From positions 1,302,001 through 1,366,000 of the forward strand of contig NC_015388.1 in NCBI RefSeq assembly GCF_000195295.1: 64,000 bases of DNA, in the 5' to 3' direction. The notes beneath the pieces were generated by a model, which was not told the DNA's origin, ran no database searches, and saw only the letters and a program-made list of their open reading frames with translations. A program made the translations under genes and the position numbers. Shown piece by piece: positions 1 to 64,000 of the stretch. Within the stretch, counting starts at the first letter, position 1. Each line of letters begins with the position of its first letter. This DNA comes from Desulfobacca acetoxidans DSM 11109. GTDB taxonomy: Bacteria; Desulfobacterota; Desulfobaccia; Desulfobaccales; Desulfobaccaceae.

Positions 1-629
1 CCGGCGCACATGGTAGTCATATTCGCCGTATTGTTGTTGAAGGCCCAGACCGACCCGGAGCATACGGCTCCATTAGGGGTATGGTTAAAGGTGAGATTAC
101 TGCGCCCCATGGCCGACATATAGTCGTTGAGGATGTGATAAGCCTGATAGGGCAGGATCATAAAGAAAACGATGTCCGGGTCGACTTGGGATTCGTCAAA
201 CGTGGCCAGGGGAGCGATGAAAATGCCGCGATATTTGCCAACCGGGAGCTTGGCCTTGCCAAAGGGGGCTTGCCAGGCCAGTTCTTCGTTCCGGAGATAT
301 TTCATATGCCTTTGGGTGTCTTTTTCCTTGTCCAGCTCCCGAAAGCCAAAGACCGGTTCGGCATTTTCACACAACAGCATGTTGGACGGCATGTACATGG
401 CCTTATGTCCGCCGCGGGCCATGGCCAGGTACTGGCAGTAGGTCAATTTCATCTTGGCCTTGGCATTGAGCTTGTACTTGGGGATTTCGGCTTCGTCAGC
501 GCAGAATTTGATCCCTACCGGATCAAAGTCTACTCTGACATAATAAATATAGGTGTCGGCTATGTCCGTATAGGTTAATTCATCTTTACTTTTTGCTGCA
601 ATCGCGGCCATAGTTTCTTTTAATCCCAT
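1..629 (-). CDS. DUF169 family protein, C-terminus cut by window edge
   Basis: The minus strand reads open from an ATG at 629 to the left edge of the window, so the C-terminus is missing. A GGAG ribosome binding site lies about 7 bases before the ATG. The protein opens MGLKETMAAIAAKSKDELTY and contains the features typical of DUF169: a YVRVDFDPVGIKF-like strand, a CQYLAMAR helix with its cysteine, and a late GAVCSGSVWA motif. DUF169 proteins are common in methanogens and sulfate reducers, but no biochemical role is established. It lies downstream of the small membrane protein and the TauE/SafE gene on the same strand, with a 120-base gap, and may be co-transcribed with them. The plus-strand reading frames here are shadows. 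Confidence 0.75.
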   Translation of the reverse strand, partial: MGLKETMAAIAAKSKDELTYTDIADTYIYYVRVDFDPVGIKFCADEAEIPKYKLNAKAKMKLTYCQYLAMARGGHKAMYMPSNMLLCENAEPVFGFRELDKEKDTQRHMKYLRNEELAWQAPFGKAKLPVGKYRGIFIAPLATFDESQVDPDIVFFMILPYQAYHILNDYMSAMGRSNLTFNHTPNGAVCSGSVWAFNNNTANMTTMCA

Positions 630-749
630 AATGATCTCCATTGGATTATTTATTAAATGGTTGACGTAAAGCAGGGGTAGTCAAAATTCAATGCTATCCC
701 AGATTTTTAACAATCTTATCGTCCTGCTAGACAGATCGGTCTTTGAGAA

Positions 750-1283
750 TCATTGCTTCTCGCTGCACAGAGCCCTAGGCTCTGGTGTGCGGGAAAGAAA
801 TAGGATTCTTTTCAGCACCTTAAGAAAAACAAAGGCTGCCGCATAAATAATAATAAAAGCCCCGATGAACCCCAGGGACCAACCGGTTCCGGGTATGGGT
901 ATCTCGACCTCCAGGAACCGTTGCTGCATCCAGGCCAGGGCAAAAAAGACCGGCCACAGAAAAGCTCCGGATAGAGTCAGCTGCTGGAAAAAGGTGTGGC
1001 CAAAGGCCTCCTTGGCCAGTTTATTGGCGGCCTGGTAAGCTTCCTTGTTCCCGGCCCTTAAGGCGTCCATGGACAGGTTCTGGTACTTATCGGCCTCGGA
1101 TATTTTCTCATCAAGATGTTTTCGGGAAAACCGAAACACCAGCCTAACGGTGGCTTCCCCGACGAATAAGGCGATAATGGCCAGGGTAAAGGTGCCGATG
1201 GCGAAATCGGCCCAGGCGACGCCGGTGAGGCGGTAAAACATGATAAGGAAGCTATCGGCAAGTTGAATAAACGGCTGCATCAA
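750..1283 (-). CDS. small integral membrane protein, unknown function
   Basis: This 177-residue protein has an N-terminal membrane segment around residues 22-45, a charged helical stretch (about 48-90, rich in K, E and A) and two further membrane segments around 98-118 and 133-155. The helix, charged loop, then two helices resemble the EMC3/TMCO1-like (DUF106) arrangement, but this is a topology impression and not a firm family assignment. It lies 86 bases downstream of the TauE/SafE permease gene on the same strand and is probably in its operon, so a role beside the exporter is plausible. The tail after residue 160 is short and polar. Confidence 0.6.
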   Translation of the reverse strand: MMQPFIQLADSFLIMFYRLTGVAWADFAIGTFTLAIIALFVGEATVRLVFRFSRKHLDEKISEADKYQNLSMDALRAGNKEAYQAANKLAKEAFGHTFFQQLTLSGAFLWPVFFALAWMQQRFLEVEIPIPGTGWSLGFIGAFIIIYAAAFVFLKVLKRILFLSRTPEPRALCSEKQ

Positions 1284-1369
1284 AACTTAGTGTCTTTTCC
1301 CTGAGCTTACTCTTAACGGTGAGGCCCGGTGTTTACCAAGCCTCGCCCTTTTAAATGCGTCTTTCTTTT

Positions 1370-2527
1370 TTAAATGCCCGGTAAACGGATGTCAATAAAA
1401 CCCCTTAAAGTATAACCCAATCCTACGTATATAGCCAGGATGACAAAAAGCCGTTTCAGCCAGATATCAGGAATATATTTTGAAGTATAAGGCCCGACAA
1501 TGGAACCGGTGGCGATGCCGATCAGTTCAGCTCCGATAAAAAGGAAATCAATGGGGGTTCCCTTGACAAACATGAAGGTGAATATGGAGGTTATCATGCT
1601 GATGAAGACTGCCAGGGCCGAGGTGCCGGCTACTACATACATAGGCAGCGCAGTCACGGAAGTAAGAAAGGGGACATAGAGAAAGCCGCCGCCTACTCCT
1701 ATGAAGGCTGACAGGGCGGCGATGAAGAAGCCACCCAATACCGGCCAGACGGGGTTGAAGTGGAATTCCACCCCATAAAAACTAAACTCTATCCGGGTGA
1801 ACCCCCAGGATTTTACCTGTACTCCTTGGGCCGCTACTTCCCCGGCGGAAGTTCCTTTTTTAACGGCCTCCTGAAAAGCCTGTGCGGCAGCCTTGGCCTT
1901 TTTCTTCTTTTCCTGTCCCTTGGGGGTGGTATCATAAAAGAGGAAGCAACCTATCACTAAAACGATCAGTCCGAAATAACCTACATAAGCTTTCAGAGAA
2001 ATCTTGCCAGCGGTAAGGACGGGAATAAGATAGGCGCCGGCGATGCCGCCGAGGGCCAGAGCAATTCCCAAAGGCAGAACCAAACGACCCATGCGATAAT
2101 AAGTAACGGAGGACATTAAGGCCGACAGACCAACTAAATATTGGTTGGAGGTACGGATAGAATCTGTAACCAATTTATTTAAAACCGGACTGGTTTTTCT
2201 AAAACTGGCGGCGTAATCACCCAGGCCGAAAACCGAAATGTGGCCCACGCCGGCCATGATGCCGCCAAAAGCGCCGACGATGGAAAATATCCAACCCACC
2301 CAAATACCCCATAAGATACCCCAGAACCAGAATGGCTGGGGTGCCCCGGGAATTCCCATGAAGCCTTTGGGAGCATCCGGGTTGATCTCCCCGGTTCCCA
2401 TACCCACCGGAGTTTTGGCGATGGCCTCTTCAAGTTTTCCGGCTGCCGCCGGTTCAGCCAACACACAGATGGCTGCCGCGGCAACCAGGGCCAAAAGGCA
2501 GATAAGAACGATACCCTTTTTATTCAC
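1370..2527 (-). CDS. TauE/SafE family sulfite/sulfonate exporter
   Basis: This 385-residue polytopic membrane protein starts with a clear signal-like segment (MNKKGIVLICLLALVAAAA, then an AEPAAA cleavage-like site), then an external stretch, then the membrane core. TauE/SafE features visible are GGIMAGVGH in the first half and the repeated glycine-rich AFIGVGGGFLYVPFL motif in the second half, with a cytoplasmic lysine/alanine-rich loop around residues 200-235. Family members export sulfite, sulfoacetate or related organosulfur anions; this long, signal-bearing form is familiar in sulfate-reducing Deltaproteobacteria. A ribosome binding site AAGGAGGC precedes the ATG. The gene diverges from a sigma-54 activator at 2750, and a sigma-54-like promoter lies between them. 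Confidence 0.88.
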   Translation of the reverse strand: MNKKGIVLICLLALVAAAAICVLAEPAAAGKLEEAIAKTPVGMGTGEINPDAPKGFMGIPGAPQPFWFWGILWGIWVGWIFSIVGAFGGIMAGVGHISVFGLGDYAASFRKTSPVLNKLVTDSIRTSNQYLVGLSALMSSVTYYRMGRLVLPLGIALALGGIAGAYLIPVLTAGKISLKAYVGYFGLIVLVIGCFLFYDTTPKGQEKKKKAKAAAQAFQEAVKKGTSAGEVAAQGVQVKSWGFTRIEFSFYGVEFHFNPVWPVLGGFFIAALSAFIGVGGGFLYVPFLTSVTALPMYVVAGTSALAVFISMITSIFTFMFVKGTPIDFLFIGAELIGIATGSIVGPYTSKYIPDIWLKRLFVILAIYVGLGYTLRGFIDIRLPGI

Positions 2528-2567
2528 AAAAGCCTCCTTAATAAAAAAAGAATTATTTTGAATACTA

Positions 2568-2582
2568 TCAAAAATTATGCCA
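2568..2582 (-). promoter_or_regulatory. possible sigma-54 promoter of the TauE/SafE gene
   Basis: Read on the minus strand, TTGGCATAATTTTTGA gives a GG dinucleotide, exactly ten bases, then GA. The sigma-54 consensus is GG-N10-GC, so the -24 half is good and the -12 half is off by one base. It sits about 40 bases upstream of the permease start and faces away from a divergent sigma-54 activator gene, which makes it credible but unproven. Confidence 0.4.
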
Positions 2583-2688
2583 AATAGGAATATTAACGAT
2601 TAAATAAATATTGCCTTGGGATTATTGATATATTTTTTATATGAGCCCTAGCTGGTGGAATTATGGGGCTTCCATTTTGTTCCATTTA

Positions 2689-2715
2689 ATGTTAACTATG
2701 TATTAACGTTAACAT
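2689..2715. promoter_or_regulatory. palindromic operator-like site between divergent genes
   Basis: Perfect 8-base arms ATGTTAAC (2689-2696) and GTTAACAT (2708-2715) flank an 11-base centre, and the palindrome TTAACGTTAA overlaps the second arm. It is 34 bases before the sigma-54 activator start and more than 100 bases upstream of the candidate permease promoter, a usual place for an enhancer site of an NtrC-type activator that also controls itself. Binding is an inference. Confidence 0.4.
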
Positions 2716-2749
2716 CACTGATAAACTCTCTTGTGGAAATTGTGACCGC

Positions 2750-4162
2750 ATGATTCCCAAAACTTCGGAAAAATTCTGGGAGAAGATGGTTGACACCATG
2801 ATGGAGGGGTTGGTAGTGGTGTCTTCCCGGGGAACTATCCTGGCTGTAAACCGGGCCATGGAAGAAATAACCGGCTACTCCCGCGCTGAACTTGTCGGCC
2901 ACCCCTGTTCTTTGATCAAGACCGATAGCTGCATTGCTCCTTGTACCTCCGGTAGGTGCAAGACCTGCGAACTCTTTCAGACCGGTTTCGTGCGGCGGCG
3001 CAAAGCGGCTCTGGTGAAAAAAGACGGTGGCTTGGTGCATGTCCTGAAGAACGCCGTCCTATTAAAAGGTGATGATGGTCAGGCCGTCGGAGTAGAAACC
3101 TTCACTGACATCACCGAAGTTGTCGCCCAGGAGCGGGTTATTTACCGGCTGCGTCGGGAACTCAATCGAGAAGACGGTTTTCAGGGGATCATCGGGCGTT
3201 CCCCGGTCATGATGCCGCTCTTTTCCCTGATTGCCAGCGCCGCTCAATCTGACGCCCCCACCATTATTTATGGAGAAAGTGGTACCGGCAAAGAACTGGT
3301 GGCGGGGGCCATTCACCGACTCAGCCCCCGCCGGCAGGGGCCATTGATCAAAGTCAATGTCGCGGCGCTGCATGAATCGCTGTTGGAGAGTGAACTCTTC
3401 GGGCACGTCAAAGGGGCTTTCACGGGTGCCGACCGATCCCGTTTAGGCCGTTTTGAGGCTGCCGATGGAGGGGACATCTTCCTCGATGAGGTGGGAGATA
3501 TGCCCCTATCGACGCAGGCCAAGCTGTTGCGGGTCCTCCAGGAGAAAATCATCGAGCGGGTGGGAGATCATCAGCCCATTCCGATCAATGTCCGGCTGAT
3601 TTCGGCAACCAATAAGAATCTGGGTCAACTCATGGCCGAAGGACGGTTCCGGGAAGACCTGTATTATCGGATCAATGTGATTCCTATCCATCTGCCTCCC
3701 CTGCGTGAGCGGAAAGAGGATATTCCTCTCCTGGTGGAAGCGTTCATCGAGCGGGCTCGTCTTAAGTCCAAGAAACCTATCAAAGGCATCAGTAAAGAGG
3801 CCCTGGAGAAGCTTTTGGCCCATCAATGGCCGGGCAACGTCCGGGAACTCATCAACGTCATCGAATATGCTTTTGTGCTCTGCCAGGAAGGCAACATCCT
3901 TCCAGAACACCTGCCGCAACTGATCAATCCGAAATCCCTTCATTCCACTAGTACTCGAAAGAATGGCGGTCGCCTGTTCCAGGAGCAGGCTCGGGAACTG
4001 CTTCTCAAGGCCATGAGGACGGCGGGAGGCAATAAGGCTGAAGCAGCCCGGATTTTAGGGGTGAGCCGTGTGACCTTATGGAAGAAACTGAAAAAATATA
4101 ACCTGCAACTGGAAGCGGAAGAGGAGATAAGCGATGATGCAGAAGAGGGGAATGAGTTTTAA
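2750..4162 (+). CDS. PAS-containing sigma-54-dependent activator
   Basis: This 470-residue regulator has an N-terminal PAS domain (about 8-125), an AAA+ sigma-54 interaction domain (about 145-375) and a Fis-type helix-turn-helix (about 425-460, with NKAEAARILGVSR). Walker A is GESGTGKE at 175-182, the sigma-54 contact loop GAFTGA is at 222-227 and Walker B is GDIFLDE at 241-247, so it should be a working activator. The PAS domain carries five cysteines (53, 61, 65, 70, 73), a pattern that could hold a metal, cluster or redox switch. There is no receiver domain, so the signal is probably sensed directly. It diverges from the TauE/SafE gene and precedes the lipoprotein, kinase and receiver genes. 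Confidence 0.9.
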   Translation: MIPKTSEKFWEKMVDTMMEGLVVVSSRGTILAVNRAMEEITGYSRAELVGHPCSLIKTDSCIAPCTSGRCKTCELFQTGFVRRRKAALVKKDGGLVHVLKNAVLLKGDDGQAVGVETFTDITEVVAQERVIYRLRRELNREDGFQGIIGRSPVMMPLFSLIASAAQSDAPTIIYGESGTGKELVAGAIHRLSPRRQGPLIKVNVAALHESLLESELFGHVKGAFTGADRSRLGRFEAADGGDIFLDEVGDMPLSTQAKLLRVLQEKIIERVGDHQPIPINVRLISATNKNLGQLMAEGRFREDLYYRINVIPIHLPPLRERKEDIPLLVEAFIERARLKSKKPIKGISKEALEKLLAHQWPGNVRELINVIEYAFVLCQEGNILPEHLPQLINPKSLHSTSTRKNGGRLFQEQARELLLKAMRTAGGNKAEAARILGVSRVTLWKKLKKYNLQLEAEEEISDDAEEGNEF

Positions 4163-4283
4163 ACACTGAGCTTTGGAAAAAAGGTCAGGTTTAGTTATCA
4201 TAAGGCCGGGCACGCTTGACCTCTTACGAGACCTTCGAGCTTCGGCCAAGTAAGTTTTTTCCCTGCAAGGGAGTTCCGTCGAT

Positions 4284-5213
4284 ATGCAATTCTGGCGATA
4301 TTTTGTAGTCTTATTGGGTATCTGGTTTTTTCTAGGAGCCTGCGGCGAGGAAGAACCGGTAAAAAAAATAGATCTGTCCAAGCTGCAAGAACTTCCATTA
4401 GTCAAGCACGATAATGCCATTACCTACGCCTACCTGCCTCAATACGCTCATACAGTCTCCTACCAGCGGCACCACCTGGTAATGGATTATTTGGCCAAGT
4501 CAACCGGCCTGAATATCCGTCAGGTATTTCCGGATACTTTCGATGAACACATGAACATGGTAGGTCGAGGCCTGATTGATATTACCTTCAGCAATCCTTT
4601 TATTTACGTGAAAATCGCCGACCGCTACGGCGCCAGGGCCTTTGCCCGGGTGGTCGAATCCGTGGGTAAAGAAAACTTCCGGGGGCAGATCATCTGCCGG
4701 GCCGACAACCAGCAGATTAAATCTCTGTCCGACATAAAAGGCAAGCGTCTTATTGCCGTCGATCCCACCTCCGCGGGAGGATATCTTTACCCTTGGGGTC
4801 TTATTCTGGAACGAGGGCTGCGCGCCCGCGACTTTTCCGAAGTCGCTTTTGCACCAGGACCGGGAGGGAAACAGGAGAAAGTAGTAATGGCGGTTTATTC
4901 GGGGAAATATGACGTCGGCTTGATCCGGGAGGGGACCCTCGAGGTCGTCGCCGACAAGATTGATCTGAAACAGATACGCGTCCTGGCCCACTCCCCCTGG
5001 TACCCGGGCTGGGTCTATGCCGCCCGCAAGGACATGAATCCCGCTGTGGTGGCGAAAATCAAGCAGGCACTTCTGGCCCTGGATATCAAAAATCCCGACC
5101 ATCAGATCATTCTCAAAAAAGCTGGCTTTATTGCAGTTATGCCAGCTCAGGATTCGGACTTTGACGTCGTACGCCGTCTGCAGACCATGGTGGAATCCAA
5201 GGCCGAGCATTAA
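4284..5213 (+). CDS. PhnD-like periplasmic substrate-binding lipoprotein
   Basis: This 309-residue protein begins with a hydrophobic signal and a lipobox ending at Cys20 (LGAC), so it is probably a lipoprotein facing the periplasm. The body matches phosphate/phosphonate/phosphite-type binding proteins of the PhnD class: YLPQYAHTVSYQRHH near the start, a DITFSNPFIYVK strand, LSDIKGKRLIAVDPTSAGGYLYP, and a late VYSGKYDVGLIREGTL. No ABC permease or ATPase gene is nearby. It is followed 71 bases later by a histidine kinase and then a receiver protein, so it may present a ligand to the kinase and not feed a transporter. The actual ligand cannot be read from the sequence. Confidence 0.8.
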   Translation: MQFWRYFVVLLGIWFFLGACGEEEPVKKIDLSKLQELPLVKHDNAITYAYLPQYAHTVSYQRHHLVMDYLAKSTGLNIRQVFPDTFDEHMNMVGRGLIDITFSNPFIYVKIADRYGARAFARVVESVGKENFRGQIICRADNQQIKSLSDIKGKRLIAVDPTSAGGYLYPWGLILERGLRARDFSEVAFAPGPGGKQEKVVMAVYSGKYDVGLIREGTLEVVADKIDLKQIRVLAHSPWYPGWVYAARKDMNPAVVAKIKQALLALDIKNPDHQIILKKAGFIAVMPAQDSDFDVVRRLQTMVESKAEH

Positions 5214-5284
5214 GAGGCGGTGCTTAATCAATAATCTAGAATGGTCCGACCATTAGGCTCTTGAGAAACTACAAGGGTGTCGAC

Positions 5285-7384
5285 ATGACGCGATTTTTGG
5301 ATAGGTTATCCTTTCGCAGCAAGATTTTTTTAGGCATCACGGCGGTGATCTTGGTTTTCGGCCTCCTGTCGGCGATCTTTGTCAGTAAGGCGGCCACCCA
5401 CGCCATGTTGGGAGAGATCAAAAAACGAGGCCTGACGCTGGCGCTGAGCCTGGCCGCCAGAAGTGCAGATCCTATCCTGGGCCAAGACTTCCTGCGCTTG
5501 AAGAACATGGTGGACGGGGTCAAAGAGACCAGTGACGACATTACCTATGCCTTCATCCAGGACAAAAATGGCCAGGTCTTATCCCACACCTTTCAGGTCG
5601 GTTTTCCGGTGGAGCTTTTGGACGCCAATAAAGTTCCGGTGGGCGCCTCCGAACATGTCCAACTGTTGGCCTCCGAAGAGGAACCATTCTATGATTTCGC
5701 CATTCCCGTTATGATCGGGGCCGAGCGCATAGGCGTGGTGAGGGTGGGGCTGTCCCAGATCAAAGCCCAGGCGGCAGTAAATCGCCTATTGCTTATTATT
5801 TTCGGTGTTTCCGCCGGTGCAGTCCTGGCGGCGGTGCTGTTGGGAAACTATTTTGCCGATACCGTAACCCGACGCCTGAATCTCCTGCGCGCCTCGGCCG
5901 AAGAGATCGTCAAGGGAAATTTGGACCTCCAAACTGCACCCCGGTCCAAAAAAAATTGCTGGGTGATAAAAAACTGCAACCAGCATGAATGTCCAGCCTA
6001 TGGCGACACCCGCCGTCGCTGCTGGTATCTGGTAGGGACCTTATGTCCCGAGTGCAAGCCCGGGGGATATGAGCAGAAAATAGAAGCCTGCCAGAATTGT
6101 CAGGTTTACAAGACCATCGCCGGTGATGAAATCCAGACCCTGGCCGAGACCTTTGACTACATGGCCCTCAGTTTAAATGCTCATATCGAGGGATTGAAAA
6201 CGGCGGAAAACAATCTAACCCGCCAGCAGCAACTCCTGAAGACAATGATAGACGCCACCCCCGATCTGGTAAGCCTGCAAGACAGCAATTTTATCTACCA
6301 GGCCGTCAACCAGTCTTTCTGTGATCATTTTTCCTTAAATGCCAATAAAACCATCGGGAAATCTGAAATCGATATTTTTACGCCCAAATGGGCCGAGACC
6401 ATTCGAACCGAAGACCTCCAAATCCTTAAGACCGGCGTTCCTCTCTCTAAAGAAATCATCATTAAGAAAAATAGCGAGAAACATTGGTTTCACATGGTCA
6501 AACTGCCGGTGTTTGACCGGGATCGCATCGTTGGTCTGTTGTTCACGGCGCGGGATATCACCGATATCAAACGCTACCAGGAAAAACTGGTACAATCGGT
6601 CAAAATGGAGGAACTGGGGAAACTGGCCGGGGGTGTGGCGCATGAAATTAATACCCCCTTGGGAATCATCCTGGGATACGCCCAGATGCTTTTGGAAGAC
6701 ATTCCCCAGGATGCGGAAAGCCATGAATATCTGGAGATCATTGAAAAACAGGTGAAGATCTGCCGCCGCATCGTCGCAGATCTGCTTAGTTTTTCGCGGG
6801 TTAGCGAAAGCAGCATGGCAGAATTAGACCTCAATGCTACCATCGAAGAGGTTTTGAATCTGATCCGCCAGATCTTTCAGCAAGACTGGGTGAATATTCA
6901 AGCCAACCTCGACCCGCAGATTCCATTGATCCAGGGCGATAAGGAAAAACTCAAACAGGTCTGGCTCAACCTTTTGAATAATGCCTTTGAATCCATTCAG
7001 CAGAGCGGGACCATCTGGGTCAGATCCAGTCTGTGTCCTTATGGCCACCATGCCATAGTGACCGTAGGCGATAGTGGTAATGGCATCGCCCCGGAAGACA
7101 TGAAGAGAATCTTTGACCCCTTCTTCAGTACCAAAGCGCCGGGAGTAGGCACCGGCTTAGGTCTGTCGGTTTCCTCCGGCATTGTCCGTGAGCATCAGGG
7201 GAAGATATTTGCCGTCAGTCCGTCTCCACCATTGTATAAAACCCTTTCTACTGCTAATGGCAAACCGCCGGGACCAGGCGCCCTCTTCCTCGTCAAACTT
7301 CCCATAACCCGGGACGCCGAAGAAGATGGGTGTGAAGAATTCTTTCTTCATCAAGAGCCCTATAAGATATCAGCAACAGGCTAA
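5285..7384 (+). CDS. membrane histidine kinase with two-CW and PAS domains
   Basis: The ATG at 5285 is chosen because AAGGG lies 8 bases before it; an upstream in-frame TTG at 5261 has no such site. The 699-residue protein has a membrane helix (about 14-34), a periplasmic sensor region (about 35-165), a second helix (about 167-189), a HAMP-like segment, then a cysteine-rich insert with Cys 225, 231, 236, 246, 254, 257, 269 and 272. That insert has the paired CW pattern of the two-CW domain seen in deltaproteobacterial sensors. A PAS domain follows (about 317-430), then HisKA with His453 ([12 protein letters not shown]) and an HATPase domain with GDSGNGI and GTGLGLS motifs. Its partner is probably the receiver protein 12 bases downstream, and its input possibly the PhnD-like lipoprotein upstream. 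Confidence 0.9.
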
Positions 7385-7395
7385 GGAGGTTCTGT

Positions 7396-7776
7396 ATGGG
7401 ACTAGTGTTGGTCCTGGACGATGTCCTGGATGCATGTATTATGATCAAACGTATCCTAGAACGCAAAGGTCATCAGGTTGCCATTTTTACCGATGAAGAA
7501 GAAGCCTTGCTTTATGTCCGGTCTCATCGAGTGGACGTGGCCATTTTGGATATCCGCCTGAAGAAGATGAGCGGCATGGATGTCTTAGAGGAGCTGAAAA
7601 AAATTTCGCCTCAAACCCGGGTGATAATGCTGACCGGGCATCCTACTCTGGAGACGGCCTTTAAAGCCAAGGAGTGGGGGGCCTTCGACTATTGCGTCAA
7701 ACCTATCGACAAGGAAGAACTGGAAGAGAAAGTGGCCTACGCCCTAAAGGGGACCGGGACCTCAGCTCAAGATTGA
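7396..7776 (+). CDS. single-domain response regulator
   Basis: This 126-residue CheY-like receiver has acidic residues at 8-9, the phosphoacceptor Asp52 (AILDIRL), the switch Thr80 and the conserved Lys102 (VKPID). No output domain is attached. AGGAGG lies just before its ATG, and only 12 bases separate it from the kinase gene, so the two form a two-component pair in one transcript. How the signal leaves the receiver is unknown; the sigma-54 activator upstream lacks a receiver of its own, and the PEP-synthase-like protein downstream is another possible target. Both are inferences. Confidence 0.88.
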   Translation: MGLVLVLDDVLDACIMIKRILERKGHQVAIFTDEEEALLYVRSHRVDVAILDIRLKKMSGMDVLEELKKISPQTRVIMLTGHPTLETAFKAKEWGAFDYCVKPIDKEELEEKVAYALKGTGTSAQD

Positions 7777-7919
7777 TAAAGGTCTCAACGTTCAATGGAG
7801 AGCATTCGATGAACCACCAAAAGTAGCCGGATTTACTATCGCCAACAGAAAAATCTCATCCTCTGACGCTAACGGCCTGGATAATATCCTGTGCCAAGGG
7901 CTGACCGTGGCTGAAGCGC

Positions 7920-10406
7920 ATGAAATTTAATCAACTGTTCAGGTACTGGCTTCTCCAGATTTTCCTTCCGGGTAGATTTCTGCGCTATAAGTATCGATTG
8001 TTCCAGGAACTATTGCATCGAGACCAGAGATGTCTGGAACTGCTTACGGCGCTCGAAGAGATTCTGCATAAACAGAAATCGGTTGACTGGGCCCGGATCG
8101 AAAAGCTGGTGCGGGAGTTGATTACGGCAACCAGGAACCTGATCCGATCTCTGGCGGCTATGCATCCCACCGCTTATGACCAGCTCGAGGAACAGCTTGG
8201 TTTTTTAAATGCCGTTTTAGACGGCATCGTGACCCTACCGGAAAATGATTCCACCCCACCGTACACCGTTTCTTTAGGGATGCCGGGGCTGGAACCGGCC
8301 CTGGTGGGGGGCAAGGCTCATGCCCTGAACCGCATAGCCTTGGAAGCCGGACTGCCAATGCCGGAAGGGTTCATTATTACCACCAAGGCCTTTCAGCTTT
8401 TTCTGCAGCACAACCGCCTTCGCCCCCGCCTCAACGAACTCTTGGCCGAGGTTGATCCTCAGAATTGGGAGCAGCTAACGCAGCTATCCGAGAAAATCAT
8501 GTCCCTGGTGGAAAACGGGGAAGTCCCCGCGGTAGTGGGAGAAGAAATTGCCTGCCGGGTAGAGGAGTATCACCGGCGGGGACTAGATGGCCCCTGGTGT
8601 CTGCGAAGCAGCGCCCTGAGTGAGGATGGTGAGGCCTCTTTTGCCGGCCAGTATCTCAGCGTATTGCAGGTGGCCGATCAGGACATCCTGACGGTGTATA
8701 AAGGGGTTCTAGCAAGCAAGTATTCGCCCCGAGCCCTGGCGTATCGCCTCCACTGTGGGTTGGCCGATCAGGATACTCCCATGGCGGTCATCTTTCTTGA
8801 AATGATCGATGCTGTTACAGGTGGGGTGATGTACACCCAGACCCCGGAGTTGGTGCATGAAGCAGATGCTCCGCTGGCCGTCTACGCCGTCTGCGGTTTA
8901 GGCCGGCAGCTAGTCGATGGCCGCGCCGAACCGGAGATTTTTTATCTAACCAGGGAAGCAGCGCCACGTCCTTTGGAGTTCGGCAACGAACCGAGATCAT
9001 GTTTATCTTCAGCCACAGCCGTGCTCTTAGCTCAATGGGGCATGATGCTTGAAACCATGTTTGGCCGTCCCCAGGATATCGAATGGTGTCAGGATAAGGT
9101 TGGCAACTGCTATATTCTTCAATCCCGGCCTTTAAAAATTGAATCGTCCCACCCGGGCGCAACGGTGACCGGGAAAGAGTTGATCCCGCCCGACAGTCCC
9201 ATTCTCTTGGAGGGAGGGGTGACGGCCAGCTCCGGTGTTGCGGCGGGCGAGGTTTACGTCATCCGGAATGAGACTGACCTGGGCCGGGTTCCGGAAGGAG
9301 CCGTATTGGCAGCCCCCATCCTTTCACCCTCTTTCGTAGGTATCATCGGTCGGCTCAGAGCAGTGGTGGCGCACAGCGGCAGCCAGGCCAGTCATTTTGC
9401 CTCGGTAGCGCGAGAATTCGGACTGCCCGTCATTGCCGGGGCTTCAGAGGCTATCAAACGCCTTGCTTCCGGTATGAGCGTCATCGTGGACGCCGACCAC
9501 TGCCGGGTTTACCAAGGAAGTATTGCTACTCTCACACCAAGGCCGGCTACACCGTTCACTTCGCGCCAATCTCCTTTTTTCTCGCGACTGCATCGGATTA
9601 TGAAATTTATTTCACCCTTACGTCTGATCGATCCTACCTCTCCTGATTTTGCCCCCCAGAACTGCCAGAGCATACACGATCTGGTTCGATTTGCGCACGA
9701 GAAGGGTATGGCCGAAATGTTCTTTCTCACGGGCCGCAGCGGTCGCGGTCTGGGCCGGGCTCGGCGGCTGGATGCCGCTCTCCCTTTTACGCTGTATGTC
9801 CTTGATCTGGATGAGAGCATCTCCCCAGCGGCCAAAGGCCGAAAATCAGTTGCCCTCGAGTTCATTGCTTCCCGACCTCTGCACGCCTGTCTGCAAGGCC
9901 TTACCCATCCCGAGGTGGTCTGGCGACAAGGTCTGGTCTATCTTGATTGGGAGGAGTTAGACCGCGTCAGCGCCGGCATCGTAAACCTGAAATCCGCCGC
10001 CTTAGCCAGCTACGCCTTGGTTGGCAGACATTATCTCCATCTGGTGCTGCGCTTCGGCTACCATTTTGCCGTCCTGGATTGCCTTTGTGGAGGAAATCCC
10101 GAGGCCAACTACATCGCCTTTCGCTTTAAGGGCGGCGGGGGCAACTACGAGAACCGGCTTTTGCGGGTGCAATTAATCCAGGAAGTTTTGACCTGGGCCG
10201 GCTTCAAGGTCATCACCGAGGGAGATCTCCTCGAGGCCCGATTCGAGCGCCGCCATGCCGAGACGGTCCTCTCCCGCCTGACGCTTTTAGGCATCCTGCA
10301 GGGAAAGACCCAATTGTTGGATATTTCCTTGAATGATGATGATCAGGTCGTTGCCCTGGTGAGTTCGTTGAAAGAGAAGTTTGCCGACTATGTTGGCGAC
10401 GGCTGA
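7920..10406 (+). CDS. PEP-synthase/PPDK-like protein with unusual C-terminus
   Basis: This 828-residue protein has a helical N-terminal extension (1-115), a pyruvate/PEP-binding ATP-grasp domain (about 118-405, with VGGKAHALNRIALEAGLPMPEGF and the LRSSALSEDGEASFAGQY loop), and a swivelling phosphohistidine domain (about 425-510) whose His492 lies in HSGSQASHFASVAREFGLP. In PEP synthase and PPDK a PEP-binding TIM barrel with a catalytic Cys follows; here residues 550-828 are something else, with no such barrel motif and a GNPEANYIAFRFKGGGG segment. A single-turnover phosphotransferase or a regulatory protein is possible. The gene starts 143 bases after the response regulator and may belong to the same signalling unit. 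Confidence 0.75.
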   Translation: MKFNQLFRYWLLQIFLPGRFLRYKYRLFQELLHRDQRCLELLTALEEILHKQKSVDWARIEKLVRELITATRNLIRSLAAMHPTAYDQLEEQLGFLNAVLDGIVTLPENDSTPPYTVSLGMPGLEPALVGGKAHALNRIALEAGLPMPEGFIITTKAFQLFLQHNRLRPRLNELLAEVDPQNWEQLTQLSEKIMSLVENGEVPAVVGEEIACRVEEYHRRGLDGPWCLRSSALSEDGEASFAGQYLSVLQVADQDILTVYKGVLASKYSPRALAYRLHCGLADQDTPMAVIFLEMIDAVTGGVMYTQTPELVHEADAPLAVYAVCGLGRQLVDGRAEPEIFYLTREAAPRPLEFGNEPRSCLSSATAVLLAQWGMMLETMFGRPQDIEWCQDKVGNCYILQSRPLKIESSHPGATVTGKELIPPDSPILLEGGVTASSGVAAGEVYVIRNETDLGRVPEGAVLAAPILSPSFVGIIGRLRAVVAHSGSQASHFASVAREFGLPVIAGASEAIKRLASGMSVIVDADHCRVYQGSIATLTPRPATPFTSRQSPFFSRLHRIMKFISPLRLIDPTSPDFAPQNCQSIHDLVRFAHEKGMAEMFFLTGRSGRGLGRARRLDAALPFTLYVLDLDESISPAAKGRKSVALEFIASRPLHACLQGLTHPEVVWRQGLVYLDWEELDRVSAGIVNLKSAALASYALVGRHYLHLVLRFGYHFAVLDCLCGGNPEANYIAFRFKGGGGNYENRLLRVQLIQEVLTWAGFKVITEGDLLEARFERRHAETVLSRLTLLGILQGKTQLLDISLNDDDQVVALVSSLKEKFADYVGDG

Positions 10407-10505
10407 TGGTTTAGCTTCAAAAGAAATTTTCCTGACCGGTGGTATTTCCCATAATCGGACATATGTTAATAATAGAACGACCTGAAAGCGGCGCGGCAGG
10501 CTCTC

Positions 10506-10817
10506 TTGATCCAGGTGGACGGGGAAGGCCAAGTCGATTTTCGGGTAAATACCAAAGAGGATATCAAAATGATCGATCCCTATGGCTTTGGCTTGGATTT
10601 TGTCGGCCAGACAACCATAAAACCCATTACCGCGGTATTGGCGCATCCCTTGCACGGGCGCCTGGTGGAGACGATAATGTTAATGGTTAACCACTTAATT
10701 TCTTATGAAGGCTCTCAATATGTTCTCAGTTGGAGGAACAGCAATATAGCTTATTATAAGCCGGCGGTCACAGAAAAGAAAAAGCAGATGGACTTTGATG
10801 AATACCTGGATGAATAG
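10506..10817 (+). CDS. small hypothetical protein, start uncertain
   Basis: A 103-codon frame opens at a TTG (10506) and reads IQVDGEGQVDFRVNTKEDIKMIDPYGFGLDFVGQ before ending at 10817. The open frame reaches back to 10476 without an ATG or GTG, and there is no strong ribosome binding site, so the start is doubtful; a nearby ATG at 10463 is in another frame. An intrinsic-terminator-like hairpin follows the stop, which supports transcription in this direction. The family was not recognised. Confidence 0.45.
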   Translation: MIQVDGEGQVDFRVNTKEDIKMIDPYGFGLDFVGQTTIKPITAVLAHPLHGRLVETIMLMVNHLISYEGSQYVLSWRNSNIAYYKPAVTEKKKQMDFDEYLDE

Positions 10818-10842
10818 CTAGAGCCGGCGCTTGCTATATCTT

Positions 10843-10873
10843 AGGGCGGACAAGGGCCGCCCTTAGGCTTTTT
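10843..10873 (+). terminator. intrinsic terminator after the small hypothetical gene
   Basis: The stem AGGGCGG (10843-10849) and CCGCCCT (10857-10863) encloses a 7-base loop and is followed by a short T-run (ctttttagg). It lies between two convergent genes. The T-run is short, so efficiency is uncertain. Confidence 0.55.
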
Positions 10874-11948
10874 AGGGATGAAGCGCCTGTGACAGGAACG
10901 GTAGCACCTTGGTATGCAGGCGCTCTGCCAGACGGTTGAAGTGATCGCCGTCGTATTCTTCGTAACTGTGAGGAATGCCGAGTTTTTTCAGGGATTGGCT
11001 GAAAAGACGGGTTTGGGGGAGCATACGGTCGGCAGTTCCTATGTCGAAGGCGATCTTGAGTTGGGCCAGATTTTCCTTTAAAAGCGGCAACTGTGAGTAT
11101 GGATCACTCTTAAGCCAGGTCTTCCAAATGGCGGCATCGAACACCGGTTGGCCAGATTCTTCCTTGAACGGCAGGTCAAAGAGGAACGGAGGTTTGTTGG
11201 GGTTGGGGGCAATAGCGGCGCCGGCGGCAATAATCACCTGATCCCGCCAGGACAGGCCAGGGAACTGGTCCCGGCTGGTGAGTTTCAGAACGGTGAGCAG
11301 ATTGGCCTTCTGCAGATTCAAGAAATGCTCCTCAAAGACCAGACAGGCCGGAGAGAGTCCATAGACGGCCCGAAAGGTTTCGGGATGCCGCATAGTTAGC
11401 AGCAGGGCGCCGTAACCGCCCATAGAGTGCCCGGCCAAGGCCCGGGCAGAGGCCTGCGGGATAGTGCGATAAGTGCTGTCAACGTGCCGCACGAGATCCT
11501 GGCAGACGAAATCCTCCCAGCGGCCGGTTACCGCAGAGTTCAGATAGAAGCTTCCCTTGTAGGCATTGTCGCCGTCCGGCATGACTATAATCAAGGGTTG
11601 TATGTTACCCTGGCGGATGAGATCATCGGCCATTTCCTGGAGCCGGATAGGCCGTTTCGGCCGGTCCGAGCTGGTCCAAAACCGATGTTTACCGCCGAAC
11701 CCATGCAAGAGATAGAGTACCGGGAAGTGCCGTGGCGGTTCACTATCGTATTGGGGGGGCAGGTAGACGGTCACCGCTCGCTGGGCCGGGTCGCCCAAGA
11801 GGTTTTTGGCCAATGCCGGGCTGGACACTGCATCAGCTACCAGCCGCCCGGACTGCGCCTGGGCCGGGAGTGAAGCCGCGGAAAGGAGCTGAATTAGTAA
11901 GGTAATAATGATCAAAAGCAGGGATGATTTACGCAATCGCATGATCAA
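10872..11948 (-). CDS. secreted alpha/beta-hydrolase esterase
   Basis: This 358-residue protein has an N-terminal signal segment (about 8-32) and an alpha/beta-hydrolase fold of the putative esterase / antigen-85 / S-formylglutathione-hydrolase type. The nucleophile elbow is GHSMGG with Ser175; the oxyanion region is LYLLHGFGG (79-86); a likely acid lies in DIGTADRMLP and the catalytic His in DGDHFNRLAER. Such enzymes cleave carboxylic esters, often of sugars or acyl chains; the substrate cannot be told from the sequence. It stands alone, convergent with the small hypothetical gene. Confidence 0.8.
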   Translation of the reverse strand: MIMRLRKSSLLLIIITLLIQLLSAASLPAQAQSGRLVADAVSSPALAKNLLGDPAQRAVTVYLPPQYDSEPPRHFPVLYLLHGFGGKHRFWTSSDRPKRPIRLQEMADDLIRQGNIQPLIIVMPDGDNAYKGSFYLNSAVTGRWEDFVCQDLVRHVDSTYRTIPQASARALAGHSMGGYGALLLTMRHPETFRAVYGLSPACLVFEEHFLNLQKANLLTVLKLTSRDQFPGLSWRDQVIIAAGAAIAPNPNKPPFLFDLPFKEESGQPVFDAAIWKTWLKSDPYSQLPLLKENLAQLKIAFDIGTADRMLPQTRLFSQSLKKLGIPHSYEEYDGDHFNRLAERLHTKVLPFLSQALHP

Positions 11949-12167
11949 CCTCCTGAGTGGAGTGTGGCGGCGGCTCCGGGCCTTGACGGTTTGGCCGCCG
12001 CAGGATGGGATGTCCGGAGTTTACGATATCTGTCCATTAAAGATTGTGACTAGAGCAGGTCTTTTGTCAACGGATATCTCAGGTGGATTGGATTTTTGGA
12101 ATCTTTGAAGAAGCTGTGATACAATTCAGGTAATGTTTGGGCGCTGACCGATCATGAGGAGAACGTC

Positions 12168-12611
12168 ATGAGTTGGGAGACCTATCGACATCGGACTGAG
12201 GTGCGGGTGCGTTTCGGCGATACCGATCCATACGGCATCGTTTACTTTGTCAGCTATTTCCGCTATTGTCACCAGGCCATCGAAGAATTCCTGCGCTCTC
12301 TCGAATTGCTTCCGGAGGAGACTTTCCGGAACGTGCCAGAAGGCTTCGGCCTGCCGATAGTGGAGGCCCACGGGAAATTCCTGCGGCCGACGCGCTATGG
12401 CGATCTAGTCGAGATCGATACCAGGATTCAGGAGCTACGCCGCAAAGCAATCATCTTTCATTTTGATTTTTTCCTGGCCGGGAAATCAGACCTGATAGCG
12501 GAAGGAACAGCCACTATGGTCGCCATCAGCCCGCAATGGCGAGCCATTCCGTTGCCGGAACGGATACAGACCCGGCTTTCCCGGGCCGGGGGGAAAGTCG
12601 AAAAGGCTTGA
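12168..12611 (+). CDS. YbgC/4HBT-family acyl-CoA thioesterase
   Basis: This 147-residue protein has the hot-dog fold signature of 4-hydroxybenzoyl-CoA thioesterases: VRFGDTDPYGIVYFVSYFRY, with the likely catalytic Asp20 and the following G-I-V-Y segment, and later EAHGKFLRPTRYGD and a beta-rich C-terminal half. It hydrolyses an acyl-CoA to free acid and CoA in the cytoplasm; YbgC-type members act on short chains, some others on aryl-CoA. GAGGAG precedes the start. It is followed by a membrane protein gene 55 bases later on the same strand. Confidence 0.85.
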   Translation: MSWETYRHRTEVRVRFGDTDPYGIVYFVSYFRYCHQAIEEFLRSLELLPEETFRNVPEGFGLPIVEAHGKFLRPTRYGDLVEIDTRIQELRRKAIIFHFDFFLAGKSDLIAEGTATMVAISPQWRAIPLPERIQTRLSRAGGKVEKA

Positions 12612-12666
12612 CCGGCAGGGGCTTTCTTGATACATTTTTGCTGAATTCATGTGCGTGGAGCTAAGT

Positions 12667-13404
12667 ATGCCCAAAATCGCTGATTATTTTACCAAAAGCG
12701 ATCGCAAAAAACTGTTCTTCGACTACCTCAAGCTCATCGGCATCCTGGAGATCGTGATTTTTATCGTAGTGGCGCTCTGGGCCACGGATGATAAATACCA
12801 TCGGGTTTACACTCCCTTCCCCTGGCGGCAATATCTGTTTGTTGCCTTCGCCTTTCCCGTCATGTTCACTTTTCTTATGGGAGTGGTCATCACCGGCTTC
12901 AATTATTTTATGGGTGCCGATGACCAGGAGGCCGAAGCCGGCGAAGCACCTGCAAGGGACCGTTTTTCCACTATCCTCAGCCAGATGCGGCGTCTGCCCT
13001 ACCTTGTCCTGCTCTTCCTCCTGCTGGTGACGATGCTGGGCCTGTACAACATGAATCACATCATGGCCTGGGTGAGTTCTTTGGGTCAACAGACCTTTAA
13101 GTTTCTCAGCTACGCCGTCGCAGTGTTCGGCGCCCTGGTGGCCCTATATTTAGTGTTCTTTATGTTTTACAAATATCGTTTGAACAAAAAGCACATGCAA
13201 TATCAATATTATACTGATATATCAAACAAGTATGGGCTGATCATCCTGGAAGACCAGACCGTGTTGCACAAAAATGGCGACCTCCTGGTTCAGGGTAACC
13301 GGCGTTTCCGGCGGGCTCGCCAGGTAGGAAAACTTCCCCCCCAGACGCAGCTGCTCCAACCCCAGTCTGGAATGGATGAGAACCTGCCGATGTTGAAAGA
13401 GTAG
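12667..13404 (+). CDS. four-helix membrane protein of unknown function
   Basis: The ATG at 12667 (MPKIADYF) is preferred over an in-frame ATG at 12649 because GGAG sits 6 bases before it. The 245-residue protein has four membrane segments (about 22-37, 54-80, 110-130 and 148-172), a charged loop after the second segment rich in E and A, and a cytoplasmic-looking C-terminal tail (about 175-245). The family was not recognised. It lies between the thioesterase and the nucleosidase genes, and nothing in the sequence shows a shared role. Confidence 0.65.
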   Translation: MPKIADYFTKSDRKKLFFDYLKLIGILEIVIFIVVALWATDDKYHRVYTPFPWRQYLFVAFAFPVMFTFLMGVVITGFNYFMGADDQEAEAGEAPARDRFSTILSQMRRLPYLVLLFLLLVTMLGLYNMNHIMAWVSSLGQQTFKFLSYAVAVFGALVALYLVFFMFYKYRLNKKHMQYQYYTDISNKYGLIILEDQTVLHKNGDLLVQGNRRFRRARQVGKLPPQTQLLQPQSGMDENLPMLKE

Positions 13405-13547
13405 GGGGCATTTTTAGAGTTCCAGATCGAAAGACCTGATATTTAAGCTATTTTAAAGAGCAGGCCATCGATTTAAGACCTGACCAGATAATAAACCCTG
13501 CAGCAGCGGGGTTTTTTTTCGGAGGCAAGGCGATCGTTCGCATAGTC

Positions 13548-14294
13548 TTGATGGCGGCAGTTCGAGAGGAATTGCAGCCGCTCTGGCGTAGAAATCGACC
13601 CCGGCGGATAGAATTCGGCAAGGCCCCAGCCTGGATTCTGACGAAAGGCAATTATGAGTGTGTCGCCGTTCTGTCCGGTATGGGCAGAGAACGGGCCCGG
13701 AGGTGGACCGAGCGGGCCATTGCCGCATTTGCCCCCGATTGTCTGCTGACGGCAGGATTTGGAGGCGCCCTGAACCCATCTTTGCCGCCGGGTGCGGTGG
13801 TGTTGGCCGCCGAGTTCTGGCAATTAGAACCCCGGGAAGGCGCCCTCAATCGTCTGGAGCCGATCCTGGCCGGGCCTCCGGCGGCATTGGTAGGTTATTT
13901 GCGGGAAAAGGGGATTAACGCCTACGAAGGCGTCAGCATCACAACCCCGGCGATCATGCCAAAAGCCTCGCTCCCCCTCCAAATAACCCGATTGCCCCTG
14001 CCCGTGGTTGATCTGGAGACGGCCGCAGTGGCGTTGGCGGCCCAGGCGCACCGCCTGCCATTGGTAGGAGTGCGGGCGATCACTGATACCGGCAGCGAGG
14101 AGATTGCCCCCTTTCTGGCCGACCTCATCAATACCCAAGGCATCGTCACGATATCTTCGCTCATCCAGGCAGTCAGGCAACGTCCCCAACGCCTGGGTTA
14201 TCTCGGGCATCTGTGGCGCCGCTCCCGTCTGGCTGGCCGACAGTTGGGCAGGGCCTTGAATCTCATACTGGATTATATAGATTTTCATGTTTAA
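13548..14294 (+). CDS. purine nucleosidase/phosphorylase-like enzyme (MtnN/HpnG/MqnB type)
   Basis: This 248-residue protein belongs to the PNP/UDP nucleosidase superfamily: SGMGRERARRWTERAI, LLTAGFGGAL, VVDLETAAVALAA with the substrate-binding Glu, and VRAITDTGSEE with the catalytic Asp. Close relatives include MTA/SAH nucleosidase, futalosine hydrolase (MqnB) and the hopanoid enzyme HpnG; the neighbouring carotenoid and IspH-UbiA genes favour an isoprenoid or quinone role, but this is inference. The start is unclear. The frame is open upstream, and translation of 13527-13550 (KAIVRIVL) looks like the missing first beta strand, yet no ATG, GTG or TTG lies there; TTG 13548 or ATG 13551 are the only usable starts and have no ribosome binding site. 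Confidence 0.72.
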   Translation: MMAAVREELQPLWRRNRPRRIEFGKAPAWILTKGNYECVAVLSGMGRERARRWTERAIAAFAPDCLLTAGFGGALNPSLPPGAVVLAAEFWQLEPREGALNRLEPILAGPPAALVGYLREKGINAYEGVSITTPAIMPKASLPLQITRLPLPVVDLETAAVALAAQAHRLPLVGVRAITDTGSEEIAPFLADLINTQGIVTISSLIQAVRQRPQRLGYLGHLWRRSRLAGRQLGRALNLILDYIDFHV

Positions 14295-14297
14295 TAA

Positions 14298-14390
14298 GTC
14301 ACAGCGAAGCATGAAAACAGAACCGTGGCGGCTGCTCACAATAATGCTTTTGCTGCTCACCGCCCACTGCCCACTGTTTTTATAAAAGTT
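14298..14390 (+). repeat. family A dispersed repeat, single copy
   Basis: This copy starts four bases after the nucleosidase stop: a partial head (acagcgaagcatgaaaacag), the shared core GTGGCGGCTGCTCACAATAATG, a degenerate heptamer stretch and the closing CTGTTTTTATAAAAGT. It matches the units of the 39.3-39.75 kb array in the same orientation. Confidence 0.8.
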
Positions 14391-14472
14391 CGCAGTAATT
14401 TAGTTTTTCATGGGACGGGGGCTTAATGGCACATAATGAGAAATGAGCCTGCTGGACGGCGCCGACCCTGCT

Positions 14473-15282
14473 CTAGTTCGCTTTGAACCCTGGGTGACAG
14501 CGCACTAGTATTGCAAGAGTGGTGAACGGCAGGTAAATAAAAAGCCCTACCAGTCCCAAGAGGGTCTCTCCGATATAAAATGTCAGGATCAGGTTAAACA
14601 GCAGAATTCCAAGATACAGCCCGGCGCCCAGATAGCCATCATTGGTGGACCGGCTTTGCCCCCAGGACAGCCACGGAAACGGCACAGACCAGTGGCTGAG
14701 GCGTTGGAGGACCGCGACCATCACCAACCCGACGACAAACCAGCCGACAAAATTGCTCAAGGGGATGCCAAAATAAATGCCCGCTTCCGGATACCCGTAG
14801 ATCTGCCCCAGAAACCAGCGATAGCCGCGCAGCGCCAATGGATCGATGATGATATCCAGGGTTACAAAGAGCACCACCGCCAAAAGCAGGGTTGCCAGAT
14901 TATACCTGCCGGTGTTGACGGGATGTCCCGAGACGGGCGAACGTGGTAGGGGGGCCAGCAAAAACAAAGCCAGGCTGTAACTGGCGTAAGATAGGAAGAC
15001 GTATGACAGGGAGTCCATCAAGGGCACTCCCAGAACCCAGAGTTCCTGGCTGTGAGTCGCCGGAATATACATATATAACCCGTACGGAATGCCGGTGTGA
15101 ATAGAGCAGAATTCCGACGTCCAGGCAATGCCGTAGCCGAGAAGCAGGTACAGCAGAGTCGGCCCGAGACCCAGATGGCGCGTGGCCAGACAGAGATAGG
15201 CCGCCAGAAAAATAAAGACGTAAGGTCGCAGGAATAATGTACCCCAGAGCAGGCTTACAAAAGAAGGAGTGGACTCAGACAT
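14473..15282 (-). CDS. carotenoid biosynthesis protein, CruF-like (DUF422)
   Basis: This 269-residue protein has seven or so membrane segments. The CruF/DUF422 pattern is visible as PYGLYMYIPATHSQELWVLG, VPLMDSLSYVFLSYASY, then IIIDPLALRGYRWFLGQIYGYPEAGIYFGIPLSNFVGW. Family members hydrate the ends of linear carotenoids (C-1',2' hydratase, or bisanhydrobacterioruberin hydratase in haloarchaea). No phytoene synthase or desaturase gene is in the window, so its substrate is open. It is convergent with the nucleosidase gene and divergent from the ispH fusion gene, with repeats on both sides. Confidence 0.78.
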   Translation of the reverse strand: MSESTPSFVSLLWGTLFLRPYVFIFLAAYLCLATRHLGLGPTLLYLLLGYGIAWTSEFCSIHTGIPYGLYMYIPATHSQELWVLGVPLMDSLSYVFLSYASYSLALFLLAPLPRSPVSGHPVNTGRYNLATLLLAVVLFVTLDIIIDPLALRGYRWFLGQIYGYPEAGIYFGIPLSNFVGWFVVGLVMVAVLQRLSHWSVPFPWLSWGQSRSTNDGYLGAGLYLGILLFNLILTFYIGETLLGLVGLFIYLPFTTLAILVRCHPGFKAN

Positions 15283-15433
15283 CTAAACCTCTGTAGAAAT
15301 AACCGACGGTTCCTGACAGATTAGCAAGCGGTTTGCGTTAAGCTTGCTGTCGGCGATGATATCTTGACGGGATAGGAAAAACTTGTCAAGCTATTCAGGG
15401 CCGTTGATTTAAAAATTCCGGTGGTAGACCCTG

Positions 15434-15590
15434 ACACTTATATAAAAACAGTGAGCCGTGAGCCGTGAGCCGTGAGCCGCAAAAACATTATTGTGAGCAG
15501 CCGCCACGATTCTGTTTTTATGCTTCGTTGTGTTCGGCAGAACATGTGCACTTATATAAAAACAGTGAGCCGTGAGCAGGAAAAGCAATT
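15434..15590 (-). repeat. family A repeat, one full and one partial unit
   Basis: In inverted orientation this holds a full unit (ends near 15434 and 15552) and the first 40 bases of a second one. Four tandem GTGAGCC heptamers lie at 15451-15479, followed by the core (reverse complement of GTGGCGGCTGCTCACAATAATG) and the GCTTCGTTGTGTT head. The 365-base gap between the CruF-like and ispH genes contains nothing else recognisable apart from the ispH leader. Confidence 0.8.
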
Positions 15591-15647
15591 ACTATTACTG
15601 TAGTATTCTAACCAAAAACCAGAAACCTACCAGAGGAGTTCACTTCC

Positions 15648-17387
15648 TTGAAAGTCATTCTTGCCCGCACAGCCGGCTTCTGTATGGGCGTCAAACGGGC
15701 TATGGAATTGGTCTTGCAGGCCATAAACCGCAAGTCCGGAAGCATTTACACTTATGGTCCCCTGATCCATAACCCCCAGGTTTTGGAGTTGCTGGAGGAA
15801 CGGGGCATTGGCATCTTGAAGAACGCCACGCCGGACTCAGGTTCCGTGGTAGTCATCCGGGCCCACGGTATTCCTCCTCAAGAGCTGGAACTGCTCAAGG
15901 CGGCCGGCTGCCAGATCATCGATGCCACCTGTCCCAAGGTGGCTAAGGTACACGCTATTCTTCGCCGGTGGGCCCAACGGGGCTACGACGCCATCATTGT
16001 GGGCGACGAGGACCATCCCGAGGTCCTGGGTCTGATGGGATATACCGAGGGTCGCGGGCGGGTAGTCGTGACTTCAGATGACGTTGCCCGGCTGCCGGAG
16101 TTGGCGCGGGTTATCGTGGTGGCCCAAACCACTCAGAGCGAAGATGTTTTTACCAGGCGGGTAGCGGAAATCAAGGCCAGATTTGCGGAAGTGCAGGTCT
16201 ATAATACTATCTGCGACGCTACGGCCAACCGCCAGGCCGAGGTTCAAAAACTGGCGAGAGAGGTGGAGGCGGTCGTAGTTGTCGGTGGCCGGAGCAGCGG
16301 CAATACCCAGCGGTTGGTGGAAATTGCCCGGGCTACCGGGACGCCGACCTATCATGTGGAAACTGAACAGGAACTAGACATGGAGGAAATGCAGCAGTTT
16401 AAGACGGTGGGAGTGACCGCCGGCGCCTCCACCCCCCATTGGCTGATCAGCAACGTTGTCTCCATGTTGAAGCACGACTGGGCCACGCGGCATGGTTTTG
16501 TGGCCCAACTCTGGCAGCGTCTCTGGCGTTTCCTGGTGAAGTCCAACTTATACGTCGCCCTGGGGGCCGGCTGTTTGAGTTATAGTTCTTCTCTCCTGCA
16601 GACCGTTGAACCGCTCTGGCGCTATTTTTTTGTGGCCTTTTGTTACATTTATGCCATGCATATCTTGAACAATTTTACCGACGCCGCCAGCAGACTGAAC
16701 GATCCGGTGCAGACCCGGTTCTACGGCCGCCACCGCCGTTTTCTGCTTATTTCCGGAGTTGCTTCGGGAATCCTGGCACTGCTCCTGGGTCTGGCCCTGA
16801 CCCCCCTGGCCTTTGTCTTTATCCTCATCATGAGTGTGTTGGGTCTGATGTATACCATTAACATCTTCCCGTCCCGTCTGGCTTCTCTAATGAAATTTCA
16901 TCGCTTGAAGGAGATTCCGGGTTCTAAGGCCATCTTCACCTCGATCGCCTGGGGGGTCCTGGCGGCCTTGATCCCCGTCATCTGTTCGGAGCGCAGCCTT
17001 ACCCCGGCTACGGCTTTTGCCTTCCTGTTTGTGGCCGGCCTGGTGTTTATCCGGTCAGGCTTTTTCGAAATTCAAGCCCTGGAGGGTGACCGGGTCGTCG
17101 GTAAGGAAACCCTGGCGGTAGCTTTGGGGAAAGAGAATACGTTTAAGATGCTTTACCTGTCAACCGGACTGCTGCTGGCAGTCATGGCCGGTGGCAGCCT
17201 CATGGGCGTCCTGCCGACCTTGGGCTACGCCCTGCTCGGCTGCGGGGCCTACGCCCTCGGCTACCTGACCCTTTACCGCCGGGGCTACCTGGAATCCGGC
17301 CTGCTGCTGGAAAGTCTGGTGGAAGGCAATATGATCCTGGCCGGCTGGATCTCCTTCCTATGGGATCCTTTTCATTATATTTTTTAA
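15648..17387 (+). CDS. ispH: IspH (HMBPP reductase) fused to a UbiA-type prenyltransferase
   Basis: The start is a TTG at 15648 with GAGGAG about 9 bases before it. Residues 1-280 are a complete IspH: iron-sulfur cysteines 12, 95 and 189, and substrate-site histidines 41, 73 and 123 (LIHN, RAHG, DHPEV). IspH reduces HMBPP to IPP and DMAPP, the last step of the non-mevalonate pathway. Residues 300-579 form a multi-helix membrane domain of the UbiA superfamily: HILNNFTDAASRLND (338-352) stands for the first Asp-rich motif and EGDRVVGKETL (479-489) for the second. UbiA enzymes join a polyprenyl diphosphate to an acceptor. IspH is normally a lone 310-residue enzyme, so the fusion links C5 unit production to a prenyl transfer. 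The acceptor is unknown. Confidence 0.88.
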   Translation: MKVILARTAGFCMGVKRAMELVLQAINRKSGSIYTYGPLIHNPQVLELLEERGIGILKNATPDSGSVVVIRAHGIPPQELELLKAAGCQIIDATCPKVAKVHAILRRWAQRGYDAIIVGDEDHPEVLGLMGYTEGRGRVVVTSDDVARLPELARVIVVAQTTQSEDVFTRRVAEIKARFAEVQVYNTICDATANRQAEVQKLAREVEAVVVVGGRSSGNTQRLVEIARATGTPTYHVETEQELDMEEMQQFKTVGVTAGASTPHWLISNVVSMLKHDWATRHGFVAQLWQRLWRFLVKSNLYVALGAGCLSYSSSLLQTVEPLWRYFFVAFCYIYAMHILNNFTDAASRLNDPVQTRFYGRHRRFLLISGVASGILALLLGLALTPLAFVFILIMSVLGLMYTINIFPSRLASLMKFHRLKEIPGSKAIFTSIAWGVLAALIPVICSERSLTPATAFAFLFVAGLVFIRSGFFEIQALEGDRVVGKETLAVALGKENTFKMLYLSTGLLLAVMAGGSLMGVLPTLGYALLGCGAYALGYLTLYRRGYLESGLLLESLVEGNMILAGWISFLWDPFHYIF

Positions 17388-17390
17388 TCT

Positions 17391-17520
17391 GAGCTTTTTG
17401 CAAAACAGTTGTCTTTGTCATCCTGAACGATGTGAAGGATCTTAAGCCTATAAAAACATTAGATTCTTCGCTACGTTCAGAATGACAATAACCCCATAAC
17501 AATAGTTATGCAAGAGCCTC
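17391..17520 (+). repeat. family C MITE-like hairpin repeat
   Basis: This 130-base element lies directly after the ispH fusion stop. It matches 57770-57898 over nearly its full length. The outer ends are inverted (GAGCTTTTTGCAAAA-like against TGCAAGAGCCTC) and an inner pair, TGTCATCCTGAACG and ACGTTCAGAATGACA, forms a long stem. No coding content. The remainder of the gap to 17689 shows nothing recognisable. Confidence 0.75.
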
Positions 17521-17689
17521 TAGCAGTTTTTTGATAATCTTCCCAATATTGAAAATATCGTGATGATCCTATCAAGAAAATGAGTTTCAAATTTCAAGTT
17601 CCGGGTTGAACAGATCGAAGCCATCAAATCGCTGCAAGATTGTTTTCATGGTTTGTAGGTTACGTACAATTTATGAAAATTAGCAAAAA

Positions 17690-18865
17690 TTAGATGCGAT
17701 GAAAACGACCGGAGGTGAGAAAGTTTCGAATTGTCTCGGTTACTATTTCGAGTTGGGTGCTGGATAGCGCCGGATAGAGTGGCAGAGTAAGCTCACGAGC
17801 CGCGGCGTCTTCGGTGAGAGGCAGGCGGTGGTCAAAGTTTTCCCCCAACAGGTGGCGATAGTGGGTAAAACGGTGCACCGGAGGATAATGTATGCTGGTC
17901 TGAATTCCTGCTTGAGCCAGGGCGGTCATGAGTTCGAACCGATTGATTTCTTTATTTAACAATACAGGGAAGATATGATGGGTAGAACCAACCGGCGCCC
18001 GGAGAAAAGGGAGTTCCAATTGTTCCAACTCCCGCAATTTTTCCTGATAAGCCAAGGTTAATTCCCGTCTCCTCGCGTTTCCCGCTACCAGCCTCTCCAG
18101 TTGGACAATTCCCAGGGCAGCCCGTATTTCATCTAACCGAAAGTTGTAGCCTCGAGCTATAACGTCGTAGCTGAAGCTATGTCCTTTATGCCGGTCCCAT
18201 GTTAAAGTGGTCATGCCGTGAGAGCGGGCCACCTTTATCTTAGCTGCCAGTTCATCGTCGTTAGTGACAAGCATCCCACCTTCGCCGGTGGTCATATTTT
18301 TATTCGAAAAAAAGCTAAAACAGCCGATATTTCCGATGGTTCCGGCTTTTTGAGGACCGGCTGCCGATTGATAAACTGCTCCTGGGGCGTGGGCACAATC
18401 TTCGATAATCTTGAGGTTGTGCTGTTTGGCCAATTCAACTAGGGAGTCCATATCGCAGGGGTAGCCGGCGTAGTGGACTACCATCAATGCCCTGGTGCGA
18501 GGGGTAATTTTGGCGGCGGCATCCCCAGGCGAGATGTTCAAATCATGGGGTCCGTTGATATCCACAAAAACCGGTTGGGCTCCGGTGTAGAGGATGGCGT
18601 TGGCGGTGGCCACAAAGGTTAAGGCCGGACAGAGGACCTCATCACCGGTTTGAAGACCCACAACTTCGCCGGCCAGATGCAGCGCGGCAGTGCAATTAGC
18701 CACAGCAAAAGCGTGTTTGATGCCCAGAAAGGTGGCAAAGCGTTCTTCGAATTCCTGAGTGCGGGGGCCCATCGAAAGCCAGCCAGATTGTAAGACTTCG
18801 GTGACGGCGGCAATTTCCTCGGGACCTAAGGTAACATCAGCCAGGGGGACTTTCCATGGATTCAT
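17690..18865 (-). CDS. DegT/DnrJ/EryC1-family sugar aminotransferase
   Basis: This 391-residue PLP enzyme shows the fold-type I sugar aminotransferase pattern: SGWLSMGPRTQEFEE near residue 30, the Asp156 that holds the PLP ring nitrogen (IIEDCAHA), and the PLP-binding Lys189 in FFSNKNMTTGEGG. Such enzymes put an amino group on a nucleotide-linked keto sugar for surface polysaccharide or a modified sialic-acid-like sugar. The epimerase/dehydratase gene 45 bases upstream on the same strand would supply the keto sugar, so the two are almost surely an operon. No glycosyltransferase lies next to them here. Confidence 0.88.
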   Translation of the reverse strand: MNPWKVPLADVTLGPEEIAAVTEVLQSGWLSMGPRTQEFEERFATFLGIKHAFAVANCTAALHLAGEVVGLQTGDEVLCPALTFVATANAILYTGAQPVFVDINGPHDLNISPGDAAAKITPRTRALMVVHYAGYPCDMDSLVELAKQHNLKIIEDCAHAPGAVYQSAAGPQKAGTIGNIGCFSFFSNKNMTTGEGGMLVTNDDELAAKIKVARSHGMTTLTWDRHKGHSFSYDVIARGYNFRLDEIRAALGIVQLERLVAGNARRRELTLAYQEKLRELEQLELPFLRAPVGSTHHIFPVLLNKEINRFELMTALAQAGIQTSIHYPPVHRFTHYRHLLGENFDHRLPLTEDAAARELTLPLYPALSSTQLEIVTETIRNFLTSGRFHRI

Positions 18866-18910
18866 AGGAATTATCTTCTATAAAGTAAAATTACCGGCAG
18901 TGGTTACTGC

Positions 18911-19918
18911 TCAGACGTTGTATAAATACGGTTTATATTGTCCCAGATTCTCCCGAATAAAAGCGATGGTGTGGCTAAGGCCTTCTTCCAGGCTAATCAT
19001 TGGCTCCCAGTCTAGTAATGCCTTGGCCTTACTGTAATCACAAAGAAGTTCCATAACCTCGCTGGCCTCGGGGCGGACGCGCTGGTCTTCACAGATAATC
19101 TCTTTATTGCCGCCCAACAGGGTAATAATCATGTAGGCCAGTTGGCCGATAGAAACTGATTTTCCGGAGCCGACATTGATGACCTGCCCCACCGCCGCGT
19201 CGGATTCTGCTACTTTGAGAAAACCGGCAACGGTATCGGAGACAAAGTTGAGATCGCGCAACGGCGTTAGGCTTCCTAGACGGATAATATTGCCGGAGAG
19301 CCCCTGAGAGATAATGGTGGGTATGACCGCCCGGGCCGACTGTCGGGGACCGTAGGTGTTAAAAGGCCTGATTGTTGACACCGGCGTTCCGAAAGAGAGG
19401 AAGTAGCTTTCCGCCAATTTATCCGCCCCTATTTTACTAGCCGAATATGGGGATTGGCCCTTCAATGGGTGCTCCTCGTCGATGGGAGTATATCGGGCGG
19501 TGCCATAGGTTTCGCTGGTGGAGGTATGGACAAAACGCCGGACCCGGTGCTGACGGGCGGCCTCCAACAGATTTAAGGTGCCGCCACAATTAACGGTCAC
19601 ATAGTTGGCCGGAGCGATATAAGAATAAGGGATAGCGATTAAGGCGGCCAGATGGAAGACGATCTCACAATCGGCCATGGCCCGGAAAGCGCAAAATGGA
19701 TCGATAATATCTCCCGCCATTACTTCTAGTTGCCCTCTCAGATCCGGATGGATCAATTCCAGCAAGCCCCAGTCGCTGCGGGAGTTATAATGTACCAAGG
19801 CCCTGACCTGGGCCCCGAGTTGGAGCAATGATTCTGTCAGGTGGCTGCCGATAAAACCGCCGGCGCCGGTTACCAGGACGCGGGTATTCTTCCAATATAT
19901 GTTAGTATCTATGGCCAT
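18911..19918 (-). CDS. NAD-dependent sugar epimerase/4,6-dehydratase (LegB-like)
   Basis: This 335-residue extended SDR has the Rossmann motif VTGAGGFIGSHL (residues 16-27), the HTSTSETYGTA strand, the catalytic Y-x3-K in SPYSASKIGADK, and NTYGPRQSARAVIPTII. The last motif together with LRDLNFVSDTVAGF is close to the 4,6-dehydratases of legionaminic acid synthesis (LegB), though related GDP-mannose and UDP-GlcNAc dehydratases share parts of it. It works with the downstream aminotransferase to make an amino-deoxy nucleotide sugar. The exact sugar is an inference. Confidence 0.85.
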   Translation of the reverse strand: MAIDTNIYWKNTRVLVTGAGGFIGSHLTESLLQLGAQVRALVHYNSRSDWGLLELIHPDLRGQLEVMAGDIIDPFCAFRAMADCEIVFHLAALIAIPYSYIAPANYVTVNCGGTLNLLEAARQHRVRRFVHTSTSETYGTARYTPIDEEHPLKGQSPYSASKIGADKLAESYFLSFGTPVSTIRPFNTYGPRQSARAVIPTIISQGLSGNIIRLGSLTPLRDLNFVSDTVAGFLKVAESDAAVGQVINVGSGKSVSIGQLAYMIITLLGGNKEIICEDQRVRPEASEVMELLCDYSKAKALLDWEPMISLEEGLSHTIAFIRENLGQYKPYLYNV

Positions 19919-20279
19919 TTTTATCGGGTCAGATTGAAAGGTCCAATGAAGTAGTTTTTCAGCATGCCCTCAGCGGTTAAATTATTAAGGTAAACCAATA
20001 TGATAGAAAATTATAAATATCTACCGAGCTTGTGGACTTACACTTTAAAATATGGTTTTGGCTGAAAGCTGATTTATCTTTTATTTATAATACTAATTGT
20101 GGCAAATTTCATGAAAAAAAACCAAATATTTGAAATAAAGTCTCTTACCGGAGCCAATGTTAAATATCTAGTAGATTTTTCCCGTCATTTATATTATTTT
20201 TAAGCTTACCTTGCCGAAAATCTTATATTCCGTGGCCGTAAGGCAGGAAACGGCTATTTTTTATAAGGGAGGAGAATCC
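19919..20279. other. AT-rich divergent intergenic region
   Basis: This 361-base spacer separates the divergent epimerase and ppdK genes. It is AT-rich and must hold both promoters, but no clear -35/-10 pair, operator or RNA structure was recognised. Just before ppdK, GGGAGGAG forms a strong ribosome binding site. Confidence 0.5.
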
Positions 20280-23078
20280 ATGGCACCAGAGCGCTACTGT
20301 TACGCTTTTGAAGAGGGAGACGGGAAAAATAAACACTTATTAGGCGGCAAAGGGGCGGGTCTTTGCACCATGACGCAGATCGGCCTGCCGGTGCCTCCGG
20401 GTTTTGTCATAACCACGAAGGCCAATGTGGATTACCTGGAGTCAGGCGGCCAGTTCCCCGAAGGCCTGATGGATGAAGTGCACGAATATATGGAGGCCTT
20501 GGAGAAAAAGACGGACAAGGGCTTCGGTAACCCGGAAAACCCCCTGCTCATTTCAGTGCGCTCCGGTTCCGCGCTGTCCATGCCGGGTATGATGGATACC
20601 ATCTTAAATCTGGGGTTAAACGACGAGACGGTTCCCGGCTTTATTAAACTGACTCAAAACGAACGGTTTGTCTATGATGCCTACCGCCGCTTTCTGCAAC
20701 TGTTCGGCAAGATCGGCCTGGGCATTCAGGACGAACATTTCGACAAAATATTTGAAGAAATTAAGGGTAAATATCACGCCCATGTAGACACGGAACTTAA
20801 TGCCAAGGCCCTGGCCGAGGTCTGCGACCGGTTCAAGGAGCTGATCAAGCAGAAAACCGGGAAACCCTTTCCGCAAGATCCCTGGGCCCAGTTGGTGATG
20901 GCGGTAGACGGGGTTTTCAAGTCCTGGACCGGCAAGCGGGCGGTGGACTACCGGCGCCAGTTTAACATTACCCCGGATATGGCCTATGGCACGGCAGTAA
21001 ACATCTGCACCATGGTTTTCGGCAACATGGGCACGGATTCGGCCACCGGCGTAGGCTTTACCCGCGATCCGGGAACCGGAGAGAATATCCTCTACGGCGA
21101 CTACCTGGTAAACGCCCAGGGCGAGGACGTGGTGGCCGGTATCCGCACCCCGCGGCCCCTGCGGGAGCTGCGCACCGACATGCCGGAGATATATAAGCAA
21201 TTGGAGCAACTGCGGCACACCTTGGAACAGCATTACCGGGAAATCCAGGATTTCGAATTTACCATCGAGCGGGGCAAGCTCTATATGCTGCAGACCCGCA
21301 ACGGCAAGATGAACGCCTGGGCCTTATGCAAGACCTCGGTGGACCTGGTAAAGGAAGGCCTTATCAATGAAGAGGAGGCGCTGCTCAGAATTCCGCCGGA
21401 TTTCCTGGAACAGTTCCTGCACCGCCGGATCGACCCGGATGCCAAAGTAGAGCCGATCGCCGTGGGCATTGCAGCTTCCCCCGGCGCCGCCGTCGGCAAG
21501 GTGGTCTTTGATGCCGACCGGGCCGAACGCTTGGGCAATGAGGGCGAGAAGATCATTCTGACCCGCATTGAGACCAAGCCGGAAGACATCCACGGCTTTT
21601 TCGCGGCGCAGGGTATTCTCACCAGCCGGGGCGGCAAGACCTCCCACGCCGCCGTGGTGGCCCGAGGCATGGGCAAACCCTGCGTCTCCGGAGCGGAGGG
21701 CATGGACATTAATTATGAACTCAAAGAGGCCCGCATCGGCAAGCATATTATCAAGGAAGGCGATATTGTCACCATCGATGGCGGCGCCGGGGCCGTATAT
21801 CTGGGCGCCGTGCCTATGGTAGACCCCAAAGTCAGCGACGATCTGGTCATGCTGCTGCAGTGGGCCGACAAAATCTCCCGTTTGGAGGTCTGGGCCAACG
21901 CCGATACCCCGGAGATGGCCGCCAAGGCTCGGGAACACGGGGCCAAAGGCATCGGTCTGTGCCGCACCGAGCGGATGTTCAATGAAGCCGACCGCCTGCC
22001 CTTGGTGCGCAGCATGATCCTGGCCAACACCCCGGACGAGCGCAAGCGCTGGTGTGACAAGCTGCTTCCCATGCAGCGGCAGGACTTTTACGATATCTTC
22101 AAGGCTATGGACGGACTGCCGGTCACCATCCGCCTCTTGGACCCGCCGTTGCACGAATTTCTGCCCACCATCGAGGAACTGCTCAACGATATCAGCCGCC
22201 TGAAGGAATTCAGCCAGGTCATGTACTCCCTGGAGCAGCTGCCGGGAACGGCCATGATGATCGATCCCGAGCTCTATAAGCTGATGCCCAGCATTGAGAC
22301 CATGACTCGGGAGTTTAGCGAATATAAAACGAAAAAATTGGACCAGAAGCTGTTGAAGCAGAAGGAAGAAGTCCTGCGCCGGGTACGGGTGCTCACCGAA
22401 GTCAATCCCATGTTGGGAAACCGCGGCATCCGCTGCGGCATCTCCTTCCCGGAAATCTATGATATGCAGCTTCAGGCCATCTTCGAAGCCACCGCCTTGG
22501 CTTTACGGGATAAAATCGACGCCCGCGCCGAAGTCATGATTCCTCAGGTTTGCACTGCCAAGGAACTCGAGTGGGTGAAAGAGCGGGCCGTGCGCATTCA
22601 CGGCGAGGTTGAAAAACGTTACAACGTCAAGATTCCTCATAAGTTCGGTACTATGATAGAAGTCGTCCGGGCCTGCCTGCGGGCGGGGCGGATTGCCGAA
22701 ATCGCTGAATTCTTCTCCTTCGGCACCAACGACCTGTCCCAGGCCACCTTCTCATTCTCCCGGGAAGACGCCGAGAATAAGTTCCTGCCGATCTATAATA
22801 CCGAAGGCATCCTGAGAGACAATCCTTTTGAAATCCTGGACGTCATGGGAGTAGGACGCCTGATGGAGTTGGCCGTCAAGGAAGGCCGCCAGACCCGCCC
22901 GAATCTCAAGGTGGGCATCTGTGGTGAGCACGGCGGCCAACCACAGGCCATCGAATTCTGCCACCAGGTCGGCCTGAATTACGTTTCCTGTTCCCCCATG
23001 CGCATTCCCATTGCCCGGATGGCGGCGGCACACGCAGTCATCAAGGAAAAGGGCAGGGCGGTAACCAAGGCGTTGTAA
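20280..23078 (+). CDS. ppdK: pyruvate, phosphate dikinase
   Basis: The ATG at 20280 is chosen because AAGGGAGGAG lies just before it; the open frame begins 23 codons earlier without such a site. The 932-residue length fits PPDK. It has the ATP-grasp domain (LLGGKGAGLCTMTQIGLPVPPGF; SVRSGSALSMPGMMDTILNLG), the phosphohistidine domain with His456 in RGGKTSHAAVVARGMG, and the PEP/pyruvate barrel with GLCRTERMF, FSFGTNDLSQ and KVGICGEHGG containing the catalytic Cys. It interconverts pyruvate, ATP and Pi with PEP, AMP and PPi; in anaerobes growing on acetate or C1 units it mainly makes PEP for gluconeogenesis. The gene is followed by a small hypothetical gene. Confidence 0.97.
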   Translation: MAPERYCYAFEEGDGKNKHLLGGKGAGLCTMTQIGLPVPPGFVITTKANVDYLESGGQFPEGLMDEVHEYMEALEKKTDKGFGNPENPLLISVRSGSALSMPGMMDTILNLGLNDETVPGFIKLTQNERFVYDAYRRFLQLFGKIGLGIQDEHFDKIFEEIKGKYHAHVDTELNAKALAEVCDRFKELIKQKTGKPFPQDPWAQLVMAVDGVFKSWTGKRAVDYRRQFNITPDMAYGTAVNICTMVFGNMGTDSATGVGFTRDPGTGENILYGDYLVNAQGEDVVAGIRTPRPLRELRTDMPEIYKQLEQLRHTLEQHYREIQDFEFTIERGKLYMLQTRNGKMNAWALCKTSVDLVKEGLINEEEALLRIPPDFLEQFLHRRIDPDAKVEPIAVGIAASPGAAVGKVVFDADRAERLGNEGEKIILTRIETKPEDIHGFFAAQGILTSRGGKTSHAAVVARGMGKPCVSGAEGMDINYELKEARIGKHIIKEGDIVTIDGGAGAVYLGAVPMVDPKVSDDLVMLLQWADKISRLEVWANADTPEMAAKAREHGAKGIGLCRTERMFNEADRLPLVRSMILANTPDERKRWCDKLLPMQRQDFYDIFKAMDGLPVTIRLLDPPLHEFLPTIEELLNDISRLKEFSQVMYSLEQLPGTAMMIDPELYKLMPSIETMTREFSEYKTKKLDQKLLKQKEEVLRRVRVLTEVNPMLGNRGIRCGISFPEIYDMQLQAIFEATALALRDKIDARAEVMIPQVCTAKELEWVKERAVRIHGEVEKRYNVKIPHKFGTMIEVVRACLRAGRIAEIAEFFSFGTNDLSQATFSFSREDAENKFLPIYNTEGILRDNPFEILDVMGVGRLMELAVKEGRQTRPNLKVGICGEHGGQPQAIEFCHQVGLNYVSCSPMRIPIARMAAAHAVIKEKGRAVTKAL

Positions 23079-23167
23079 AAGTAACCCGCTGCTAGGGGCG
23101 GGGTAACCTGCCCCTGCACCTTAATAAAGAGAAGACTGCAAACTCCTGAAATAAGGAGGTGGAATAC

Positions 23168-23545
23168 ATGCCGAAAAAAACTTTGTCCAGCCTCACTATC
23201 GACATGCATGTCCGCTGTCAGCAGGTGTTTCCGCAAGAGAGCGAGGCCGCTTATCGGGAACTGAAAACCATGGGGGTCAGACTTTCCCGAGAAGAGGCCC
23301 TACACCTGGCTCGCGCCATTCTGGCCGCCACCCAGGAATGGGAGGAGGTGGAACTGGTGGTGCACCGCTTCGACCGCCGCCCCTCTGATAGGGCCTACCT
23401 GCTGGCCGTCGTCCCGGAACACCATGAGGTAGAAGATCAGGAGTTTGTCCAAAAAATCCGCCGCCCAGTCCCCAAAGACCTCGATATGCCAGAGGATATA
23501 GGAGAGGTCTTGGAATCATTGAAAGGCTCGCCCATTTCTGACTGA
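23168..23545 (+). CDS. conserved-looking hypothetical protein
   Basis: The ATG at 23168 follows a near-perfect AAGGAGGT at a 7-base spacing, preferred over an in-frame GTG at 23159 that overlaps it. The 125-residue soluble protein is rich in E, R and V, with a helix RLSREEALHLARAILAATQEWEEVELVVHRFD in the middle. The family was not recognised. It lies 89 bases after ppdK on the same strand and could be in its transcript. Confidence 0.7.
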   Translation: MPKKTLSSLTIDMHVRCQQVFPQESEAAYRELKTMGVRLSREEALHLARAILAATQEWEEVELVVHRFDRRPSDRAYLLAVVPEHHEVEDQEFVQKIRRPVPKDLDMPEDIGEVLESLKGSPISD

Positions 23546-23835
23546 TTGGCATTGCCTATCGGTCACCCGCGAACCATGAAAATTGGTGTCGGACCATTCC
23601 AGAAGGCGGCATGCGCTTCGCTTTGGCTTACGCCGATCTGCGATTCCCGCCCTACAACACTGCAACCCCGGCAGGCTCGCCTGTAGGGGCGAATCTTGTA
23701 TTCGCCCTAGGCAAAGGTGGGTTGATCCGGCGAATTCCGCATTTGTCCTGAGCGGTTTGGTTTTTTCGGCTTTAATCATCGGATTCATTCACCGGGTGTC
23801 TAATTTTCTGGGATTTGATGATAATCTCGAGGAGC
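23546..23835. other. spacer with a short palindromic repeat
   Basis: This gap between convergent genes holds an imperfect inverted repeat around 23650-23705 (CCCTACAAC ... GTAGGGGCGAATCTTGTATT). A 94-codon plus-strand frame (23583-23867) runs across it and into the ATPase gene; its second half could encode a hydrophobic segment, but it has no ribosome binding site and was not accepted as a gene. Confidence 0.4.
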
Positions 23836-26574
23836 TTATTGAGCCCGCCGTCGGAGAGCCAGCTTAGTTAATTCCACCACCGGGATCAGACTGAGGCTGA
23901 GGCCGCCGGCCAGCAGCCAATCATGCCAGTCCAAGGGAGTCGTATGGAAGAGCGTGGCTAAGGGGGTACATTGCACTACCCCCACGGTCATTGCCAAGGA
24001 GATGATGACCGCGGCGATCAGGAAACGGTTGGCAAAGGGGCCGACGGTGAACAGAGACAGGCGGCTGGAGCGGCAGTTAAAGGCGTTGACCAATTCGGCC
24101 AGCACCAGAGTGACGAATACCATGGTCTGGGCGTGCGGCAGAATCTGTTCGGAATCGGTGGCGCCGGTTGGATTATAGAGGTAATAGTAGGCAAACAATG
24201 GTAGGATGATGAGGGTTTTATAACCGGCGATTACCGCCAGCAGGGTATTAACCGTGTTGGTGAAAACCCCCTCGGTCAATGGTCGGGGGGGGCGGGACAT
24301 GATGTCCGGCGCCTTGGGATCAATTCCCAGGGCCAGGGCTGGCAGGCCGTCGGTAGTGAGGTTGACCCACAGTATCTGTAGTGCTATCAAAGGCATCGGC
24401 AGCCCGAGGAAAAAGGCCCCGGTGAGTATGATTATCTCACCCAGATTACAGCTCAGCAGAAACACCAGATACTTTTTGATATTATCGAAGATGGCCCGGC
24501 CTTCCTCAACTGCGGCCACCAGGGTGGCGAAATTGTCGTCCGCCAGAATCATCGCTGCGGTCTCCTTGGTGACCTCAGTACCGGTGATGCCCATGGCGAC
24601 GCCGATATCGGCGCGTTTGAGGGCCGGAGCATCATTAACCCCATCGCCGGTCATGGCCACGATTTCACCTTTGCGTTTCAAGACCTCCACCAGACGCAGC
24701 TTATGCTCCGGGGCGACTCGGGCAAAAACCGCCGTGTGCTCCACCGTGGCGAGAAGCTCCTCATCATTCAATTGATTGACCTCTTGGCCGCAGAGGACGG
24801 TTTGTCCCGCACCGCTTTTTTTCATGAGACCCAGGTCGTTGGCTATGGCACCGGCGGTCTGAGGATGGTCTCCAGTGACCATGATCACCTTAATGCCCGC
24901 CCGGCGGCAGCGGCTGACGGCCTCCTTGGCTTCGGGACGGGGAGGATCCATCATGCCTACCAGCCCGACCCAGACCAGATCGGTCTCCTCAGATTCCGGG
25001 GTCAGCTCCGGCCGGTCAGACAGGCGTCGATAAGCCAGCCCCAGGACCCGCAGGGCTGATCCGGCCAGGCGGGAATTTTCCGCCAGAATATCCTCGCGAT
25101 CCGCTTCCTCAAAAGGTTTTTCCCCCTGAGTAGTCAATTGCCGGACACAAAACGGCAGCAGGTTTTCCGGAGCGCCTTTAAGATACATGACCGGGCCCGC
25201 GGTGTCCTGATGAATCGTGCTCATGCGCTTGCGTTTGGAGTCAAAGGGAACTTCGCCCAGCCGTGGATGTTCTTGTATCAGGTGGGGGTAATCCAGGCCG
25301 GCTTTCAAACCCATGGTCAGCAGGGCGCCCTCGGTGGGGTCCCCGCGCAGCCGCCAGGCGCCTTCCTCCTGTTTGAGAGTGGCGTCGTTGCACAGCAACG
25401 AGATGCGGGCGGCAGTATGCAGTACCGGATTGGCGAGGGTAAGAATCTCATGGTCGGCCGTATGAAAGTCACCCTTGGGTTCATAGCCGGAGCCGGTGAC
25501 AGTGACCCGGCGATGCTCGAGGTAAAGACGGCGTACCGTCATCTCGTTTTTGGTCAGGGTGCCGGTTTTGTCAGTACAGATAACGGTAGTACAGCCCATG
25601 GTTTCCACCGCGGGGAGGCGTTTGACGATGGCCTGGCGTCTGGCCATGCGGGTGGCCCCGATGGAGAGCGCTCCGGTGACGACGGCAGGGAGAGATTCCG
25701 GCACCGAGGCCACGGCCAGGCTGATACCCCAGATAAGCATGGCTAGCCAACCGTAGCCTTTAACAATACCCATCAGCACTGCTCCGATTGCCACGGCCAG
25801 ACAGATGAGGCTGAGCACCCGGCCGATAAGCGAAATCCGCTTTTCCAGGGGTGTTGGTTCGGCGCGTACCTCCCCCAGCATCTGAGCGATACGGCCGAAT
25901 TCAGTGTTCATGCCGGTGGCGGTGACCACGGCGACGCCGCGGCCATAGGTTGCTACGGAGCCGCCAAAAATCATGTTGAGCCGATCGGCGATGGGGATAT
26001 CCGGTGCTGGCAGCACCGCTTCGGATTTGGCCACCGGGGTTGATTCGCCGGTGAGAATGGCCTCATCCACCATAAGGTTGACCGTCTCCAGGAGCCGGGC
26101 GTCAGCCGCAATACGGTCACCGGTGTGAACAAGCAGGATGTCACCCGGAACAATCTCGCTCACCGTTACCACTACCTCTTCACCATCCCGCAAAACGGCG
26201 GCGTGGGGTGCGGCCAGCCGTTGCAGGGCGGCGGCGGCCTTTTCGGCTCGGTACTCCTGAAAGAATCCCAAGATGACGCAGGCCAGGACAATGGCCAGGA
26301 TAACCAGAGAGTCCAGGTGCTCACCCAACAGGAAAGAAATCGCTGCGGCAACAAGCAGAATGACCATAAGCAGGTTCTGGAACTGACGTAGCAGAATGAG
26401 AAACGGGGAAATTTTCTTCCCCGCCGCCAGTTCGTTCGGACCGAACGCTTCCTGGCGGGTCAGAACCTCTTCCCCGGATAGCCCCTGGGCACTCGAATTG
26501 AGGAGCTGGAGTACCGCCTCACCTTCGAGGGTGTGATAGGCAGGCGTTGCCAAATCAGAATTCTCTATTGTCAT
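23836..26574 (-). CDS. P-type Ca2+-transporting ATPase (P2 type)
   Basis: The ATG at 26574 gives 912 residues; the frame opens 17 codons earlier but that would overlap tlyA. It has the cation-ATPase N-terminal domain, the actuator TGES loop (ILTGESTPV), the phosphorylation site Asp335 in CTDKTGTLTKNE, the nucleotide-binding KGAPE segment and the hinge MTGDGVNDAPALKRADIG. Membrane motifs SVPESLPAVVTGALS and NLTTDGLPALALGIDP fit SERCA/PMCA-like calcium pumps (P2A/P2B); Mn2+ or Na+ relatives are possible. It exports cation from the cytoplasm at the cost of ATP. It is 19 bases downstream of tlyA on the same strand. Confidence 0.9.
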   Translation of the reverse strand: MTIENSDLATPAYHTLEGEAVLQLLNSSAQGLSGEEVLTRQEAFGPNELAAGKKISPFLILLRQFQNLLMVILLVAAAISFLLGEHLDSLVILAIVLACVILGFFQEYRAEKAAAALQRLAAPHAAVLRDGEEVVVTVSEIVPGDILLVHTGDRIAADARLLETVNLMVDEAILTGESTPVAKSEAVLPAPDIPIADRLNMIFGGSVATYGRGVAVVTATGMNTEFGRIAQMLGEVRAEPTPLEKRISLIGRVLSLICLAVAIGAVLMGIVKGYGWLAMLIWGISLAVASVPESLPAVVTGALSIGATRMARRQAIVKRLPAVETMGCTTVICTDKTGTLTKNEMTVRRLYLEHRRVTVTGSGYEPKGDFHTADHEILTLANPVLHTAARISLLCNDATLKQEEGAWRLRGDPTEGALLTMGLKAGLDYPHLIQEHPRLGEVPFDSKRKRMSTIHQDTAGPVMYLKGAPENLLPFCVRQLTTQGEKPFEEADREDILAENSRLAGSALRVLGLAYRRLSDRPELTPESEETDLVWVGLVGMMDPPRPEAKEAVSRCRRAGIKVIMVTGDHPQTAGAIANDLGLMKKSGAGQTVLCGQEVNQLNDEELLATVEHTAVFARVAPEHKLRLVEVLKRKGEIVAMTGDGVNDAPALKRADIGVAMGITGTEVTKETAAMILADDNFATLVAAVEEGRAIFDNIKKYLVFLLSCNLGEIIILTGAFFLGLPMPLIALQILWVNLTTDGLPALALGIDPKAPDIMSRPPRPLTEGVFTNTVNTLLAVIAGYKTLIILPLFAYYYLYNPTGATDSEQILPHAQTMVFVTLVLAELVNAFNCRSSRLSLFTVGPFANRFLIAAVIISLAMTVGVVQCTPLATLFHTTPLDWHDWLLAGGLSLSLIPVVELTKLALRRRAQ

Positions 26575-26593
26575 GGTATGTATTCTCGAAAGT

Positions 26594-27376
26594 TCAAGGT
26601 TCGGGGTTGGGCGGGCACTGTCCACCAGCCAACTTTAAATATACTAAATACTCCAGATTGCCCTTGGGGCCGAGAATGGGGGATGGAACCACTCCCAGAT
26701 TTTCAAGGCCAAGGGTCTGGGCGCATCGTTGAATTTCAGCTACGGTCTGGAGTTGCAGTTGCGTATCCCGCACGACCCCGCCTTTGCCGACCTGCCCCTT
26801 GCCAACCTCAAACTGCGGTTTTACCAATGCCACAATACCGCCGCCAGGGCGCAGGAATGGCAAAACGCAGGGCAGGACAAGCTTAAGGGAGATAAACGAA
26901 ACGTCGATAACAATGAAATCCACAGCCTCGGGGATTGCCGGGCGGGAGAGATGGCGGATGTTCGTGCGCTCCAGCACTATGACTCGCGGGTCCTGCCGAA
27001 GCCGCCAGGCAAGCTGGCCATAGCCGACGTCCACGGCATAGACTCGGATGGCGCCATGCTGCAGCAGACAGTCGGTGAACCCTCCGGTGGAGGCGCCCAC
27101 ATCAAGAACCGTGAGGCCGGTCACCTGAAGCTGGAAATGGTCCAGGGCGGCCGCCAGTTTGACCCCGCCGCGACTGACATAGGGTTGATCAGGGGACTTC
27201 AAGGCGACCGCAGCATCGTCCGGAATCAGAGCGCCCGCCTTGGAAACCGGCGCGCCATTGACCAACACCTGGTTGGCCAGGATCAGGGCGCGGGCGCGCT
27301 CCCGCGCCGCTGCCAGTCCGCGTTCTACCAACAATCGGTCTAGGCGGATTTTTCTCGGGCTGAGGTGAGCCATCAT
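26594..27376 (-). CDS. tlyA: TlyA-family rRNA 2'-O-methyltransferase
   Basis: This 260-residue protein has an N-terminal S4 RNA-binding domain (RLDRLLVERGLAAARERARALILANQVLVNG, about 10-40) and a FtsJ/RrmJ-like Rossmann methyltransferase domain (VSRGGVKLAAAL, LDVGASTGGFTDCLLQHGA with the SAM site, and VDFIVIDVSFISLKL). The TlyA family methylates a ribose 2'-OH of cytidine in 16S and 23S rRNA. It starts close to the TlyA start of other species and shares a transcript with the downstream Ca2+ ATPase. Confidence 0.92.
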   Translation of the reverse strand: MMAHLSPRKIRLDRLLVERGLAAARERARALILANQVLVNGAPVSKAGALIPDDAAVALKSPDQPYVSRGGVKLAAALDHFQLQVTGLTVLDVGASTGGFTDCLLQHGAIRVYAVDVGYGQLAWRLRQDPRVIVLERTNIRHLSRPAIPEAVDFIVIDVSFISLKLVLPCVLPFLRPGGGIVALVKPQFEVGKGQVGKGGVVRDTQLQLQTVAEIQRCAQTLGLENLGVVPSPILGPKGNLEYLVYLKLAGGQCPPNPEP

Positions 27377-27587
27377 ACAATAATGCAGCGATTATTTATT
27401 GATATTGAAACAATGCCTAAAATATCGGTCCCGGGTTTTGAGAAAAAAAGTGCAATTTCGATTTTAGTTCATTATACTAGAAAAATCTATCCGGGAACCT
27501 AAGAAAAGCGGCAGATAGACGCAACCAATCCGATAAGGTGCCGATAAATTAGAGAAATTAAGCAACTTCGAAAAGACTGTTGTTCCT

Positions 27588-28922
27588 ATGGCTACTTCCA
27601 CGATTAAGGCCCTGATTATCGACGACGATAAAGCCATGCGGGATGCCTGTCACCAGATTCTCTCCCGCTTAGGCTATGAGGTCGAGGTTGCCAGCAATGG
27701 CCACCTTGGTTTAGCCCTGTTGGAAAAAGCTTCTTTTGACCTGGTCTTGCTGGACCTGGTGATGCCGGATCAGAATGGGGTCGAGGTGCTCAAACAGATC
27801 AAGGTCCTAGATCCGCAGGTGCAGGTTGTCATCATTACCGGCTATGGCACTATCGCCTCCGCCGTGGAGACCATCAAGTTAGGTGCCTTTGATTTTTTGC
27901 CGAAGCCATTTACTCCGGACGACTTGCGTCAAGTGGTGAAACGGGCTTTGGTGAAGCAGCGGGAAGGCGAAACCCCGGTAGTCAGAAAAGATGAGAGTGA
28001 CGGGCTACGGATTGTCCATGAAAGTGAGGCCATGGCCCGGGTTATGGAAATGGCGCAGCGGGTGGCCCTCAGTGACAGTACTGTTTTGATCACCGGCGAA
28101 TCCGGTACCGGCAAAGGTTTGATTGCCCAGAAAATTCATGCCCTGAGCGATCGGCGGCAGCAGCCCTTCATCACTGTGGACTGCGGCGCCCTGGTAGAGA
28201 CCCTATTCGAGAGCGAACTTTTTGGACATGTCAAAGGTGCTTTCACCGGCGCCAACTCCAACAAGATCGGCAAATTTGAACTGGCCCAAGGCGGCACCCT
28301 GTTTTTTGACGAGGTCAGCAATATCAGTCTGGAGGTGCAGGCCAAACTCCTGCGTGCGGTGCAGGAGCTCAAGATCTCCCGGGTCGGCAGCCACCGGGTC
28401 ATTAGCGTTGATGTGAGGATCATCGCTGCCACCAACCGTGATTTATCTCAAGCGATTCGGACCGGGATTTTTCGCGAAGACCTGTTTTACCGGCTGAACG
28501 TCGTCTCCATTCATATCCCCCCACTTCGCCGGCGGAAAAGTGATATTACACCTCTGATCGGATATTTCCTTGATAAATATAATCGGCGCCTGAAAAAGAG
28601 CGTGCAGGGTTTTACCCCTGAAGCCCTGGAGTTGATGCTGGAGTATAATTGGCCGGGAAACGTCCGGGAACTGGAGAATACCATAGAGCGGTTGGTGGTC
28701 TTCAGCGTCGGTCCCTATCTGGAATTGGCCGACCTGGCCTTTTCCGGAGTCGAATTCGGCCCGCAGCCCGGCAGTGAGGCCATCAGCCTCAAGGACATGG
28801 AGCGAGATCACATACTGCGTATCCTTCAACAATGCGAGGGCCGGCGTAGCGACACCGCCCGGCTCTTGGGCATCGACCGCAAGACCCTGCGGGAGAAGTT
28901 AAAGCGCTATCAGATTGAGTAA
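27588..28922 (+). CDS. NtrC-family sigma-54 response regulator
   Basis: This 444-residue regulator has a receiver domain (1-120; acidic IIDDDK, phosphoacceptor Asp56 in LVLLDLVMPD, and KPFTPDD), an AAA+ domain with GESGTGKG, GAFTGA and GTLFFDE, and a Fis-type C-terminal helix-turn-helix (TARLLGIDRKTLREKLKRY). It should activate sigma-54 promoters when phosphorylated. No kinase gene is adjacent, so its partner is elsewhere. The next gene starts within its last codons. Confidence 0.93.
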   Translation: MATSTIKALIIDDDKAMRDACHQILSRLGYEVEVASNGHLGLALLEKASFDLVLLDLVMPDQNGVEVLKQIKVLDPQVQVVIITGYGTIASAVETIKLGAFDFLPKPFTPDDLRQVVKRALVKQREGETPVVRKDESDGLRIVHESEAMARVMEMAQRVALSDSTVLITGESGTGKGLIAQKIHALSDRRQQPFITVDCGALVETLFESELFGHVKGAFTGANSNKIGKFELAQGGTLFFDEVSNISLEVQAKLLRAVQELKISRVGSHRVISVDVRIIAATNRDLSQAIRTGIFREDLFYRLNVVSIHIPPLRRRKSDITPLIGYFLDKYNRRLKKSVQGFTPEALELMLEYNWPGNVRELENTIERLVVFSVGPYLELADLAFSGVEFGPQPGSEAISLKDMERDHILRILQQCEGRRSDTARLLGIDRKTLREKLKRYQIE

Positions 28923-31182
28923 GCCTCTTACGGGTGCCAGCCTGATCATCTGGTGGGGCGCGCTTTCATTGGCGGCTCAGGTTATCATCCTGCGGGAATT
29001 TCTGACCCTGGCCCAGGGGAATGAATTGTACCTCGGTTTAGGCCTGTGGGCCTGGCTGGTCTGGACCGGTTTAGGGAGCCTCGCCGGTGGGTGGTTAGCT
29101 GCCGGCAGACAGATATCCTCAGGCGTACTGATCTGGCTGCTGTTCGGGTTGAGCGCCAGTCTACCCCTCACGATGATCGCCTGCCGGGCGCTGCCGACTA
29201 TCATGGGTTGGACCTCGGGAGTAACCCTCTCACCGGCAAGCCTTGGTCTATGGTTTGTAGTCTTATGCCTGTTCTACTGCTTCCTGTCAGGTCTGTTCTT
29301 CCCACTGGCCTGCAAGTGGCAGGAAGGGGCGGGCGGGTCTGCCGGTCTGGTGGGTCGGGTGTATGGGTTGGACTCCCTGGGTATGTGTCTAGGCGGGATC
29401 ATCTTGCAGGTGCTGCTGCTGGGGCGGGTGGGAAGCCTCAAACTGGCCCTCGGGGCGGCGTTGGCCGTAGTACTCTCCATCCTGGCCTGGTCTTATTCTA
29501 CCTACCGGCGAGACCGCCATCTGCTGACGCTCATAGCGGTAGTCTTGGCTGGAGGAGCTGTGGTCGCCGCCTGGCATCTGGACCGGGCCAGTCGCAGGTG
29601 GCAATGGCCGCATCGAACCGTCCGGGCGGTAGTGGAAACTCCTTACAGTCTCTGGAGCGCCACTCAAGAGGCCGAACAGATCAGCTTCAGCGCTAATGGC
29701 CTGTGGTTTTTCAGTTATCCCGATCCCGAGACGGCGGAGGAGCAGGTGCATTACGCCCTGCTGCAGCATCCCGCCCCCGTCCGGGTGCTGCTCGTGGGCG
29801 GTGGCGTGGCCGGTTTGACCTCAGAGATACTCAAAACTCCCGGCCTTTCTCAGGTGGATTACGTTGAACTTGATCCCCAACTCATCGCCTTGGCCAGTCA
29901 GATGCTGCCGGGGGCGGTTTTACAACCCCGCCAGGACCGGCGGCTGCGGGTTATCTATGAGGATGGCCGACGTTTCCTGCAACGGGGTCAGAGCCTCTAC
30001 GACGTCATCATTATGGCCCTGCCCGAACCCAAGAACGCTCTCTTAAACCGTTTTTACAGCCTGGAATTTTTTCAGGCGGTGAAGGAGCGGCTGACGCCGC
30101 AGGGGGTCTTCAGCTTCGGGCTTACCGGCTCCGAGACCAGCCTGAGCCCGCTGCGCACGAGATACCTGGCTCTCTCCGCCGCCACCCTGGGTCAGGTCTT
30201 CCCGGAAGTCATTGTGCTGCCGGGTCGCACCTGGCGCTTCTTTGCCTCCCCTCAGTCGCATAACCTGACCTCTGATCCGGAGGTCTTGTTATCCCGCCGA
30301 CAGGCCAGGGGACTGGAGCTGTTTTTTGTGCGGGATTATTATCTGCGCGCCAACCTCTCTCCTGCCCGAAGGGCCTACGCCAACCGGATGCTGCAGATGG
30401 TCCCGCCGGAGATAAATACCGATCTCAAACCGGCAGGTCTCTTGTACCAATTGGCTCTCGGCGGGATGGAAGAGCCAGGTCCGCTCCCCGAAGTGCTGCT
30501 GTGGCTAAAACAGCACGGCGTCTGGTGGCTTTACGCCGGGGTCGGACTGATTACCCTGGGCGGTTGGGGCAGGCTGCGAATCGCGGGCCGGCAGAGCAGA
30601 CAGGGAGTCTATCTCTATAGCGTTCTGGTCATGGGATTGACTGCTATGGGAATGGAATTAGTTGTTTTGATCCTGTTCCAAATAACCCTCGGATATCTTT
30701 ACGGTCAGATCAGTCTCCTGCTAGCGGCCTTTATGGGAGGGCTGGCCGGAGGGTCATACCAGGCCGGACAGCGGTTGGCCCTGGGTGCCTCGGCCTGGCG
30801 GCTGGCGATCCTCAATCAGGCTGGTTTGGGCGTATTCCTGACTACCTTGGGTCTGGGCTTACCGGCTCTGGTGGCGTTTGCCCCGCTACGGCAGGATGGC
30901 TGGGGCCAGGCTATTTTTGTCGGTCTCCTGTTCGGTGCCGGTCTGCTGAGCGGAGCCGTCTTCGCCAGCCAGGCGGAACTCAGCCAGAGGCACGGGGTGA
31001 AACTGTCCCTGGGGGCCGGACGATTATATGCGGTTGATCTGGCAGGGGCCACCTTGGGAACCCTGGGTATGAGCCTCCTGGTGATTCCCTGTTTTGGACC
31101 GGCCCAGGCCCTGCTGTTGAGCGGGGCCATGAACGCCTCCGCCGTCCTGTTGCTTGTTGCGGAAAGACGGCGGGCGCTGTAG
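28915..31182 (+). CDS. membrane protein with spermidine-synthase-like domain
   Basis: The TTG at 28915 overlaps the end of the regulator gene by 8 bases. The 755-residue protein has about six membrane helices (1-215), a soluble Rossmann methyltransferase-like domain (about 220-470; VLLVGGGVAGLTSEIL, VDYVELDP, LRVIYEDGRRFLQ and a YDVIIMALPEP strand) and another set of helices (about 535-750). This is the fused MFS/spermidine-synthase-like type common in Deltaproteobacteria. Whether it moves or makes a polyamine or acts on another aminopropyl substrate is unknown. The tight overlap with the NtrC-type regulator suggests they are translated together. Confidence 0.8.
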   Translation: MSKPLTGASLIIWWGALSLAAQVIILREFLTLAQGNELYLGLGLWAWLVWTGLGSLAGGWLAAGRQISSGVLIWLLFGLSASLPLTMIACRALPTIMGWTSGVTLSPASLGLWFVVLCLFYCFLSGLFFPLACKWQEGAGGSAGLVGRVYGLDSLGMCLGGIILQVLLLGRVGSLKLALGAALAVVLSILAWSYSTYRRDRHLLTLIAVVLAGGAVVAAWHLDRASRRWQWPHRTVRAVVETPYSLWSATQEAEQISFSANGLWFFSYPDPETAEEQVHYALLQHPAPVRVLLVGGGVAGLTSEILKTPGLSQVDYVELDPQLIALASQMLPGAVLQPRQDRRLRVIYEDGRRFLQRGQSLYDVIIMALPEPKNALLNRFYSLEFFQAVKERLTPQGVFSFGLTGSETSLSPLRTRYLALSAATLGQVFPEVIVLPGRTWRFFASPQSHNLTSDPEVLLSRRQARGLELFFVRDYYLRANLSPARRAYANRMLQMVPPEINTDLKPAGLLYQLALGGMEEPGPLPEVLLWLKQHGVWWLYAGVGLITLGGWGRLRIAGRQSRQGVYLYSVLVMGLTAMGMELVVLILFQITLGYLYGQISLLLAAFMGGLAGGSYQAGQRLALGASAWRLAILNQAGLGVFLTTLGLGLPALVAFAPLRQDGWGQAIFVGLLFGAGLLSGAVFASQAELSQRHGVKLSLGAGRLYAVDLAGATLGTLGMSLLVIPCFGPAQALLLSGAMNASAVLLLVAERRRAL

Positions 31183-31211
31183 CGCTAAATTAAGGGGAAA
31201 CTGGAACCTCA

Positions 31212-31490
31212 TATCTGAAAACAGTGCTCTTAAAGACGGCGGGCGCGGCCCGCCCTATGAGTAAGTTGCCAATAAATTATCGATAATGGGATAGGGCAGC
31301 CCATGGCCACCGCTTATGTTTAACATGAGCGATGAGAAGAAATTTGTATGAGAACAGCAAGGATAGGGCGGCCCATGGCCACCGCTTATGTTTAACATCT
31401 GCTTGGCACGGCGAGGCCAGGCAAGGATAGGGCGGCCCATGGCCGCCGTTTGTGTTTAACATGAGCGATGAGAAGAAATTTGTATGAGAA
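31212..31490 (+). repeat. family B repeat with three tandem sub-units
   Basis: The block starts with GAAAACAG and the strong palindrome GGCGGGCGCGGCCCGCC, then has three partial tandem copies starting near 31290, 31362 and 31426, each reading GATAGGGCGGCCCATGGCC or a close variant. It ends in a GAGAACAG boundary that also begins the next repeat. Two further copies of family B lie at 33561 and 60652. Confidence 0.8.
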
Positions 31491-31583
31491 CAGTGGGCGG
31501 TGGGCAGAAAAAATATGATTGTGAACAGCCGCCACGGTTCTGTTTTCATGCTTTGTTGTGATTACCAGAACATGCCAATTTAA
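31484..31583 (-). repeat. family A repeat following family B
   Basis: An inverted copy of family A: heptamer-like GTGGGCG stretch, core complement ATTGTGAACAGCCGCCACGG, then TCTGTTTTCATGCTTTGTTGTG and the closing ACCAGAACATGCCAATTTAAGAG. The first element is joined to family B through a shared AACAG boundary. Together the two repeats fill the 424-base gap between the spermidine-synthase-like gene and the autotransporter remnant. Confidence 0.75.
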
Positions 31584-31606
31584 GAGACAATAGACCTGCC
31601 GGTTCC

Positions 31607-32270
31607 TTAAAACTCCACCCGCAGTCCTGCCGTTACCCCCTGATAAAAACTGCCTCCCCGACCGACTTCGGCATTGTAGCCGACCCTGGCGGTGAATCGC
31701 TTGGAACAACGGGCCGCCACCTCCACCCCGAGGACGGCGAAGTCCCGTTGGGGAGCGTCAGTCCGAAAAATGAAAGGGACACTACTCTGGGCCAGGCTGG
31801 CATTCAATCCCCGGCTGCGGTCGGAATATTCATGCTGCCAGACGGCATATACTTGGGGCGTCAGGGGCACGGAGCCGATTTTGGTAGTGTAGGCCAGACG
31901 TCCTCCCAATCCGGTCTGCAGTGACGCCGCCGACTGTCGGGCCACGGTAAGATTCAGGGCCCCGGCAATACTTTCGGTAAATGTGCGGGTCTGGAGATCA
32001 ACATAGTGCAGCGACAGCTTCGGGCCGGCGATGACAGCTCCCGCCTTAAAATCATAACCGGTCTCAGCTGCCAGATGAAGCTGGTTGCCGCTGGTTGTTG
32101 CCCTGGCGGTGCGGCTGATGCCTCCAAACCGGAGATTCCTTGGCTTGCAGGATACCGCCGTTCAGGGTCTGGGGGGCAGAAGTATTGCCCAACAACCGCA
32201 GCCAGCCAGCGTCCACTGAGTGCTGTAGGGTGCGCACCGCCCACCATTTCTTGATCTACTCTCTCTTATC
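31607..32270 (-). pseudogene. autotransporter beta-barrel remnant, frameshifted
   Basis: The last ~190 codons on the minus strand read as a typical autotransporter outer-membrane barrel: LHLAAETGYDFKAGAVIAGP, then LHYVDLQTRTFTESIAGALN, QTGLGGRLAY, and a terminal VTAGLRVEF ending in Phe as outer-membrane barrels do. Upstream of about 32115 the same reading continues only in another frame (VDAGWLRLLGNTSAPQTLNG), then disappears near 32270. So it lacks a start, signal peptide and passenger and has at least one frameshift. It is an inactive remnant unless the sequence contains an error. Confidence 0.65.
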
Positions 32271-32310
32271 ATCCTCTAGAAAATTGCGGTTCGGACTTTT
32301 GCAGAAAAAT

Positions 32311-32865
32311 TCAGGAATTCTGGGCTGATTCCAGGCGCTGGCGGAATTCCTTCAGGGCCTGGGGAATCAATCGCCGGATAAAAATGGCGCGGTCGCTGGG
32401 GATAAGTTTCTCATACTCGCCATAAGCGGGGTAACCCGGCGCCAAGGGGGGGGTCTGAATGGCCTGTGCTGCGGAAGCCTTGGCGACTATGTCGAGCAAG
32501 GCGACCAGCGGTTGCTCAGCTTTTGGAGGGGATTCCACCCAGCCCAGCCGCCGGAGCATCTCAAAGCGGAAATAATCTAGCAGACGCAAAGAAAGGTCTA
32601 AAACACACTGTTTTGTCTGGCTGTCCAGATCGTTTAGGATAAAGCGGGTCGACGTGCCCCATCCCTTGGCTCCCATAACCAGATCAAAGATGACGCAGAG
32701 ATTTTCCTCTCCGGGTGTAGCCAGAAACAAGAGAGTACGGTCGCTCAGATCACCTAGGCGCGTTTGAGGGCCGAATTGCTCGCGAAATCTGGTCAGCCAG
32801 GTGCGGAAACCGTGATCTGCAGCCAATTTGCGACGGAACTGCTCAAGCTCAATAACCTCAGCCAT
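32311..32865 (-). CDS. hypothetical protein downstream of pgsA
   Basis: This 184-residue soluble protein begins MAEVIELEQFRRKLAADHGF and is rich in L, R and F, with a LCVIFDLVMGAKGWGT segment in the middle and FRFEMLRRLGW later. No domain was recognised. Its start codon touches the pgsA stop codon (both use base 32865), so the two are translationally linked, yet no shared function follows from that alone. Confidence 0.7.
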   Translation of the reverse strand: MAEVIELEQFRRKLAADHGFRTWLTRFREQFGPQTRLGDLSDRTLLFLATPGEENLCVIFDLVMGAKGWGTSTRFILNDLDSQTKQCVLDLSLRLLDYFRFEMLRRLGWVESPPKAEQPLVALLDIVAKASAAQAIQTPPLAPGYPAYGEYEKLIPSDRAIFIRRLIPQALKEFRQRLESAQNS

Positions 32866-33458
32866 TAGCTCTGTCCTAAATCAGCCGTTTTTTTACCATG
32901 TTCATTGAGCAGACGCAAACCCCGCATGAGATAATGGATGCCTGAGGCTACTGTAAAATAAGCGGTTACCCAACCGCATCCCACCAGCACCCAGCGGGGG
33001 TAAGGCCACAATTCTCCCAGAATGGCTAAAAAAACTGTAAAAATCTGAAAGACGGTGGCCCATTTGCTTACTCGGGCCGGTTCGATGCGCACGGTCACAT
33101 CAAAGAGTTTAAGGGCGATGATGCCACCTACTATGACTATATCGCGGCTGATGACAATGATTGCCAGCCAGGCCGGAACCTTGTGAAAATAACCCAGCAC
33201 AAGGAAACTGGAGGTTATTAACAACTTGTCCGCCAAAGGATCCAGGTGGGCCCCGAGCGGTGACTTCTGTTTAAAATTACGGGCAATATAACCGTCGATC
33301 AGGTCGCTCAAGCCGGCTAAGACAAAAATGATCATTGCCCGATCATAAACGCCTTGCAGCAGAAAAATTACAAACAACGGCGTGGCCAGGATGCGTATCA
33401 TGGTGATGACATTGGGCACGGTCAGACGGGAATTAATATATGGAGGCTCCTGTTCCAC
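32865..33458 (-). CDS. pgsA: CDP-diacylglycerol-glycerol-3-phosphate 3-phosphatidyltransferase
   Basis: This 197-residue membrane enzyme has the CDP-alcohol phosphatidyltransferase signature D-x2-D-G-x2-A-R-x8-G-x3-D-x3-D in DLIDGYIARNFKQKSPLGAHLDPLADKL (residues about 52-79), with membrane helices around it. The N-terminal VPNVITMIRILATPLFVIFL is typical of PgsA. It makes phosphatidylglycerol phosphate from CDP-diacylglycerol and glycerol-3-phosphate. Related CDP-alcohol transferases share the motif, so the glycerol-phosphate assignment is family-based. Confidence 0.9.
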   Translation of the reverse strand: MEQEPPYINSRLTVPNVITMIRILATPLFVIFLLQGVYDRAMIIFVLAGLSDLIDGYIARNFKQKSPLGAHLDPLADKLLITSSFLVLGYFHKVPAWLAIIVISRDIVIVGGIIALKLFDVTVRIEPARVSKWATVFQIFTVFLAILGELWPYPRWVLVGCGWVTAYFTVASGIHYLMRGLRLLNEHGKKTADLGQS

Positions 33459-33560
33459 GAACCAGATTCCTTACTCTATTACCCACAAACTGCGAATTAG
33501 TTACACGTCGGCGCGATCTTTGTGTTCGCCCTCAACATCGGTTATGTATCATATTCTGCT

Positions 33561-33803
33561 TTTTATGAAAACAGTGCTCTTAAAGACGGCGGGCGCGGCC
33601 CGCCCTATGAGTAAATTGCCGATAAATTATCGATAATGTGATAGGGCGGCCCGTGGCCGCCGCATCTGTTTGACATGGTCGATGAGAAAAGATTTACATG
33701 AAAACAGTGAGCAGTGAGTAGAAAAAACATTATTGTGAGCAGCTACCACGGTTCTGTGTTCATGCTTCGTTGTGATCACCAGGACATGCCAATTTATAAG
33801 AGA
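33561..33803. repeat. family B plus family A composite repeat
   Basis: Family B (33561-33706: GAAAACAG, palindrome GGCGGGCGCGGCCCGCC, then ATAGGGCGGCCCGTGGCCGCCGC) is followed by inverted family A (33697-33803). Order and orientation are the same as at 31212-31583 and 60652-60881. The 365-base gap between pgsA and miaA contains this and nothing else recognisable. Confidence 0.8.
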
Positions 33804-33823
33804 AACATCGGTTCTATTTCAGG

Positions 33824-34843
33824 CTAACAACAGCTCCATGAGCCGAAAAAAAGGTCCAGCCGTTTCAAAGCAGCCGAAATCTGAGAGGGCTCCAGCAGAT
33901 GTATATCCGGCTCGCTGCGCAGCCAGGTCAACTGGCGCTTGGCGTAGCGCCGGGTGTCGCGCTTAAGCTGCGCCACAGCTTCTTCCCAGGAAAGGTAGCC
34001 TTGGAGAAATCCCCCGATATGCCGATAGCCCAGTGACTGAAGGGACTTAAGCCGAGGGGAGTAGCGTTTCAGAAGGTCCTGCACCTCGGCAACCAACCCG
34101 GAAGCCAACATTGCCTCCACTCGGCAATCGATGCGGGCATAGAGTTCTTCCCGAGGGCGGACTAAGGCGATCTTCAGAACGCGGTAAGGATTATTGGCAA
34201 AACGATGCCGTTGCCGCAACTCTGACATTTTTTGGCCAGTAGCGGCTATGACCTCGAGGGCGCGTTGGATGCGAAAAGCGTCGTGAGGATGCAACCGTTG
34301 GGCGGTTTCCGGGTCCAAAAGGCGGAGGCGGTCATACAAAACCGGTAGACCTTGGATAGCCAACTCCTCCTGCAGGTGCTGGCGAATGGTTTTGTCCTGC
34401 ACGCCGTCATTAAAGATGCCGTAGAGCAGGGCCCGGATATAGAGGCCGGTTCCCCCTACCACCAGTGGGGGGACGCGGCGGGCGTGGAGCTCCGCCAGGA
34501 CGCGGCGTCCGCGGCGGCAGTAAGCCGCAGCATCAAAATCTTCATCCGGGAAGACCACATCTATCAAGTGATGGGGTGTCAGGGCTCGCTCTTCCTGGGT
34601 GGGCTTGGCGCTGCCGATATCCAGCTCCCGATAGACCTGAAGGGAATCGGCGCTGACAATCTCTGCTCCCAATTCTTGGGCTACTTGCAGGGCCAAGGCA
34701 GTCTTACCCACCGCAGTAGGGCCGGTTATGACTGCTACGGGTAAAAAAGGGGTGGCGTCGGCGGATTCAGGGATCAATTGAATCGAAAATCCTTCTCCAT
34801 TTTTGCAGCTCTTGCAAAAATCTTGTTTTGGTATTATTGTCAT
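33824..34843 (-). CDS. miaA: tRNA dimethylallyltransferase
   Basis: This protein (339 residues from the ATG at 34843) has the MiaA P-loop GPTAVGKT at 41-48, the SADSLQVYRELDIGSAKPT motif, ADSLQ and HHLIDV segments, and VVGGTGLYIRALLYG. It transfers a dimethylallyl group from DMAPP to A37 of tRNAs reading UNN codons. The P-loop normally lies near residue 10-17, so about 25 extra residues precede it here; a TTG at 34777 could be the true start, but neither site has a strong ribosome binding site. The gene is downstream of the YdcF-like gene, after a family D repeat. Confidence 0.95.
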   Translation of the reverse strand: MTIIPKQDFCKSCKNGEGFSIQLIPESADATPFLPVAVITGPTAVGKTALALQVAQELGAEIVSADSLQVYRELDIGSAKPTQEERALTPHHLIDVVFPDEDFDAAAYCRRGRRVLAELHARRVPPLVVGGTGLYIRALLYGIFNDGVQDKTIRQHLQEELAIQGLPVLYDRLRLLDPETAQRLHPHDAFRIQRALEVIAATGQKMSELRQRHRFANNPYRVLKIALVRPREELYARIDCRVEAMLASGLVAEVQDLLKRYSPRLKSLQSLGYRHIGGFLQGYLSWEEAVAQLKRDTRRYAKRQLTWLRSEPDIHLLEPSQISAALKRLDLFFGSWSCC

Positions 34844-34849
34844 TCTGCT

Positions 34850-34925
34850 GGGGGTGCAGGCTTGCTGGCCTGTGCCGCAGTCATTTCATAATCTCGAAAC
34901 TCGGAATTCAAAATTCGAAACTCAT
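34850..34925. repeat. family D hairpin with CTCGAAA-type heptamers
   Basis: The segment holds the imperfect hairpin GCAGGCTTGCTGGCCTGTGC followed by TCTCGAAACTCGG and TTCGAAACTC. The same pattern recurs at 42049-42117 and 63865-63960. It separates the YdcF-like gene and miaA. Confidence 0.6.
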
Positions 34926-34961
34926 CTTCTGACCGAAAACCAGAAACGTTCATTTGCTTCA

Positions 34962-35570
34962 TCAGAGTTGTTCGTGACCCAGGATCCCCCGTCCCCACAG
35001 TTTCATCCAGGCGCCCCCCTCCCGCAGGATAAATTTGGTCAGTCGCACATAACGCCGCCGCTGCCAATAATCGACCAGCAGCCCCCTGGCCGGCAGGAGG
35101 CGGATAGTGAGCCGGCGAGCCCGGAAGCTCCGTCGGAAGAGATAGGCGGCGCGAGGCATATGCAATTCGTCCGTGACTAGGCCGGCGGCCATAAGTCCCC
35201 GTTGCTGCAGCAGCACTGCGGTATGGCGGGCTGATTCTACCGTGCTCAGACTGACCTCCTCGAGAATAAGTCGCTGCTCCAGTTTCCTGCCACACGCTTC
35301 TCCCCAATGCCGGACTGCTTGACCTAAGGCCCAATCGGCCATGGCCCGGGCTTCGGTGGCGGGACGGCCCGGCCACAGGCCGCCGGTGATTACCACCCAG
35401 CTTTCCGGGTACGTTTCTACTACCAGGGGGAGGGCGTGATGCAATCGAAAACGGGCAACCCGCCCCGGATGCCCGTCCCGACCGACAAGCGCCCCCACTA
35501 TAATGATGGCGTCCAAGGTATGGGACTTAGATTCCGGGGTCGATAGATTCGATAGATCTTTGATCTTCAT
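34962..35570 (-). CDS. YdcF-like protein (DUF218)
   Basis: This 202-residue protein carries the DUF218 pattern: IIIVGALVGRDGHPGRVARFRL, VVITGGLWPGRPATEARAMADWA, LEEVSLSTVESARHT and LVTDELHMPRAAYLF. DUF218 proteins include E. coli SanA and YdcF and bacterial ElyC and are linked to envelope or cell-wall-carrier processes; some bind SAM. The usual N-terminal membrane helices are absent, so this form looks soluble. It sits between kptA and miaA on the same strand. Confidence 0.8.
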   Translation of the reverse strand: MKIKDLSNLSTPESKSHTLDAIIIVGALVGRDGHPGRVARFRLHHALPLVVETYPESWVVITGGLWPGRPATEARAMADWALGQAVRHWGEACGRKLEQRLILEEVSLSTVESARHTAVLLQQRGLMAAGLVTDELHMPRAAYLFRRSFRARRLTIRLLPARGLLVDYWQRRRYVRLTKFILREGGAWMKLWGRGILGHEQL

Positions 35571-35625
35571 CGGGAGATTGTAAAAAATTGGGTATCTCTC
35601 GGTGTCGGTTGGAGTCCGAGCAATT

Positions 35626-36366
35626 TTATTTCTTGGTCTTCTGCCGACGCTGGGTCCTTGCGGCTTTTTTCCAGCCTGGGTCTTTCTGGCGGCCTTTTTC
35701 TTTCCAGGGTTTTATCGGCTCGCCTTGGATATTGAGCCAGATGGCGCCGGGGGCAGGGGGAGCCGGGGGCTTCTTATCAGCTGCCGCTGGTTTGACTACT
35801 GGTTTTTTCGGGGTCGGAGGCAGTTGTAGATACTCTGGTGCAATGGCGTCGCTCAGATAAAGCTTCGGGCCGTAAGAAAAAAAGTTCACCCCTCGCTTGG
35901 CTGCAGCTTGGGCCTGAACAATCACCATGATGGCCTGGGGATCACGGCGCTGGCCCAAACGTTTGGCCAACTCCTGATTATCGGCCAATACGAGTTCGCC
36001 ACCCGACGGTGGCTGAAGCCCGCGCTCGGCGACCGCGTGATGCGAATTGGCCGTAATGGCCCGATACAGAAGCGGTGGCGGCCAGGCTGCCTCCTGAGAA
36101 CGCAGTTCGGCCGGCTGCGGATGCAGGGCCCGGATGTAGGTCTGATCCAATTCAAAATCGCCCGGATTTATCAGGTTCACTACCTCCTCCAGATGCGAGC
36201 GCCTGACGAACCTCCATCCCTCTTCTTGGCCCAAAGCCCGGAGAAGTTCTTTTACGGCCAGACGGCCGGATTTGTCTAAAACCAGACCGAATTCGTCGGG
36301 GTGATGGCAGAGGATATACCTTAAAAGCCTGGCCAAGGACTCCTGACGTTGCTGCCGCTGTCGCAT
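35626..36366 (-). CDS. kptA: divergent KptA/Tpt1-like RNA 2'-phosphotransferase
   Basis: The ATG at 36366 follows AAGGA at a proper spacing; the frame reaches further upstream but without support. The 246-residue protein has the N-terminal Tpt1 winged-helix lobe (LARLLRYILCHHPDEFGLVLDKSG) and the C-terminal ADP-ribosyltransferase-like lobe (about 95-180; FFSYGPKLYLSDAIAPEYL), then a Pro/Lys-rich tail. Tpt1 removes a 2'-phosphate from RNA using NAD+; its tetrad is Arg-His-Arg-Arg. Here the first Arg of the RH pair is Cys20 (before His21), and the usual HGT motif is YRA; Arg79 and Arg140/141 may fill the other positions. Activity is therefore doubtful. Confidence 0.75.
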   Translation of the reverse strand: MRQRQQRQESLARLLRYILCHHPDEFGLVLDKSGRLAVKELLRALGQEEGWRFVRRSHLEEVVNLINPGDFELDQTYIRALHPQPAELRSQEAAWPPPLLYRAITANSHHAVAERGLQPPSGGELVLADNQELAKRLGQRRDPQAIMVIVQAQAAAKRGVNFFSYGPKLYLSDAIAPEYLQLPPTPKKPVVKPAAADKKPPAPPAPGAIWLNIQGEPIKPWKEKGRQKDPGWKKAARTQRRQKTKK

Positions 36367-36433
36367 AATTATCCTTATTGTCTTGAATTCCTGAGAATTT
36401 TGTAACAGAAAGGGATTGACAAAGCAAGGCGTA

Positions 36434-36979
36434 GTGATAAATTTAGTTAGAGAAAGATACGGGCGGGTGCCTATGGCTCGTCGACAATTTACCGGTTCGG
36501 ATAAATCGACCATTCAAGAAGCGGTGTTGATCGCCGAAGAGGTGACGAGTGATTTTTTTAAGCTGTCATCGAGTCAATGGCGACGCTCCCGGTATGATAT
36601 TCTGACTCTGGAATCCTTATGGGACGAAGAGATATCGACCCATGCCCTGGCTCAATTAGCCAAATACACCTGTTGCCTGCCGGGGCGAGAGCTCAAGTCA
36701 GCCCAGTTCGATCTCTATCGGATCTGTCTACAGGATCATAACATCCTAAAAACCCTGGAAAAAGAAACCACGTTGCTTCTGCTGCCGCTTATGATCTACG
36801 TGATCACGCATGAACTGGTGCACATCGTCCGATTCAGCTACTTCCACCATCTTTTTGAGGCAACGGCAGAGGAAAGAAAACTCGAAGAGAAAAGGGTACA
36901 CTCCTTGACTCAAGAGATCCTGGTGCCGCTAAGGTCGCCGAAAATTCGGGATATTACTTTATATTACAATAGTTGTTAG
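36434..36979 (+). CDS. hypothetical protein with HExxH-like metal site
   Basis: The product (about 181 residues from a GTG at 36434, with AAGG just before it; a TTG at 36416 and an ATG at 36473 are other choices) is a soluble protein with a late helix VITHELVHIVRF that fits the HExxH zinc-metallopeptidase pattern, followed by a Glu-rich helix (EATAEERKLEEKR) that could supply a third ligand. The central part is helical (CLPGRELKSAQFDLYRICLQDHNILKTLEKE). The family was not recognised. It diverges from kptA, with only 67 bases between their starts, so the two share a promoter region. Confidence 0.65.
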   Translation: MINLVRERYGRVPMARRQFTGSDKSTIQEAVLIAEEVTSDFFKLSSSQWRRSRYDILTLESLWDEEISTHALAQLAKYTCCLPGRELKSAQFDLYRICLQDHNILKTLEKETTLLLLPLMIYVITHELVHIVRFSYFHHLFEATAEERKLEEKRVHSLTQEILVPLRSPKIRDITLYYNSC

Positions 36980-37073
36980 TATAAACCTAAGGATGCACAA
37001 GGCACCAGGGCGGGACCGGCGTACCGGATGCCTTTCATTATACCCTTGTTTTTATGAAGGAGGTTTTTGAACC

Positions 37074-37352
37074 ATGCCCATCTATGAGTATCAGTGTGAC
37101 GTTTGTGGTCAGGTTATCGAGGAGTGGCAGAAATTTACCGACGGTCCTCTGACCACCTGCAAACACTGCGGCGGCAAGCTCAGCAGAATCATATCGCACA
37201 GCTCTTTTCATCTGAAAGGCGGCGGTTGGTATGTCAGTGACTATGGCCATGCCAAACCTGGCAGCGCCCCCTCGAGCAGCGAATCTTCCTCCGTTGAGAA
37301 GAAAGCTGAGGCGCCTTCTGCGGCGGGACCGGCTCAAAAATCAGACGCCTGA
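37074..37352 (+). CDS. FmdB-family zinc-ribbon protein
   Basis: This 92-residue protein starts MPIYEYQCDVCG and has the two CxxC pairs (Cys 8/11 and 29/32) of the FmdB/CxxC_CxxC_SSSS regulatory-type zinc ribbon, then a hydrophobic GGGWYVSDY motif and a flexible Ser/Ala-rich tail. The family is widespread; a putative regulatory role in formamidase and related genes gave it its name, but its function is not established. AAGGAGGT precedes the ATG and a strong terminator follows the stop. Confidence 0.9.
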   Translation: MPIYEYQCDVCGQVIEEWQKFTDGPLTTCKHCGGKLSRIISHSSFHLKGGGWYVSDYGHAKPGSAPSSSESSSVEKKAEAPSAAGPAQKSDA

Positions 37353-37379
37353 TAAACTGCCGATGGCAACCCCATAGAT

Positions 37380-37411
37380 GAGCAAGGACTTGGCGCCTTG
37401 CTCTTTTTTTT
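37380..37411 (+). terminator. strong intrinsic terminator after the fmdB-like gene
   Basis: The stem GAGCAAGG (37380-37387) and CCTTGCTC (37396-37403) with an 8-base loop is followed by eight T residues. The T-run overlaps a possible upstream start of the next frame at 37398, which argues for the ATG at 37440. Confidence 0.9.
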
Positions 37412-37439
37412 CTGTCAATCGCCCAAAAAGGATGCACGT

Positions 37440-38018
37440 ATGGCTGAAATCAAAAGCACTTTGGAACTGGCCCTGGAAAAAGCCGCGCAATTCGGCAAGG
37501 CCTCCCAACAAGAGCTGCAGGAGGTCAAATGGCGGGAGCAGGCGCGTCATTTGACCGGCGAGTTCTTGTGGGAAAAGATCGAACTAGCGCCGGAGTTGAA
37601 AAAATTTTCTCCCGAAGCTCAGGCAGTGATGACTGAAGCCGTCAAAGAGATTTTACTGCGCAATATTACCCTGCCTCGTACCGGGGTCATTGATCCCGCC
37701 AATAAACGCGCCCAGGTAGGCCTAATCCAGGTGGCTCGGGATAAGAAGGCCATGCAGCGTCAGCTTCAGGAAGTCGGTCAGGTATTTCAGGGTTATGAGC
37801 AGGTGCGCCAGAATGCCCTGCAGCAATTAAAAGCCCAATTCAATTCGCAACTAGAGGGCGTCAAACGTACTCTGGAGAACCAGATGCACCGCTCTTTGAC
37901 TATCGATGCCGAGCAACTTCCCCAGTTTCAGGAGCAGTGGCGTACCTTCGAGGCACAACTCAACCAACAGTTTGAGCCTTTGTTGGAAAAGCATAAACGG
38001 GTGATGGCGACGCTGTAG
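37440..38018 (+). CDS. hypothetical coiled-coil-like protein
   Basis: The ATG at 37440 (MAEIKSTLELALEKAAQFG) has AAAGGA upstream at a usable spacing and lies past the terminator, so it is preferred over the ATG at 37398. The 192-residue protein is almost wholly helical and rich in E, K, Q and A, with long Gln-rich stretches (VIDPANKRAQ, then QLKAQFNSQLEGVKRT). No signal peptide or membrane segment was seen. The family was not recognised, though proteins of this type are common in Deltaproteobacteria. Confidence 0.7.
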   Translation: MAEIKSTLELALEKAAQFGKASQQELQEVKWREQARHLTGEFLWEKIELAPELKKFSPEAQAVMTEAVKEILLRNITLPRTGVIDPANKRAQVGLIQVARDKKAMQRQLQEVGQVFQGYEQVRQNALQQLKAQFNSQLEGVKRTLENQMHRSLTIDAEQLPQFQEQWRTFEAQLNQQFEPLLEKHKRVMATL

Positions 38019-38053
38019 CGGGCCATGCTTTTTTTGTAATCTTACAGTTGCCG

Positions 38054-38083
38054 ACGCCGGGCTCCTTGATCATTGCCCGGTGT
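38054..38083. terminator. hairpin between convergent genes, possible terminator
   Basis: Arms ACGCCGGGC (38054-38062) and GCCCGGTGT (38075-38083) pair with one wobble across a 12-base loop. It lies between two convergent genes, a usual terminator site, but there is no clear T-run on either side. Confidence 0.4.
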
Positions 38084-38092
38084 CTCTCATTC

Positions 38093-38434
38093 TCAACAGG
38101 TGAGATGCAGCGCTGCTACTACCTTGCGGCGGGGCGATAGTTCGTTATAGGTGGCGCAGGCTGTTTTAGTAGGCATTTCGAGTAATTCGATCTGGTTTTG
38201 CCGCAGATACTGCTTTAGCGCCTCGTCTACTCGCATCTTCCCCGGTTGGCCCTGGCCGACAATGAACACTTCCGGCTTGGAGGCCAGGGCCGCTGCCACG
38301 TCCTGGAGCTGCACCAGATGACTCTCCTGCCGCCACCAGGAGTCTTGAATCCCGTCCGGCAACAGGATAATATCTTGGCTAAAGCTTTGGCCCTCCACCA
38401 CGATCCGGCCAAATTCATAAGAATCGATTCGCAT
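38093..38434 (-). CDS. Mth938-like domain protein
   Basis: This 113-residue protein has the Mth938/NDUFAF3 fold signature: IDSYEFGRIVVEGQSF near the start, VFIVGQGQPGKMRVDEALKQYL, then IELLEMPTKTACATYNELSPRRKVVAALHL. Mitochondrial NDUFAF3 assists respiratory complex I assembly; the bacterial proteins have no proven role. It is alone on the minus strand, divergent from the trmJ-like gene by about 80 bases. Confidence 0.88.
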   Translation of the reverse strand: MRIDSYEFGRIVVEGQSFSQDIILLPDGIQDSWWRQESHLVQLQDVAAALASKPEVFIVGQGQPGKMRVDEALKQYLRQNQIELLEMPTKTACATYNELSPRRKVVAALHLTC

Positions 38435-38514
38435 ACATCGGGCTCCTGATATCTTGTGTGGAAAAGGGAAATATGGCGCCGAAGGGTTCTTGACTATGCG
38501 CCATTGCCGATACT

Positions 38515-39345
38515 ATGAAAGAAAATGCATTGCACCATCCGGATATTGAGTCCGTACCCCTGCGTCGGATAAGACTGGAAAATCTGGCCGTTATCCTCCA
38601 CAAACCCCGGTCGCCGGAAAACATCGGTGCCAGTGCCCGAGCCGCATGTAATATGGGGTTGTCCCGCCTGATAGTAGTGCAGCCCGAAGTCCTGGACCAG
38701 GAGCGGATGTTGAAGATGGCCACCGGCAGCGCCGCCGAGTTGATTCATAACCTGGTCGTGTATCACGATCTCGGTACGGCACTGGGGCCTTTCCATTTTA
38801 TTGTCGGTACCACCGCCCGCATCGGGGGCAACGTGCGCCAGAGTCCGGTGACGCCCCGTGATATAGCCCAGCAGCTCATTCCTTTATCATATCACAATCG
38901 GATTGCCCTGCTGTTTGGTCCGGAAAATTGGGGGCTGACCAACGAAGAGCTGGCTTTCTGCCATGCTTTGGTGACCATTCCGACTGCCGCTTTCCGTTCT
39001 CTCAACCTGGCCCAGGCGGTTCTGCTCGTTGCCTACGAGATCTTCCTGGCCCGTCAGGATCAGCGCGATCGATTTACCCCCCGTTTGGCAAACTCCTGGG
39101 AGCTGGAAGCTATGTACGCCGACCTGCAGGACACCCTCATTAAAATAAATTATATCGGACATCAGAATCCGCAGCACTGGATGATGCGCCTCAGGCGTTT
39201 TTTTTCCCGCCACGGTCTGCGAGCGGTGGAAGTACAGGTAATCAGAGGAATCTGCCGTCAGATTGATTGGTATGTGCGCCGGAGACTGGAGGCGAAGCCG
39301 GATTTACACAAGTTCACATGTTCTCAAGAACACAACGAAGCATAA
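38515..39345 (+). CDS. trmJ: TrmJ-type tRNA 2'-O-methyltransferase (SPOUT)
   Basis: This 276-residue SPOUT protein has the TrmH/TrmJ motifs: NLAVILHKPRSPENIGASARAACNMG near the start, LLFGPENWGLTNEEL (motif 2), and VTIPTAAFRSLNLAQAVLLVAYEIF (motif 3, the knot). TrmJ methylates the ribose of nucleotide 32 in tRNA; TrmL or other SPOUT relatives are possible. The last ~14 residues (from about FTCSQEHNEA) and the stop codon are encoded by the first unit of the family A repeat array, so the C-terminus was apparently replaced or extended by the repeat. Confidence 0.85.
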   Translation: MKENALHHPDIESVPLRRIRLENLAVILHKPRSPENIGASARAACNMGLSRLIVVQPEVLDQERMLKMATGSAAELIHNLVVYHDLGTALGPFHFIVGTTARIGGNVRQSPVTPRDIAQQLIPLSYHNRIALLFGPENWGLTNEELAFCHALVTIPTAAFRSLNLAQAVLLVAYEIFLARQDQRDRFTPRLANSWELEAMYADLQDTLIKINYIGHQNPQHWMMRLRRFFSRHGLRAVEVQVIRGICRQIDWYVRRRLEAKPDLHKFTCSQEHNEA

Positions 39346-39747
39346 AAACAGTCGACTTCCAACGGATTGCCAGGAGTCATTACCCCTTACCTATAACCTG
39401 TTTTTATATAAGTCCACATGTTCTCAAGAACACAACGAAGCATAAAAACAGAATCGTGGCGGCTGCTCACAATAATGTTTTTGCTGCTCACGGCTCACGG
39501 CTCACGGCTCACTGTTTTTATATAAGTCCACATGTTCTCAAGAACACAACGAAGCATAAAAACAGAGGCGTAAAGGCGTAGTGGCGTAGTGGGCATTGCC
39601 CACCCTACAAATACATTCTGTTTTTATACAAGTTCACATGCTCTCCCGAACACAACGAAGCATAAAAACAGAATCGTGGCGGCTGCTCACAATAATGTTT
39701 TTGCTGCTCACGGCTCACGGCTCACGGCTCACTGTTTTTATATAAGT
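39310..39747 (+). repeat. family A repeat array, four tandem units
   Basis: A ~42-base conserved head (aagt-c/t-CACATGTTCTCAAGAACACAA, then CGAAGCATAAAAACAG) starts at 39310, 39410, 39524 and 39630, a fifth aagt boundary being at 39744, so the period is 100-114 bases. Between heads lie inserts of about 47-60 bases that end in CTGTTTTTATA. Inserts 2 and 4 are identical and contain four GGCTCAC-type heptamers (39485-39512); inserts 1 and 3 are unrelated. Each boundary is the inverted pair CTGTTTTTAT / ATAAAAACAG. The first unit overlaps the end of the trmJ-like gene. The array and the hairpin after it fill the 530-base gap. Confidence 0.9.
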
Positions 39748-39804
39748 CCTGAGGGCTGAATAAAAACACCGGTAGAGCGGGAAAGCGTAGCGCAGCCCGC
39801 CTGT

Positions 39805-39864
39805 GGGAGTGGTCAGCGGTCAGTGGGGAGTGAAGGTAGTTTTTACCGACCATTGACCACTCCC
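39805..39864. terminator. inverted repeat between the array and the acyl-CoA synthetase gene
   Basis: GGGAGTGGTCA (39805-39815) and TGACCACTCCC (39854-39864) are perfect inverted arms around a 38-base middle that carries more inverted and heptamer-like bases (GGTCAGCGGTCAGT). GTTTTAT follows on the plus strand. It lies just past the 3' end of the minus-strand synthetase gene and could end transcripts or be another small repeat. Confidence 0.5.
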
Positions 39865-39875
39865 GTTTTATACCC

Positions 39876-41966
39876 TCAGTTGCTTATAATGATCCGGGCA
39901 TCCAGGGCGATGGTCCCCTGGCCTTGAGGGAAGACCAGGACAGGGTTGAGATCGACCTCCTGGATTTGGGGGCAATGCATCATCAGGGCGGAAAGCAGGA
40001 CCAGGTTTTGGGCCAGGGAATCAATATCCAGAGGCGGTTGGCCGCGGCGGCCCTGCAGGATTTTGTAGACCTTGGTTTCAGCAATGAGTTCCTGGGCGGT
40101 GGTCAGGTTTAGCGGAGCCAGCCGCATGGCGACATCTTCTAAAACTTCCACCCAGATGCCACCAGCGCCAAACAAGATCATGGGTCCAAAGGCGCGGTCC
40201 CGTTTGGCGCCCAGGATAACTTCGAATCCACCCTCGATATAGGGCATGACCAGCACCTGCCATTTTTCGCCGTCTGGCAGGCGGGATATAGCGACCTGTT
40301 GCAGATTCAAAAAGCCCTCTCGCGCGGCCTGGGGTGAGGGCAGATTAAGCAAGACACCGCCCAGGTCGGATTTGTGCAAGGCGCTGGGCGCCACGAGTTT
40401 CAGACAGGCGGGCGCGCCCAGCGCGGCCGCGGCTGACTCCGCCTCGGCGGCCGAGGTCACCTGATGCCACATCGGTAAACGGATGCCCAAGGTTTGGATG
40501 ACCTCCAAGGCGATTGTCAGGGGTAATGGCCCGGGGGTGTCCAGATAAGGAGATAATACCCGGTCGACGGCGGGCAGGGAAGAGATTTCCGGGGCTGCGG
40601 CGAGGGGCGGCAACAACTGACAGATAGTATAACTGCGGGCCAGACTCAGGGCCCGAATGGCCTCTCCAGGAAAAGAAAAAACCGGCTCTCCCAACTCATG
40701 TTGGAAGAAAAGGCGTTCCTCCAGGTTGCCGATGACGGTGATTAACAGGGGTTTTTGATGTCGCCGGGCTACCTCGATGAGGTTTTTGGCCATGGCTCGG
40801 GCCTGCTCCTGCTCGGCCTCATTGATAGGCCCGTAATTAAAGATAATTGCATCAATCTCGGGATCCCGGCAGAAAGCCGCGGTAACATCTTGATATAGGG
40901 TAAAGTCGAAAATGTCACCCAGATCGAGCGGGTTCATCGGTTTGATCACCCCGGCGCGAGAGCGGCTCTGGATGAGTTGGCGGATCTCTTCCGACAATGG
41001 TGGCAATTGAAAACCGGCCTTCTGGCAGGCATCGGCGACCACGACGGCCTCGCCGCCGGAGCGGGACAACACCACCAACCGGTCCCCCTTGAGGGGTGGT
41101 TGCAGCAGGGCAATCGCCGCGTGCAGAAACTCATTCCGGCTATGTACCCGCAGGATGCCGGATTGGCAGCAGGCGGCGGTAACCACTTCGTCGTCCACCG
41201 CCAGGGAGGCGGTATGGCTACGGGCAATATCAGCGCTCAGTCCCCCGATATTGGCCTTGTGCAGCAGGATGGGTTTTTTGGCCTGCCGGCCCAACTCCAT
41301 CAGGCGACGTCCATCGGCCAAGTCTTCCATGTACAGGTAGATCAGTTTAGTACCAGGGTCGTTCAAGAGAAAACTGAGGATGTCATTCTCACTGATATCC
41401 AGTTTATTGCCGACGCTGACAAATTTGTTCATTCCGAGACCGGATTGGGCCAGCCAGGCAATGACGTTGCCGCCGACGCCACCGCTTTGGCACACGAGGG
41501 AGACACCGCCCAACCGCGGTTTGCCCGGCAGACTCATAAAGGGCAGGCAGAGGCCGATTTCAAGGTTGATAATGCCCAAGCCGTTTGGGCCAACCATCCG
41601 GATCTGATGATCTCTGAGTCTCTGTTGCACCTGTTCTTCTAAACGATGGCCTTCTTCGCCCAACTCCGAAAACCCGCCGGATTCCACCACCACACGCTTG
41701 ACCCCCAGGCGGCCACAGTCATCTAAGATGTTCGGCACCACCCGGGCTGGCGCCAGGACGGCGACGAGATCGGGTGAGGTCGGTAAATCCAGAAGGGAAG
41801 GGTAAATCTTAAGATCAAAGGCCTGACCGCCCCTGGGACCGACCGGGAAGATGGCTCCAGGGAATCTAAACTCCAACAGATTGTTGACAATATTGCGTCC
41901 GAGATTGTCGGGGTCTTCCGAGACGCCCACCACAGCCACAGATTTGGGATAGAAAAAATCTTTCAT
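39876..41966 (-). CDS. ADP-forming acyl-CoA synthetase (fused alpha and beta)
   Basis: This 696-residue protein joins the CoA-binding and ligase-CoA domains (about 1-450: MKDFFYPKSVAVVGVSEDPDNLG, GPNGLGIINLEIGL, CQSGGVGGNVIAWLA, and SHTASLA with the His phosphorylated in the reaction) to an ATP-grasp domain (about 475-696: LKLVAPSALHKSDLGGVLLNL, GAKRDRAFGPMILFGAGGIWVEVLEDVAMRLAPL, EVDLNPVLVF). NDP-forming synthetases run acyl-CoA + ADP + Pi to acid + CoA + ATP or the reverse, and in anaerobes often make ATP from acetyl- or other acyl-CoA. The substrate is not defined by the sequence. Confidence 0.92.
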   Translation of the reverse strand: MKDFFYPKSVAVVGVSEDPDNLGRNIVNNLLEFRFPGAIFPVGPRGGQAFDLKIYPSLLDLPTSPDLVAVLAPARVVPNILDDCGRLGVKRVVVESGGFSELGEEGHRLEEQVQQRLRDHQIRMVGPNGLGIINLEIGLCLPFMSLPGKPRLGGVSLVCQSGGVGGNVIAWLAQSGLGMNKFVSVGNKLDISENDILSFLLNDPGTKLIYLYMEDLADGRRLMELGRQAKKPILLHKANIGGLSADIARSHTASLAVDDEVVTAACCQSGILRVHSRNEFLHAAIALLQPPLKGDRLVVLSRSGGEAVVVADACQKAGFQLPPLSEEIRQLIQSRSRAGVIKPMNPLDLGDIFDFTLYQDVTAAFCRDPEIDAIIFNYGPINEAEQEQARAMAKNLIEVARRHQKPLLITVIGNLEERLFFQHELGEPVFSFPGEAIRALSLARSYTICQLLPPLAAAPEISSLPAVDRVLSPYLDTPGPLPLTIALEVIQTLGIRLPMWHQVTSAAEAESAAAALGAPACLKLVAPSALHKSDLGGVLLNLPSPQAAREGFLNLQQVAISRLPDGEKWQVLVMPYIEGGFEVILGAKRDRAFGPMILFGAGGIWVEVLEDVAMRLAPLNLTTAQELIAETKVYKILQGRRGQPPLDIDSLAQNLVLLSALMMHCPQIQEVDLNPVLVFPQGQGTIALDARIIISN

Positions 41967-42048
41967 GTCACTTGCATCACTCTGAGAAATAATGATTTCA
42001 TATGCTAATTGCCGTTTTCTAAAAAAACCAAAACCTTGAAAACCCCTT

Positions 42049-42117
42049 GCCGGTGGCGCAGGCTTCCAGCCTGTGCAGAAGTTGTTTTCTTATTAACTCG
42101 AAACTCGAAACTCGAAA
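42049..42117. repeat. family D hairpin with three CTCGAAA heptamers
   Basis: The hairpin GCGCAGGCTTCCAGCCTGTGC is followed by a short T-rich stretch and three perfect CTCGAAA heptamers (42097-42117). The pattern recurs near 34850-34925 and 63865-63960. It lies downstream of rsmB and upstream of the acyl-CoA synthetase gene; no coding role is apparent. Confidence 0.75.
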
Positions 42118-42180
42118 CTTAAACATTATTATACTACGAACGGCGAGAAACAAGTATAGTCCGCCAATTAATTTTCTGAC

Positions 42181-43551
42181 TCACCTCTCCTTGGCTAACA
42201 GGGCGGCAAAGAAGCCGTCCAGATCATGCCGCTCCGGCAGGGTTCGAAAATACCCATCGGCATCGATGAAAGGGGTTATTTCGGGAGCGTCGCTGACGGG
42301 GCCGGGGTGCAGGGCAAAATCTGGGTGTGAGCGGAGAAAAGCAGCCATTACGGATTCGTTTTCCTCCGGTTCAGTGGTGCAGGTGATGTAGAGCAAAAGT
42401 CCACCTGGGCGCATATAGGGGGCGGCTTGTCGCAGCAGAGCCGCCTGCAGGCGGGCAAAACGGTCCAAATCCCCCGGTTGCCGCCGCCAACGCAGTTCAG
42501 GGTGGCGGCGCAGCACTCCCAATCCGGAGCACGGTGCATCGATCAATATCCGATCGAATCGGTGCTCGGGTTGTATTGGCAGGGAGAGGGTGGCGTCCGT
42601 TAAGAGCAGATCAACTCCGGTTAGGCCCAAGCGCTGCCTGCTGCGGTTCAAAGCCGCCATCCGCTCCAGACTATGGTCCACCGCCAGAATACGTCCCTTT
42701 CCCCTCAGGAGCTGGGCCAGATGCGTCGTTTTGCCGCCGCGGCCGGCGCCGATCTCGAGAATCCCGTGACCCGGTTGGGGCTGCAGCAGCAGGGTGGCCA
42801 ATTGGGCCGCTTCATCTTGGAAAAGCCATAACCCCCGCTGATATGAGGGCAGATTGAAGGGGGATTGCTTTAGCGAGCAGATGGTCAGACCCACCGGCGA
42901 GAAACGGCCGGATTCGGTCGCAATGCCTTCGGTCTGAAGAACGACTTGCAGGGTGGCCGGACTGATCAGGGCCGTATTGACCCGGATGGACAGAGGCGGG
43001 TGGAGATTGTTGGCCTGAGCTCGCTTCCAGGCTGCCTCCGGTCCTAAACGTTCGAGCCAACGAGCCGCCAGCCATTCCGGGTGGGAGGTGGCGACGGCCA
43101 GGGCCGTCACCGGCTCGATTTCCGGATCGGGGAGGGGAAGATCGGGAAGTGCCGTGGCCAACTTGCGGGCTGCAGCATTAACGAAACCGATTAAGGCCGG
43201 GGGGAGTCGGTGGATTTTGGCGAGCTTCACTGACTCATTAACCGCTGCCGAAGCCGGGATGCGGTCCAAAAAGAGGAGTTGATAGGTTGTTAACCGCAGG
43301 AGGTTCAGCACCAGTGGATGGAGCTTATTTACCGGTTGGTGGGAAACTTGGCCGATGGCATAATCCAGCCGCCCCCGCCAGCGCAAGACGCCGGTGACCA
43401 GTTCGCGCAGCAGGGCCCGATCGGGGTGGGAGAGGCGGGGATGATCGCTGAGGGTCTGTTCAATCAGGGCGTCCAGGAACGGTCCCGGAGCACCCCCCGG
43501 AACATTGGTTTTTTGCCAGATGGAGATAATCTCCACCGCCAGACCGCGCAC
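42181..43551 (-). CDS. rsmB: 16S rRNA (cytosine-967-C5)-methyltransferase
   Basis: This 456-residue protein has an N-terminal NusB-like RNA-binding domain (1-150; LRELVTGVLRWRGRLDYAI, LRLTTYQLLFLDRIPASAAVNESVKLAK) and a C-terminal Fmu/NOL1 methyltransferase domain with LEIGAGRGGKTTHLAQL, the DAPCSGLGVLRRHPELRWRR catalytic region and the ITCTTEPEENE loop with the second catalytic Cys. It methylates C967 of 16S rRNA. It is the last gene of the def-fmt-DUF116-rsmB operon; fmt-rsmB-type clusters are common in bacteria. Confidence 0.95.
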   Translation of the reverse strand: MRGLAVEIISIWQKTNVPGGAPGPFLDALIEQTLSDHPRLSHPDRALLRELVTGVLRWRGRLDYAIGQVSHQPVNKLHPLVLNLLRLTTYQLLFLDRIPASAAVNESVKLAKIHRLPPALIGFVNAAARKLATALPDLPLPDPEIEPVTALAVATSHPEWLAARWLERLGPEAAWKRAQANNLHPPLSIRVNTALISPATLQVVLQTEGIATESGRFSPVGLTICSLKQSPFNLPSYQRGLWLFQDEAAQLATLLLQPQPGHGILEIGAGRGGKTTHLAQLLRGKGRILAVDHSLERMAALNRSRQRLGLTGVDLLLTDATLSLPIQPEHRFDRILIDAPCSGLGVLRRHPELRWRRQPGDLDRFARLQAALLRQAAPYMRPGGLLLYITCTTEPEENESVMAAFLRSHPDFALHPGPVSDAPEITPFIDADGYFRTLPERHDLDGFFAALLAKER

Positions 43552-43598
43552 GGCAGGATCGGCTTGGGTACTTCTCGAGATACGATATGTACGGGAGC

Positions 43599-44441
43599 TC
43601 AGGGGCTGGCCTCGGAGGAGGGCTTGGCCGATTCCGGGGTCGGTAAGAAAACCTGCACCGCCTGTTCGACCCGTTTCAGGTCAACTTCAGTATCATAACA
43701 GGGTCCGTGCGGCCGGTGGTTTAAGATGCCGTAGACGGGCAGGGGATAGCTGTCTTTCAGGCCGCTGGTCAGGTCGCGTTCGCAGGCCACCGCAATAATC
43801 ACCTTGGGACGGCGCTCTACAATAATCCGCCGAGCAATGGTACCCCCGGTGGCCACTGCTAGACCGACCTGATATTTTTCCGAAATTTCCAAAAGGCCCT
43901 TGATATGGCATTTGCCGCAACGTTTGCAGTTCTCCACCCTGCCGGTGATCCTAACCGGGCAGTCATGAAATTGCAGGCAATGAGGCATCAATAACAGTAT
44001 CTTGTCTGGCGTGGTTTTAATTTTTTGAGCCAGTACCAGTTGGTTGTTAATTTCAATGAATGACCGCTGTACCTGTGCTTTACTGACGCCAAAGAGTCGG
44101 CCGACACCGATCAGCAACGGAAAAACGATTTTAACGATAATCCCCCGGAGTCTTTTGGAAATGAAGAGATCGCGGCCCAGCATGATCGTCAGGATCAGCA
44201 GGAAAACGCCGCTAAAAACCAGTATGACGAAGGCACCGAAAACGATCCCCAGGATTAACGGCAGATAGGGGTGGATATTGGTGAAACCGACGAACGGGAC
44301 ATACCACAGCAACGCCAGGAGAGGGGCCAATATCAGGCAGGTGGCGACCAGCAGACCGATAAAAATACGCTTTTGGGGGCGGATTGAATTACCCCCGTCA
44401 AGGATTAACGGTTGCGTTTCGATGGCGGGTATCTTTTCCAT
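43599..44441 (-). CDS. DUF116 membrane protein
   Basis: This 280-residue protein has two N-terminal membrane helices (about 26-50 and 60-86), then a cysteine-rich cytoplasmic domain: LMPHCLQFHDCPVRI, ENCKRCGKCHIKGL, then VATGGTIARR, IAVACERDL and GPCYDTEVD. These are the conserved DUF116 features; the cysteines could bind a metal or Fe-S cluster, but this is not proven. DUF116 genes often sit between fmt and rsmB in Deltaproteobacteria, as here. Confidence 0.88.
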   Translation of the reverse strand: MEKIPAIETQPLILDGGNSIRPQKRIFIGLLVATCLILAPLLALLWYVPFVGFTNIHPYLPLILGIVFGAFVILVFSGVFLLILTIMLGRDLFISKRLRGIIVKIVFPLLIGVGRLFGVSKAQVQRSFIEINNQLVLAQKIKTTPDKILLLMPHCLQFHDCPVRITGRVENCKRCGKCHIKGLLEISEKYQVGLAVATGGTIARRIIVERRPKVIIAVACERDLTSGLKDSYPLPVYGILNHRPHGPCYDTEVDLKRVEQAVQVFLPTPESAKPSSEASP

Positions 44442-44447
44442 TTTCGA

Positions 44448-45389
44448 CTACCCTAACCGCTCGTTGATCAGGCGGCGTCCCCGAGAAAATTCCAGCGCCG
44501 ACAACCGGCGGCCGCCGGCCGGCTGCAATTCTTGAAGCCATAAGCTGCCATCCCCGCAGGCAACTTCAGCTCCTGCGGCGCTTACCTGAATGACGGTTCC
44601 CGGTAGCGGCAGGTGGGGGCGGGGTGCTGCCAATGCCGGCCGGAAAACCTTGAGGACTTTATGGTGCAGATAGGTCAGTGCCCCGGGTTTAGGGTCCAGA
44701 CCTCGAATCAATCGTTGGAGCTCCAGGGCCGGACGGCCAAAATTGAGGAGTTGCATCTCTTTGGTCAAAGCCGGGGCATAGACAACTCCCTCGGATCGCT
44801 GGGGTATTTTAATAATTTTCCCCCGCTCAACGGCGTGCAGGGCCTTGACTAACAGGCGACCACCTCGGTTGGCTAAACGGCTTCCCAAGGTTCCGGCAGT
44901 GTCATCCTCGTGAATCGGCTCAGTCTCCTGTAAAAAAATATCACCAGCGTCCATTTCTTGGGTCATCCACATGATACTTACCCCCGTGAGGGTGTCTCCC
45001 CGGATTATGGCCCAATTAATGGGAGCCGCACCCCGATAAAGGGGCAGCAGCGAGGGATGCACGTTCAGGACCCCGAGGGAGGGAATGGCCAGTATTTCCG
45101 CAGACAACATCTGCCCGAAAGCTGCAACCAGGATCAGGTCCGGCTGTAACCGTTGCATATCGGGGATGATATCAGCCTGGCCTCTCTGCCGGGGTTGCCA
45201 TACCGGGATCCCCTGACTGGCGGCCTCAATTTTCACCGGCGAAGAGGTGACCCGCTGGCCTCGCCCCCGGGGGCGGTCAGGTTGGGTGGCCACGGCAGCC
45301 ACCTTAAAACCGCCTGCCAAGACGGTCCTAAAGCTGGACAGAGCAAAGTCAGGGGTACCCATGAAGACCAGACGCAGGGGCCGGCTCAT
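44448..45389 (-). CDS. fmt: methionyl-tRNA formyltransferase
   Basis: This 313-residue enzyme shows LVFMGTPDFALSSF at the start, the formyl-transfer core with LNVHPSLLPLYRGAAPINWAI, and QEMDAGDIFLQE, followed by a C-terminal OB-like domain (about 205-310). It formylates Met-tRNA for initiation. Its first codon overlaps the def stop codon by 4 bases, so it is translationally coupled to def. Confidence 0.97.
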   Translation of the reverse strand: MSRPLRLVFMGTPDFALSSFRTVLAGGFKVAAVATQPDRPRGRGQRVTSSPVKIEAASQGIPVWQPRQRGQADIIPDMQRLQPDLILVAAFGQMLSAEILAIPSLGVLNVHPSLLPLYRGAAPINWAIIRGDTLTGVSIMWMTQEMDAGDIFLQETEPIHEDDTAGTLGSRLANRGGRLLVKALHAVERGKIIKIPQRSEGVVYAPALTKEMQLLNFGRPALELQRLIRGLDPKPGALTYLHHKVLKVFRPALAAPRPHLPLPGTVIQVSAAGAEVACGDGSLWLQELQPAGGRRLSALEFSRGRRLINERLG

Positions 45390-45889
45390 TTTTTGAGTTT
45401 TTTCTGGAGCTGTCTTTTATAGAGGTTTCGTTTTAAGCGGCTGATGCGATCAATGAAGAGGATGCCATCCAAGTGATCGATCTCATGTTGCAACACCACC
45501 GCTAAAAGATCTTCCGCTTCGATCCGTACCTCCTTGCCGTTCCGATCCAATCCGGTTGCCAAGACGCGGGCCTTGCGTCGGACATCGGCAGCATAATCTA
45601 ATACCGACAGGCAGGCTTCCTGATATACCTGGGCGCCTTCCGCGGCAATGATCTCTGGATTAATCAGCACGTTAAGTTTGCGGCCCTCATTTTTGGGGGT
45701 GATGTCAAAAATGATCACTCGTTGCAGGGCGCCCACCTGATTAGCTGCCAGACCGATGCCTGGAGCATTATACATGGTGGCGGCCATGTCATCAATCAGG
45801 CGTTGAATATCTTCTGTAATTTCCGTAACCGGCAGGGCCTTTTCCTTTAGGACCGATTCAGGATAGGTTTGAATTTCTAAGATTGCCAT
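45386..45889 (-). CDS. def: peptide deformylase
   Basis: This 167-residue enzyme has all three deformylase motifs: GIGLAANQVG (44-53), EACLS (91-95, normally EGCLS, so one Gly is Ala) and QHEIDHLDG around 134-142, with the metal ligands Cys93 and the two His. It removes the formyl group from new proteins. It is the first gene of the operon def-fmt-DUF116-rsmB. Confidence 0.97.
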   Translation of the reverse strand: MAILEIQTYPESVLKEKALPVTEITEDIQRLIDDMAATMYNAPGIGLAANQVGALQRVIIFDITPKNEGRKLNVLINPEIIAAEGAQVYQEACLSVLDYAADVRRKARVLATGLDRNGKEVRIEAEDLLAVVLQHEIDHLDGILFIDRISRLKRNLYKRQLQKKLKK

Positions 45890-46109
45890 AATATAGGTTT
45901 CCTACAAACAGCCTAACATGCGTATTATCTGTTAGACTCGGAATCGCAGCTCGAAACTTAAAGCTATCTCTATTTTACAATAATACCGGGTATAATTCAA
46001 GGCAACCATTTTAACCTGCAGTTATAAGCCCTTGCCTCCTAAGGAATAATCATCTGAGGAACTTAAAGAGATCATCGGAACTTGATTCTGCCGATTAGGT
46101 TGTAAAATA

Positions 46110-46140
46110 ATGAAGGAGTGCCAACAGACTGGCACTCCTT
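46110..46140 (-). terminator. terminator after the Sec-peroxiredoxin gene
   Basis: AAGGAGTGCCA and TGGCACTCCTT (about 46112-46139) form a perfect 11-base stem with a 6-base loop. On the minus strand it follows the peroxiredoxin stop by about 80 bases; the downstream T stretch there is weak. Confidence 0.7.
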
Positions 46141-46220
46141 TGATGTTCTGATACGTGATTTTGGAAATGGATGATACTATCGGTTCTGTTGCCGCTTTCC
46201 TTTTGGGAGAGAAAGAAATA

Positions 46221-46940
46221 TTAGTCGAAGGCCATATCCGTTTTCCAAACCGTCCAGATTTTACCCACCAGATCAATCCCGGGTTTGAGCGTCATCTTGC
46301 CTTTCTTCCAACCGGAGGGAGTTGCCTCGGTTCCCTTTGAGTCTCTGACGCGTTGGAAGGCTTGTATCTGTCGGAGTGATTCCATAATATTGCGGCCGAC
46401 GGGGGGTGAAAGTACTTCAAAACCCTGAACTACACCCTCCGGATCAATAATAAACCGACCCCGGGTCTCTACCCCGGCTTCCTCATCAAATACCCCATAG
46501 GCCTTACCAACGTTGCCACCGGCATCAGAGAGCATAGGGAAAGGAATGCCCCCTTCCACCATTTTGCTCAGCTCATCGTCATTCCACATCTTTTGCACGA
46601 AAACACTGTCGATGCTCATCGATAAGATTTCGACGCCGAGTTTCTGAAATTCTGCATATTTTGCGGCAACTGCCGCAATTTCGGTTGCTCAGACAAACGT
46701 AAAATCACCGGGATAAAAACACAATACAACCCATTTGCCCAGGTATTCTGAGAGTCTTACTGAAGTAAATTGCCCTTGGTGGTATCCCGGCGCCACAAAA
46801 TCCGGAGCTTTTTTCCCGACTTTGATCATGGCTGCGACCTCCTTTTTAGGTGTTGTAGTTTGGGTGTCTGGCTCATCGATGCTTTCCCCGACCGGGCCGC
46901 CGGTTGGTCGGGCGCAGCCGAGTTTGATTTCCTCTCCCAT
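46221..46940 (-). CDS. selenocysteine-containing peroxiredoxin (AhpC/Prx)
   Basis: Two minus-strand open frames are separated only by an in-frame TGA (46689-46691) at the exact place of the peroxidatic residue: CFYPGDFTFV-TGA-ATEIAAVAAKYAEFQKLG. Read as selenocysteine, the gene makes 239 residues with Sec84. Typical Prx partners follow (MSIDSVFVQKMW, PFPMLSDAGG, AYGVFDEEAGVETRGRFIIDP). The usual resolving Cys site near the C-terminus reads EATPSGW, with no Cys after Sec84, so the partner thiol may be Cys9 in the N-terminal extension (KLGCARPTGGP) or another protein. AGGAGG precedes the ATG at 46940; AAGGAGGT also precedes an in-frame ATG at 46829, a possible second start. A SECIS-like hairpin follows the TGA. 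Confidence 0.9.
46661..46691 (-). promoter_or_regulatory. bacterial SECIS-like element at the Sec codon
   Basis: On the minus strand, TGA (46691-46689) is followed ten bases later by TTGCGGCAGTTGCCGCAA (46678-46661), a perfect 7-base stem with loop AGTT. The loop contains GU and starts about 18 bases after the TGA, within the spacing known for bacterial SECIS elements bound by SelB. The hairpin also codes for the protein. Confidence 0.8.
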
Positions 46941-47177
46941 GATTGCCTCCTGTATTGAACTGATTGAAATAAAATCGTTCTCAGGAATAATCTCTTTCGG
47001 TCCCGAGGCGGGGCGGGGAATTCCAATCCCTCCGAAGAAAGATGTTAGAGAACGAATTGCGAGCCGATGCCACGATTGCCGGTACCATTTTTTCTGCTTT
47101 TCTCCCAAAGTGATGAAAAGCATAAAAACTATGTGGCCATAAGTTTATAATAGTAATCTCTCAGGACTTGCGCAAGA

Positions 47178-48701
47178 TCAAGAGTATGTCCCTTGATCAG
47201 TGGCCTTGGCCCGATCCTCCTGGGTCATACCGGCCAAGCGCTCCAATTCGGACACGTCCAGCTTTAGACCCTCGGCTACTCGGCGACCGTAATCCGGGTT
47301 GGCCTTAAAAAAGATGGCCGCCTGACGGTATTGAATCCTTTTCTGAGCATTGCCCAGATGTGCTACGATATTGCCGACAAGGTGATCCCGGTCGGTATCG
47401 GTCATGACCTTGCGATACAGATTGCCGGCCTGTACGAAGTCGTCATTGGGGAATCTATAAGGATAACGCCCGGCCAGGCCTCCCACCTCGAAGGGTGGCT
47501 CCTCTGTGGCGGGGTCCGGTGCCGGTCCGCCGAAACTGTTAGGCCAGTAGTTGGGACCGCCGCCGCCGTTGTCATCCACCCGCATGAAACCGTCCCGCTG
47601 ATAGCTGCGCTCGGGTGCATTTTTCGGCGCATTCACCGGTATGAGATGATAGTTAGGACCCAGCCGGTGAATGTGGGTGTCGTGATAGGAAAGCAACCGG
47701 GCCTGCAACATCTTATCTGGAGAGGCGCCAATCCCCGGGACAAGATTGGCAGGAGAGAAGGCGGCCTGCTCAACTTCGGCAAAGTAGTTCACCGGATTGC
47801 GGTTGAGCACCAGTCTGCCGATTCTGATGGGCGGCGCCTCAGCGTGCGGCCAAACCTTGGTAAGATCGAATATGTCCCACTTAAAGTCATTGGCCTGCTC
47901 CGGAGTCAGAATCTGCATTTCCAGCGTCCAGGATGGATAGTCCCCGCGAGCAATAGCGCTATACAGGTCGCGGGTGGCATGGTTCGGATCTTCTCCGGAA
48001 AGCCGGATGGACTCCGCCAGGGTTAGATTTTTGATACCATGATCAGTCTTGAAATGGTACTGCACCCAAAAATGCTCGCCCTTAGCATTATACCATTTAT
48101 AGGTGTGGCTACTGTAACCGTTCATATGGCGATAGGTGGCCGGTGTGCCCCGATCCGAGAAGAGGATCGTGACCTGGTGAACCGACTCCGGGGTAAGAGA
48201 CAGAAAGTCCCAAAACATATCAGCGTCCGGCAGGTTCGTAGCCGGATGCCGTTTCTGGGTATGAATGAAATCAGGGAACTTGAGCGGATCCCGGATGAAA
48301 AAAACCGGGGTATTGTTGCCAGCCAGATCGTAATTGCCTTCTTCGGTATAGAATTTAACGGCAAAACCGCGGGGGTCACGGGCAGCATCGGCAGAGCCCC
48401 TCTCGCCTCCCACCGTGGAAAATCTTACGAACACTTCGGTGCGTTTGCCGACCTGATTGAGGAACTTAGCCTTAGTGTATTTCGTAACATCCGCCGTCAC
48501 CTCAAAATAACCGTGGGCGCCTGCCCCCTTGGCATGCACCACCCGTTCCGGAATCCGCTCCCGGTCAAAGTGCATGAGTTTTTCGAGGAGATGCACATCT
48601 TGCAACAATACCGGTCCGCGTCTGCCGGCAGTGAGACTGTTTTGATCATTCGACACTGGGATGCCAAAGGCAGTGGTTAACTTGTTTTTCTCTTGAGTCA
48701 T
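47178..48701 (-). CDS. katA: heme catalase (small-subunit, KatA type)
   Basis: This 507-residue catalase has the active-site His56 ([16 protein letters not shown]), the distal Asn at about 129 ([17 protein letters not shown]) and the proximal heme ligand Tyr in [18 protein letters not shown]. The length and the [16 protein letters not shown] start fit clade-3 catalases. It disproportionates hydrogen peroxide. AAGGAGGAT precedes the ATG. A PerR-type inverted repeat lies upstream, and the perR gene follows on the other side of it, which points to peroxide control. Confidence 0.97.
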
Positions 48702-48782
48702 CGGTTTATCCTCCTTGTATTTGTTTGATAATGCAAATCGATTCCAGAATGCAAGATAATGCCAGAATAATATTGATAACAG

Positions 48783-48802
48783 TTATTATTTATTAATAAT
48801 AA
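48783..48802. promoter_or_regulatory. PerR/Fur-type inverted repeat upstream of katA
   Basis: Arms TTATTATT (48783-48790) and AATAATAA (48795-48802) are perfect inverted repeats 80 bases upstream of the katA start. They resemble the AT-rich boxes of Fur-family regulators (TTATAATnATTATAA). Confidence 0.6.
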
Positions 48803-48834
48803 TTTTCTTTATAGGGGTAAAATTTTTTCTTGGG

Positions 48835-49272
48835 TTACTCCTCGGCCTGGCAATCGGGGCAGATACCGAAGAAATCAAGACAATGCTCAGTTATCCGATA
48901 ACCGGTCTTTTGAGCGGCTTCCTCCGTTAATTCCTGTATACCACTCAGGTCGGGATCAATGATCTTTTTACATTTGAGGCAGATGACGTGGGGATGAGGG
49001 AATGGCCGGTTGCCATCAAAACGGTTGCCTGCCGATACGCGGACTTCCAAAACCTCTTTAACCTCCTTCAGGAGATTAATAGTCTTGTATACTGTAGCCA
49101 GGCTGGTAGTGGGGAAGACTGCCTTGACCTGTTCATAAATCCTTTCCACGCTGGGATGATCTAAGCTGGCTGCTAATATTTTAAGTACCGCCAGACTCTG
49201 GGGCGTAATCCGAAAATTGTACGCCTGGAGTTTGGCGATCATCTGGTTTAAGCGAACTCTGGGGTCGGTCAT
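48835..49272 (-). CDS. perR: Fur-family peroxide regulator, PerR-like
   Basis: This 145-residue protein has the Fur winged helix (ITPQSLAVLKILAAS, then SLATVYKTINLLKE) and a dimer domain with two CxxC pairs (CLKCKK and CPDC) for structural zinc. The RFDGNRPFPHPH segment has an Asp in the regulatory metal site where Fur proteins usually carry Glu, and two His, as in PerR. With Fe bound, PerR-like proteins are oxidised by peroxide and release their targets. The nearby katA and peroxiredoxin genes fit that role. Confidence 0.85.
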   Translation of the reverse strand: MTDPRVRLNQMIAKLQAYNFRITPQSLAVLKILAASLDHPSVERIYEQVKAVFPTTSLATVYKTINLLKEVKEVLEVRVSAGNRFDGNRPFPHPHVICLKCKKIIDPDLSGIQELTEEAAQKTGYRITEHCLDFFGICPDCQAEE

Positions 49273-49292
49273 GAGGCATTAAACCTTACTCA

Positions 49293-49315
49293 TTTATTAA
49301 TAAATAATATTTATT
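49293..49315. promoter_or_regulatory. PerR/Fur-type box upstream of perR
   Basis: AATAAATAATATTTATT (49299-49315) is a perfect 8-1-8 palindrome, the symmetry of a Fur/PerR box, and TTTATTAATAAA (49293-49304) is another perfect palindrome overlapping it. It lies 21-43 bases before the perR start, which fits autorepression. The IS element begins 8 bases beyond it. Confidence 0.6.
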
Positions 49316-49401
49316 ATATATAACTAGAGTTTAGAATCTACGATTGATTAAAAAAATGTATCAGCCACGAAAAAAAGCTTGACAGACCCGCGCAAACGCG
49401 T

Positions 49402-49445
49402 GGTCGCCTTTGGCGACCAATCGAGAAAAGAAAATTCTTTTCTCG
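49402..49445 (+). promoter_or_regulatory. two hairpins blocking the transposase leader
   Basis: GGTCGCC (49402-49408) pairs with GGCGACC (49412-49418), and CGAGAAAAGAA pairs with TTCTTTTCTCG (49422-49445). The second stem ends at the base before GGGAGG, the transposase ribosome binding site. Such leader hairpins in IS elements often reduce translation of transcripts that enter from outside. Confidence 0.65.
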
Positions 49446-49457
49446 GGAGGTTGTTCA

Positions 49458-50759
49458 ATGGCTACAAAACTTCTTATCCCCTATCAAGTTCTTGCTCAGT
49501 GGCTCACTATCCTATGGCAGGCGGTGCCTATCAAGCTCCGTCCCACGTTACTCGAACTGCTCTTTGGCAACATCTTATCAGGATCTGGTCATATCACCGA
49601 TGCTATCCTCACTGTGTGCGCCAAAACGAGTTGGAGCAATTACTTCAAGGCCCTACAGAGCAATGGTTTTTCTTGGTTAAGCCTTTGCCGCCAATGGCTT
49701 GTCCTCGTGTTGCGTTACTTTCCTCGTCTCACCATTACCCTGGTCATAGACGATATGTTGACGCCCAGAACCTCGAAAAAAGCTCCTTCGGCAGCGATAT
49801 ATCACGATCATGCCCACAGACCCAACCGGCCGCCGTTCATCTTCGGGCAATTACGGGTGGCTTTAGCCATAGTGTTAACATATGCCGGCAGAACCGCAGC
49901 CTTCCCATGGTTATGGCGGCTCATACGAACTACGGGAAACACATCAAAGCTGAAAGCCGCCCAAGTTTTGATGGCTTTAGCTCGTCAATGGGTGCCAAGA
50001 GCCATCGCCATACGACTTCTACTCGACGCCTGGTATATGAAAAAAACTCTGGTGCTCCGTCTGATCCATCAGGCAGTGACGGTCATTGGTCAGGTTCGCC
50101 GAGACACCGTATGTTATCTCTTGCCCACCCAGCCATCCTCCCCTCGACGGGGAGCACCTCGCAAGTATGGAGAGAAATTGACCTTCGCCAAGGCCAAAAC
50201 CTTGCTGCCCTTACAACACGCGTCTATCAAGGCGTATGGCAAAACCCGACGCTTCGAATTCTATACTGCCCAGGCCAAAGTCCGATTCTTAAAAGGACAT
50301 ATTTGCCGAGTAGTCTGGTGCCGCTTTCTGCAGGATTCCGGAAAATGGACCAATTGGGCCCTGTTGCTGGCTACCGATCCCACCTTGACGGCAGCGAATG
50401 TGATCAAATTGTACAGCCGTCGTTGGTGGATAGAACCGATGTTCAACGAGATCAAGCACAGCTTTGGTCTGATCAATGCCTGGCAGCAGTCTCGCCAGAC
50501 ATTGGCCCGTTGGACAACGCTCATTTCCCTGAGTTACAGCTTGCCAAGGTTACTGGCTCTCTGGCTTGGCGACCAGAAAGGAGCGCAACTTTTCCCTATC
50601 CCTTGGCGTCGGCAGCAAGCCGTAACCGCAGGCTGGATCGTCAAAGCAGTCCAACAATATTTTCGACTTGTCAACATCAGGGCCTGCTGGGATCGAAAAT
50701 CGCAAAAATTCGTGCTGCCCAACGAGGATTTTATGGCTACCTGCAAAAAAGCAGCATAA
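49458..50759 (+). CDS. IS4-superfamily DDE transposase
   Basis: The ATG at 49458 follows GGGAGG at the right spacing and is preferred to an upstream start at 49410. The 433-residue protein has the DDE catalytic residues: Asp98 in LVIDDM, Asp190 in LLLDAWYMKK, and Glu326 in YSRRWWIEPMFNEIKHSFGL, the YREK-type motif of IS4-like enzymes (the IS701 or IS4 groups fit best). It seems intact, so the element may be active. Confidence 0.93.
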   Translation: MATKLLIPYQVLAQWLTILWQAVPIKLRPTLLELLFGNILSGSGHITDAILTVCAKTSWSNYFKALQSNGFSWLSLCRQWLVLVLRYFPRLTITLVIDDMLTPRTSKKAPSAAIYHDHAHRPNRPPFIFGQLRVALAIVLTYAGRTAAFPWLWRLIRTTGNTSKLKAAQVLMALARQWVPRAIAIRLLLDAWYMKKTLVLRLIHQAVTVIGQVRRDTVCYLLPTQPSSPRRGAPRKYGEKLTFAKAKTLLPLQHASIKAYGKTRRFEFYTAQAKVRFLKGHICRVVWCRFLQDSGKWTNWALLLATDPTLTAANVIKLYSRRWWIEPMFNEIKHSFGLINAWQQSRQTLARWTTLISLSYSLPRLLALWLGDQKGAQLFPIPWRRQQAVTAGWIVKAVQQYFRLVNIRACWDRKSQKFVLPNEDFMATCKKAA

Positions 50760-50872
50760 AGTTCGCATTTCTTAATGACATTTCGTCTGGTTGATACCGT
50801 TACCACATACGGTGACGCTGAAGTACGTTGAAAATTTGGCAACAAGAAAATGCGCAGATTCTAAACTCTAGT

Positions 50873-53104
<2,232 letters not shown>

Positions 53105-53115
53105 TTGTCACAGAT

Positions 53116-53601
53116 ATGGTATTATTTTATCTTCTCTTATCGCTCTTTTCAGTCTATTTCCAGAATGTCTTGTTCCAGTTGGCCGGTGTTCGCCTGGATT
53201 TACTGACTTTGCTGGTGATTTTTGTCAGCAGCCATGAGAAGGTTATCATCGCCACAGTCCTGGCCTTGCTCCTCGGGGTTATGGCCGACTGTTACGGCCC
53301 CCTGCCCCTGGGGTTACAGGCCGGTGTGCTGCTGCTGGCAGTGGTGGGGGTGTATACCCTCCGTCCATTCTTAAATTTCCAGCATATCCTTCCCCAGATC
53401 GTTGGAGTGGCTGCAATCCTCGTGGTCCAGATGTTGGTTATGCTGACCTTGATAAACCTCCTCACACCGGTGGAAGGGTTTCACCAGACTTTCTGGCGGC
53501 AACTTGCTGTCGAGGCCGGGACAACAGTCTTGGGTGCTCCTATCATCCTGTCATCATTAAACTATCTGGAAAAATCCTGGCGACGTCGGTTTTATATTTA
53601 G
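53116..53601 (+). CDS. mreD: rod shape-determining protein MreD
   Basis: This 161-residue protein is almost entirely membrane helices (about five) with the MreD pattern: RLDLLTLLVIFVSS, ALLLGVMADCYGPLPLGLQA. It is 12 bases downstream of mreC. MreD works with MreB and MreC in the elongasome. Confidence 0.9.
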   Translation: MVLFYLLLSLFSVYFQNVLFQLAGVRLDLLTLLVIFVSSHEKVIIATVLALLLGVMADCYGPLPLGLQAGVLLLAVVGVYTLRPFLNFQHILPQIVGVAAILVVQMLVMLTLINLLTPVEGFHQTFWRQLAVEAGTTVLGAPIILSSLNYLEKSWRRRFYI

Positions 53602-53707
53602 TGATGCGTAGGCAGTGGCAGAGAGGAAGCTTCGGACCATTTTTGACCTTAGACCGGGTACTTTCCCTAAACCATCATTAGTGCCGATCAGGCCGATTCG
53701 TTAACTT

Positions 53708-55603
53708 ATGAAAACAGGTTGGTTTTCAAGCCGGGGCGCCACCCTCAGAACAGTGCGAGGATTTGGGTATGCTGGTCCTATGCCTCCGGAAGTGTACGAC
53801 AACGTCCGCCGGGCACTGTTTGTGATCGCCCTGGTAGTCGCCCTGCTCTTTAGTTTTTTGGTCTTACGGCTGTGGTATCTGCAACTGGTGCGGGGCCATG
53901 AATTTATCCAGAAATCTGAGAGCAACCGGGTTCGGCTGCGTGACCTGTCTCCCTGGCGGGGGATGATCTACGACCGCTCTGGGGTGGTATTGGTAAACAA
54001 CCGGCCGTCCTACGATGCCATGGTAATCCTGGAAGATGTCCCGGATCCCAAGGAGTTGGCCAAGGATCTGGGCCACATTCTTAAAATGAATTATCTTGAC
54101 ATCTTAACCAAGATTATGACTGCGCAGGCGGATAACCTGGCCCGCAGCATCAAGATAAAAGGCGACCTCACCTGGGAAGAGGTGGCCTTGCTGGAAACAT
54201 ATAGATATGAACTTTCCGGAGTAGTTATTCAGATGCAGCCGAAACGGGAGTATCGGTCTGACTCCCTGGCGTGCCATGTTATCGGTTATCTGGGGGAGAT
54301 TACCGAAGGCCAGTTGAAGAGCGGCAGATTCCCCCGCAATAAGATGGGCGACGAAGTTGGGAAGTGTGGCATTGAGCTGGCCTGTAATGATTATCTCACC
54401 GGCCAACGGGGTGCCCGACAGATCGAAGTGGACGCCCATGGCCGGGAATTGCGCCTCATGCAGTATACTCCCTCCAGTCCTGGGGCCAGCGTGTATCTGA
54501 CCATCGAGTCACGCCTGCAACAGACGGCCGAGGCGGCTTTAGAGGACAAAGTGGGGGCTATCGTCGCCATGGATCCCCAAAGCGGGAAGATACTGGCCCT
54601 GGCTTCATCGCCGAAATTCGATCAGAATGCCTTCTCTAAGGGCATTTCTCCGGAATATTGGAAGGAACTGCTAAACCACAAAGATCATCCCCTTGAAAAT
54701 CGGGTTCTAAAAGGACAATATCCCCCAGGTTCAACATTTAAAATCATCATGGCTCTTGCCGGCCTGGAAGAGCAGGTTATTACGGAAAAAAGCCGTTTTT
54801 ATTGCAATGGTGCCATGCCGTTCGGCAATCATGTTTTTCATTGTCATCGCCGGGGCGGCCACGGGGGGGTGGAGGTGCATCGCGGCTTGGTGCAATCCTG
54901 TGACATCTATTTCTATAATGTGGGGCGCAAATTAGGAGTTGACCGGATTGCTAAATGGAGCAGAAAATTTGGTCTGGGGTCACCCTCCGGTCTGAACCTG
55001 GACTCGGAAAAGCCCGGTCTGGTTCCCTCCTCCGCTTGGAAGAAACAACGTTTCAACCAACCCTGGCATGAAGGAGAAACCCTTTCGGTCGCCATCGGCC
55101 AGGGGTATAACACTGCCACCCCCATCCAGATGGTCCGGGTGGCCGCTGCCATGGGAAACGGTGGCATTATTTACGTTCCCCAACTGGTAGAGAGAATCTG
55201 CAATCCGGATGGCGAAGTTGCCTATGAATGTCAACCGCAGATTGCCTCACGGCTCAATGCCTCGACCAAAAATTTGGAGATAGTGCGCCGCGCCTGCCGG
55301 GGAGTGGTGCACGAACCCGGCGGAACCGGGCATGCTGCCCAAATTTCGGGTGTGGAAGTGGGAGGAAAAACCGGTACCTCCCAAGTGGTCTCCTTAGGCA
55401 AGGAAAAAGGCGGCAAGCACAGGGGTAAGACGGGTGATCATGCCTGGTTTGTCTGTTTCGCTCCGGCGCAGGATAGCCAGATAGCCATTGCCGTTATCAT
55501 TGAGCACGGTGGTCACGGGGGGGCGGCGGCAGCGCCAATGGCGCGGGAGGTTCTACAAACCTATTTTCAGGAGCATCCGCCTGCAAAAACAACCGACGGG
55601 TGA
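53708..55603 (+). CDS. mrdA: penicillin-binding protein 2
   Basis: This 631-residue transpeptidase has an N-terminal membrane helix (about 34-58), a PBP dimerisation domain and a transpeptidase domain with the catalytic Ser342 in PPGSTFK, an SxN-like QSCDIYF region and VGGKTGTSQVV. It cross-links peptidoglycan during rod elongation. An extra ~24 residues precede the usual start; ATG 53780 (MPPEVYDNVRRALF) is an alternative. The rodA gene, its usual partner, does not follow here. Confidence 0.95.
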   Translation: MKTGWFSSRGATLRTVRGFGYAGPMPPEVYDNVRRALFVIALVVALLFSFLVLRLWYLQLVRGHEFIQKSESNRVRLRDLSPWRGMIYDRSGVVLVNNRPSYDAMVILEDVPDPKELAKDLGHILKMNYLDILTKIMTAQADNLARSIKIKGDLTWEEVALLETYRYELSGVVIQMQPKREYRSDSLACHVIGYLGEITEGQLKSGRFPRNKMGDEVGKCGIELACNDYLTGQRGARQIEVDAHGRELRLMQYTPSSPGASVYLTIESRLQQTAEAALEDKVGAIVAMDPQSGKILALASSPKFDQNAFSKGISPEYWKELLNHKDHPLENRVLKGQYPPGSTFKIIMALAGLEEQVITEKSRFYCNGAMPFGNHVFHCHRRGGHGGVEVHRGLVQSCDIYFYNVGRKLGVDRIAKWSRKFGLGSPSGLNLDSEKPGLVPSSAWKKQRFNQPWHEGETLSVAIGQGYNTATPIQMVRVAAAMGNGGIIYVPQLVERICNPDGEVAYECQPQIASRLNASTKNLEIVRRACRGVVHEPGGTGHAAQISGVEVGGKTGTSQVVSLGKEKGGKHRGKTGDHAWFVCFAPAQDSQIAIAVIIEHGGHGGAAAAPMAREVLQTYFQEHPPAKTTDG

Positions 55604-55626
55604 ATCTCCTTAGGGCAGTGGCGTTC

Positions 55627-56292
55627 TTATTCTGACCAGCCGTAACTGCCGATGAGTTTGACAAAGCGGCAGCCACCGCGGTAGTCGAATTCCAGACCTT
55701 CGGGGGATTGGCGGACTACCGTCAGGGTCTGGCTATAGCAATCTCCTACCGGAATTACCAGTCTGCCTCCCAAAGCAAGTTGGTTGAGGAGGGGTTGGGG
55801 AATGGCCGGTGAGGCCGCAGTGACGATTATGGCGTCAAAGGGGGCTTCCTCTGGCCAACCGAGGGTGCCGTCGCCCACCTTAATTTTGACGTTAAAGTAC
55901 CGCAGGGATTCAAGGTTGCGGCGGGCGCGGGAAGCCAAGGCAGGTATTCGTTCGATGCTGAAAACCTGTGCCGCCAACTCTGCCAGGATGGCGGCCTGAT
56001 AACCGGAACCGGCGCCGATCTCCAATACTTTCTCGGTTCCTAAAAGCTCCAACGCCTCGGTCATTAGGGCGACTATATAGGGTTGGGAAATGGTCTGCTG
56101 CTCTCCGATGGGCAGAGGGAAGTCTCCGTAAGCCTGGCCCTGCAGGGCTTCCTCGACGAACAGGTGGCGCGGCACTTTGCTCATAGCCAGAAGCACCCTC
56201 GCATCGCGGATACCTCGGGAGACAAGCTGAGTCTGGACCATCCGTTTCCGAGCCGCGGCCTGTGGGTCGGACATAATATTTTGTGCCATCAC
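55627..56292 (-). CDS. pcm: protein-L-isoaspartate O-methyltransferase
   Basis: This 221-residue enzyme has [46 protein letters not shown] and [18 protein letters not shown], all typical of Pcm. It methylates damaged isoaspartyl residues so that they can revert to Asp. It is convergent with mrdA. Confidence 0.95.
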
Positions 56293-56411
56293 CTCAATTA
56301 CTCTCCCACGTTGCCGCTAACAGCGCAAAAGCACCAATCTTGACCGGACCGGTAAATTTCCTAAGTTATCCAGGGGTTTCAACAGGATGACCTCTCAGTT
56401 TCCCATAGCAA

Positions 56412-57704
56412 TCACGAGACCTTTTTCTCCCAGCGTAATAATTCTGTCACCGTGGCCAGGGTTTTGCCACTTTTAATCTCTTCCCGGATGCGATTTTCCC
56501 GTTCTAAAACGTCCATGGCCCGGTTGGCGTACTCTACGGCAATTTTCTGGGGGAGGACAACCACGCCGTCGTCGTCTCCCACCAGCCAGTCGCCGGTCTC
56601 TATGGTCATCTGGCCGATGCGGATGGGAATGCCGATTTCACCGAAGCCTTTCGGCTCGCCTGCATTGGGCATGACCAGGCGGGAAAAGGCGGGGAAGCGC
56701 AACGGCGCAATGTCACCAGCGTCTCTGAGACCTCCGTGGATGACGACCCCGGCAACATGGCGCTGGATAGCGGAATGAGTCGCCAACTCTCCCCAGACGG
56801 CAGGGCCGACGCCCCCGGCGTCGATGACAATGACGTCGCCAGGTTCGGCCCGGTCGATGGCTTCTACCGGTTTGGCCCAATCCCCCGGATAGGTGCGAAC
56901 TGTTAAGACCCGGCCGGCTACTTTGAGGCCGGCGAAAACCGGTCGGATATCCGGCAATACCCCGCTGCGGTGCAGGGCGTCGGACAGATTGGCGGCGGAA
57001 ACCTGTTTCAAGGCCTCAATAATATGGGCCGCCCCCACCCGGTGAAATAAAGTGGTCGGGATTACCACCTGCTCATCAATAGCTCGGCGGATTTCTCGCG
57101 TGGCCTGGTCGGGATTCTTGGCTTTGGTAATGGCGCCGCCAACGATGATGTAGCTGGCCCCGGATGCCACTGCCTGGGCAGCAGTGGCGGAATTGATACC
57201 GCCGGCTACTCCTACCGGGATCTGGACGGCCTGGCTGACCTGGCGCAGGGTCTCAAAGGGGTCGCGGCCGACCATCTGGTCGTCAATGGCAACATGGACG
57301 GTGAGGTAATCAGCACCGAGGGCCTCTACCTGTCGAGCCCGCGTTACCGGATCGGGGACGCTGATGAGGTCCACGACAATCTTGGCCCCATAATTTTTAC
57401 CGGCCTGGATGCATTCGGCAATAGTGGCATCACTGGCAGCCCCGAGAACATCCACCAGGTTGGCCCCGGCTTTGGCGGCGCATTCCACTTCGATGCGACC
57501 GGCGTCCATAATCTTCATATCAGCCACGATACAATGATGGGGAAAGCGGCGGCGCAGTTCCCGGACGGCGTTCAACCCCTCGCTTTTGATCAAGGGGGTT
57601 CCGGCTTCCAGCCAGTCGGCGCCAGCCGCCATTGCCGACTCAGCCACTAACAGGGCCCGGGATAAATCTACGAAATCCAGGGCCAATTGTAGGAATATGC
57701 CCAT
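56412..57704 (-). CDS. 3-hexulose-6-phosphate synthase fused to RraA-like domain
   Basis: Residues 1-210 are an orotidine-decarboxylase-like barrel: LQLALDFVDLSRALLVAESA, VADMKIMDAGRIEVECAAKAGA (D-x-K-x2-D), and a phosphate-binding GVAGGINSATAAQAVASGASYIIVG. This is hexulose-6-phosphate synthase, joining formaldehyde to ribulose-5-phosphate or, in reverse, releasing it. Residues 225-430 are an RraA/aldolase-like domain, with WGELATHSAIQRHVAGVVIHGGLRD; its usual DGxxRD reads HGGLRD. Fused proteins of this type occur in archaea and some anaerobes. With the isomerase upstream it could make ribulose-5-phosphate for nucleotides. Confidence 0.9.
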   Translation of the reverse strand: MGIFLQLALDFVDLSRALLVAESAMAAGADWLEAGTPLIKSEGLNAVRELRRRFPHHCIVADMKIMDAGRIEVECAAKAGANLVDVLGAASDATIAECIQAGKNYGAKIVVDLISVPDPVTRARQVEALGADYLTVHVAIDDQMVGRDPFETLRQVSQAVQIPVGVAGGINSATAAQAVASGASYIIVGGAITKAKNPDQATREIRRAIDEQVVIPTTLFHRVGAAHIIEALKQVSAANLSDALHRSGVLPDIRPVFAGLKVAGRVLTVRTYPGDWAKPVEAIDRAEPGDVIVIDAGGVGPAVWGELATHSAIQRHVAGVVIHGGLRDAGDIAPLRFPAFSRLVMPNAGEPKGFGEIGIPIRIGQMTIETGDWLVGDDDGVVVLPQKIAVEYANRAMDVLERENRIREEIKSGKTLATVTELLRWEKKVS

Positions 57705-57769
57705 GATGAAATAGGACCTGATCCTTTGGAACTAGAGTTCTGGTTAGAGTTTTGAGAAATTTATCAACT

Positions 57770-57898
57770 GAGCCTTTTGCAAAATAGCTTTTTTATCATC
57801 CTGAATGAATTGAATGATCTTAAGCCTCTAGAAACATTAGATTCTTCGCTAAGCTCAGAATGACAATAACCCTATAACAAAAGTTTTGCAAAAGCCTC
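57770..57898 (-). repeat. family C MITE-like hairpin repeat, second copy
   Basis: Matches the copy at 17391 over its full length. The ends GAGCCTTTTGCAAAA and TTTTGCAAAAGCCTC are inverted with one mismatch, and an inner long stem is bounded by ATCCTGAATG and CTCAGAATGACA. It lies between the two hexulose-pathway genes; the rest of this 295-base gap shows nothing. Confidence 0.8.
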
Positions 57899-57999
57899 AA
57901 CTGGAAACGGCTAAATAGTCATGCCTCTCTTACAAAAATGCCTTCGATTGGTGGATAACATCGAATATTCGATGTATTCAGGCCGTAAGGAGAATGCCA

Positions 58000-58614
58000 C
58001 TATTCCAAATCAGCATGGCGAGCTAACATCTTCTCGCGATCCCGCCCTAATTTCAGGTGGAAGAGGAGCATGACCACCGCTTCCAGAAAAAGAAAGGCAG
58101 CCTGTTCAAAAAGGCTGCCAGGACATTGATGCGAATCTTCTTCCTGGGCCAATACTAATTTGGTAGCCCCAGGAATGACGACGGCGACATCAGCTACCTG
58201 ACCTGCGGTTGAATTCCGGTGGGCGGTGATAGCGACCGTGCGAGCCTGCCGTTGGTGGGCCTGTTTTACCAGGCCGCAGGTGTGGCCGGTCTCGCCGGAG
58301 CCGGAGATAACGGTGAGCAGATCACCCGGTTGAATCCGGGGGGTGATGGTTTCCCCGACGTAAAAGACATTGAATCCCAACTGCATGAGGCGCATGCAGA
58401 AGGTGCGGAGCACAAATCCGGAACGGCCGGCTCCAAAAAAGAAAATGCGATTGGCTGTCTCCAATTCCTGAATGAAGGCCTCGGCCTCCGAGGGAGAGAT
58501 GCGTTCCAAGACGCGCCGGGTCTCCTCCACGATCTGGTCCACGGCCCAAGCAATGTTACGTTCTTCCAGATTATCGACAGGTCCTGGTTCCTCCTGTAAC
58601 TGCAGCCGGAACAT
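58000..58614 (-). CDS. 6-phospho-3-hexuloisomerase (SIS domain)
   Basis: This 204-residue SIS-domain protein has IFFFGAGRSGFVLRTFCMRLMQLG, the ISGSGETG sugar-phosphate loop and TVAITAHRNSTAGQVADV. It interconverts hexulose-6-phosphate and fructose-6-phosphate, the step after hexulose-6-phosphate synthase. It is upstream of that gene on the same strand. Other SIS proteins share the motifs, but the context supports this call. Confidence 0.88.
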   Translation of the reverse strand: MFRLQLQEEPGPVDNLEERNIAWAVDQIVEETRRVLERISPSEAEAFIQELETANRIFFFGAGRSGFVLRTFCMRLMQLGFNVFYVGETITPRIQPGDLLTVISGSGETGHTCGLVKQAHQRQARTVAITAHRNSTAGQVADVAVVIPGATKLVLAQEEDSHQCPGSLFEQAAFLFLEAVVMLLFHLKLGRDREKMLARHADLE

Positions 58615-58816
58615 AGTGCGGCCTCCTTTATGGTCTCGGTCCGAACTCTTTCGGATCCAAGCTGATTGCCTCCGGCAACGCCAGACTGAGTTGGTTGAAA
58701 ACCAATTTGATTTGATTCCACCAGCTCTCCAACATCCGCAACAATTAGAGCATTTTTATCATAAAGAACGGCGTTTGTCAAAACAGGAGATTCTTTCAGA
58801 CTGGAAGATACCCCAA

Positions 58817-58842
58817 AAAAAAGGGACCCGGGCAGGTCCCTT
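58817..58842 (-). terminator. strong intrinsic terminator after the lipoprotein gene
   Basis: AAGGGACC (58821-58828) and GGTCCCTT (58835-58842) enclose a 6-base loop; on the minus strand eight T residues follow the stem. It ends the lipoprotein transcript about 50 bases past its stop. Confidence 0.92.
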
Positions 58843-58893
58843 TGATTGTGAAAAACAGCGGCCCCGATGGGCGTCGGCCCAAAGGCGTTGCGG

Positions 58894-59208
58894 TTATTGA
58901 TAATAGCCGCCGTTGTCAGTAGATTGATATGGATCGGCAGGCGGATAAGCGCCATAAACCCGCTGCTGGTTAGAATCCTGTGCCGCCCGGCGGCCCAGTT
59001 CCGTGGCGGCACCGCCCAGGGCGCCGCCCATTAAACCGCCGACCATGGCGCCGCGCCAGCGATTGTTGTGATCAAGCAGGGCCCCCGCACCGGCACCTAA
59101 TGCGCCGCCAACACCGGCGCCGGTGTAAGTGTAAGGGCTGAGGCTGGTGCAACCGGCCAGCGAGATAACCAGCAGGAATACGAGGCTATAATTCTTCACA
59201 TATGACAT
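58894..59208 (-). CDS. glycine-zipper lipoprotein
   Basis: This 104-residue protein has a signal peptide with the lipobox ending at Cys20 (LAGC), then a Gly-rich glycine-zipper (GAGVGGALGAGAGALL, MVGGLMGGALGGAATELG) and a tail rich in Tyr, Pro and Gln. Such proteins (YMGG/SlyB-like) are anchored to the outer membrane; their exact role is unknown. AAAGGAGG lies before the ATG. Confidence 0.85.
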   Translation of the reverse strand: MSYVKNYSLVFLLVISLAGCTSLSPYTYTGAGVGGALGAGAGALLDHNNRWRGAMVGGLMGGALGGAATELGRRAAQDSNQQRVYGAYPPADPYQSTDNGGYYQ

Positions 59209-59612
59209 GGGGAATCCTCCTTTAGCAGCAACTCTCTGCCCAATAACATTGCAAACTGCTTGCCACTTATACGTTTGCTATAAGTCATTTATATTGCAGA
59301 AGATATTGTAATATCAACCCCAGTCAGTTGTATCTATTGAATATAGCTGCGAATAATGTAATTGAACGGCTATGCTGCCTCAAAATGGAGGGTCTTCCCC
59401 TTTCCAGGCTCGTTCAATTTGATAATTTATCGTGGGGGAGGGGGGGTAAGGATGTGCAATCTGAGAAAATGATGTGGGGAAGCGCCTCAATAGCTAACGG
59501 TATGGAAGGCTGTAGTATGGAGTAATTTATCTATCATTACCAGTAGTTCGGTTGAGAGCGCTTGTGATCCGCACCGGGTAGAGCCTGGCCGGCTGGCCCG
59601 GAAAATAACCAA
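59209..59612. other. intergenic region without a supported gene
   Basis: The 404 bases after the lipoprotein promoter region hold a 65-codon frame (59328-59525) without homologue-like features and a GGGGGAGGGGGGG run. Nothing else was recognised. Confidence 0.45.
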
Positions 59613-60263
59613 TTAATCCAAAAAATCGGTAATATAAGGATTATTGAGTTTTTGTTCGCCGAGCGTAGAGGTTGGAGTATCACCGTAATCATGTCCGGGC
59701 CAGATGATGGTGTCGTCGGGTAGGGGAAGAATCCGGCGCTGGATAGAGTCCACTAGCTGACCGAGGGAACCGCCGGGGAGGTCGGTACGGCCAGCGCTGT
59801 CCACGAATAGGGTGTCTCCGGTAAACAAGTGCCCTGGGGTGTAGAGGCAGATAGACCCGGGAGTATGGCCGGGGGTGTGAATGATGGAGAGTTCGAGCTC
59901 GCCCAGCGGCAGGCGGTAGCCGTCTTGAACCAGAAGATCGATATGGCTCAGAGGTGGAAAGCCTTCGGTAATTGCAGCCTGCTGCATCTCGGGGGTGGAA
60001 AAAAAGTGCCAATCGAGTTCGTGAATCACGGTAGTGGCACCGGTCTGCTGTGCCCAGTAATCGTTGCCGGCGGTGTGGTCTGGATGTCCGTGGGTGTTGA
60101 CAATCCAACGGATGGTGAGCCCTCGGCGATTAATAACGTCTGTCACCGCGGCGGAGGGGGCGGCTGGGTCGATGAGTAGTCCCTGACGGGTTGATGGGCA
60201 GTTGATAATGTAACAGAGTACCGCCAATGGCCCGACTTGCACGGCGGCAATATGGGGAGTCAT
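59613..60263 (-). CDS. metallo-beta-lactamase-fold hydrolase (glyoxalase II-like)
   Basis: This 216-residue protein has the MBL metal motif NTHGHPDHTAGN with His58, His60, Asp62 and His63, plus IIHTPGHTPGSICLY and LFTGDTLFVDSAGRTDL, giving a two-metal site. The layout is that of YcbL/glyoxalase II-like hydrolases, which cleave glutathione or other thioesters; the substrate is not clear. It stands alone on the minus strand. Confidence 0.87.
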   Translation of the reverse strand: MTPHIAAVQVGPLAVLCYIINCPSTRQGLLIDPAAPSAAVTDVINRRGLTIRWIVNTHGHPDHTAGNDYWAQQTGATTVIHELDWHFFSTPEMQQAAITEGFPPLSHIDLLVQDGYRLPLGELELSIIHTPGHTPGSICLYTPGHLFTGDTLFVDSAGRTDLPGGSLGQLVDSIQRRILPLPDDTIIWPGHDYGDTPTSTLGEQKLNNPYITDFLD

Positions 60264-60651
60264 AGAAATCCTCCGGATTTACAGGTATCTCAAGAAAACG
60301 GCAGCAGAAATAGTTTTTAACATTGCATATTATATACTATATTTTTATGAGAATATATATATTCTAAGTTGTTGATTATTATTAAGCAAGGTCATAAGAG
60401 GACAAACCTCCCCTTTTCGGCTTTAAAGGCTTACGGTGGGGGAAGAGAATGAATGTCGGCCGGAAAAAATTCGAAGTTTTGTAAACGTGGTCTCTAAAAA
60501 GAGCCGACAATTAGTTGTGCTAGCCGACAAATGGTCAAGTTTATAGGCGCGCTCGATGGGTTCGGTTATGTCTCGACCTTCTGCAATAATGAGCATGATG
60601 ACCAAGCGTGGCAAGATTCTCATTTTTTGTTGTGTCCGCCGGGAAATGAGG
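60264..60651. other. AT-rich region upstream of the MBL hydrolase
   Basis: This holds the promoter region of the MBL gene; a 66-codon minus-strand frame at 60423-60623 shows no family resemblance. Nothing further was recognised. Confidence 0.4.
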
Positions 60652-60881
60652 GTTTATATGAAAACAGTGTTCTTAAAGACGGCGGGCGCGGCCCGCCCTA
60701 TGAGTAAATTGCCAATACATTATCGATAATGGGATAGGGTGGTCCCTTGCCGCCGCTTATGTTTAACATGGTCGATAAGAAAAAATTTATATGAAAACAA
60801 TGGACGGTGAGCAGAAAAAGCATTATTGTGAGCAGCCGCCGCGGTTCTGTTTTCATGCTTCGTTGTGTTCCTCAGAACATG
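60652..60881. repeat. family B plus family A composite repeat, third locus
   Basis: Family B (60652-60800: GAAAACAG, palindrome GGCGGGCGCGGCCCGCC, then GATAGGGTGGTCCCTTGCCGC) is followed by inverted family A (about 60788-60881). The order and orientation match the composites at 31212 and 33561. A family C-like fragment (CTTTGCTTAGCTCAGGGTGACG) follows near 60935. Confidence 0.8.
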
Positions 60882-61327
60882 ATGACTTTGGTCGATGCTG
60901 AAATGACCGAAGAATTTTAGAATACAAGACCCTTTGCTTAGCTCAGGGTGACGGCGCTGCATTTTAGACGTTCTCCGAGATATCGGATGATAAACCATCT
61001 ATGATACTCCGACAGACTGGATGTTGGCAATTTCTTAACTGGAAAACGCTGGGTTTAAGCGGCCCTGCCGGAAAAACCTCAGATAAAACGGCGGCGCGGC
61101 AGGCGTTAAGCCCCCCGCCAAAGAGTTTTGCCAGTCTAACCGGCCTGAAAACTTCCAGGTTTAATAGCGGTATCGGTCAGTCCTGCAATCCACTGAGACC
61201 ATAACAATATAATTATGTTATATAATTCTATTAGAAACCGGAAACCCTATAAGAGCTGGCGCGCCGCTCAGGAGGGGAGAAGAACCGATTGTGCAAGAGC
61301 TTCTCATTATGACCGGGGGAGGGTTTC
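60882..61327. other. region upstream of the H+-ATPase gene
   Basis: Except for a degenerate family C fragment near 60930-60955, this 446-base region shows only the ATPase leader. A GGGGGAGGGTTTC ribosome binding site precedes the ATG at 61328. A 67-codon frame at 61001-61204 was not accepted. Confidence 0.45.
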
Positions 61328-63835
61328 ATGACAGTTCAGCAGATTAATACGGAAAAAGCCCAAAATCTAAATATCCAGGACCTTTTCCAGCTCCTTGGCA
61401 CTTCCTCTCAGGGTCTGGCTGAAGATGAGGCTCAAAGACGCCTGGACCAGTTTGGCCCTAATTCCCTTGTAGAGAAAAAGATCAACCCGGCCTTGAAATT
61501 TCTGAGTTACTTCTGGGGACCAATCCCCTGGATGATTGAGATCGCCGCCATTCTCTCAGCCGTAGTCCAACACTGGGACGACTTCACTATCATCATGTTG
61601 CTGTTAATATTCAATGCCAGCATCGGTTTCTGGCAGGAGCATAAGGCAGCCAATGCCCTGGAGGCCCTGAAGGCCCAACTGGCCCTGCAGGCTCGGGTCC
61701 GGCGGGATGGCAGATGGAAAGAGATTGCCACCGCCAGCCTGGTTCCTGGCGACATCATTCGCATTCGCTTAGGCGACATCGTTCCGGCGGATATCAAGCT
61801 GTTTGAAGGAGAATTCCTGAGCGTAGATCAGGCTGCTTTAACCGGTGAATCCCTGCCGGTCAGTAAAAAGCCGGGAGATGTGGCCTTCTCCGGGTCGGTG
61901 GCCAAACAGGGGGAAATGGCGGCCTTAGTGGTAAGTACCGGGGAGGACACTTTTTTCGGTCGCACTGCCAGACTGGTACAGACTGCCGGCGCCGCCTCCC
62001 ATTTTCAGAAGGCCGTCTTGCGCATCGGAGATTTTCTCATATATCTCAGCCTGGGACTGGTGGCGGTGCTGGTGCTGGTGCAGTTGCACCGGGGTGCCTC
62101 GGTTCTCGAACTGGTCCAGTTCGCCCTGATTCTCACCGTGGCCTCCATCCCGGTGGCCATGCCGGCGGTGCTCTCCGTCACCATGGCCATGGGCGCCCTG
62201 ACCCTCTCCAAGATCCAGGCCATTGTCTCGAGGCTGGAATCCATCGAGGAAATGGCTGGCATCGACATTCTCTGTTCCGACAAAACCGGCACCCTGACCC
62301 AGAATAAGCTCACCCTGGGAGAGGCTGTAGTCTTCGCGGCCAAAGATGACCAAGAATTGATCCTTTGGGGTGCCCTGGCTTCCAAGGAGGAGGATCGGGA
62401 CCCTATTGATCTGGCGGTGATTGCTGGGTTACCCGATGCCGGAATACTCAGCCGGTATCATCAACAACGGTTTATCCCCTTCGATCCGGTGAGTAAGCGT
62501 ACGGAAAGCCTGATAACGGATTCCCGGAACCAGACCTTCACGGTGGCCAAAGGGGCCCCCCAGGTAATTATAGGCCTGTGTCGGCTGACCCCTGATGAAT
62601 CCGCCCGCGCTGAAAAAACCGTGAACGAACTGGCTGCCCGGGGCTACCGGACCCTGGGGGTGGCTCGCACCCAGAATGGCAGTGTGTGGGAGTTCCTCGG
62701 AATCTTGTCCCTCTACGACCCGCCCCGGGAGGATTCTGCGGCTACTGTCGCCAACGCCAAGACCCACGGAATTACCATCAAAATGGTCACGGGAGATAAT
62801 GTGGCCATCGGTCGAGAGGTTTCCAGACAGTTGGGGTTGGGAAGCAATATACAGCCCGCTGATCGCCTTTTCCGAAAGGGTGAGGTGTCTGAACAGCTCA
62901 GTACGCTGGCCGCAGCCCAGATTGAGACAGCCGACGGGTATGCCCAGGTCTTCCCGGAACATAAATACGGTATTGTCAAGGCCCTGCAGACCAAAGGGCA
63001 CATCGTGGGTATGACCGGGGACGGAGTCAACGACGCCCCTGCCATCAAACAGGCGGATGTGGGCATCGCGGTGAGCGGCGCCACCGATGCCGCCCGTGCC
63101 GCCGCCGCCTTGATTCTTACGGCTCCTGGCCTATCGGTGATCATCAACGCCGTGGAAGAGGCCCGTAAGATTTTTGAGCGCATGAACAGTTATGCCATCT
63201 TCCGCATCACTGAAACCATCCGCATCATGTTCTTCGTGGTATTGGCCATGATCTGCTACAATTTTTATCCTATTACCGCCATCATGATCATCCTATTGGC
63301 CTTTTTCAACGATGTACCCATTATGGCTATCGCCTTTGACAATACCCGGATAGACCCGCAGCCGGTGAGTTGGGACATGCACCGGGTGCTGACCGTGTCC
63401 ACCGTTCTGGGGCTCATCGGAGTGGGGGAAACCTTCGGTCTGCTGATCATTGCCCAGAACTGGCTGCGCCTGGATGTCGTCCAGGTGCAGACCTTTATCT
63501 TTTTAAAGCTGGCGGTGGCCGGGCATCTTACCCTCTTTGTCGCCCGCACCCCCTGTTTCTTTTTGTCGCGTCCTTTCCCTGCTCCGGCACTCTTGTGGTC
63601 CGCCGTTGTCACCAAAATCCTGGCCACCCTCTTTGTGGTCTATCCTTTTGGGATCATTGCTCCTCTAACCTGGTCTCAAGTGGGTCTAGTCTGGGGTTAC
63701 TGCCTGGTATGGGTATTTGTGGAAGATGTGGCCAAACTGATGGTCTATCGTCATCTTGACATGGTGGGTCCTCGGCACCAACGGTTTCTGGGTTTGCTGA
63801 AACAACGTCTCACCCACTACGCCCATCGCTCTTAG
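61328..63835 (+). CDS. plasma-membrane-type H+-ATPase (P3A)
   Basis: This 835-residue P-type ATPase has an N-terminal cation-ATPase domain, the TGES loop (ALTGESLPVSK), the phosphorylation site Asp318 in SDKTGTLTQNK, KGAPQ and the MTGDGVNDAPAIKQADVG hinge. Membrane motifs (TVASIPVAMPAVLSVTMAMGA; AFFNDVPIMAIAFDN) and the short cytoplasmic tail fit the P3A proton pumps of plants, fungi and some prokaryotes; it would export H+ and build a membrane potential. The repeat-rich spacer upstream sets it apart from its neighbours. Confidence 0.92.
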   Translation: MTVQQINTEKAQNLNIQDLFQLLGTSSQGLAEDEAQRRLDQFGPNSLVEKKINPALKFLSYFWGPIPWMIEIAAILSAVVQHWDDFTIIMLLLIFNASIGFWQEHKAANALEALKAQLALQARVRRDGRWKEIATASLVPGDIIRIRLGDIVPADIKLFEGEFLSVDQAALTGESLPVSKKPGDVAFSGSVAKQGEMAALVVSTGEDTFFGRTARLVQTAGAASHFQKAVLRIGDFLIYLSLGLVAVLVLVQLHRGASVLELVQFALILTVASIPVAMPAVLSVTMAMGALTLSKIQAIVSRLESIEEMAGIDILCSDKTGTLTQNKLTLGEAVVFAAKDDQELILWGALASKEEDRDPIDLAVIAGLPDAGILSRYHQQRFIPFDPVSKRTESLITDSRNQTFTVAKGAPQVIIGLCRLTPDESARAEKTVNELAARGYRTLGVARTQNGSVWEFLGILSLYDPPREDSAATVANAKTHGITIKMVTGDNVAIGREVSRQLGLGSNIQPADRLFRKGEVSEQLSTLAAAQIETADGYAQVFPEHKYGIVKALQTKGHIVGMTGDGVNDAPAIKQADVGIAVSGATDAARAAAALILTAPGLSVIINAVEEARKIFERMNSYAIFRITETIRIMFFVVLAMICYNFYPITAIMIILLAFFNDVPIMAIAFDNTRIDPQPVSWDMHRVLTVSTVLGLIGVGETFGLLIIAQNWLRLDVVQVQTFIFLKLAVAGHLTLFVARTPCFFLSRPFPAPALLWSAVVTKILATLFVVYPFGIIAPLTWSQVGLVWGYCLVWVFVEDVAKLMVYRHLDMVGPRHQRFLGLLKQRLTHYAHRS

Positions 63836-63864
63836 GGGCTGGCTGCAAACCGGTTTTATCCGTG

Positions 63865-63960
63865 TGGCACAGGCTTCCAGCCAGGGTAGAATTTTTTTCT
63901 TATTAGCTCGAAGCTTATTTTCCTGGTAATCTCGAAACTAAAAACTCGAAAATCCAAACT
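63865..63960. repeat. family D repeat at the window end
   Basis: The hairpin-like GGCACAGGCTTCCAGCCAGG is followed by TTTTTTTCTTATTAGCTCGAA and later CTCGAAACTAAAAACTCGAAA. It closely matches 42049-42117. No coding potential is visible between the ATPase stop and the window end. Confidence 0.65.
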
Positions 63961-64000
63961 ATGCTGATATTTTCAGGTTAGAAATTTTTATTTCAAAGAT

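Follow-up and report, generated by a model that had tools for sequence, protein, structure and literature searches.

A selenocysteine peroxiredoxin gene of Desulfobacca acetoxidans with a candidate N-terminal resolving cysteine and a conserved internal start

Peroxiredoxins are a textbook example of how labour is divided between two residues, the peroxidatic and the resolving one. The first selenocysteine (Sec) peroxiredoxin, according to the passage that cites the work, was purified from Eubacterium acidaminophilum (Sohling et al., 2001, cited in PMC13188914). A 2006 paper lists Sec peroxiredoxins among deltaproteobacteria (PMC1794560), and the Sec peroxiredoxin genes dmul_C20060/70 are named in Desulfococcus multivorans (PMC5109826). 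As far as the passages on them tell, these deltaproteobacterial genes are of the same kind as the prxU gene described here and belong to related sulfate reducers and syntrophs; the passages list the gene and do not describe its resolver or its starts (PMC1794560, PMC5109826). An arm, an arm Cys and a dual start are likewise not mentioned in the PrxU passages of PMC13188914. The family is catalogued as NF040737 (PrxU, NCBIfam) and is called a thioredoxin-dependent peroxiredoxin; the D. acetoxidans gene is assigned to it by sequence. The PrxU of E. acidaminophilum reportedly comprises about 203 aa, which corresponds to the length of the short forms discussed below, and carries no N-terminal arm.

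The prxU gene lies on the minus strand of the window, the 64,000-nucleotide stretch of the D. acetoxidans DSM 11109 genome that was analysed. Its reading frame, which runs from 46940 to 46221 when TGA is read as Sec, contains a single TGA, at codon 84; the plus strand of 46221-46940 is not an open frame. The translated context of this codon is YPGDFTFV-U-ATE, in which TFVU forms the peroxidatic TxxU motif, and in alignments with AcePrx-1 and human Prx2, Sec84 falls on the peroxidatic Cys. An in-frame TGA at the peroxidatic Cys of an AhpC/Prx protein had been proposed by the initial annotation and is found at codon 84 (46691-46689); the stretch given there was right and the strand, which went unstated, is the minus strand. 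Cys9 and Cys74 are the only cysteines besides Sec84, and the C-terminal resolving Cys does read Thr (Thr207 in EATPSGW), as had been claimed. The features are listed below; long forms are homologs picked by the Cys motif of the N-terminal arm.

46221-46940, minus strand: prxU, Sec-containing AhpC/Prx1-type peroxiredoxin of 239 aa with Sec84 (translation with TGA read as U; NF040737; PF00578)
46946-46951, minus strand: AGGAGG, Shine-Dalgarno (SD) sequence of the first start, Met1 (ATG 46940-46938) (sequence)
46893-46916, minus strand: N-terminal arm motif C-A-R-P-T-G-G-P with Cys9 (46916-46914), the candidate resolving residue (homolog conservation)
46837-46844, minus strand: AAGGAGGT, internal SD sequence of the second start (excess over synonymous shuffling; Lys-Glu codon usage)
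46827-46829, minus strand: internal in-frame start codon ATG, Met38 (ATG in 181 of 182 long forms; short-form relatives begin at the equivalent Met)
46719-46721, minus strand: Cys74 in VLCFYP, near-invariant in long forms (180/181)
46689-46691, minus strand: UGA codon for Sec84, at the site of the peroxidatic Cys (translation; homolog alignment)
46661-46678, minus strand: bSECIS hairpin with a 7-bp stem and an AGUU loop (fold; synonymous third-position covariation)
46320-46322, minus strand: Thr207 in EATPSGW, at the site of the C-terminal resolving Cys (translation; alignment)
47178-48701, minus strand: catalase gene, upstream neighbour of prxU (PF00199, 654 bits)
48835-49272, minus strand: Fur/PerR-type regulator gene, upstream of prxU (PF01475)

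The product matches NF040737 with 405.7 bits (cut-off 270) over model positions 2-233 of 233, and PF00578 with 134 bits. Its score for PF10417, which was checked as the Prx6-type C-terminal domain, is 17.9 bits (cut-off 21.1). The AlphaFold monomer model (pLDDT 89) finds 5zte_E as its best PDB match (E 2.7e-23), and this predicted model adopts the AhpC/Prx1 fold with a target-normalised TM-score that reaches about 0.95. By family match and fold, PrxU appears to be a peroxiredoxin of the Prx1/AhpC type and not of the Prx6 type. Because the protein is a clear member of a catalogued family, a Sec peroxiredoxin at this locus is not new. Selenoprotein peroxiredoxins had been described as known in a few anaerobes; they are not rare, as a PrxU match over the cut-off occurs in 130 of the 395 genomes sampled from the phylum. 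Three other genes of the AhpC/TSA family, all free of TGA, are present in the genome (at 851464, 1076005 and 479443; L002, L003 and L004), so PrxU is not its sole peroxiredoxin-like protein.

Because the catalase and Fur/PerR-type regulator genes are located just upstream on the same strand, the setting of prxU fits peroxide defence. Of 109 related loci, 11 likewise have a Fur-like gene upstream in the same orientation. No conserved operon partner was found among these loci, in which the neighbours vary; the commoner flanking genes, named by eye, are flavin oxidoreductase-like, Fur-like and rubrerythrin-like. Two overlapping open reading frames of 471 and 449 aa, the latter resembling a transposase by eye, occupy the plus strand at 49379-50794, where they are flanked by the Fur-family gene and an MreB-like gene.

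Cys9 is kept in 80 of the 80 best homologs, in the context C-A-R-P-[TA]-G-G, and the C-terminal resolver position in the same 80 is Thr, Ala or Leu. In the wide set, where the arm consensus is C-x-R-P-T-G-G-P, the long forms were picked by this motif and the invariance of the Cys is partly a matter of definition; the count in the 80 best homologs is not. To place the resolver, 223 homologous genes were classified by motif (L136, L182 and L249 by eye). The 184 long forms comprise 174 without a C-terminal resolver, six with the classic Cys and four with a tail Cys. The 39 short forms comprise 18 with the classic Cys, six with a Cys shifted by two residues (PCGW; L152-L155, L157 and L158), 12 with a Cys in the far tail (KVCEIW type; L136-L138, L146-L148, L151, L161-L164 and L168) and three with none (L156, L165 and L166), of which L156 has another N-terminal Cys. 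Since the arm and the C-terminal Cys are thus nearly complementary across the homologs, Cys9 appears to stand in for the lost resolver, and this distribution suggests that it replaces the C-terminal resolving Cys. Strict mutual exclusion of the two was rejected, as six long forms have both. Cys9 had been named as one means of regenerating Sec84, and it is a good candidate.

A core-domain tree places the long forms together in a branch of 44 of the 77 rows (SH-aLRT 90), which also includes a few rows that are arm-less or odd. Inside or beside this clade lie L184 and its near relative L185; both are arm-less, begin at the internal ATG and carry the classic motif EACPAGW. A phylogenetic pair test of the arm against the C-terminal resolver yielded two supported pairs, too few for significance.

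The arm is evidently translated, because its residues are conserved in the long forms while the synonymous codons vary freely, with all of them in use, and because no stop codon occurs between Cys9 and the core in 176 of 176 long forms. The latter count also rejects a separate leader peptide in this region. Low folding energies upstream of Met38 had pointed to a conserved RNA hairpin that spans the Cys9 codon and its surroundings; this too was rejected, since the energies equal those of synonymous shuffles (mean z -0.05). The high GC content of the region is due to the peptide that it encodes.

The likeliest alternative is a 1-Sec enzyme, in which an external thiol, thioredoxin or sulfide, and neither Cys9 nor Cys74, reduces the selenenic acid. 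We regard this as unlikely but worth serious consideration, and give the same standing to its corollary that Cys9 has another role, such as binding a partner or a metal. Oxidised Prx6-type enzymes are reduced fast by hydrosulfide (PMC12697902), and a sulfate reducer makes sulfide. Two short Sec peroxiredoxins, L165 and L166 (from genomes G183 and G207), are intact though they contain no other cysteine and hence no resolver; G207 also carries a separate long-form copy, L197. However, PrxU appears not to be of the Prx6 type, and the nearly complementary distribution of N-terminal and C-terminal cysteines, L184 and L185 included, speaks against a 1-Sec mechanism. Under the reading in which Cys9 serves as resolver, L165 and L166 are a natural stand-alone version of a resolver-less short isoform, which the second start of prxU would provide.

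Met1 is preceded by AGGAGG and Met38 by AAGGAGGT, both strong SD sequences. A strict SD was defined as AGGAG or GGAGG, and its expected frequency was obtained by shuffling synonymous codons within each gene. An in-frame ATG is found at the Met38 position in 181 of 182 long forms, and a strict SD precedes it in 174 of 181, compared with 45.8 expected. The excess persists in the genes that came solely from the HMM search of sampled genomes (97/101 vs 32.2 expected) and in 32 representatives under 85% identity (30 vs 6.8 expected). The Lys-Glu codons before Met38 are AAG-GAG in 118 of 123 cases; at the other Lys-Glu pairs of these genes, the figure is 10 of 104. The spacing between SD and ATG is 9 nt in 96 of 110. 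Four of the SD exceptions have GGGGG, which can still pair with the anti-SD by means of a single G-U wobble, and the Cys-type long form L145 has lost the Lys-Glu pair and kept GGAGG. Along the gene, the energy of pairing with the anti-SD peaks at Met38, with a mean of -11.4 kcal/mol vs -6.1 in synonymous shuffles; the mean at Met1 of the long forms is a little weaker (-10.0 kcal/mol). Besides deltaproteobacteria, the signal occurs in loci labelled KSB1, Krumholzibacteriota, Chloroflexota, Cloacimonadota, Calditrichota, Latescibacterota, Delongbacteria and WOR-3, some of which labels may be wrong because most of these loci come from metagenome bins.

The two strong starts reported earlier are therefore real and conserved far beyond chance. 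Because the internal SD and ATG are kept beyond shuffling and the arm is translated, both starts are under selection, and for the second start these patterns, read from sequence, establish selection across the long forms. One gene most likely makes two isoforms: a long one with the resolving arm and, from Met38, a short one of 202 aa that would lack the arm and Cys9. That the resolving Cys is lost and that there are two starts had been presented as novelties of this gene; the former belongs to the whole long-form PrxU clade, as the 80 best homologs illustrate, and the latter is common to the same clade. Overall, the observation behind that account is confirmed and its interpretation is supported in part; the novelty claimed for this gene alone is not supported.

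It may be objected that PrxU is made from Met1 alone and that the internal SD is kept for another function, such as pausing or a standby site, so that no short isoform arises. A strong internal SD need not initiate, and the protein-level selection on the arm implies that Met1 is used. We nonetheless judge this rather improbable: pausing does not need an ATG and an SD kept jointly at a fixed spacing, selection in highly expressed genes acts against SD sequences within the coding part (PMC5100845), and the equivalent start is the only one of L184 and L185.

Cys74, which is ten residues N-terminal of Sec84, could instead resolve within the chain after local unfolding. The earlier account of the cysteines was right about Cys9 and missed this second near-invariant residue, which 180 of 181 long forms keep and which is not found in all short forms. 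Cys74 is placed in a predicted strand (residues 70-75), accompanies the classic resolver in several short forms, L170-L172 among them, and is absent from others, and we know of no characterised peroxiredoxin with a resolver at this position. A resolving role for Cys74 is thus very improbable, and the residue remains a weaker candidate than Cys9.

Decoding of UGA84 as Sec via the downstream hairpin is strongly supported, about as well as sequence allows. The 7-base stem with an AGTT loop that had been noted ten bases past the TGA is borne out by fold and covariation: the stem is a perfect 7 bp, the loop is AGUU, and the folding energy is -11.2 kcal/mol (z -2.2), which by itself is only modest evidence for a SECIS element. 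As in a bSECIS element, the hairpin is located just 3´ of the UGA and its small apical loop contains G (and U); an Rfam search returned no match for it. Covariation was assessed in 128 distinct homologous sequences against shuffling, with positions counted from the U of UGA as 0. Pair 14-29 is formed in 91% (52% by shuffling), pair 17-26 in 100% (65%) and pair 20-23 in 98% (74%); all three join third codon positions and co-vary synonymously (TA/CG/GC, GC/AT and AT/GC, respectively). The loop reads CAGUUG in 80 of these sequences and CGGUCG in 43, and we take cGGUCg to be the loop of the E. coli fdhF element. In the Cys-type relatives, at least two of the seven stem pairs are broken in 9 of 11 and one is broken in the other two. 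The search of the genome for selA, selB, selC and selD that had been suggested as a check found all four: selA (603 bits), selB (384 bits), tRNA-Sec (selC; 80.5 bits, gathering cut-off 47) and selD (367 bits). The selD gene (L014, 557612-558529) itself contains an in-frame TGA, so the selenophosphate synthetase is probably itself a selenoprotein. Sec insertion is well supported by these genes together with the synonymous covariation of the hairpin and the decay of its stem in Cys-type relatives.

The TGA occurs at the same codon in 80 of the 80 best homologs from named genomes, which, with the Sec machinery in the genome, excludes a chance TGA. A sequencing error, or a pseudogene ending at residue 83, has a negligible probability and is ruled out by the finished genome (3,282,536 bp), this shared TGA, the synonymous selection on the hairpin and the complete Sec machinery. 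Separately, for the hits with two TGAs (L165/L166 and L176), replacement of Cys9 by a second Sec was considered and rejected, since these TGAs lie upstream of the start or resemble a true stop.

The account that we consider probable as a whole combines a Sec84 peroxidase, a Cys9 arm as resolver, two starts and mixed rings. UGA84 would be read as Sec via the hairpin just downstream, and Sec84 would reduce peroxide and thereby become a selenenic acid. Cys9, on a flexible N-terminal arm, would resolve this selenenic acid in place of a C-terminal Cys. The two starts, each with its own SD, would give rise to a long form of 239 aa, which bears the arm, and a short form of 202 aa, which would be devoid of any known resolver. 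Both forms probably co-assemble in one ring, where the ratio of the starts would set the number of arms, and the short-form sites would be resolved by the arm of a neighbour, by small thiols or by sulfide. More tentatively, and with somewhat less confidence than doubt, PrxU may represent a multi-phylum family of selenoperoxidases in which the second start adds a resolver-less isoform to the arm-bearing one, so as to form tunable mixed rings. The corresponding proposal, that the N-terminal Cys arm has replaced the lost C-terminal resolving Cys and that one gene builds the rings, is held with the same reserve.

If this is true, a single gene would provide adjustable resolving capacity and a choice between an enzyme and a peroxide sensor or relay. 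The natural series with the candidate resolver at four places makes the division of labour between the peroxidatic and resolving residues testable, as does a gene apparently built for resolver-bearing and resolver-free forms. Automatic annotation, which assumes one start per gene and reads UGA as a stop, can hide two decoding layers in one short gene.

A literature search of incomplete coverage returned no discussion of the resolving Cys for a Sec peroxiredoxin and no internal start in a peroxiredoxin; within that coverage, the N-terminal Cys arm and the selected second start go beyond what was found described for PrxU. For the second start, the closest parallel is RpnL/RpnS, bacterial genes-within-genes with an internal in-frame start (PMC10327210). 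In both cases, one open frame with an internal start leads to a shorter C-terminal product, which for prxU is a predicted one. The short product of RpnL/RpnS is a small C-terminal antitoxin domain, whereas that of prxU would be a complete enzyme minus the arm. Typical 2-Cys peroxiredoxins, such as human Prx2 and Salmonella AhpC, share with PrxU the fold, the active-site motif and the position of the C-terminal motif, which reads EVCPAGW in these enzymes and EATPSGW in PrxU. PrxU differs from them in having Sec for the peroxidatic Cys and Thr for the C-terminal resolving Cys (E-x-C-P-x-x-W), and it adds an N-terminal Cys arm and an internal start.
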